A DNA stretch of 25,388 nucleotides from a virus, in the IMG/VR virus record IMGVR_UViG_3300010935_000137, positions 1 through 25,388 of that record; one strand, written 5' to 3'. Every line of letters starts with the position of its first letter. The stretch's first letter is position 1. The notes under the pieces were generated by a model. That model saw only the letters and a list, made by a program, of their open reading frames with translations. It searched no databases and was not told the DNA's origin. The translations under genes were made by a program, and so were the position numbers. Positions 1 through 25,388 of this stretch are shown one piece after another.

Positions 1-68
1 AATATTTAGACGACGATCAGGAAGAATCTACAAAATATAGCAATCGCGCAGCCAAAAGGAACAAGTAT

Positions 69-713
69 ATGTCCAGACCCCGCAAAAAACCCGCCGATCT
101 TGTAACTCCAGCTACCATCTCCCTTCCTGCGGGCGACATGGGAACGCCCACGCATTTCAACATTGCAGTGCAGAACCGGACCGGTGGGCAGGCGATCCTG
201 CGCCAGCTGGCGAAGGCGCCGAAAAAGCGCGCCCGCGATCTGGTTTCCAAAGCCTATCCACCGGTTCCCGGTGCGCGGGCGGCTATGGCGACGCGTTGCG
301 AGGATGTCGAGGGCGATGCCAACGGGCGCAAGCGGATGCGGGCGCTGCATCCGCTCGAGGTCATGCACCGCAGCGGAGCGATTGCCCAGGCGGAATGCGC
401 CGCCGGTCTGGCGTTACACGCGGCATGGGAGGAAACCGGTCGCAGTGGCGGGGTTGATCTGGCACAGGATCGGGTCGATGTCTCAAAGCGGATCTGCGGG
501 ACCGAGGACAGGATCGCCTCGTTGCAACGGTTCAGCCTGATCTGGCGCTGCCTGCCACGGGACGCGCGCGACGTGGCGATGCACGTTTGTTGCGAGGGGC
601 GCTATCTGCGCGCCGGTTTCAGCCGCAACGGTATGGCAACAGCTGTTGATCTGGAACGGTTGCGGATGGGGTTGGCGGTGCTGGCCGATGCGGCGGCGCA
701 TGGCAAGTTTTAG
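69..713 (+). CDS. DUF6456-like phage regulatory protein, candidate late-gene activator or antiterminator
   Basis: A 214-residue basic protein. The core from about residue 92 (HPLEVMHRSGAI, then AQAECAAG) and the C-terminal part (LERLRMGLAVLADAAA) resemble the DUF6456 type of alphaproteobacterial phage and chromosomal proteins, which are probable DNA-binding regulators. I chose the ATG at 69 because AAAAGG lies 8 bases upstream; the frame stays open to the left edge, so a longer N terminus cannot be excluded. It is the last gene before the late region and is followed directly by an inverted repeat, a possible promoter and a terminator, the position of a Q-type late regulator. The late-regulator role is inferred from position; the family match is from memory of the pattern and moderate. 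Confidence 0.6.
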   Translation: MSRPRKKPADLVTPATISLPAGDMGTPTHFNIAVQNRTGGQAILRQLAKAPKKRARDLVSKAYPPVPGARAAMATRCEDVEGDANGRKRMRALHPLEVMHRSGAIAQAECAAGLALHAAWEETGRSGGVDLAQDRVDVSKRICGTEDRIASLQRFSLIWRCLPRDARDVAMHVCCEGRYLRAGFSRNGMATAVDLERLRMGLAVLADAAAHGKF

Positions 714-728
714 AAAATACTTGCCATG
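699..728. repeat. Perfect 10+10 bp inverted repeat at the end of the regulatory gene
   Basis: CATGGCAAGT (699-708) and ACTTGCCATG (719-728) are exact reverse complements separated by 10 bases (709-718). The stop codon TAG (711-713) lies in the spacer. The right arm overlaps the -35-like hexamer at 721-726. No U-run follows, so a terminator is unlikely; an operator for a dimeric protein or an RNA hairpin is more plausible. Confidence 0.75.
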
Positions 729-749
729 TCCGCGAATCACCCGTACTTT
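721..749 (+). promoter_or_regulatory. Possible late promoter
   Basis: TTGCCA (721-726) and TACTTT (744-749) are spaced by 17 bases, a reasonable sigma70-type match. It would start a transcript around 756, directly ahead of the terminator at 768. The match is by eye only and alphaproteobacterial promoters are degenerate, so this is tentative. Confidence 0.35.
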
Positions 750-767
750 CTGCATATTCCAAAGATG

Positions 768-802
768 GGCCCGAAGGACGATAAATCCTCTCGGGCCTTC
801 TT
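768..802 (+). terminator. Rho-independent terminator upstream of the tRNA and late operon
   Basis: GGCCCGA (768-774) pairs with TCGGGCC (791-797). The stem continues as AGGA (775-778) with TCCT (786-789), with C790 bulged and a 7-base loop. TTCTT follows. It separates the regulatory gene from the tRNA and packaging genes, so late transcription from upstream must read through it. Confidence 0.75.
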
Positions 803-825
803 GTTATCAATCAACCAAACAGTAT

Positions 826-901
826 GTCCGGGTGGAGCAGTTGGTAGCTCGCGTGGCTCATAACCACGAGGTCGAAGGTTCGAGTCCTTCCCCGGCAACC
901 A
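826..901 (+). tRNA. tRNA with CAT anticodon, initiator-like, irregular acceptor stem
   Basis: A cloverleaf can be drawn. D stem GAGC/GCTC (835-838, 847-850); anticodon stem CGTGG/CCACG (852-856, 864-868) with loop CTCATAA and anticodon CAT at 859-861; T stem GAAGG/CCTTC (874-878, 886-890) with loop TTCGAGT; encoded CCA at 899-901. The D stem has A11:U24, a feature of bacterial initiator tRNAs, and the anticodon loop with its flanking GG/CC pairs matches initiators; the 29:41 pair is T-A rather than G-C. In the acceptor stem only five pairs form (828-832 with 891-895). The two terminal pairs mismatch unless T827 is bulged, in which case T825-A897 and G826-C896 pair. It lies between the terminator and the HNH gene, so it is phage-borne. 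Confidence 0.85.
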
Positions 902-975
902 GATCACCTGCATTGTTCGCGGTGCAGACAGGACCGGCCTTCGGGCTGGTCTTTCAATTTAAGGGACGTGAAGCG

Positions 976-1347
976 ATGGGTCGCCTGACAAACCTCAAGC
1001 CGCGCCTCGGGATGCAGACACAGCGGCTGGAGCGTGTCGGTCAGGAAGGTATCACGCGATCCGTCGAGCGCAATGAGGCCCAGCCTTGGCGGGCTTGGTA
1101 TAACACCGCCCGTTGGCGCGCGCTTCGGCAAAAGGTTTTGCTGCGTGACGGGTATATGTGCCGCAAGACCGGCGTCATGCTGGTTGGCAAATACCCTTCG
1201 CCGATAAGCCCGGTAGTCGACCACATCAAACCGCATCGCGGCGACGAGCACTTGTTCTGGGATATCGAAAATCTGCAGGCAGTCTCGAAAGAATACCACG
1301 ACAGCACCAAGCAACGGATCGAGAAGGGGGGGCGGGTAAAACTCTAA
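976..1347 (+). CDS. HNH endonuclease beside the terminase genes
   Basis: A 123-residue protein of the small HNH nuclease type that commonly sits next to terminase genes in cos-type HK97-like phages, where it assists DNA packaging. The core reads VVDHIKPHRGD (residues 80-90, catalytic His83), ENLQ (Asn99) and YHDSTK (His108). The usual zinc-binding cysteines are mostly missing: only Cys62 (MCRKTG) remains and the expected cysteine-containing stretch before the last His reads SKEYH. The start at 976 has GGGACG about 8 bases upstream; the open frame reaches back across the tRNA, but that part is not credible as coding. The family call is secure; specific cutting activity is not shown. Confidence 0.88.
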   Translation: MGRLTNLKPRLGMQTQRLERVGQEGITRSVERNEAQPWRAWYNTARWRALRQKVLLRDGYMCRKTGVMLVGKYPSPISPVVDHIKPHRGDEHLFWDIENLQAVSKEYHDSTKQRIEKGGRVKL

Positions 1348-1399
1348 CCCACCCAACCCCCGGAAACCCACCGCCCTACCATTCGGAGATTTTTTTCCT

Positions 1400-1864
1400 G
1401 TGAAAAACGAAAATTCCACAGATTTGAAAGACTGCGACCTGTTTGGCAATCCGCTTGCACCTATCCGCGACCGTCGTGGACGCCCAAGCTTTAAAATAAC
1501 CAAGGAAAATCAAGACTTTGTAGCGGTTCGTGCTGCGGCTAACTGGACCCAGAAGCGCATCGCCGAGGATATGGGAATCGACGAAAAGACGCTGCGCAAG
1601 AATTTTTCCCGTGAGCTGGAAAACGGCGCGATCTTCATGGAAGGTCTGGCGCTCGACATTCTTGTTAAAAGAATGCGCGAGGGGCATACGGCCTCGATCC
1701 GCATGTTGCGGGATATCCTTGACCCGATGCCGGGATCAGCATCGAAGCCCACCAAGGAAAAAGAGGCGGCTCCACTCGGAAAAAAAGAGATACTGGCGAA
1801 GGCGGCAAAAGAGCCGACAGCGGGCTGGGGTGGCCTTCTGCCCAACATTGATCCAATTAACTGA
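1400..1864 (+). CDS. Terminase small subunit (probable)
   Basis: A 154-residue protein starting with GTG, with CGGAG 11 bases upstream. The N-terminal DLFGNPLAP and RGRP motifs (about residues 13-29) are followed by a helix-turn-helix (about residues 45-72: KRIAEDMGI, then DEKTLRKNFSREL), the DNA-recognition layout of small terminase subunits in alphaproteobacterial phages. Its TGA overlaps the ATG of the large terminase by one base (TGATG), implying coupled translation. The role, recognising phage DNA ends and handing them to the motor, follows from family and position. The C-terminal tail (about 110-154) is Lys/Ala/Glu-rich and probably flexible. Confidence 0.8.
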   Translation: MKNENSTDLKDCDLFGNPLAPIRDRRGRPSFKITKENQDFVAVRAAANWTQKRIAEDMGIDEKTLRKNFSRELENGAIFMEGLALDILVKRMREGHTASIRMLRDILDPMPGSASKPTKEKEAAPLGKKEILAKAAKEPTAGWGGLLPNIDPIN

Positions 1865-3564
1865 TGGCCTTTGATTTTGCCTGTCCGGATTGGGCGGATC
1901 GTCTGGCGGATGGTAAAACTCCGATCGCGGACTTGCCGCTTGATTTTGAATTGGCCGAGGAAGCCGTTGCGATCTACAACAACCTGCATTTACCGGATGT
2001 GCCGGGAACGCCAGCGCTTGAAGATGCTGCCGGCGAATGGTTTCGCGATATTGTTCGGGCGGTGTTCGGGTCCACAGAGGCCAGCACCAATATCCGGATG
2101 GTTGGTGAAGTCTTTTGCCTGGTGCCGAAGAAAAACAGCAAAACAACCAATGCGGCCGCGCTGGCGATCACGTTTCTGCTTTTAAACCAGCGCCGCCACG
2201 CGGATCTACTGATCATCGGGCCAACCCAGAAAATATCCGAGACGGCCTTCGAGCAGGCAAAGGGGATCATCGAGGCAGACCCGGAAAAGTATCTGCAAAA
2301 ACGGTTTCTCATTCAGGACCACAAAAAAACGATTGTGGATCGTTACACCAAAGCCCGGCTGATGATCCGGACCTTCGGGATGGAAGTTTTGACCGGCGTC
2401 AAGCCGATCTTCACAATTATCGACGAGGTTCATGTTCTCGGCGGGATTCCCTATGCGGCCGATGTTCTTCGCCAGATCCGTGGCGGGATGCTGCCATTTC
2501 CGGAAGCCCTGCTATTTATGATCACAACCCAGAGTGACCATGCGCCGGCCGGAATATTTAAATCCGAGTTGCAATATGCGCGCGGGGTGCGGGACGGGAT
2601 TATTACGGAACAGGTCCGGACCCTGCCGGTGCTTTATGAGTTTCCGGAAGCGGTGCAGACCAGTGACGACAAGCAATGGCTTGATCCGGAAATCTGGTAC
2701 ATGGTCACACCGAACATGGGCAAGTCAATCGCGCTCGATCGTTTGATCAACGGATACCAAAGGGCCAAGGAAGACGGCGACGAAGAGATCACCGCCTGGG
2801 CAACGCAGCATCTGAATGTCGAAGTCGGGTTGGCGCTGCATTCCAACCGCTGGCTCGGGGCTGATTACTGGGTCGCAGCAGGCAAGAGTGTGGTCACGCT
2901 GGAATTGATCCAGGACGTCTGCGATGTTTGTTGTGTCGGAATTGATGGCGGTGGCCTCGACGATCTGCTGGGTCTGGCGGTTATTGGACGGCACGCAAAA
3001 ACCAAACGCTGGATGCACTGGGCAAAGGCATGGGCTCATCCGGAGGTGCTGACACGGCGCAAGAATATCGCTGTCAAGCTCGAGGAATTCCGGCGTCTGG
3101 GGCAACTGGTGATTTGTGAAACTCCGACACAGGATATTATCGAGGTTGCCGACGTCATCGATGCGCTGAACCAGCGCCATCTTTTACCGCTGAAGGCCGG
3201 CATTGGTCTTGATCCCTACGGTGTAGCTGCCTTGATTGACGAAATATCGGGGCGCAAAATACCGGATGAAATGATGCTCGGGATTGGTCAGGGAACAAGA
3301 TTATCCCCGGCAATTTGGGGGCTGGAGCGCAAACTCAAAGACGGAACCTTTGTCCACGGGGCGCAGGAACTGATGGCGTGGTGCATCGAAAACGCCATTG
3401 CCGAGCAGCGCGGAAATGCGGTGTTGATTACAAAACAGACAGCTGGAAAATCGAAGATCGATCCGTTGATTGCAACCTTTAACGCGGTGATGCTGATGAC
3501 CCGAAATCCGGAACCGGCCGGCCGCAGCTCAATACTTCTTGATATGGACGGGGTATTAGTTTGA
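1864..3564 (+). CDS. terL: Terminase large subunit (HK97-type, Terminase_1 family)
   Basis: A 566-residue packaging motor ATPase and nuclease. The Walker A-like motif is VPKKNSKTT (residues 87-95), the Walker B FTIIDEVH (183-190, Asp187 and Glu188), and the coupling motif ITTQSD follows at 220-225. The C-terminal RNase H-like nuclease begins at VGIDGGGLDD (358-367) with Asp361 as a likely metal ligand; a late KIDPLIATFNAV segment fits the final acidic residue. Its length is normal for the family. The start overlaps the small subunit stop and the stop overlaps the portal ATG (TGATG both times). It translocates DNA into the prohead through the portal. Confidence 0.97.
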   Translation: MAFDFACPDWADRLADGKTPIADLPLDFELAEEAVAIYNNLHLPDVPGTPALEDAAGEWFRDIVRAVFGSTEASTNIRMVGEVFCLVPKKNSKTTNAAALAITFLLLNQRRHADLLIIGPTQKISETAFEQAKGIIEADPEKYLQKRFLIQDHKKTIVDRYTKARLMIRTFGMEVLTGVKPIFTIIDEVHVLGGIPYAADVLRQIRGGMLPFPEALLFMITTQSDHAPAGIFKSELQYARGVRDGIITEQVRTLPVLYEFPEAVQTSDDKQWLDPEIWYMVTPNMGKSIALDRLINGYQRAKEDGDEEITAWATQHLNVEVGLALHSNRWLGADYWVAAGKSVVTLELIQDVCDVCCVGIDGGGLDDLLGLAVIGRHAKTKRWMHWAKAWAHPEVLTRRKNIAVKLEEFRRLGQLVICETPTQDIIEVADVIDALNQRHLLPLKAGIGLDPYGVAALIDEISGRKIPDEMMLGIGQGTRLSPAIWGLERKLKDGTFVHGAQELMAWCIENAIAEQRGNAVLITKQTAGKSKIDPLIATFNAVMLMTRNPEPAGRSSILLDMDGVLV

Positions 3565-4754
3565 TGTGGCCGTTTCAGAAAAAATCGGAGCAGGCGCGGA
3601 TTTTTGATGCGCTGGACTACGGTCTTGGTGGCACGATTGGCGGCTTTAGAGTTTCGCCGGCGCAAGCTCTCGGGGTTGCCGCGGTTTTTGCCGCCATTCG
3701 CGTAATCTCGGAAGATGTTGCCAAGCTTCCGGCAAAATTGAAAGTCAGAACCGACAACGGCGATACAACCGCAAACGGCGAACCTGAACATGCGATGCTT
3801 AGCAGCGTCGGCGCGCCGGTTCTGGAAGATAGCGACGGCTATACGGCGATGGAATGGATCGAGGCCATTGTTGCGTCGGCCGCGTTTCATGGCGTCGGGG
3901 TTGCCTACCTGAACCGCGTTGCGGGGTCTGCCCGTGAAATTACACCGATTCCGGCCGAGAACTGGCGTAAAGAGCGCGGGATCTGGAGCATTAAATTCAG
4001 TAACGAGGCAGGTTTTACACGGGTCGATCGTCAGGACCTGTTTATTTTGAAGGGTCCGCAACTTGGCTTGAACATCACGACGCAGACGCGACAGGCGATT
4101 GGCCTGGCTATTGCGATCGACAAGCTGATGAATTCGCTAGCCCGCAAAAGTGGACGTCCAAACGGGATCATCAGTACCGGTAGTCTGGATTCGGCGGATA
4201 AAGCGGCCACGTTGATATCGCGCCTGAAAACCTATTTCGGACCAAATTCCGAAGGCGGGTTGATGCCGCTCGATATGGCCGATCTGAAGTTTCACCGGAT
4301 CAGCCTGACCCCGGATGAATTGCAGATAAAGGACACTAAATCGGGGATCGTTCAGGAAATTGCCAGCGCCTTTCGTGTGCAACCGGCGCGTCTGATGCAC
4401 GACATGAGCAGCCAGAGTTATGCCAGCGCCTATCAATGGAATATTGCCCATGTGACGGACTGCATCCAGCCCTGGGTGAAGCGGTTTTGCCAGTCGTTTG
4501 ACAAGGATGTGCTGCGCGATCGTGTAGCAAAAGGTTTTTACTGCGATATCGACCTGAAGGGGTTGCTGCGTGGATCCCCGCAAGAGCGGGCCGAGTTCCT
4601 GTTAAAACTGCGCACGATGGCGGTGCTTTCCCCGATGGGCGTAGCCCAGCTTGAGGATCTTCCTACTGAAGGGTTGAGCATCAATCCTGCACACCCGCTG
4701 TTAACAAACCCAAATCCTAGTGCCGCCCAAAAGGACGCTAATCACAATGCTTAA
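3564..4754 (+). CDS. Portal protein (HK97 family)
   Basis: A 396-residue portal protein of the HK97 phage_portal family, forming the dodecameric DNA channel at one capsid vertex and docking the terminase. Recognisable segments are AVFAAIRVISEDVAKLPAKL near residue 40, the mid-region GRPNGIISTG, and the family's C-terminal pattern where SGIVQEIASAFRVQPARLM leads into QWNIAHVTDCIQPW. I start at the ATG at 3564 because it overlaps the terL stop as TGATG; an in-frame TTG one codon earlier is less likely. The 3' end overlaps the protease start by 8 bases. Confidence 0.95.
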   Translation: MWPFQKKSEQARIFDALDYGLGGTIGGFRVSPAQALGVAAVFAAIRVISEDVAKLPAKLKVRTDNGDTTANGEPEHAMLSSVGAPVLEDSDGYTAMEWIEAIVASAAFHGVGVAYLNRVAGSAREITPIPAENWRKERGIWSIKFSNEAGFTRVDRQDLFILKGPQLGLNITTQTRQAIGLAIAIDKLMNSLARKSGRPNGIISTGSLDSADKAATLISRLKTYFGPNSEGGLMPLDMADLKFHRISLTPDELQIKDTKSGIVQEIASAFRVQPARLMHDMSSQSYASAYQWNIAHVTDCIQPWVKRFCQSFDKDVLRDRVAKGFYCDIDLKGLLRGSPQERAEFLLKLRTMAVLSPMGVAQLEDLPTEGLSINPAHPLLTNPNPSAAQKDANHNA

Positions 4755-5451
4755 TCATAACATGGACCTGCGCTTAGTGGAGCACAAACGGGGTTTTGAG
4801 GTTGCTGAAGGTTTGGCAAGTTCGGAATTCAAGGCAGGCAAGAAGGGTTTGATCGAGGGATATGGTTCGATTTTTGGTAATGTTGACCAGGGATACGACA
4901 TTGTCGAGGCGGGTGCCTTTAAAGACAGCCTGAACGACGGCCACAAAATCAAGATGCTGTGGCAGCATGACCCAAATCAACCGATCGGTGTTTGGGATAG
5001 CGTGACCGAGGACGAAAAGGGCCTGCGTGTCCAGGGTAGTCTACTGGTCGAGGTCGCTGCAGCGCGCGAGGCATTGGCCCTTTTGAAGGCCGGTGCTATT
5101 GACGGATTGTCGATCGGATATCGCACCCTTAAGTCGCGCGATACAAAGATTGACGGCCGCTTTGTGCGTATCATTGAAAAAGCAGAATTGTGGGAGGTGT
5201 CCTTGGTGACATTCCCGATGAATACCGCGGCGACGGTGGATGCGGTCAAGGCTGCAAACATGTCGCAGCGCGAATTTACCCGACAGCTTGTGAGGGATTC
5301 CAAGATGTCGCGCCGGGTTGTCGAGGCACTAATGCGCGACGGCTGGAAAGGTGTGCAGGCCCTGAGTGAATCGGGCAGTGATGACATCGATGCGTTGGCG
5401 GCTGCCATTCAGGCAAACGTCAAAACCAAACAACAGATCCTGAAAGGATAA
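4747..5451 (+). CDS. Prohead protease (HK97-type, S78/U35 family)
   Basis: A 234-residue serine protease that matures the prohead by cutting the capsid delta domain and itself. Conserved blocks: IEGYGSIFGNVDQGYDIVEAG (with GAFKDSL following), the His block MLWQHDPNQPIGVW (His74), the Ser block IDGLSIGY (Ser122) and ELWEVSLVTFPMN (Glu150), the likely catalytic set. I chose the ATG at 4747: AAAGGAC lies about 10 bases upstream and the protein then begins at a typical family N terminus. An upstream GTG in frame is unlikely. It sits between portal and capsid genes as expected. Confidence 0.94.
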   Translation: MLNHNMDLRLVEHKRGFEVAEGLASSEFKAGKKGLIEGYGSIFGNVDQGYDIVEAGAFKDSLNDGHKIKMLWQHDPNQPIGVWDSVTEDEKGLRVQGSLLVEVAAAREALALLKAGAIDGLSIGYRTLKSRDTKIDGRFVRIIEKAELWEVSLVTFPMNTAATVDAVKAANMSQREFTRQLVRDSKMSRRVVEALMRDGWKGVQALSESGSDDIDALAAAIQANVKTKQQILKG

Positions 5452-5454
5452 GTC

Positions 5455-6720
5455 ATGCCCGTAGAACTAAAAGAGCTCGAAGATCTGATCAAGGCTGATG
5501 GGAAGCTCACACACGAGCTTCAGCAGAAATTTGAAAAACTCGGCGAGGATTACATCAGCAAAGACGAGTATAAAAAACTCGAAACGGCTGTCGCTGACGG
5601 GGCCAAGGCCCGCGCCGCCGCCGAAGCCGAGTTCAAGGCCGGTATTGCGGCCGCGAACAAGCTGGCGGAAGAGGCCTCGCTCAAGGCTGGCCGGCGCGGC
5701 TCCGCCGATGTTAATGAACCAAACGCGGAAGATGTGGCGCATAAAGAAGCCTTCATCACCTATCTGCGTAAACGTGATGACCACAACGCAGTACAAAACC
5801 TGCGCGACGCCGAGGCCAAGGCGGTAACGGTTGCTGTTCCAGGTTCTGGCGGCTTTGCGGTACCAACATTGATTTCGGCGATGATCGACAGCAAGGTTCC
5901 GGACGAATCCGTCATGGAAAATCTGGTTGATACCGTCGAAGTCGGCAGTGCCAACTACAGCATTCTGGTTGACAAAGGCGGCATGGGATTTGGCTGGGTC
6001 GGCGAGAGCGATGCCCGCGCCGGGACTGCCACACCCGGCATCTATCCGGTTGATCCGGTTGGCGGCACCCTCTACGCCTATCCCGAGGCTTCCGAGGAAT
6101 CCATGGGCGACATTTTCTTCAATGTCGAAACCTGGCTTTTGAATTCAGCGCTGACGGCGTTTGCAAACGGTAAGGATTTTGCAATCATCGCCGGAGATGG
6201 CCTCAAAAAACCGCTGGGCATGCTCGGAACGGCCCCTCTTGTAACAGCCGATGGCGCGCGGACTGACGGTATCTATCAGTATCTGCCAACGGGTGCTGCG
6301 GGTGATTTCGGGGCCGATGCCCACAAAAACATCATTGATCTGATCTATGCGCCGAAGGCGATGTACCGCGCAAATGCCAGCTTCCTGATGAATTCGCTGA
6401 CCACGGCCAAGGTTCGCGTATTGAAGGATGGCAATGGCCGCCCGCTCTGGACGGATAACCAGCAGGCCGGCCAGCCGCCTTTGCTGGAAGGGTATGCGGT
6501 AAACGCGGTTGAATCGATGCCCGATTTTGCGGCCAACGCCCATCCGATCGCGTTCGGTGATTACAAACGCGGGTATACGCTCGTGAATCGCCACGGCCTG
6601 CGTGTCACCAAAGACGAGATTACCAAACCCGGATTTGTGAAGTGGCATATCCGGAAACGTCTGGACGGTGCGCCGACAAACGACGACGCAATCAAATTCC
6701 TGAAGGTCGCTGGGGCGTAA
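5455..6720 (+). CDS. Major capsid protein (HK97 gp5-like) with N-terminal delta domain
   Basis: A 421-residue HK97-fold capsid protein. Residues 1 to about 120 are charged, Ala/Glu/Lys-rich and predicted coiled coil, matching the scaffolding delta domain removed by the protease. The mature domain begins around residues 120-135 (KAVTVAVPGSGGFAVP). Family landmarks follow: GWVGESDARAGT, then GDGLKKPLGML and, near the C terminus, GDYKRGYTLVNRHGL. AAAGGA precedes the ATG. The exact cleavage site is not determined. A hairpin terminator follows 24 bases after the stop. Confidence 0.96.
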   Translation: MPVELKELEDLIKADGKLTHELQQKFEKLGEDYISKDEYKKLETAVADGAKARAAAEAEFKAGIAAANKLAEEASLKAGRRGSADVNEPNAEDVAHKEAFITYLRKRDDHNAVQNLRDAEAKAVTVAVPGSGGFAVPTLISAMIDSKVPDESVMENLVDTVEVGSANYSILVDKGGMGFGWVGESDARAGTATPGIYPVDPVGGTLYAYPEASEESMGDIFFNVETWLLNSALTAFANGKDFAIIAGDGLKKPLGMLGTAPLVTADGARTDGIYQYLPTGAAGDFGADAHKNIIDLIYAPKAMYRANASFLMNSLTTAKVRVLKDGNGRPLWTDNQQAGQPPLLEGYAVNAVESMPDFAANAHPIAFGDYKRGYTLVNRHGLRVTKDEITKPGFVKWHIRKRLDGAPTNDDAIKFLKVAGA

Positions 6721-6743
6721 GCCTGACGGGTCGAATCGAACCC

Positions 6744-6773
6744 AACCCTCGCGGCGGTGTCGCGGGGTTTTTC
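6744..6773 (+). terminator. Likely intrinsic terminator after the capsid gene
   Basis: AACCC (6744-6748) plus CGCG (6750-6753) pair with CGCG (6761-6764) plus GGGTT (6765-6769), with T6749 bulged and a 7-base loop; TTTCTT follows. It could partially end transcripts after the highly expressed capsid gene while antitermination or leakage feeds the tail genes. Confidence 0.65.
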
Positions 6774-6792
6774 TTTGGAAAGGATTATAGAG

Positions 6793-7113
6793 ATGGCAAA
6801 AGTTATAGCCGAAGTGGCTAAATCCGGAATCGTCGCAACCTCCTTCAAGGCTTGTCTTGATGGCGATGTCTATCCGCGCGTTTTCGCCGTTGGCGAGGAG
6901 CTGACCGGCGAGGCGCTTGAAATCGGCGAGGCGCTCGAGAAGATGGGCGGCAAAGCCGGAAAGAAAAAGGTTGATGGCGATAAAAACGCCGGCCGCGCCC
7001 CCGAAAACAAGGCAGGTTTCACCGCTGCCGATGAACCGGCTGCCGCGGATACTACCGAGGGCGCAGCGGGTCCTGGCAGCGTGACCGATCCGGATGGAGC
7101 GGCTGACGCATAA
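6793..7113 (+). CDS. Small acidic Ala-rich protein between capsid and connector genes, unknown function
   Basis: 106 residues. The N-terminal half (VIAEVAKSGIVATSFKACLDGDVYPRVFAVGE split by family-like Gly/Val turns) resembles small capsid-region proteins of alphaproteobacterial phages. The second half is Lys-rich then Ala/Asp/Gly/Pro-rich, likely disordered. I start at the ATG at 6793, with GGAAAGGAT 8-14 bases upstream; the longer open frame would begin inside the terminator. The stop overlaps the next ATG (TAATG). A head decoration or head-tail accessory role is a guess from position. Confidence 0.75.
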   Translation: MAKVIAEVAKSGIVATSFKACLDGDVYPRVFAVGEELTGEALEIGEALEKMGGKAGKKKVDGDKNAGRAPENKAGFTAADEPAAADTTEGAAGPGSVTDPDGAADA

Positions 7114-7658
7114 TGCGCCCGTTCATCGTGACACCACCGGTCGGGAATCTGGTCGAAACAGCCGATCTTTTGCCGCATTTGGTCGGAAATGCGGAAGATG
7201 CGGCATTAATCACCGGCTATCAGCTGGCGGCGATGGCCTATCTTGACGGTTATGGAGGTCGACTGGGGCGGTGTCTTTTGCCCCAGAAATGGGCATTTCC
7301 GCTGTTTGATGCGCCAGACACGATATATCTGCCTTTTCCGGATTGTCGCGATTTCAAATTTGAATACCTGGGTGCAACCGGGGTGTGGACCGAGGTCATC
7401 GGGCCAACCCTGAAGATTTGCGGTCGCACTGCCTATGCGATTTCCGACCTTCCCGCCGATACCGAAGCACTGATGTTGACCTGTGTCGCCGGGTGGGAAA
7501 GTGCGGCCAAGGTTCCCGCGAGCATCAAGCACGCCGTATATATGCTGGTCGGGCATTGGTACGAAAATCGCGCCGCGGTGGATAATGCCGATGCCGGTCT
7601 GCAGGTGCCGCTCGGGTTTGAGGCGCTGATCAGCCCCTATAAAAATGTGATAGGTTGA
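7113..7658 (+). CDS. Head-tail connector protein (gp6 / phiE125 gp8-like)
   Basis: 181 residues. The C-terminal block (VPASIKHAVYMLVGHWYENR, then a VPLGFEALISPY motif) is the signature of the HK97 gp6-like adaptor family, which forms a ring under the portal as the first head-tail connector. The N-terminal DAALITGYQLAAMAYLDGYGGRL region matches the helical part of the family, with the β-rich insertion (about residues 60-110) in the middle. Length is normal. It follows the capsid-region gene with a one-base overlap. Confidence 0.9.
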   Translation: MRPFIVTPPVGNLVETADLLPHLVGNAEDAALITGYQLAAMAYLDGYGGRLGRCLLPQKWAFPLFDAPDTIYLPFPDCRDFKFEYLGATGVWTEVIGPTLKICGRTAYAISDLPADTEALMLTCVAGWESAAKVPASIKHAVYMLVGHWYENRAAVDNADAGLQVPLGFEALISPYKNVIG

Positions 7659-7665
7659 GGGTATT

Positions 7666-7992
7666 ATGAAAGCCGGAAAACTTGACCGTCGTATCACGAT
7701 CGAGCGGGCGGCAAATGTGGTGAATGCTTTTAACGAGCAGGTCGCGACATGGACGGCATTGCAGTCTGTACGGGCGACGGTATACCCGATTTCGGATGGC
7801 GAACGCTGGCGCGCGGGCGAGGTAGGCGCGACGGTCACGCACCGGTTCAGGGTCCGCTGGACGAGCATCCTTGCGGCCGTCACTCCCAAAGATCGCATCA
7901 ATTATAACGGGCAGATTTTCGATATCAGCGGCTGCAAGGAAATCGGCCGTCATGAAGGTATCGAGTTTACAGCCTCGGCGAGGGCAGAATGA
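7666..7992 (+). CDS. Head closure / head-tail adaptor protein (SPP1 gp16-like, Phage_H_T_join)
   Basis: 108 residues, starting at the ATG after GAGGGT. The pattern AGKLDRRITIERA, ATWTALQSVRATVYP and the closing RINYNGQIFDISGCKEIGRH fits the small β-barrel head-tail joining family that closes the connector after packaging. The stop overlaps the next ATG as ATGA. Order and size agree with HK97-like genomes (gp9 position). Confidence 0.9.
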   Translation: MKAGKLDRRITIERAANVVNAFNEQVATWTALQSVRATVYPISDGERWRAGEVGATVTHRFRVRWTSILAAVTPKDRINYNGQIFDISGCKEIGRHEGIEFTASARAE

Positions 7993-8549
7993 GCAAAACA
8001 ACGGTCAAGGTTACCGGCCTGAAAGAGCTGGAGCTATCGCTCGCGCAATTTAGCAAGGCGACTGGAAAAGCCGTCTTGCGCCGGACACTGGTCAAAGCCG
8101 CCGCGCCGATCCGCGCGACGGCAAAAGCCTATGCCCCGTTTCTAGAGGGCGATCTGGAAAAGTCGATCAAGGTCACAACCAAGGCTCCGCGCGGCCATGA
8201 TGCCGGCAAGACCGCGTTTTATGATGTGATGCGCGGCGGTGGTTCAAAAGGCGAGGCCGTTGGCGCCATGCGTTCCGCACGGGCTGCAAATCCAAATGAT
8301 GCCACAGCCGAGGCTTTTGTCGTTGCGAAAGATCGCATCGCCTATGCCGTTGAATTTGGAACGGGTGAGCGGGTTCAAAAATCGACCGGCAAGAGCGTGG
8401 GCAAGATGACGCCGGATCCGTTTATGCGCCCGGCGTTTGATACCAAAGCCCCGGTTGCGGCGGGAATAATCAAGGAAACGCTGCGCGCCGAAATTGCCGC
8501 CACAGCCAGCCGGATCCGCGCCAAAGCCGCCGGTGGGGCAAAAAGGTAA
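7989..8549 (+). CDS. HK97 gp10-like tail completion / neck protein
   Basis: 186 residues, basic. GLKELELSLAQFSKATGKAVLRR (split here at the family's helix), AAAPIRATAKAYAP, DLEKSIKV and the distal AYAVEFGTGERVQKSTGK and PFMRPAFD segments are typical of HK97 gp10 family proteins, which act at the tail end that binds the head. The insertion around residues 75-105 (RGGGSKGEAVGAMRSARAA) is longer than in many relatives. Four-base ATGA overlap with the upstream gene. Confidence 0.9.
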   Translation: MSKTTVKVTGLKELELSLAQFSKATGKAVLRRTLVKAAAPIRATAKAYAPFLEGDLEKSIKVTTKAPRGHDAGKTAFYDVMRGGGSKGEAVGAMRSARAANPNDATAEAFVVAKDRIAYAVEFGTGERVQKSTGKSVGKMTPDPFMRPAFDTKAPVAAGIIKETLRAEIAATASRIRAKAAGGAKR

Positions 8550-8553
8550 GATA

Positions 8554-8952
8554 ATGCAGGAAAATCTGGTCGCCCTATTGCTCGCCGATACTGCAATCGC
8601 GGCGAAGTGCGGGACACGTATCTATTGGCTGGAACGTCCGCAGGGCAGCATAGCGCCGGCAATTGTGCTGAATATTGTCAGCCGGCGAAACCGCTACACC
8701 ATGTCCGGACCGGAAGCCCAGAAGATGACCCGCGTTCAGGCGGATATATTCGGGGCCACTTATGGCGATACCGAAATGACAGCCCGGGCGCTGGTCCAGA
8801 AAATGGACGGGTTTAAGGGCCAACAGGGAACCACAGAATTCGCAGCCGTCTTTCTCGACGGACGGCGTGACCAGCGTGAGGCTGGAACCAATGACGCGGA
8901 GCGGTTGTTCCGCGTCTCGATTGACTTGCTTATCCATCACAGGGAGATTTGA
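8554..8952 (+). CDS. Tail terminator-like protein (DUF3168 family)
   Basis: 132 residues. The ATG at 8554 is preceded by AAAAGGT and follows the previous stop by 4 bases; an in-frame upstream extension would overlap the gp10-like gene by 56 bases and is not needed. LVALLLADTAIAAKCGTRIYWLERPQG, APAIVLNIVS and RVQADIFG are typical of DUF3168 proteins, the gpU-like caps that stop tail tube growth and contact the head connector. Confidence 0.88.
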   Translation: MQENLVALLLADTAIAAKCGTRIYWLERPQGSIAPAIVLNIVSRRNRYTMSGPEAQKMTRVQADIFGATYGDTEMTARALVQKMDGFKGQQGTTEFAAVFLDGRRDQREAGTNDAERLFRVSIDLLIHHREI

Positions 8953-8954
8953 AA

Positions 8955-9365
8955 ATGAGCAACGCTATTCTTGGCTACAACAGCTTTTTTGCTATTGATG
9001 ACGGCCTCGGCACTTTTGACACGATTGCAGAAATCTTCGAGATTTCGCCGCCAAACCAGCAGACATCTGATGTCGATGTGACACATATGGCCTCGCCGAA
9101 TAAAACCCGCGAATTTATTCAGGGTATGGTTGACCCGGGCGAAATGAGCATCGGGATCAACTGGGTGCCAGGCGATGCAACCGATGTGATTTTGCAGGCA
9201 CTGAAAACCTCCGGTGCTGTCCGGTCCATGAAAATCACGTGGCCCAATCTTGTCACGTGGACGTTTTCGGGGTTCATCAAGGGTTTCGAGCCCTCCGCTC
9301 CGATTGACGACAAAATGACCGCAACAATCACGGTGCGGGTCACCGGTAGCATCACAATCGCCTAG
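8955..9365 (+). CDS. Major tail tube protein
   Basis: 136 residues with AGGGAG 8 bases before the ATG at 8955 (a TTG two codons earlier is the alternative). The profile, FAIDDGLGTFDTIAEIFEISPP with DVDVTHMASPNKTREFIQG and a closing FSGFIKGFEPSAPIDDKMTA, is that of the GTA/lambda-like tail tube family, a β-sandwich forming stacked hexamers. It sits between tail terminator and chaperone genes as expected. A 16 bp palindrome covers its stop codon. Confidence 0.92.
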   Translation: MSNAILGYNSFFAIDDGLGTFDTIAEIFEISPPNQQTSDVDVTHMASPNKTREFIQGMVDPGEMSIGINWVPGDATDVILQALKTSGAVRSMKITWPNLVTWTFSGFIKGFEPSAPIDDKMTATITVRVTGSITIA

Positions 9366-9371
9366 GCGATT
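9356..9371. repeat. 16 bp perfect palindrome over the tail tube stop codon
   Basis: AATCGCCTAGGCGATT is its own reverse complement. It contains the TAG stop and lies 25 bases before the chaperone start. No U-run follows, so termination is unlikely; RNA stability or protein binding are possibilities. Confidence 0.8.
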
Positions 9372-9396
9372 CCTGAACCTTCTTGGGGAAATCTGA

Positions 9397-9771
9397 ATGG
9401 CTAATGCGAAAAAAGGCGAAGTCGGGGTCAAGTTTGGCGGCAAAACCGTCAATCTTGTGCTCGACTTCAATGCGATCTGCGCGCTCGAGGAGGTCTGTGA
9501 CACCGATATTGTCACGATCGCCGAAGGCCTCGATGAGGCGGGGAAAACCGGCAAGATGCATTTTAAAACGATGCGTGCGGTTTTGTGGGCGGCAATGCAG
9601 AAGGCAATGCCGGATGCCGATATTCTGCAAGCCGGGGAACTAGCGCAGGAGCTGGGATCCGGCTTCGGTACCGTCGTTGGCGAGCTGTTCACGCGCAGCG
9701 GCATGTTCGGTGGTGATGAAAAAGGCGCGCCTGCGGGAAACGTCAAAAGCAGCAAGGCCCCGACTGGCTGA
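9397..9771 (+). CDS. Tail assembly chaperone, short form (GTA TAC-like, gpG analogue)
   Basis: 124 residues. FGGKTVNLVLDFNAICALEE, with MHFKTMRAVLWAAMQ later, matches the GTA-type tail assembly chaperone family, cytoplasmic proteins that coat the tape measure during tail polymerisation. GGGGAAA precedes the ATG. The end of the gene carries a slippery heptamer, so this is the product of normal decoding; it ends with a Lys/Ser/Gly tail and TGA at 9769-9771. Confidence 0.9.
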   Translation: MANAKKGEVGVKFGGKTVNLVLDFNAICALEEVCDTDIVTIAEGLDEAGKTGKMHFKTMRAVLWAAMQKAMPDADILQAGELAQELGSGFGTVVGELFTRSGMFGGDEKGAPAGNVKSSKAPTG

Positions 9772-10055
9772 AGCTGCTTGAAAACTACTGTGCTGCCGGA
9801 TTTCCGCCTTCGGGATTTTGGCAACTCACGTTTCATGAATACCGGGCGCATATGGACGGGGCCCGCGCCCGGATCGAAAACGAGCGTGATCATCAACGCT
9901 GGCTGGCATGGCATATCGCGGCGCTGCCGTTGACCAAGAAGTTCCCCACACTTGACAAGTTTATCGGCCGGAAACCCCGCCGGCAAACACCCGAAGAAAT
10001 GATGCAGATCGCACATATGTGGAATGCGGCAGTGAAAGCGGAGAGTGGCAAATGA
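9397..10055 (+). CDS. Tail assembly chaperone, long -1 frameshift form (gpGT analogue)
   Basis: Reading 9397-9741 in the first frame and then from 9741 in the -1 frame gives a 219-residue fusion: 115 residues of the short form plus 104 residues ending at TGA 10053-10055. The -1 frame opens after TGA at 9717-9719 and encodes DWLKLLENYCAAGFPPSGFW, then QLTFHEYRAH and a basic, Trp-containing helical C-terminal part. This resembles the separate second chaperone (gp10.1-like, W..L then FW.LT) of gene transfer agents. No ATG with a ribosome binding site exists near its beginning, which argues for frameshifting over independent translation. A shorter independent start at the ATG at 9852 lacks a good ribosome site. 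Confidence 0.85.
9735..9779 (+). promoter_or_regulatory. Programmed -1 ribosomal frameshift signal
   Basis: G GGA AAC (9735-9741) is in the correct phase of the first frame (codons GGA 9736-9738, AAC 9739-9741), so tandem slippage gives GGG and AAA. Five bases later AAGCAGC (9747-9753) pairs perfectly with GCTGCTT (9773-9779); GCC/GGC (9757-9759, 9766-9768) can pair inside the loop. Heptamer, phase, spacer and stem match lambda-type tail chaperone frameshift sites. Confidence 0.88.
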
Positions 10056-12601
10056 GTTCAGTAATCGGCACCCTGCGCGTCAATCTGGGGCTCGACGCGG
10101 TCGAGTTCCAGAATGGCCTGCGAAAATCCAATGCTGGCCTGTCGAAGTTTGCAAAAAGCGCCGGAATCGCCATGGCTGCCGTTGCCGCCGCGGCCGTCAC
10201 CGGTCTGGCGGTTTTGACCAAGGAAAGCCTTGGGGTGATCGACGAGCAGACCAAGCTGGCGAAGTCACTGCTGACCACCACAAAATCGGTGCAGGTTATG
10301 GCGCGGGCGGGCGAGCTGGCCGGTGTTTCGATGTCGGGGATCGAGCAGGCCTCCAAGGATCTGCAGCGGCGTTTGAGCGAGGCATCGCTTGGGGGCGGAC
10401 CGGCTGTCGCAATGTTGAAAATGCTCGGCCTATCGGCTGAAGAATTGATTGCGCTGCCACTCGACAAGCGGATCGCAACGATCAACAAGGCGATTACCGA
10501 TCTGGTACCGGCAGCCGGTCGTGCCGCCGTAGCGGCAAAGCTGTTCGGAGAAGAGGGTTCGATCGCAATAAGCCGTATCGATCCGAAAACCATCGCGCAG
10601 GCAACCAGCGAGGTTGACGCCTTCGGTGTTGCGGTTTCCGAGGTTGACGCTGCCGCCATCGAGCGTGCCAATGATGCCATGTCGGCGATCGGACTGGCAG
10701 CCAAGGGTTTTGGCAACCAGCTGGCCGCATTTCTGGCGCCGGTACTGGAGAGTGTTGCCAGACTGATTACCGGTTTGGCGATCGGGTTGGGGAACCTGCG
10801 TAAATCTATCAGCGGATTTTTCGGCCCGCAATCCGATTTGCAGGTTGCCACCGACAATCTGGTTCTGGCCATGGGTGATGAAATCACCCAGTCGGGGCTG
10901 CTGTCGACGGCGCTTGGCACCAATACAACAATGTCGGTGGACGCCGCCAAAAAGAAGCTGGCGGAAGCAATCGCACGCAATGAAAACGTCAAGGCAATTA
11001 TTGCCGAACGCCGGGCGCTGGCACTGAATTCCGATGATTATGCGTCCATGACAAAACAGATTGGTGATCTTGGCAGTCAGCTGAATGCACAGGGATTTCC
11101 GGCAATTGATGCGGCTGTATCAAGCCGCGCTTCGGCCTTCGAGCAAACACAGCAAGCCCTTGCCGATTTGTTGGTGGCGCGTGACAATCTACTAAAACTG
11201 CCGAAAGAGTTGCAGTCGCAGCTTAGTCAGACCGACGAGAACATTGTTAAGCTGCAAGCCGCTATTGCGGCCGAATCTGGTGGAATGGTTACCCTTGGTG
11301 ACTCGATGGTCGCACCTATTGCCTTGAGCGACAGACTAAGCACCGCAACGGCAGGTTCGACAGCGGCGATGACGGAAGCCGAGACAGCGGCACAGGACTA
11401 TGCCGATGCGATGAAAGGGTCCGTCACCGGCGCGATCGAGGATGTTGGCCGCGCGTTTGGTGATCTTGTTTCGCGGGGGTTCAAGGATTTCAAAGGATTT
11501 GTTTCGAGTGTTGTCGGATCGTTTGCGCGCATGCTCGGCGATCTCGCCTCGATGGCGCTGAAAAACAAGATTATGGTATCGCTGGGTCCCGGCGGGTCGG
11601 TCACCGGCAGTGTGGCAAGCGCCGCCACGAGCAGCGGGGCTGGCGCCGGACTGCTCGGCGGGCTGGTAGGATCTTTCGGAACGGCCGCAACCGGAACATC
11701 AGCTGCTGTTGCGGGAACCGGTATCCTCGGCGGGCTGGGCGGTGTTGGGGCCGGTATTTCCGGCGGCTTTGCGGCGGGGGGTATTGGCGGGGCAATATCC
11801 GGCGGGGTTGGCGCAATTGGATCCGGTATTTCTGCGGGGCTGGCAACCGGCGGCATTGCAGGTATCGGTGCAGCGATCGGGGCGGCCCTGCCGATCATCG
11901 GGATCGGCTTGGCACTGTTTTCGCTGTTCAGTAGCAAACCGCCAATTTCAAAAGCGGATTTTGCGAAGATCCAGCAAGGTCTTCAGCTGACGGGTGTGGG
12001 GCTACTGGATACCGGCCGGGTGGGTAAGAAAGCCGCCGCCGAGCTGAAAAAAGCTGCTGGCGGCATCGAGGAATTTGGCAAACAGACCCAGTTCTATTTC
12101 GAGAATTTTTTCACCGATTCCGAAAAACGCGCCAAAGCCATGGAATCGCTATCCTCGACCTTTTCCAAGCTTCACATCCAGATGCCTAATACAGCCAAAC
12201 AGTTCCGCGATATTGTCGAGGGGCTGGATCTGACAACCAAGGCTGGCCGCAGCACCTATTCGGAGTTGCTGAAGGTTGCCCCGGTATTCACCAGTGTGTT
12301 CGGGGCGATCACCGATGCCGGCAAGTCGCTGGCGACAGCCTTTGGCGAGGATATTTTTAAAACCCGCGAACAGATGAATCTGGCGATGGCGGCGCTTAAT
12401 CGCGGGGCCACGATCAGCACATTGCCGACCGGTAGCGGGGTTATCAATCTGGGCGAGATCATTGCGGTCACCGAAAAAGCAAATGCGCTGCAAGGCCAGA
12501 CGGCCAGTGCGACAATGGCGTCGGTATACAAACTTTCACAGCTGCTTTCGATGTTCCAAAAATGGGATGGCGACGGAATGCCGGAGGTTCGCGCTCCATG
12601 A
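10052..12601 (+). CDS. Tail tape measure protein
   Basis: 849 residues, the longest protein here. The start at 10052 overlaps the chaperone stop as ATGA; the N terminus SVIGTLRVNLGLDAVEFQNGL is typical of tape measure proteins of this group. A hydrophobic stretch follows at about residues 38-56 (AMAAVAAAAVTGLAVL), then long Ala/Leu/Lys-rich helices. Residues about 513-629 form a Gly/Ala-rich, strongly hydrophobic region with repeated GG-I-GG motifs ending in an IIGIGLALFSLFSS segment, likely membrane-active during DNA ejection. By the usual 1.5 Å per residue the tail would be about 125 nm. The C-terminal third is α-helical and charged. Confidence 0.93.
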   Translation: MSSVIGTLRVNLGLDAVEFQNGLRKSNAGLSKFAKSAGIAMAAVAAAAVTGLAVLTKESLGVIDEQTKLAKSLLTTTKSVQVMARAGELAGVSMSGIEQASKDLQRRLSEASLGGGPAVAMLKMLGLSAEELIALPLDKRIATINKAITDLVPAAGRAAVAAKLFGEEGSIAISRIDPKTIAQATSEVDAFGVAVSEVDAAAIERANDAMSAIGLAAKGFGNQLAAFLAPVLESVARLITGLAIGLGNLRKSISGFFGPQSDLQVATDNLVLAMGDEITQSGLLSTALGTNTTMSVDAAKKKLAEAIARNENVKAIIAERRALALNSDDYASMTKQIGDLGSQLNAQGFPAIDAAVSSRASAFEQTQQALADLLVARDNLLKLPKELQSQLSQTDENIVKLQAAIAAESGGMVTLGDSMVAPIALSDRLSTATAGSTAAMTEAETAAQDYADAMKGSVTGAIEDVGRAFGDLVSRGFKDFKGFVSSVVGSFARMLGDLASMALKNKIMVSLGPGGSVTGSVASAATSSGAGAGLLGGLVGSFGTAATGTSAAVAGTGILGGLGGVGAGISGGFAAGGIGGAISGGVGAIGSGISAGLATGGIAGIGAAIGAALPIIGIGLALFSLFSSKPPISKADFAKIQQGLQLTGVGLLDTGRVGKKAAAELKKAAGGIEEFGKQTQFYFENFFTDSEKRAKAMESLSSTFSKLHIQMPNTAKQFRDIVEGLDLTTKAGRSTYSELLKVAPVFTSVFGAITDAGKSLATAFGEDIFKTREQMNLAMAALNRGATISTLPTGSGVINLGEIIAVTEKANALQGQTASATMASVYKLSQLLSMFQKWDGDGMPEVRAP

Positions 12602-13488
12602 AAATGATTGCCCCTATCACCATCACCGATGCGACACTTGTGTCCAGTTCGGTTCTGGAAGCCGACGCCCCGGTGTGGGATATCGCCACCGCCTATGTTG
12701 CCAATGATCCGGTGATTTCACTGGTGACCCATAGCCAGTATATTTGTGCGACGGGAAACACCGGGATAGACCCCGATAACGATTCCGGCACCAACTGGAC
12801 GCGGATTGGCGCAACAAACCGCTGGAAGGCTTTCGACCAGTTGATTTCGGACCCCGTTACCAATGCCGCGGCGATCAGCTATACCATCCAGCCGGCGGCC
12901 GCGATTTCCGGGATAGCATTTTTCGGTCTGGCGGCGGATTTTATTACCGTTACCGTCACGCTCGGCGCACAAAGCTATGTATTCCAAAAAAACCTGATCA
13001 ACGTCGACGAGATAGATGGGTGGTACGGCTGGCTGTTTTCCGGCGTTGTGCGCGAGGTCGAGGCGCTTTTTCTGGATCTGCCCTATCTAGGGGCCGGAAC
13101 CGAATATCTGATTGAGGTGACCGGACCCGGCACAGTCGCAATTGGCCAGATTATTCTGGGGAGCGCATCAAATTTTGGGGTCACCCACTGGGGGGCGGAG
13201 ATCGGCATTCTGGATTTCAGTCGCAAGGATCTTGATGTTTATGGCAACGCCATCATCGTCAAACGGCGCAATGCGCGACTTGCCACTTTTCCGATCGGGG
13301 TCGATGCGCGCAAAGCCCGCCAGATCCAGCGTATTCTGGAAGCCTACCGTGCAACGCCAGCCGTCTGGATCGGAGACGACCGTCTGGAATACGGGCTGAT
13401 GATTTATGGATTTTACAGCAGCTACAGCCACGTGTTGGATCAGGAAAACTGGTCGCATGTGCTCATTGAAGTAAGGGGACTTGTCTAA
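12598..13488 (+). CDS. Tail tip / distal tail protein with carbohydrate-binding-like segment
   Basis: 296 residues. GGAGG lies 11 bases before the ATG, which overlaps the tape measure stop (ATGA). Residues about 26-68 (VWDIATAYVANDPVI, YICATGNTG and TNWTRIG) have the spacing of a chitin-binding family V/XII-like (CBM5/12) fold with conserved aromatics. The C-terminal part (about 200-296: VKRRNARLATFPIG, IQRILEAYRATPAVWIGDD) is conserved in alphaproteobacterial phage tails. Position after the tape measure suggests a baseplate or tail-tip protein that may bind a surface glycan. Exact role unknown. Confidence 0.75.
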   Translation: MKMIAPITITDATLVSSSVLEADAPVWDIATAYVANDPVISLVTHSQYICATGNTGIDPDNDSGTNWTRIGATNRWKAFDQLISDPVTNAAAISYTIQPAAAISGIAFFGLAADFITVTVTLGAQSYVFQKNLINVDEIDGWYGWLFSGVVREVEALFLDLPYLGAGTEYLIEVTGPGTVAIGQIILGSASNFGVTHWGAEIGILDFSRKDLDVYGNAIIVKRRNARLATFPIGVDARKARQIQRILEAYRATPAVWIGDDRLEYGLMIYGFYSSYSHVLDQENWSHVLIEVRGLV

Positions 13489-14336
13489 TGGCCGCACCTG
13501 TTATCACACCTTTGCCAACCGCGCCGGACCGCGCGACGGGCGGAACACAGTTTGACATCGACGCGACGGCATGGGCTGCCGCGCTACCTACATGGACAAC
13601 GCAGGTGGGGTCGGTTGGCGATTTCTGCGAAGTCAAAGCAGGCGAAGCTCTCGCTGCCGCGCTCGGTGGATCGTTGCCGCCGCTGACCGGCCATTCGCTG
13701 CAATATATCCGCGTGAATGCCGGAGAGACTGCGGCGGAATTTATGACGCTTCCGGCTGCCAGCGAAATCGTTCCCGGTATTATCGAAAAAGCCACACTGG
13801 CCGAGGCATTGGCGGGCGCGGCGGATAAATACCCAGATGCGGCGAATGTATTAGCAATGATTGCGCCACAAATAGCCCTGCGCGGCGCGCCTGATGGAAT
13901 GTTCCACTATCAGACTTTCGGGGTAGGTGCTGTCGCCGCGTGGCCTTCAGCTTTGGCCAACCTGACATTCAACGCAACAAGCATCAATAATCTCGGGATC
14001 GTGCTAAGCGCAAACCAGTTTACCAACCTTGCCGCCGGAACCTACTTTGCTGAATGGGAGGCGACCTGTGACCGTACCGGCAAATCCTCAAAGGCAATGG
14101 CAAGCACGAGCCTGTATGATGTGACGGGAGCGGCTGCTCTGGGGGCTTCGGCCTCCGCATATTGCGGGCCGTATTCCGCTATAATGTTAAAAGGCTCTGC
14201 ATATTTCACTATTGGCGTGACCTCGACGGTCACCCTGCGCGGATATTCGGATTATACAAACTGCGATCAGGGGTCGGGCGTTAGCGACGGGCAAACGCAT
14301 AACAACACCACGATTAAATTCTGGAAGGTGGCATAA
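13488..14336 (+). CDS. Tail fibre / receptor-binding protein (probable)
   Basis: 282 residues. The N-terminal VITPLPTAPDRATGGTQFD is a motif of tail fibre proteins in which a short attachment segment precedes a variable region. Residues about 95-140 (KYPDAANVLAMIAPQ) look like a linker helix. The C-terminal 145 residues are rich in Thr, Ser, Gly and aromatics in alternating β-strand pattern (YFAEWEATCDR, TVTLRGYSDY and closing TTIKFWKVA), resembling C1q/TNF-like or phage-tip β-sandwich heads. It would contact the host receptor. TAATG overlap with the upstream gene. Confidence 0.72.
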   Translation: MAAPVITPLPTAPDRATGGTQFDIDATAWAAALPTWTTQVGSVGDFCEVKAGEALAAALGGSLPPLTGHSLQYIRVNAGETAAEFMTLPAASEIVPGIIEKATLAEALAGAADKYPDAANVLAMIAPQIALRGAPDGMFHYQTFGVGAVAAWPSALANLTFNATSINNLGIVLSANQFTNLAAGTYFAEWEATCDRTGKSSKAMASTSLYDVTGAAALGASASAYCGPYSAIMLKGSAYFTIGVTSTVTLRGYSDYTNCDQGSGVSDGQTHNNTTIKFWKVA

Positions 14337-14806
14337 TGGGTATCTGCAAAATCGAGAATGGTGCAGTCGTTCAGACTTGGGATGATGTGAAAAACCTCAA
14401 GGAAATGCGCGAGAAATACCCGAATGAAACCGGAACCATTATCGAGGGTGACTTCACCCCCGGTATGATTGACAACGGGGCTGGCGGGTTTGTTGCACCA
14501 CCGGTCGCTCCCGCCCCGACCAATCCGTTCGAGATAGCTTTGAACAAAAAACAGTTCGTGTTTTTCCGCAACCGGGTTGGTGCAAAGGCATTGCTGGACA
14601 AGATCGTCAAGTCAAACAACGCCAAATTTGATGAAGCCGAGGGAATGTTGGCCGGTGATGAATTCGACCTTCAGGGCGTGATCGACATGGTAACCGCGCT
14701 TGAACCGCTCGCCCAGAAGCTGGACCCGACATTCACGGCGACGGCGTTCGCGGCCGCCGCCCCAACCGTCTGGATGGATGCCTTTAATAACCTGAGATTG
14801 AAATGA
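14336..14806 (+). CDS. Fibre-associated protein of unknown function
   Basis: 156 residues. The N terminus (MGICKIENGAVVQTWDDVKN) and the Pro/Ala linker around residues 54-62 resemble tail-fibre accessory or assembly proteins. The C-terminal half is helical and acidic (AEGMLAGDEFDLQGVIDMVTA). It starts at the TAATG overlap with the fibre gene and lies just before the lysis genes. A chaperone or tip role is inferred from position only. Confidence 0.65.
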   Translation: MGICKIENGAVVQTWDDVKNLKEMREKYPNETGTIIEGDFTPGMIDNGAGGFVAPPVAPAPTNPFEIALNKKQFVFFRNRVGAKALLDKIVKSNNAKFDEAEGMLAGDEFDLQGVIDMVTALEPLAQKLDPTFTATAFAAAAPTVWMDAFNNLRLK

Positions 14807-14813
14807 GAGCGGC

Positions 14814-15182
14814 ATGGGACAAAACAACACACTGATCGAATGGCTGCTTTCCGATGCTGGCAAGGCTGCGCTGGCGGGCGCGGCCGGCGGAATCGTGCGC
14901 TGGCTGACACTGCGCGGCAAGTTCTGGCCGGACGGGGTCATCAATCTGGCGGTTGGGTGCTTATGCGCTGTCTACATCGGCCCGCTGGCCGAGCCGTTGC
15001 TGGAACCCATTGTAGGCAAGATTGCGATCGATGGCAGTGCGGACGGGCTGGGATCATTTCTGATCGGGCTGGGCGGGATTTCGATTTCCGGCTTTGTCCT
15101 CGATGTCATCAACATGCGCCGAAGTCAGGTTGTAGTGTCGGATGATGAGCAGGTCGCGGAGGCGGATGATGAGCAAACTTAG
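14814..15182 (+). CDS. Small membrane protein, holin-like
   Basis: 122 residues with hydrophobic stretches near residues 17-32, 42-63 and 79-99 (GSFLIGLGGISISGFVLDVI) and an acidic C-terminal tail rich in Asp and Glu (about 110-122). GAGAGCGG precedes the ATG. It is the first gene of the lysis cluster, ahead of the lysozyme, so a holin or holin-like pore is likely; I recognise the protein type from other alphaproteobacterial phages but not a named family. The next gene starts inside its last codons (ATG at 15169). Confidence 0.68.
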   Translation: MGQNNTLIEWLLSDAGKAALAGAAGGIVRWLTLRGKFWPDGVINLAVGCLCAVYIGPLAEPLLEPIVGKIAIDGSADGLGSFLIGLGGISISGFVLDVINMRRSQVVVSDDEQVAEADDEQT

Positions 15183-15291
15183 CATTCAGATAAAATCTAT
15201 CGCCCTCCGCGAATTGCGCCTGTGGGTGATGGTAATTGTTCTGGTGGTCCTATGGGTCGCCAGCGGAATACTATTCGGAGGCACGCCATGA
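15169..15291 (+). CDS. 40-residue single-span membrane peptide in the lysis cassette
   Basis: ATG at 15169 (an out-of-frame ATG lies 3 bases before, inside the holin-like gene) to TGA at 15289-15291. A charged N terminus (MSKLSIQIKSIALREL) is followed by one strong transmembrane stretch (LWVMVIVLVVLWVASGILF, about residues 18-36). It overlaps the holin-like gene by 14 bases and the lysozyme start by 4 (ATGA). GGAGG at 15159-15163 gives a ribosome site. Candidate holin partner, antiholin or release peptide; no family recognised. Confidence 0.7.
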   Translation: MSKLSIQIKSIALRELRLWVMVIVLVVLWVASGILFGGTP

Positions 15292-15899
15292 AATCTGTCG
15301 ACCAGCTGGCCCGCGAGATTGTCCTGCGCGAAGGTGGCTATGTGAATGACCCGGCCGATCCTGGCGGCCCGACGAATTACGGGGTGACGCTGGGCACGAT
15401 GCGCGGGCTTGGCCTCGACCTCGATCACGATGGCGACATCGATGCGGCCGACGTGCGCCGCCTGACGGTCGAACAGGCTGTCCACATATTCAAGGCCCAT
15501 TATTTCGCGCGCCCGCGGATCGACCTGTTGCCGCCCGCCCTGCAGCCAAGCGTGTTCGATATGTATGTCAACGCCGGCGGCAATGCGGTCAAGATCCTGC
15601 AGCGTGTTCTGGTGCAATTTGGCGAGCAGGTCACAGCCGACGGGGCGCTTGGCCCGAAAACAGCGGCGGCGGTCCAGCGGATTTATGACAAGGCCGGCTC
15701 CTATCTGGTCGACGCCTACGGGATCGCGCGGCGCAATTACTATTACAGTCTGGCAGATCGCCGCCCCGCCTCGCGCAAATATGCGCGCCGCCTCGATGGC
15801 GGCAAGGGCGGCTGGATCACGCGGGCCGAGGAATTTATCAGCCCGCAATATGATCTGACCGAGACCCAACATCGCGAAAGGGTTGCAGCATGGGGATAA
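15288..15899 (+). CDS. Endolysin, GH108 lysozyme with C-terminal peptidoglycan-binding domain
   Basis: 203 residues. The GH108 catalytic core is plain: IVLREGGYVNDPADPGGPTN with Glu15 as the catalytic acid, then YGVTLGT, and the conserved FDMYVNAGG around residue 85-95. The C-terminal part (about 100-190; GALGPKTAAAVQ, ARRNYYYSLADR) matches PG_binding_3. It cleaves peptidoglycan glycan strands at lysis. GGAGG precedes the ATG by 7 bases. No signal peptide is visible, so it depends on a holin. Confidence 0.95.
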   Translation: MKSVDQLAREIVLREGGYVNDPADPGGPTNYGVTLGTMRGLGLDLDHDGDIDAADVRRLTVEQAVHIFKAHYFARPRIDLLPPALQPSVFDMYVNAGGNAVKILQRVLVQFGEQVTADGALGPKTAAAVQRIYDKAGSYLVDAYGIARRNYYYSLADRRPASRKYARRLDGGKGGWITRAEEFISPQYDLTETQHRERVAAWG

Positions 15900-16444
15900 T
15901 GGATTTTTTCGGCAGCCTGTTTGGCCTCGGCGGCGGGCGCAATGCAATCGCCCAAACCGTCGAGGTGTTTCGCCCGAACGCCGAGGCCAGCGCGCAGCGC
16001 AGTTCCGACTATGCCGTGGCTGTTCAGGGCCAATATGCGGCCGAATTTGCCGCACCAGAGCGCCGTGGCTGGTTCAACGGGCTGGTAGATGGCCTGAACC
16101 GCCTTCCGCGGCCCCTGATGGCCTATGGCACGATCTGGCTGATGGTCTATGCCATGAAGGATCCATCCGGCTTTGGCGAGCGGATGCAGGGGCTGGCGCT
16201 GGTTCCGGATCAATTGTGGTGGCTGTTCGGTGCGATCGTCACGTTTTACTTTGGCGCGCGCGAACTGAAATACAATCGCGATGCCAAGTTCGCGGATCCG
16301 GCCCTGGTGCGCCAGGTGGTCGGAAATGTCGAGGCAATCCGTGCGCTGCGCCCCGATAGCCCGAACGTCGCCGCCGACGATACGGACCCCGATCCCGGCG
16401 TGGGCGAAAACCCCGCGATCGAGGATTGGAAAAAGGAGTCCTGA
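15890..16444 (+). CDS. Holin of the 3-TM gene-transfer-agent family (PF11351-like)
   Basis: 184 residues. Diagnostic blocks are DGLNRLPRPLMAYG (residues 67-80), VPDQLWWLFGAIVTFYFGARE (105-125, with the FYFGARE motif) and the N-terminal EVFRPNAEAS with the amphipathic QGQYAAEF segment. These match the HOL family named for gene transfer agent release. The start at 15890 has GAAAGGG 6-7 bases upstream and overlaps the lysozyme by 10 bases; an in-frame ATG at 15899 would give a TAATG overlap. The C-terminal 50 residues are acidic and likely cytoplasmic. It forms the inner-membrane lesion that releases the lysozyme. Confidence 0.92.
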   Translation: MGIMDFFGSLFGLGGGRNAIAQTVEVFRPNAEASAQRSSDYAVAVQGQYAAEFAAPERRGWFNGLVDGLNRLPRPLMAYGTIWLMVYAMKDPSGFGERMQGLALVPDQLWWLFGAIVTFYFGARELKYNRDAKFADPALVRQVVGNVEAIRALRPDSPNVAADDTDPDPGVGENPAIEDWKKES

Positions 16445-16453
16445 GTCGCGCTG

Positions 16454-16849
16454 ATGCAATCCCGTTTTGTCAGCCTGCTCGAGGTCGCCGTCAACACTGC
16501 GATTGGCTTTTGCATCAGCCTTGTGGCAACGCTAACCATTCTGCCGGCCCTTGGCGTCGCGGCCTCTGTTGGCCAGTCGGTATATATGTCACTGGCCTTC
16601 ACGGTGATCTCGATCGCACGCGGGTATGTGTTGCGGCGGGTGTTTAACCGGCGCCTACAAAGGGCAGGCGGGATAAACCCGCCAACCCATTACCATGTCG
16701 ATCGAGCCGGGATCAGTGTTTACCGGGGCGGTGTTCAGGTTGCGCGCATCGACATGAATAAGGACCAACTGATCGGGATGGCAGCCGCGATTCTCAAAGC
16801 CAGCCGCGAAATAACCGCGACCTCGATTACCAGTTACCTCCGCGATTAA
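16454..16849 (+). CDS. DUF7220-like membrane protein with C-terminal extension
   Basis: 131 residues. QSRFVSLLEVAVNTAIGF at the start, then a hydrophobic pair and FTVISIARGYVLRRVFNRRL (about 49-69) fit the small DUF7220 phage membrane protein, with two transmembrane segments. The C-terminal 60 residues are an extra soluble part (HVDRAGISVYRGGVQVARIDM). AAAAAGGAG lies 15 bases before the ATG, farther than usual. Function unknown; it closes the lysis region. Confidence 0.75.
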   Translation: MQSRFVSLLEVAVNTAIGFCISLVATLTILPALGVAASVGQSVYMSLAFTVISIARGYVLRRVFNRRLQRAGGINPPTHYHVDRAGISVYRGGVQVARIDMNKDQLIGMAAAILKASREITATSITSYLRD

Positions 16850-16912
16850 GCGGGGGCAGAGCTGCGTCAACAGCCGTGGCCGCGTGGCCAAGCTTCACAT
16901 AAGCCACACCGA

Positions 16913-17320
16913 TTGCCAAAAAAAATCAACGTGATCCCGCATAAATCCTACGTCGAGCCGTTCGTCGGTATGGGTGGAGTGTTTCTGCGTCGCGGTTTTC
17001 GCCCGCGCCTCGAGGTTGCCAATGATCTCAATGGCGAGATCGTCAATCTGTTCCGGATCCTCCAGCGGCACTACGTGCAATTGATGGAGGTGATGCGGTT
17101 CCAGATCACATCTCGGCGCGAGTATGAACGCCTGCGAGCCCAAAATCCTCGCCACCTCACCGATCTGGAACGCGCTGCGCGCTTTCTTTACCTTCAGCGC
17201 CTGGCTTTCGGCGGGCGGATCGAAGACGTGTTCGGCGTTGCCCCGGCAAGCGGCCCGCGTTTCAGCCTGTCCCGGTTGGAACCAATCCTTGATGCCGCCC
17301 ACGAGCGCCTCGAGGGCGTG
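16913..17320 (+). pseudogene. Truncated DNA N6-adenine methylase (D12 class) remnant
   Basis: About 135 residues show D12-class adenine methylase similarity: HKSYVEPFVGMGGVFLRR (SAM-binding motif I, residues 10-27), VANDLNGEIVNLFRILQ, YLQRLAFGGR and RLEPILDAAHERLEGV. The N terminus lacks the usual GGK motif and an ATG (only a TTG at 16913). The catalytic DPPY motif IV is absent: similarity ends at about 17320 and the frame continues to 17446 with unrelated, low-complexity residues. It breaks exactly at the GCGTGGCTCACTT repeat (17316-17328). It cannot be a working methylase as read. It lies at the boundary between the lysis region and the integration region. Confidence 0.75.
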
Positions 17321-17387
17321 GCTCACTTACGCTGTAAGCTATTGATTTTATTGGCGATAAAACTCGGTGGTGGTGGCTCACACGAGT

Positions 17388-17467
17388 ATTGTTTATATTG
17401 GATAATATCGTGCTTTTTATCGCCCTACCGGGCCTACCAGACATAAAAAACAGCATTGTTTATATTG
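17388..17467. repeat. Direct repeat ATTGTTTATATTG, two copies
   Basis: Exact 13-mers at 17388-17400 and 17455-17467 (67 bases apart). A weaker relative, ATTGATTTTATTGG, starts at 17341. The first two relatives each lie 6-14 bases after a GTGGCTCAC motif. Possible arm-type binding sites for the integrase. Confidence 0.7.
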
Positions 17468-17474
17468 AGTAATT

Positions 17475-17513
17475 TCAAAAAAGTGAGCCACATAATACTG
17501 CGTGGCTCACTTT
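17475..17513 (-). terminator. Strong intrinsic terminator of the integrase operon
   Basis: AAAGTGAGCCAC (17480-17491) pairs with GTGGCTCACTTT (17502-17513), 12 bp perfect, 10-base loop. On the - strand a T-run (complement of the A-run at 17477-17482) follows. It begins 5 bases after the integrase stop. The stem is built from two inverted copies of the GTGGCTCAC repeat. Confidence 0.85.
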
Positions 17514-17517
17514 GGAC

Positions 17518-18591
17518 TCAAAACTGCACCTGCGCGAACTTTTCCATCGCGTTTTTTGCAAGCAAAATCCGGTCTGCCGTCTTGGTATAAATGGCACTGG
17601 TTTTAGCGTCTGCGTGTCCGTGAATTGCCATGATTTCATATTCGGTACATCCCGCCTCGGCGAGGAGCGCACCGGCGGCTTTGCGGATCCCGTGGGCGGA
17701 CAAATGCCCGATTCCGGCGGCCGTCGTCCATTTCTTGAATTTGGCCCCGAAGCCAGCAACCGCGAATGGCCTTCCCCGGGCGCTGATAAGAAATGTCATT
17801 TCACCGGCGGCCGGTGTATTGATAGCTTCGGCGAGAGGTGGAAGAATCGGGATAGTCACGCGCTGGCGTTCTTTGTTTCCGCCTTTCGCTTGCGTGAATG
17901 ATATGCAAGGGACTCCATTTATATTCTTGATGTGCTGGCGTCCTAGCCTAACGAGGTCGGATCGACGGCAAGCTGTGAAAACCAGCAACATCAAGGCGAG
18001 ATGGGCTTGTGTGCCGGCAGGGTGTGAACTCACGAAGGTGCGCAGATCTTCGACTGTCCAGGCGGTAAAGCCGTCCGTTTCGACCCGTATCTTGGCTATA
18101 TCGCGCGTTGGATCGAAATCCGTCATTCCGGCCGCGATCGCCCAGCGATACATGGCGCGCAAGGATTTCAGCATATTGTTGGCAGCACCGGGGGTTTTAG
18201 ACATCTCGTGCATAATTTCGCGCACTTTTTGCGGTGGCATTTCAAATGCCGCCTTTTTGGGATATTGGTTTGCGAGCCGCAAAAGTAAATTACGGCGTTG
18301 TTTCATCGTCAGGGGCGACATAGCTTCGGATGCAACCTGATCCTCCATGTATCTTTCGTATTCCAGAACGAGCCAGAGCAATGTCCCCGAGGGCGCTGTC
18401 GGCCGTGCATCGGGGACTGGTGTGCCGAAACGTAAAAAATGATACTGGTCAATGAATTCTTTCGAGGTTGGATCGCTCGGTAGAGTCACCAGTTTACCGC
18501 CGCGGCGAAAGCGATAGCGGAAGTTGCCGCTCGGAAGCTTTTGAACCAAGATATATTTGAATTCAATTTTCATGTGTTCGGTTTCAGACAT
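17518..18591 (-). CDS. int: Tyrosine recombinase, phage integrase
   Basis: 357 residues from the ATG at 18591 (the open frame extends 3 codons further to a GTG-type start overlapping the excisionase gene). Catalytic residues are visible: Arg209 in TACRRSDLVRL, Lys236 in FTQAKGG, His300 and Arg303 in AHGIRKAAG, His326 in HGHADAKT and Tyr335 in TSAIYTKTAD. The N-terminal arm-binding and core-binding regions (about 1-175) precede the catalytic domain. It integrates phage DNA at the bacterial attachment site. It is the last gene of the leftward operon, 2 bases after the excisionase. Confidence 0.96.
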   Translation of the reverse strand: MSETEHMKIEFKYILVQKLPSGNFRYRFRRGGKLVTLPSDPTSKEFIDQYHFLRFGTPVPDARPTAPSGTLLWLVLEYERYMEDQVASEAMSPLTMKQRRNLLLRLANQYPKKAAFEMPPQKVREIMHEMSKTPGAANNMLKSLRAMYRWAIAAGMTDFDPTRDIAKIRVETDGFTAWTVEDLRTFVSSHPAGTQAHLALMLLVFTACRRSDLVRLGRQHIKNINGVPCISFTQAKGGNKERQRVTIPILPPLAEAINTPAAGEMTFLISARGRPFAVAGFGAKFKKWTTAAGIGHLSAHGIRKAAGALLAEAGCTEYEIMAIHGHADAKTSAIYTKTADRILLAKNAMEKFAQVQF

Positions 18592-18593
18592 TG

Positions 18594-18815
18594 TTACCAA
18601 CCCTCCACACCTTTAGTGCCGCTTGCCATCCGGTCAATACATTTGTCGATCGCGATCCGATCCCAGGCGACGATTCCGGGCCGCTTGAGAGCCGGTGACG
18701 GGTAAATTCCTTCGCTGACCATATTTCTAAATGTCCCTTCAGAAACGCCACAGTATGCCGCCGCTAATTCTGCGCGGAGCATTCTGGGCCAATCTGGAAG
18801 GGCAGCGGTCTTCAT
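18594..18815 (-). CDS. AlpA/MerR-type helix-turn-helix protein, probable excisionase
   Basis: 73 residues. LRAELAAAYCGVSEGTFRNM (residues 13-32) followed by a wing-like segment with GIVAWDRIAIDKCIDRM is the winged-helix layout of AlpA/Xis proteins. It lies directly upstream of int, with its ATG overlapping the stop of the preceding gene (ATGA) and its own stop 2 bases before the int ATG. It probably controls the direction of recombination or transcription of int. Confidence 0.88.
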   Translation of the reverse strand: MKTAALPDWPRMLRAELAAAYCGVSEGTFRNMVSEGIYPSPALKRPGIVAWDRIAIDKCIDRMASGTKGVEGW

Positions 18816-19462
18816 CCATCCGCTCTCATATAGCCAGATCCCGCGATCTGGCCGTCGTCGTTCATCAACCCGCGCATATACACAACCTTGCCCTGATCGC
18901 GGGCCATGTTGATTTGTTTTAGGTCATCGCCGTGTGCTGTTCGGACCTTGGCTTTCCAGGCAGACTGGATCATTTCGGCGGTGATGCTGGTATTATCGGC
19001 AAAGCCAAAGACGCTGCGCCATGAAACCCTGTCCGGTGGTGGTGGCGTCATGGCGTCCGGCGGCGGCAGGGCGGTGAAGCCGCCAAACGCCTGATCCGTA
19101 ATACTGGCACAGCCGCGACTTTCAGGGCCGCGCATATCCCTGATCGACAGCCCGATCGCGCGCATGTTTTTCCACGCCTTGTCAAAGGTGTCGCAGGCGA
19201 TGCAAATCTGTTGTTGTTTGCGCGTGAAATAGACAGCGACACCGGAATCCTCGGGTTCACGGCGACCGGAATAGGGCAACCCGTTTTGCCGAAGTGGAAT
19301 GTTCGAAGAAATGACCGGGTTACTACCTTTGCTGCGACTGATTTCGTCCAGAAGTTCATCGCGTGCCTGTGCAGGCATGACCTGAAATCTGCCACATTCC
19401 CGTCGGTAGATCGGGGTTCTTTTGATGTGGTCTGGCCATTGTAGGGGGAAAGCCTGGGTCAT
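18812..19462 (-). CDS. J-domain-like phage protein with a degenerate HPD motif
   Basis: 216 residues. The N-terminal FPLQWPDHIKRTP, PVISSNIPLRQNGLP, GVAVYFTRKQQQ and RAIGLSIRDMRGPESRG blocks match a conserved phage/prophage protein of alphaproteobacteria whose C terminus carries a DnaJ-like J domain. Here the helix II/III loop reads RTAHGDD instead of the HPD motif needed to stimulate Hsp70. Central residues (about 125-145) are Pro-rich. Function in the phage is unknown; a link to DnaK or to replication is only suggested by the domain. ATGA overlap with the previous gene. Confidence 0.8.
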   Translation of the reverse strand: MTQAFPLQWPDHIKRTPIYRRECGRFQVMPAQARDELLDEISRSKGSNPVISSNIPLRQNGLPYSGRREPEDSGVAVYFTRKQQQICIACDTFDKAWKNMRAIGLSIRDMRGPESRGCASITDQAFGGFTALPPPDAMTPPPPDRVSWRSVFGFADNTSITAEMIQSAWKAKVRTAHGDDLKQINMARDQGKVVYMRGLMNDDGQIAGSGYMRADG

Positions 19463-19788
19463 TGGGCAGTTCCTTCCAACAACGACTGTACGTATATCCG
19501 GTTGAGGTCGTTCGCAGCTTCGATCGCCTCATCCAGGGTGTGTTTTTTGACAACGAAATCGCCCGACACAAACAATGTAAAGTCAGGCTCAAAGTTAGGT
19601 AATTTGATGTAGTATCGTCCTGACATCAAGGCCGACGCAAATAGCCGATTCCACACCAGTGGTTTGATTATGACGTCGGCGCGGATGTATTCCGTCGATC
19701 CGATGGTGCCACCATCATCGGTCCAGCCATCGGTATCCGCCCATATAACATCCGGCATTCTGTGTTCGGAATTGTTTTTGTCCGGCAT
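19459..19788 (-). CDS. Conserved phage protein with EYIRAD motif, unknown function
   Basis: 109 residues. STEYIRADVI, KPLVWN, YYIKLP and a C-terminal TLDEAIEAANDLNRIY form the pattern of small early-region phage proteins often seen next to nucleotide or DNA-processing genes. The first residues (MPDKNNSEHRM) make the exact start uncertain: M11 is an alternative, and the strongest ribosome signal is GGAA before 19788. Function unknown. Confidence 0.7.
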   Translation of the reverse strand: MPDKNNSEHRMPDVIWADTDGWTDDGGTIGSTEYIRADVIIKPLVWNRLFASALMSGRYYIKLPNFEPDFTLFVSGDFVVKKHTLDEAIEAANDLNRIYVQSLLEGTAQ

Positions 19789-19800
19789 TTCCGTTCCCTT

Positions 19801-19989
19801 CTATTTCTTTGGCATTTCGATTTTGGCAACGGAATGGACGTGGACAGTGTCGATTTCATCGATATCAATATCGCTACCCGGATCGTCGAATTCTGCGAGA
19901 ACCCGCGCGCGGGCGTCTTCTTCGGTGTCAGCTTCGATCATTTGCGAGAAGCTTCCGATTGCCTGTCCTGAGACTAAAAAGCGGGCCAT
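19801..19989 (-). CDS. Small acidic early protein, unknown
   Basis: 62 residues, strongly acidic in the middle (EADTEEDARARV then Asp/Ile-rich SDIDIDEIDTVHVHSV). GGAGG lies 6 bases before the ATG at 19989, an excellent start. It begins 1 base after the preceding 37-residue gene ends. The FLVSGQAIGSFSQMIEADTE-like layout (short β then charged helix) is seen in many phage small proteins; no function is recognised. Confidence 0.72.
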   Translation of the reverse strand: MARFLVSGQAIGSFSQMIEADTEEDARARVLAEFDDPGSDIDIDEIDTVHVHSVAKIEMPKK

Positions 19990-20103
19990 TTATCCCTCCA
20001 ATGTCTGGTGTTGTGTGGTGTAGAAATTCTGCAGATCGCGCGCCAAGCTCACGCATGGTTTCGGGCCGGAAGTTTTAGCAACCTGCTTCTTTTCGATCGT
20101 CAT
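19990..20103 (-). CDS. 37-residue micro-protein in the early operon
   Basis: ATG at 20103 overlaps the HNH stop as ATGA and TAA is at 19990-19992. The sequence is basic at the N terminus (MTIEKKQVAKTSG) with Tyr/Gln-rich C terminus (NFYTTQHQTLEG). AGAAAGG lies about 10 bases upstream. A longer overlapping frame through the HNH gene is a shadow. Coding is supported mainly by the overlap pattern. Confidence 0.55.
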   Translation of the reverse strand: MTIEKKQVAKTSGPKPCVSLARDLQNFYTTQHQTLEG

Positions 20104-20735
20104 TTCCTTGTGCCTTTCTTGATCGTTCTGGCGCTGTGTTCCAGCGTGGTGATTGCCATGATAGTTGGCTTGATCTCGGCAGGGGCGGCGTCGTAATTGC
20201 GGCCGAACCTGCCGTTCAGGCGCGGCAGCATGGCGCGAGGGACGGCTTTCCAGTTTGCGGGGTCGGTATTTGTTTTGTCGCCATCGAGTGACTTGAGGCA
20301 AAAGCCGTCGGGCAGCGGACCGTTGGCCTGTTCCCACAAGAGCCGGTGCTTGGAAACGTAACGCCGCCAGTAACCGGTATGTGGATTGGTTTCGGCCACG
20401 CTGATTTCGACATAGCCATCTTTCGAGAGGCGCTCATGACCGAGATATCGGATATTGTGCGGAGGTCCGCCCTTCTTGAACTGCGTTTTTGCGGAGCCCG
20501 CGTTATAGGGCATTTTTTTGCCCTTGTTTTGGGGGATCTCGCCTGGGGCATAATGGCCTGTCCTGCCTGTCATCCAGCCGTTGCGTTTGCACAGGGAATT
20601 GTACGCACCCAAAGACACATCGGCGCGATTGAATTTCGCCCCGAATTTCGCGTGGGCGATGCGGCGCACCAGTGTTTTATGCGCCTCGACCCACGCCAGT
20701 TCTTCGGCGCTATAGGTAATAGCTTGGCCCTTCAT
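20100..20735 (-). CDS. HNH endonuclease, free-standing homing-type
   Basis: 211 residues. N-terminal helix-turn-helix-like part (YSAEELAWVEAHK to about 55), then FKKGGPPHN and GYVEISVAE linker blocks, and the HNH core VSKHRLLWEQANGPLP (His130), SLDGDKTNTDPANWKAV (Asn161) and PRAML. This is the common phage HNH family with a DNA-binding N terminus. It may be a selfish intruder or a functional phage nuclease. Overlaps both neighbours by 4 bases, so it is translationally embedded in the operon. Confidence 0.9.
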   Translation of the reverse strand: MKGQAITYSAEELAWVEAHKTLVRRIAHAKFGAKFNRADVSLGAYNSLCKRNGWMTGRTGHYAPGEIPQNKGKKMPYNAGSAKTQFKKGGPPHNIRYLGHERLSKDGYVEISVAETNPHTGYWRRYVSKHRLLWEQANGPLPDGFCLKSLDGDKTNTDPANWKAVPRAMLPRLNGRFGRNYDAAPAEIKPTIMAITTLEHSARTIKKGTRK

Positions 20736-20971
20736 TCCGATGTTCCCCCGATCAGGGGTAAATACGGCAAGACAACAGGCCCATGTTCCGCAAACAGCTT
20801 TGCGCCTTTCAGCCGTAGATCGGCATTGCTTATGACCTGATCGGCCAGCGAGACGATGGCATTGGCCCGCTTGACCTCTTGATCGATCCGCTCCGGTGTT
20901 AGTTCTTCGTCAGCCAGCCGTTCGAGTTGGGCGAAGAGGTGGTTGTTAAGATCCCCCATTTTGTTTTTCAT
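20732..20971 (-). CDS. Small helical early protein, unknown
   Basis: 79 residues starting at the ATG at 20971, which overlaps the upstream stop (ATGA); an earlier in-frame start would lie inside the upstream gene. MGDLNNHLFAQLERLADEEL and IDQEVKRANAIVSLADQVIS (helical) match a widespread small phage/prophage protein with an LFxQLERL pattern. Function unknown. Confidence 0.72.
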   Translation of the reverse strand: MKNKMGDLNNHLFAQLERLADEELTPERIDQEVKRANAIVSLADQVISNADLRLKGAKLFAEHGPVVLPYLPLIGGTSE

Positions 20972-21456
20972 AGCTGTTTCCCTTTTTCCTGCATGAATGC
21001 TGGTTTGCATCGCGCTATGTCGTATTTTGTGGCGCCGGATTTTTTCAGATCCTGCATCGAGGTAAACCCGGCGGCCTCCAGCAGATCACGGGCGTAAGTA
21101 TCTTCGCCGTGGTCGGTGGCGAGGAACCCTGCAGCGAAGACGACGCCGGCCTTCCAGTCGGGCACTTTTGCGGCTGGAATTTCACGGGTGCCGGCTATGT
21201 CGTCGAGGTGGTGGCGGATGATTTCAAACACGTCTTGATTGGTTTTTGGTGTCGGGGAGGTGCTGATCAATTTGAACATCATGCCGATCATGTTGCCCAC
21301 AAATTCCGGCAGCAACATCGCCGCAAAGATTTCTTTGTGTTCCCCCATATGAGCGCGCCTCATGGTTTTCAGGAGGACATCGGCCAGTGTCAACATATAG
21401 TCATTGAGGGTATCGCCTTGCGGTAATTCCGCCGACATTCGTTTCGTGATCGTCAT
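20968..21456 (-). CDS. Early protein of unknown function (162 residues)
   Basis: I start at the ATG at 21456, which overlaps the upstream HTH gene stop (ATGA); the longer open frame is a low-complexity shadow of that gene. It is mostly helical and Met-rich (MLTLADVLLKTMRRAHMG, NMIGMMFKLI), with a C-terminal AGFLATDHGEDTYARDLLEAAGF (the segment crosses a conserved His). AAAGGAAACGGG lies upstream. No family recognised; possibly a DNA-metabolism accessory protein. Confidence 0.65.
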   Translation of the reverse strand: MTITKRMSAELPQGDTLNDYMLTLADVLLKTMRRAHMGEHKEIFAAMLLPEFVGNMIGMMFKLISTSPTPKTNQDVFEIIRHHLDDIAGTREIPAAKVPDWKAGVVFAAGFLATDHGEDTYARDLLEAAGFTSMQDLKKSGATKYDIARCKPAFMQEKGKQL

Positions 21457-21713
21457 TTCCCGTTTCCTTTTTCCTGCGCCAGCAGGCCGGCGCGTTTCCA
21501 TTTCGGGCCCATGCGGCCGTCGGTGTTTGTATGATCCGGTGTTTCGGCGTCGGCGTTGCGGATCCGGTTGCTGATGCCGATCACGGTGTTGCGGCTGATT
21601 TCTGTGCCGGTTTTCTGGGTCAGGCGGCGGGCGACGCTGGACATGGATTCGCCGGAATCGGTGCGCTCCAACACCTCGAGCATCAGCCAGTCCGGGTGAA
21701 GTTCGTGGTTCAT
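21453..21713 (-). CDS. Small GcrA-like helix-turn-helix protein
   Basis: 86 residues. MSSVARRLTQKTGTEISRNT followed by VIGISNRIR (about residues 24-52) is a helix-turn-helix with the RN-VIG motif that recalls the N-terminal DNA-binding part of GcrA, the alphaproteobacterial cell-cycle regulator. The rest is basic and Gly-rich. ATGA overlaps on both sides. A DNA-binding role is likely; a GcrA relation is only suggested by the motif. Confidence 0.65.
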   Translation of the reverse strand: MNHELHPDWLMLEVLERTDSGESMSSVARRLTQKTGTEISRNTVIGISNRIRNADAETPDHTNTDGRMGPKWKRAGLLAQEKGNGK

Positions 21714-22003
21714 GGTATCGCCTGTTCAAACTGGCCATCATCAAGGACGCGCTCAGCGGTTTTCATCCAGCACTGGACCGCATCACCGGTGCTGACGCCG
21801 ACTCCGTTTACGCCGAACAGGCTGATTTCCACGATGACGGGCAAATCCTCGTCACCATATCGGACAGTGCTATCGGGCGGCGCGGACCAGATACCGCCGG
21901 TTTCCATGATTGCCCCGGCAATGGCATCGGCGCGATCTGTCATGGTTTTGTGGTGCAGGCTTTCGAGAAAAGCGGCGAGGCGCGGGTTGTGGTAGGGCGA
22001 CAT
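21710..22003 (-). CDS. Early protein of unknown function (97 residues)
   Basis: Begins at a TGATG-type overlap with the ParB-like gene and ends in an ATGA overlap with the HTH gene. The sequence has a helical N half (LAAFLESLHHKTMTDRADAI) and a β-rich centre (LPVIVEISLFGVNGVGV). No family recognised. Conserved position in the operon suggests co-function with its neighbours. Confidence 0.65.
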   Translation of the reverse strand: MSPYHNPRLAAFLESLHHKTMTDRADAIAGAIMETGGIWSAPPDSTVRYGDEDLPVIVEISLFGVNGVGVSTGDAVQCWMKTAERVLDDGQFEQAIP

Positions 22004-22854
22004 CAGAATGCCTCCGAAATGCGTTTAGAATGGTTTTTGTTGTAGGCTTTGGCGATCTGGCCGGCGGCATGGCGCATTTTCTGACCGCCGAGCATTTTGA
22101 CCAGATTGCGGGCGTTATCCTCGACCTCGTCGAAAAGGATGTCGGCAAGGGTTTCTTGCAACCGGTCCGTAGTGTGACCCTCCGTCTCGATGCGCCGAAA
22201 GACCAGCGCGGTTGCCTCGATGTTGGTGGCGGTCAGCAGGTTTGTGGTGTCGGGTTGGGCGGTGATCATCAATTCCAGAATCGCGGCTAGCTGGTCGTGG
22301 CCAATTTTTGCGGCAAGCGTTTGCAGCTTATTGATCGCGCGGGTATGGCGTGGGCGCAAAGCATTGCCGGTTGGCCCCTCGATCTTGATCTCCAGTCGAT
22401 CAAGGACAGACTGGAGTTCGAGGGCGTTCCGGTCACCGGACACCAGTTTGGCGCGATATTCGTCGATCGGGCCGACGCGGGTGCGATTTTTGTTGATGCC
22501 GACAAAGGCATCCGCCTGTCCAGTCAGGATTGCATTGCCAATAAGGGCGGGCACCTGCGGTAACATCAGGTGCAGGGCGGCGACGGCGCGGTGCTGGCCA
22601 TCAATCACGGCATATCCACCCGGCATTCTGGCAACGACCAGTGCGCCGAATTGCAGCCAGTCGAAATCGGAAATGATGCGTTTGATCGTAGTCTCGCCGA
22701 TGCGCGAGATATCACGCTGGTAGCTTTGGTCGAGCAGCAGCTGGTCGGTGGGTATCCATGCCAGTTTAGGCAAGATTAGGCTTGCCGATTCATCGACGTA
22801 TTTTACCTTCTGGGCCAGAAGGCTGGCGATCGGGGTGATTTTGACAAGGGTCAT
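22003..22854 (-). CDS. ParB-like (sulfiredoxin-fold) phage protein
   Basis: 283 residues from the ATG at 22854. QLLLDQSYQRDISRIGE (about 38-54), FGALVVARMPGGYAVIDGQHR (the DGQHR box at 85-89) and AVAAL match the ParB/Srx nuclease-like fold of DUF6551-type phage proteins. Such proteins occur beside phage regulation and replication genes. It may bind or nick DNA, or act as a regulator; no partition partner (ParA) is seen. The open frame extends upstream but would duplicate the neighbouring gene, so it is ignored. Confidence 0.85.
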   Translation of the reverse strand: MTLVKITPIASLLAQKVKYVDESASLILPKLAWIPTDQLLLDQSYQRDISRIGETTIKRIISDFDWLQFGALVVARMPGGYAVIDGQHRAVAALHLMLPQVPALIGNAILTGQADAFVGINKNRTRVGPIDEYRAKLVSGDRNALELQSVLDRLEIKIEGPTGNALRPRHTRAINKLQTLAAKIGHDQLAAILELMITAQPDTTNLLTATNIEATALVFRRIETEGHTTDRLQETLADILFDEVEDNARNLVKMLGGQKMRHAAGQIAKAYNKNHSKRISEAF

Positions 22855-23072
22855 GGGGCGCTCCGGCGTTGGCGGTTGGCAAGGATTTGCGGCAGTTCGG
22901 ATCCGGCAAAGGCGATGCGGCGTTGCTGGCACATGCGCATCGGATAGCCCTGCGCCAGTTTCAGGATTTCCCAGCAGGTTGTAAAAATCTGCGGGTGATC
23001 GAGATGGCTTTGCGGATGGGTGACAACCCGCCGCACCATGGCGAGGGTTTCTGGATCGGTTGGCAAGGTCAT
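22851..23072 (-). CDS. Small early protein, 73 residues, unknown
   Basis: ATG at 23072 overlaps the preceding stop by one base (TGATG) and its own stop overlaps the ParB-like ATG (ATGA). The sequence (MTLPTDPETLAMVRRVVTHP, then FTTCWEILKLAQGYPMRMC) is partly helical and ends basic. The longer frame upstream is a shadow of the next gene. No family recognised. Confidence 0.62.
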   Translation of the reverse strand: MTLPTDPETLAMVRRVVTHPQSHLDHPQIFTTCWEILKLAQGYPMRMCQQRRIAFAGSELPQILANRQRRSAP

Positions 23073-23320
23073 CACCCGGCGTCCCGTTCGAGGACGGCCT
23101 TGATCCAGTTGCGGACGGCGTGTAGCTCGCTTATGGCCGAGGTTGCGCGGCGGCCGGACATCTGGAACACATAGAGGTGGTTGCTGTCGAGGGTCATCGT
23201 GGCCATGCCTTTGGTGATCTGAAAGCGGATTTCGCGTTCCAGCTGGCAGTCGTTCATGCGATCGAAAGCCTCGGCGTCGGCGACCCGCATTTCGATTTCT
23301 GATGGATCGGCGATATTCAT
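23072..23320 (-). CDS. Small early protein, 82 residues, unknown, first gene after the leader hairpins
   Basis: Starts at the ATG at 23320 with AAGGA about 9 bases upstream (the longer frame starts in the terminator hairpin). The N-terminal part is acidic (MNIADPSEIEMRVADAEAFD) and a central FQITKGMATMTLDSNHLYVF β-like region follows. It ends in a TGATG overlap with the next gene. No family recognised. Confidence 0.68.
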   Translation of the reverse strand: MNIADPSEIEMRVADAEAFDRMNDCQLEREIRFQITKGMATMTLDSNHLYVFQMSGRRATSAISELHAVRNWIKAVLERDAG

Positions 23321-23331
23321 TTGGAGGTTCC

Positions 23332-23375
23332 TTTTTAAAAAGCCCCTCCGGCCTGTTCGCAAAAACCGGAGGGGG
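23332..23375 (-). terminator. Hairpin terminator between the 45-residue gene and the rest of the leftward operon
   Basis: CCCCTCCGG (23343-23351) pairs with CCGGAGGGG (23366-23374), 14-base loop. Read on the - strand, CTTTTTAAAAAGG follows the stem, an intrinsic terminator shape. It sits 12 bases before the ATG at 23320, so downstream genes need read-through or a separate promoter. Confidence 0.7.
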
Positions 23376-23383
23376 AGTGTGGT

Positions 23384-23418
23384 GCGCCGCTGTGTAAGAA
23401 TTACGGGTTAAGCGGCGC
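23384..23418. repeat. Second hairpin in the leader
   Basis: GCGCCGCT (23384-23391) is complementary to AGCGGCGC (23411-23418), 19-base loop. Lies between the 45-residue gene and the terminator hairpin. Possible attenuator or mRNA stability element. Confidence 0.6.
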
Positions 23419-23435
23419 GGCCAGGGAGGCACGGG

Positions 23436-23573
23436 TTACGGCGCGAGGCCGAAAATCAGGGTAAGGGTGGTCATGATGGCGGCGAGGATAGCCAGCAGGC
23501 GCAGCAGCTCGATCGCGATAATGGCGGGATATCCGGCCGGATCGGTCCAGGTGCGGGTGTGATGCTGTGCCAT
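23436..23573 (-). CDS. 45-residue membrane micro-protein heading the leftward unit
   Basis: Start ATG at 23573 with GGAGG 6 bases before it, one of the best ribosome sites in the window; TAA at 23436-23438. The N-terminal half is polar with DPAGYP, then one strong membrane helix (about residues 18-42: AIIAIELLRLLAILAAI and TTLTLIFGL). Possible phage membrane effector such as a cIII- or sie-like peptide; no family recognised. It overlaps a longer antisense-like frame on the same strand that is not credible. Confidence 0.68.
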   Translation of the reverse strand: MAQHHTRTWTDPAGYPAIIAIELLRLLAILAAIMTTLTLIFGLAP

Positions 23574-23608
23574 GTTGTGCCTCCATCGGTTGAGTCGTTG
23601 GAGGGAAG

Positions 23609-23658
23609 TTAGCAAATAGCAATATTATTAGTCAACACAAAATTAGCAGATAGCTATA
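23609..23658. promoter_or_regulatory. AT-rich promoter/operator region with TAGC repeats
   Basis: TTAGCAAATAGCAATA (23609-23624) and TTAGCAGATAGCTATA (23643-23658) match at 14 of 16 positions, 34 bases apart, each containing two TAGC units 7 bases apart. The block lies 36 bases upstream of the 45-residue gene on the - strand and has TTGACT (complement of 23630-23635) as a weak -35 candidate without a good -10. Likely the promoter region of the leftward operon. Confidence 0.5.
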
Positions 23659-23740
23659 TAATTTAAGATCAAATTAACTTACCCATAAAAATAACGGACC
23701 GCAGGCATATGCTGCGACCCGTGATCAGGCATCTATAGAT

Positions 23741-23766
23741 TGCTGTCCGGTAATTCGCGGACAGCA
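23741..23766. repeat. Stable hairpin after the membrane protein gene
   Basis: TGCTGTCCG (23741-23749) and CGGACAGCA (23758-23766), 9 bp perfect, 8-base loop. It lies 13 bases after the stop of the 110-residue gene on the - strand. No clear T-run follows, so it is at best a weak terminator of the repressor operon. Confidence 0.6.
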
Positions 23767-23779
23767 GTGATTTCAGGAA

Positions 23780-24112
23780 TCAGGGTTTGCGGACTGGAAA
23801 CTGGTCAATGAAGCTTTGTGCCTCGCTCGACACTGCCGGCGGGTTATCGCGGTTGTGGTTTCGCGGCGCGTTTGTATCCTCTGCCGCCAGGCTGCGGGCG
23901 ATCTGGCCGAGCAACTGGTTGTTCTGGACAAGTATGGCAATAAAGCCGAACAGGAAGATGTTCAACGTGCTGCCAACGATAACCATCCCGATGGCCGCGA
24001 TGCCGTCGCCGGTATTATTGTAAATTATGACACCGGCGACGAAAGCCGCGACAAAGCCTAAAAACAGTAATACCGAAAGCAGGGTTTTGAAAATTTCCGC
24101 AACAAGGTTCAT
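23780..24112 (-). CDS. Two-span membrane protein in the repressor operon
   Basis: 110 residues. Two transmembrane helices (about residues 8-30, TLLSVLLFLGFVAAFVAGVI, and 42-62, MVIVGSTLNIFLFGFIAIL) and a C-terminal soluble tail with many Asn/Pro/Gln residues. AAAGG lies 9-10 bases before the ATG. Being downstream of the repressor it is probably expressed in the lysogen; candidate superinfection-exclusion protein. No family recognised. Confidence 0.7.
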   Translation of the reverse strand: MNLVAEIFKTLLSVLLFLGFVAAFVAGVIIYNNTGDGIAAIGMVIVGSTLNIFLFGFIAILVQNNQLLGQIARSLAAEDTNAPRNHNRDNPPAVSSEAQSFIDQFPVRKP

Positions 24113-24160
24113 TGGGCAAGACCTTTGTAATTTGGGGATTTGGATAGCTGGTTGGACCCG

Positions 24161-24325
24161 TCAGGTCTTGGGGGCGCTGATGTCTTTCATGACCAGCACG
24201 GCGATCAGGGCGAAGAGCCCGAAGATCGCGCCAAGGATAAACCAGCCCAGCCCGCTGCGCCCGCGGGCGTTGGCGGCGAGGGCGGTAATGATCGCAAATG
24301 CGACCCATATTATGAGAAAAGCCAA
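24161..24325 (-). CDS. 54-residue membrane protein in the repressor operon
   Basis: The best start is TTG at 24325 with AAAGG 7 bases upstream; no in-frame ATG exists at the N terminus. The sequence runs AFLIIWVAFAIITALAANARG, RSGLGWFILGAIFGLFALIA, VLVMK: two transmembrane helices around an RGRSGLGWF loop, a pattern common in small bacterial membrane proteins. It lies 24 bases after the repressor stop. Probably lysogen-expressed; function unknown. Confidence 0.7.
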   Translation of the reverse strand: MAFLIIWVAFAIITALAANARGRSGLGWFILGAIFGLFALIAVLVMKDISAPKT

Positions 24326-24349
24326 TTCAATACCTTTCGTTTTTCAGAC

Positions 24350-24952
24350 CTATAAAACTTGAATATCCTGTTTGGCGATATGACGCCGTAACGGGGCCGC
24401 CCACTTCAGGTGGGTGGCGTATTCAGTCTGGTTCGAATTATTGGCACTGTGCAAGTCAAAAGTTTTCGGTTCGCGCCCCGGGCGGATGTGTTTCACCAGG
24501 GCGCGGCCATCCTCGGTTTCGCAAATGCTGACGTGATTGACGGCGGCGGGATCCACCCCGAAAAAGTGGCGGGTAAAGAACAACACGTCGCCGGACTGGA
24601 TGATCGGGGCCATCGAATCGCCGACCACCTCGACCGCGACAACGCCGGAAGTTGGCAGATCCTCGGGGCAGGCGACGTGATACAGCCCGTCGCCCTTTGC
24701 ATAGGCATCAACAAGATCTACCGCCGCGCCCGCTCCGACTTTGCCAGCAACGGCGATCTTGCGCTCCGATTCCTGTAGAGCCGATATTTCGACATCCAGA
24801 AATTTGGCTATCGCTGCGAGAGTGGTTGTCGATGGCAATTTTTTATTATTCGCGATATCGCTGATAAAGCTTTTGTTTACGCCAACGCCGTCCGCAAGGC
24901 TGGTTTGTGAGATATTTCGAGACTTTAGCAATTCTTTGAGACGTAGTTTCAT
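24350..24952 (-). CDS. S24-family phage repressor (CI/LexA-type)
   Basis: 200 residues from the ATG at 24952; the open frame continues 36 codons upstream into the operator region and those residues are not helix-turn-helix. N-terminal HTH: LKELLKSRNISQTSLADGVGV (to about residue 26) then NKSFISDIANNKKLPS. The C-terminal S24 peptidase domain has the catalytic pair Ser113 (VVGDSMAP) and Lys154 (ALVKHI), and a likely self-cleavage site at Ala69-Gly70 (VAGKVGAGA). It maintains lysogeny, with RecA-triggered self-cleavage as the usual induction route. Confidence 0.93.
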   Translation of the reverse strand: MKLRLKELLKSRNISQTSLADGVGVNKSFISDIANNKKLPSTTTLAAIAKFLDVEISALQESERKIAVAGKVGAGAAVDLVDAYAKGDGLYHVACPEDLPTSGVVAVEVVGDSMAPIIQSGDVLFFTRHFFGVDPAAVNHVSICETEDGRALVKHIRPGREPKTFDLHSANNSNQTEYATHLKWAAPLRRHIAKQDIQVL

Positions 24953-25065
24953 GACGACTTTATCGCCGAAAAAACATTCCGGTGCGATCATCTGCATGTG
25001 AAAAGTTGCCACTTGGTGAACATTTCTACTTGACGTAGTAAGTTCACAGTGAGAGAACATGTGTT
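24953..25065. promoter_or_regulatory. Divergent operator/promoter region between cI and cro
   Basis: 113-base intergenic region. TTGACG (25030-25035) with a 17-base spacer to GAGAAC (25053-25058) is a weak rightward promoter candidate. GTGAAC (25016-25021) and GTTCAC (25042-25047) are inverted, and GTTC...GAAC spans 25042-25058, suggesting half-sites of a repressor. Exact operators need footprinting. Confidence 0.5.
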
Positions 25066-25266
25066 ATGTTCAAAGATCATATCAAAAACTCCGGTGATAC
25101 GCAGTCCGCATGGGCAGCGCGCCTTTGTGTGAGCAAAGGATATATGTCCGGCCTGTTGAGCGGCAAGAAAATCCCCTCGCTCGAACTGGCGGTGCGCATC
25201 GAGCGGCTGACCGCCGGCGCGGTTCCGGCCGCAAGCTGGGTAAAGCAGGACGGGGAGGCGGCGTGA
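25066..25266 (+). CDS. Cro-like helix-turn-helix protein
   Basis: 66 residues, opposite strand to the repressor and 113 bases from it. TQSAWAARLCVSKGYMSGLL (about residues 12-31) with LSGKKIPSLELAVRIERLT (30-49) is the XRE-type HTH used by Cro and DicA-like proteins. GAGAG lies 11 bases before the ATG. It probably competes with the repressor for operators and drives the lytic choice. It overlaps the next ORF by TGATG. Confidence 0.85.
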   Translation: MFKDHIKNSGDTQSAWAARLCVSKGYMSGLLSGKKIPSLELAVRIERLTAGAVPAASWVKQDGEAA

Positions 25267-25370
25267 TGCCTTTGACGATCTCTCCGTTTCCGGCATTTCA
25301 GGATCCTTTCCTGATCCGAGATTTCCACAACATCCCCGTGTGGTCACGGGAAATGAAAGGGCGAGTTTAA
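25266..25370 (+). CDS. Small ORF after cro, 34 residues, unknown
   Basis: ATG at 25266 overlaps the Cro stop (TGATG). The peptide (MPLTISPFPAFQDPF, DFHNIPVWSREMKGRV) is Pro/Phe/Trp-rich. Coupling to cro supports translation; no family known. Confidence 0.5.
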   Translation: MPLTISPFPAFQDPFLIRDFHNIPVWSREMKGRV

Positions 25371-25372
25371 CC

Positions 25373-25388
25373 ATGCGTAATGTCAGAC
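25373..25388 (+). CDS. Start of a further early gene, cut by the window edge
   Basis: ATGCGTAATGTCAGAC at the edge gives MRNVR. AAAGGGCGAG lies about 10 bases upstream, a good ribosome site, so this is probably a real early gene that continues beyond the window. Confidence 0.45.

Follow-up and report, generated by a model that had tools for sequence, protein, structure and literature searches.

The phage record IMGVR_UViG_3300010935_000137 probably carries a Q-like late antitermination switch, run by a distant relative of the DUF6456 proteins GafZ and GafA. The switch region separates the first gene (69-713) from the late operon. Five lines of evidence lead to this reading: conservation among relatives, recurrence across phages, the lack of room for a downstream promoter, exchange of the regulator with NusG-type proteins, and the precedent of GafZ. 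An earlier note on this DNA had proposed a pR'-tR'-like late switch in which the regulator binds an inverted repeat. The layout it described stands, backed by the same evidence, while the inverted repeat as binding site is not supported.

The window analysed here is the whole 25,388-nt record, which is linear and probably a fragment. Its plus strand carries HNH, TerS-position, TerL, portal, protease, capsid, tail and endolysin genes, with the portal, S78 protease and capsid genes downstream of TerL. The minus strand encodes an integrase and a CI-like repressor (24350-25060); the leftward region also holds a ParB-like protein (22003-22932, minus) and a second HNH endonuclease (20100-20735, minus). 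All of the elements described earlier, from regulator gene through inverted repeat, promoter boxes and terminator to late genes, are present (Table 1), and two more had been missed, the tRNA-Met (825-901) and a second hairpin (927-955). The perfect inverted repeat over the stop codon is borne out. So is the terminator about 12 bases after the predicted start, which we place near 756, with the hairpin opening some 11 nt later. The TTGCCA-17-TACTTT promoter is there too, though it agrees with the sigma-70 consensus at 8/12 positions and fell below the threshold of a generic promoter scan that missed the bulged hairpin as well. Inside the late operon, directly 3' of the capsid gene, lies another strong terminator-like hairpin with TTTTTC (6747-6767); it would also require read-through, or it doses expression.

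Table 1. Features of the switch region and the start of the late operon (window coordinates)
Feature	Position	Strand	Remarks
Regulator gene, 214 aa; candidate late antiterminator, distant DUF6456-like	69..713	+	predicted helical core 89-212
Inverted repeat, CATGGCAAGT (699-708) / ACTTGCCATG (719-728)	699..728		ten perfect pairs; TAG stop (711-713) in the loop
-35 element TTGCCA (most other switches TTGACN)	721..726	+	6/6 identical in window, L002 and L034
-10 element TACTTT, weak, 17-bp spacer	744..749	+	5/6 positions identical in all three; same register in extended family
-10-like hexamer CATATT, candidate sigma-pause element, in invariant start region 750-766	753..758	+	17/17 identical
Intrinsic terminator: stem 767-798, then U-rich tail TTCTTGTT	767..805	+	about 11 nt after predicted start
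tRNA-Met (CAT), in late leader	825..901	+	ARAGORN; Rfam RF00005 56.1 bits; one unpaired T in 5' acceptor strand
Second hairpin with short U run	927..955	+	-18.1 kcal/mol, z -3.3
HNH endonuclease, first late protein gene	976..1347	+	PHROG 589, 1e-24
HTH protein, terminase small subunit position	1400..1864	+	phrog_12540, 4.9e-26 (unknown function); role from position before TerL
Terminase large subunit (TerL)	1864..3564	+	TerL_ATPase and TerL_nuclease domains

Promoter and hairpin together exceed chance, and comparison with relatives shows that they are held more tightly than the gene before them. Single-sequence searches of IMG/VR, INPHARED and PLSDB returned no close relatives, and the exact 20-nt start region matched a single contig in IMG/VR. 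A TerL search nevertheless led to L002, whose regulator is 55% identical and which has the same switch and tRNA, and a profile of the regulator led to L034 and L035, both in Rhodobacteraceae MAGs; regulators with the same downstream switch are 55-56% identical to that of the window. L035 and L002 share one regulator sequence and switch, and the alignment comprises the window, L002 and L034. Across these three, the -35 element (6/6) and positions 750-766 (17/17) are invariant and the tRNA is identical at 72/77 positions (93%), compared with 59% for the regulator gene and at most 22% for the stretch after the tRNA. The promoter-to-hairpin block is conserved above the regulator coding sequence. 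L034 differs in the HNH gene and in the one that follows it, while its own regulator, promoter, hairpin and tRNA are retained, so these four parts travel together.

The hairpin at 767-798 has a folding energy of -22 kcal/mol (z -4.0; 0/200 shuffles as good). Its counterparts in the two relatives are stronger (-24.9 kcal/mol, z -5.3, and -27.3 kcal/mol, z -6.1) and keep the outer stem, with substitutions and indels in the inner stem that preserve pairing. The tRNA-Met also recurs, in L002 (3650-3726), L034 (3975-4051), L035 and L115 (3437-3512), and thus with two different regulator families. Its acceptor stem pairs perfectly only with one T of the 5' strand bulged (TG-T-CCGGG / CCCGGCA), and this bulge is kept while the paired bases covary. 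Phage phiLM21 has a tRNA-Met nearby, on the opposite strand.

The same layout recurs well beyond these relatives. With a TerS profile we collected 58 IMG/VR loci, chosen regardless of their regulator. The gene preceding HNH-TerS-TerL falls into at least two groups, a NusG-type group (11 loci) and several small hypothetical families. Among the non-NusG genes in this slot, TTGAC occurs at the stop codon in 20/26 (5/225 controls), where the -35 box often contains the TGA stop, and 22/26 are followed by a hairpin of -16 kcal/mol or better. Both features together mark 17 of the 26 and none of 225 control genes, which were other genes from the same loci; the corresponding p value of 3e-20 overstates independence, since the sequences are related and the loci share phylogenetic history. 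The layout is missing from a few homologous genes (L040; L143, L160 and L164), which are perhaps remnants or genes with mis-called ends. The isolated phages RcapNL, Pthi1 and Psul1 share the gene order, and in these three and Shpa the slot gene is annotated as hypothetical and goes without comment in the papers found.

Exchange of the regulator supplies the strongest indirect argument for how it works. At the NusG-type loci the module of TTGAC and -10-like hexamer is found in 0/11, and a hairpin of -12 kcal/mol or better still precedes HNH in 8/11. In phage phiLM21 the same slot holds p034, annotated as a NusG-like transcription anti-terminator. The terminator is the part common to both groups, and the loading module goes with the type of regulator. 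Because NusG-type genes swap in while the hairpin is usually kept, the window protein is likely to act in elongation as well.

A second -10-like sequence in the start region suggests where a regulator could load. We scanned for hexamers whose second base is A and whose sixth is T, counting the offset from the first base of the -35 element. Such hexamers cluster at offsets 32-37 of the discovery loci, with 15 seen against 2.3 expected. For a test on loci outside the discovery set, a profile of the family-B regulator (A9) matched 31 of 394 genomes from the bacterial family to which the L034 MAG belongs. Among their 29 distinct loci, 23 have TTGAC and 24 a hairpin, and 20 of the 23 switches carry a hexamer, mostly YATCAT, at offset 35-37 (1.2 expected); these loci are homologous to the discovery loci and confirm the pattern within family B, not independently of it. 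The extended window family shows the hexamer at offset 31-32 in 8/10 switches (0.57 expected). Lambda has its pause element, AACGAT, at offset 35 from its -35, TTGACT; the offset matches that of family B rather than that of the window family. In lambda, a -10-like sequence causes a sigma-dependent pause at which Q loads (PMC6606751). By analogy, the hexamer may pause polymerase in the switches described here.

These observations suggest a mechanism. Host RNA polymerase would start at the weak sigma-70-type promoter (721-749) and, by default, stop at the hairpin at 767-798, leaving an RNA of roughly 45-50 nt. When present, the regulator would load onto polymerase held close to the promoter. Loading would probably involve contacts with the promoter DNA and take place at a sigma-dependent pause for which the -10-like CATATT (753-758) is responsible. 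The modified polymerase could then pass the hairpin, the tRNA-Met and the second hairpin and continue into HNH, TerS, TerL and the late operon. For the window, we infer the start site, the pausing, the direct loading of the regulator and the read-through.

What kind of protein would do this? Sequence and model together suggest that the window regulator is a distant DUF6456-like protein rather than a DUF6456 member. It has no Pfam match at E<1, nor one at the cut-off of PF20057 (DUF6456). Its L002 homologue scores 16.5 bits against PF20057 (E 0.009; curated cut-off 26.3), and 5/12 members of family A4 give matches, the best at E 5.3e-5 and likewise sub-threshold. An AlphaFold model with a pLDDT of 63 shows a helical core at 89-212. 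A Foldseek search with this model matches a phage DUF6456 protein (E 2e-4, probability 1.00), but with a TM-score of 0.43-0.46. A model of the family-B regulator has many of the same Foldseek neighbours, which include sigma region-4 proteins, and a PDB fold search with the window model gave no solved-structure match. As to the "DUF6456-like" label of the earlier note, sub-threshold matches in relatives and the fold match speak for it, but the window protein itself has no Pfam match. Pfam shows no NusG N-terminal domain in this protein, unlike L026 and other slot proteins, and the Pfam and PHROG matches include no known Q family, leaving no detectable homology to Q.

GafZ gives this family a precedent. 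Work from 2024 identified it as an antiterminator that acts with GafY at the Caulobacter gene transfer agent (GTA) promoter, where it loads and lets RNA polymerase pass terminators, and it is homologous to the C-terminal half of GafA (PMC11150451). The view that DUF6456-like proteins are not well described in such a role is thus outdated. GafA homologues are annotated as DUF6456 (PMC9638019). A direct profile-profile comparison with GafA was not significant, and the link from the window regulator to GafZ is plausible but distant. Like the window switch, the GTA activators GafZ and GafA (Caulobacter, Rhodobacter) are alphaproteobacterial, and a weak sequence and fold link joins them to the window regulator. 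They differ from it in several respects: sequence identity is very low, no GafY partner gene is seen in the window, the GTA terminator follows the first gene whereas that of the window lies 11 nt after the start, and neither the window nor its family has a GafZ-like palindrome between -35 and -10.

The other known systems resemble the window switch in layout or action. Lambda Q with pR'-tR', and Q of phage 21, likewise place the regulator gene before its own promoter, a -10-like element in the start region, a terminator and the late genes. The lambda terminator, however, follows a long leader, whereas the window hairpin begins about 11 nt after the start, and the lambda late operon opens with lysis genes, that of the window with tRNA, HNH and terminase. 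AlpA of Pseudomonas aeruginosa is a promoter-loaded antiterminator that passes an intrinsic terminator upstream of its target operon (PMC7969949). It resembles the proposed switch in promoter loading and terminator passage, and the searches made show it to be unrelated to the window regulator. NusG/RfaH-type phage antiterminators such as phiLM21 p034 occupy the same slot before HNH-TerS-TerL, usually with a leader hairpin, but belong to a different protein family and have no TTGAC/-10-like module after the gene.

Several other explanations have to be weighed against a Q-like switch. The late promoter could be activated without antitermination, by a regulator that is an ordinary, perhaps sigma-like, activator of a weak promoter; the hairpin would then act as a leaky attenuator or, lying at the 5' end of the late mRNA, help to process or stabilise that mRNA. 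The -10 element is indeed poor, and an activator-dependent promoter might instead use the -10-like hexamer as its true -10. Activation of initiation is also known for GafY and GafA, and sigma region-4 proteins are among the Foldseek neighbours. Yet the hairpins are strong by energy, carry U tails and sit a short way past the start in almost every family, and the slot is also filled by NusG-type elongation factors. In addition, TTGAC and the -10-like hexamer are 25-30 bp apart, a distance unsuited to a sigma-70 promoter built from those boxes. We consider this explanation unlikely.

Another reading takes the inverted repeat at 699-728 as an operator, through which the regulator, as the earlier note had it, or the CI-like repressor would block or activate the promoter. 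The ten perfect pairs overlap the -35 element, and relatives show a symmetrical change at one position (AAGT/ACTT to AAAT/ATTT), but the repeat alone exceeds chance weakly: repeats with arms of at least 10 and loops of at most 20 number 3 in the 25-kb window and 0.57 in shuffles. In both independent relatives (L002 and L034) the left arm is identical at 6/10 positions, and this arm also encodes the conserved C-terminal GKF, which makes the repeat a poor operator candidate. The anticipated co-conservation of repeat and gene is not seen either, as the relatives do not keep the repeat, which is shortened there to 6/7 pairs. Nor are such repeats general at related switches: inverted repeats between -35 and start are weakly enriched (9 versus 5.2 expected), mostly in one family, and no shared binding motif was found across switches. 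We rejected the repeat as a conserved operator; it is probably not the operator of the switch, and regulation through it seems quite improbable. A better candidate for contact with the regulator may be CCGCGAATC, between -35 and -10, which is invariant in the window, L002 and L034 and has no repeat structure.

The hairpin could also be a plain boundary that ends the early regulator transcript, with the late operon served by its own later promoter, such as one within the 177 nt that surround the tRNA. The window does have room between 798 and 976, and some phages have large gaps, but a generic scan of 798-975 gave no promoter, and both the TTGAC box and the -10-like hexamer stand before the hairpin at a fixed spacing. 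Moreover, about half of the switches have only 5-41 nt between the end of the hairpin and HNH, which leaves no room for a downstream promoter; the late genes there would have to be read through the hairpin. A mere boundary is thus highly unlikely. The least probable of these explanations is that an RfaH-type factor is recruited within the late leader and that loading or processing takes place at the tRNA or the second hairpin rather than at the promoter. NusG-type phages do retain the leader hairpin and not the promoter module, and tRNA-Met recurs in late leaders, but most switches of this regulator type lack a tRNA and the window protein does not resemble NusG.

Returning to the Q-like switch, we tentatively suggest, as a possibility that falls somewhat short of even, that DUF6456-like late regulators of alphaproteobacterial phages form an unrecognised class of promoter-loaded antiterminators. 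This class would be unrelated to Q and would have reached the lambda layout independently, with a sigma-pause element at a similar distance from the -35 as part of it, and GafZ and GafA would be domesticated members of the class. How alphaproteobacterial phages control their late genes has for the most part not been described. If true, the proposal would assign a role to many phage genes now called hypothetical, supply a sequence signature by which late promoters could be located, imply a phage origin for GafZ, and add a further example of unrelated proteins that have converged in how they load onto paused RNA polymerase. Searches of the open literature turned up no account of this phage switch, and the papers they gave that name DUF6456 do not concern phages; on this coverage the novelty is provisional.

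Two further observations concern methylation sites and GafA-like phage genes. A GANTC (CcrM) site at 731-738 (CGCGAATC), between -35 and -10, is conserved in the window, L002 and L034; GANTC also lies within the family-B switches L080, L082, L087 and L107, is seen in family A and is absent from most others. GafA-like proteins are encoded in Roseobacter phage RDJL Phi 1 (gp38; L135, 3983-4915) and in a freshwater phage contig (L134, 3746-4552), in both cases without a terminase next door in the stretch seen. A phage gene with a full DUF6456 domain (L129, about 4669-5441), 51% identical to GafA over the domain, stands directly before HNH-TerS-TerL, with a terminator-like run upstream of the gene rather than after it.
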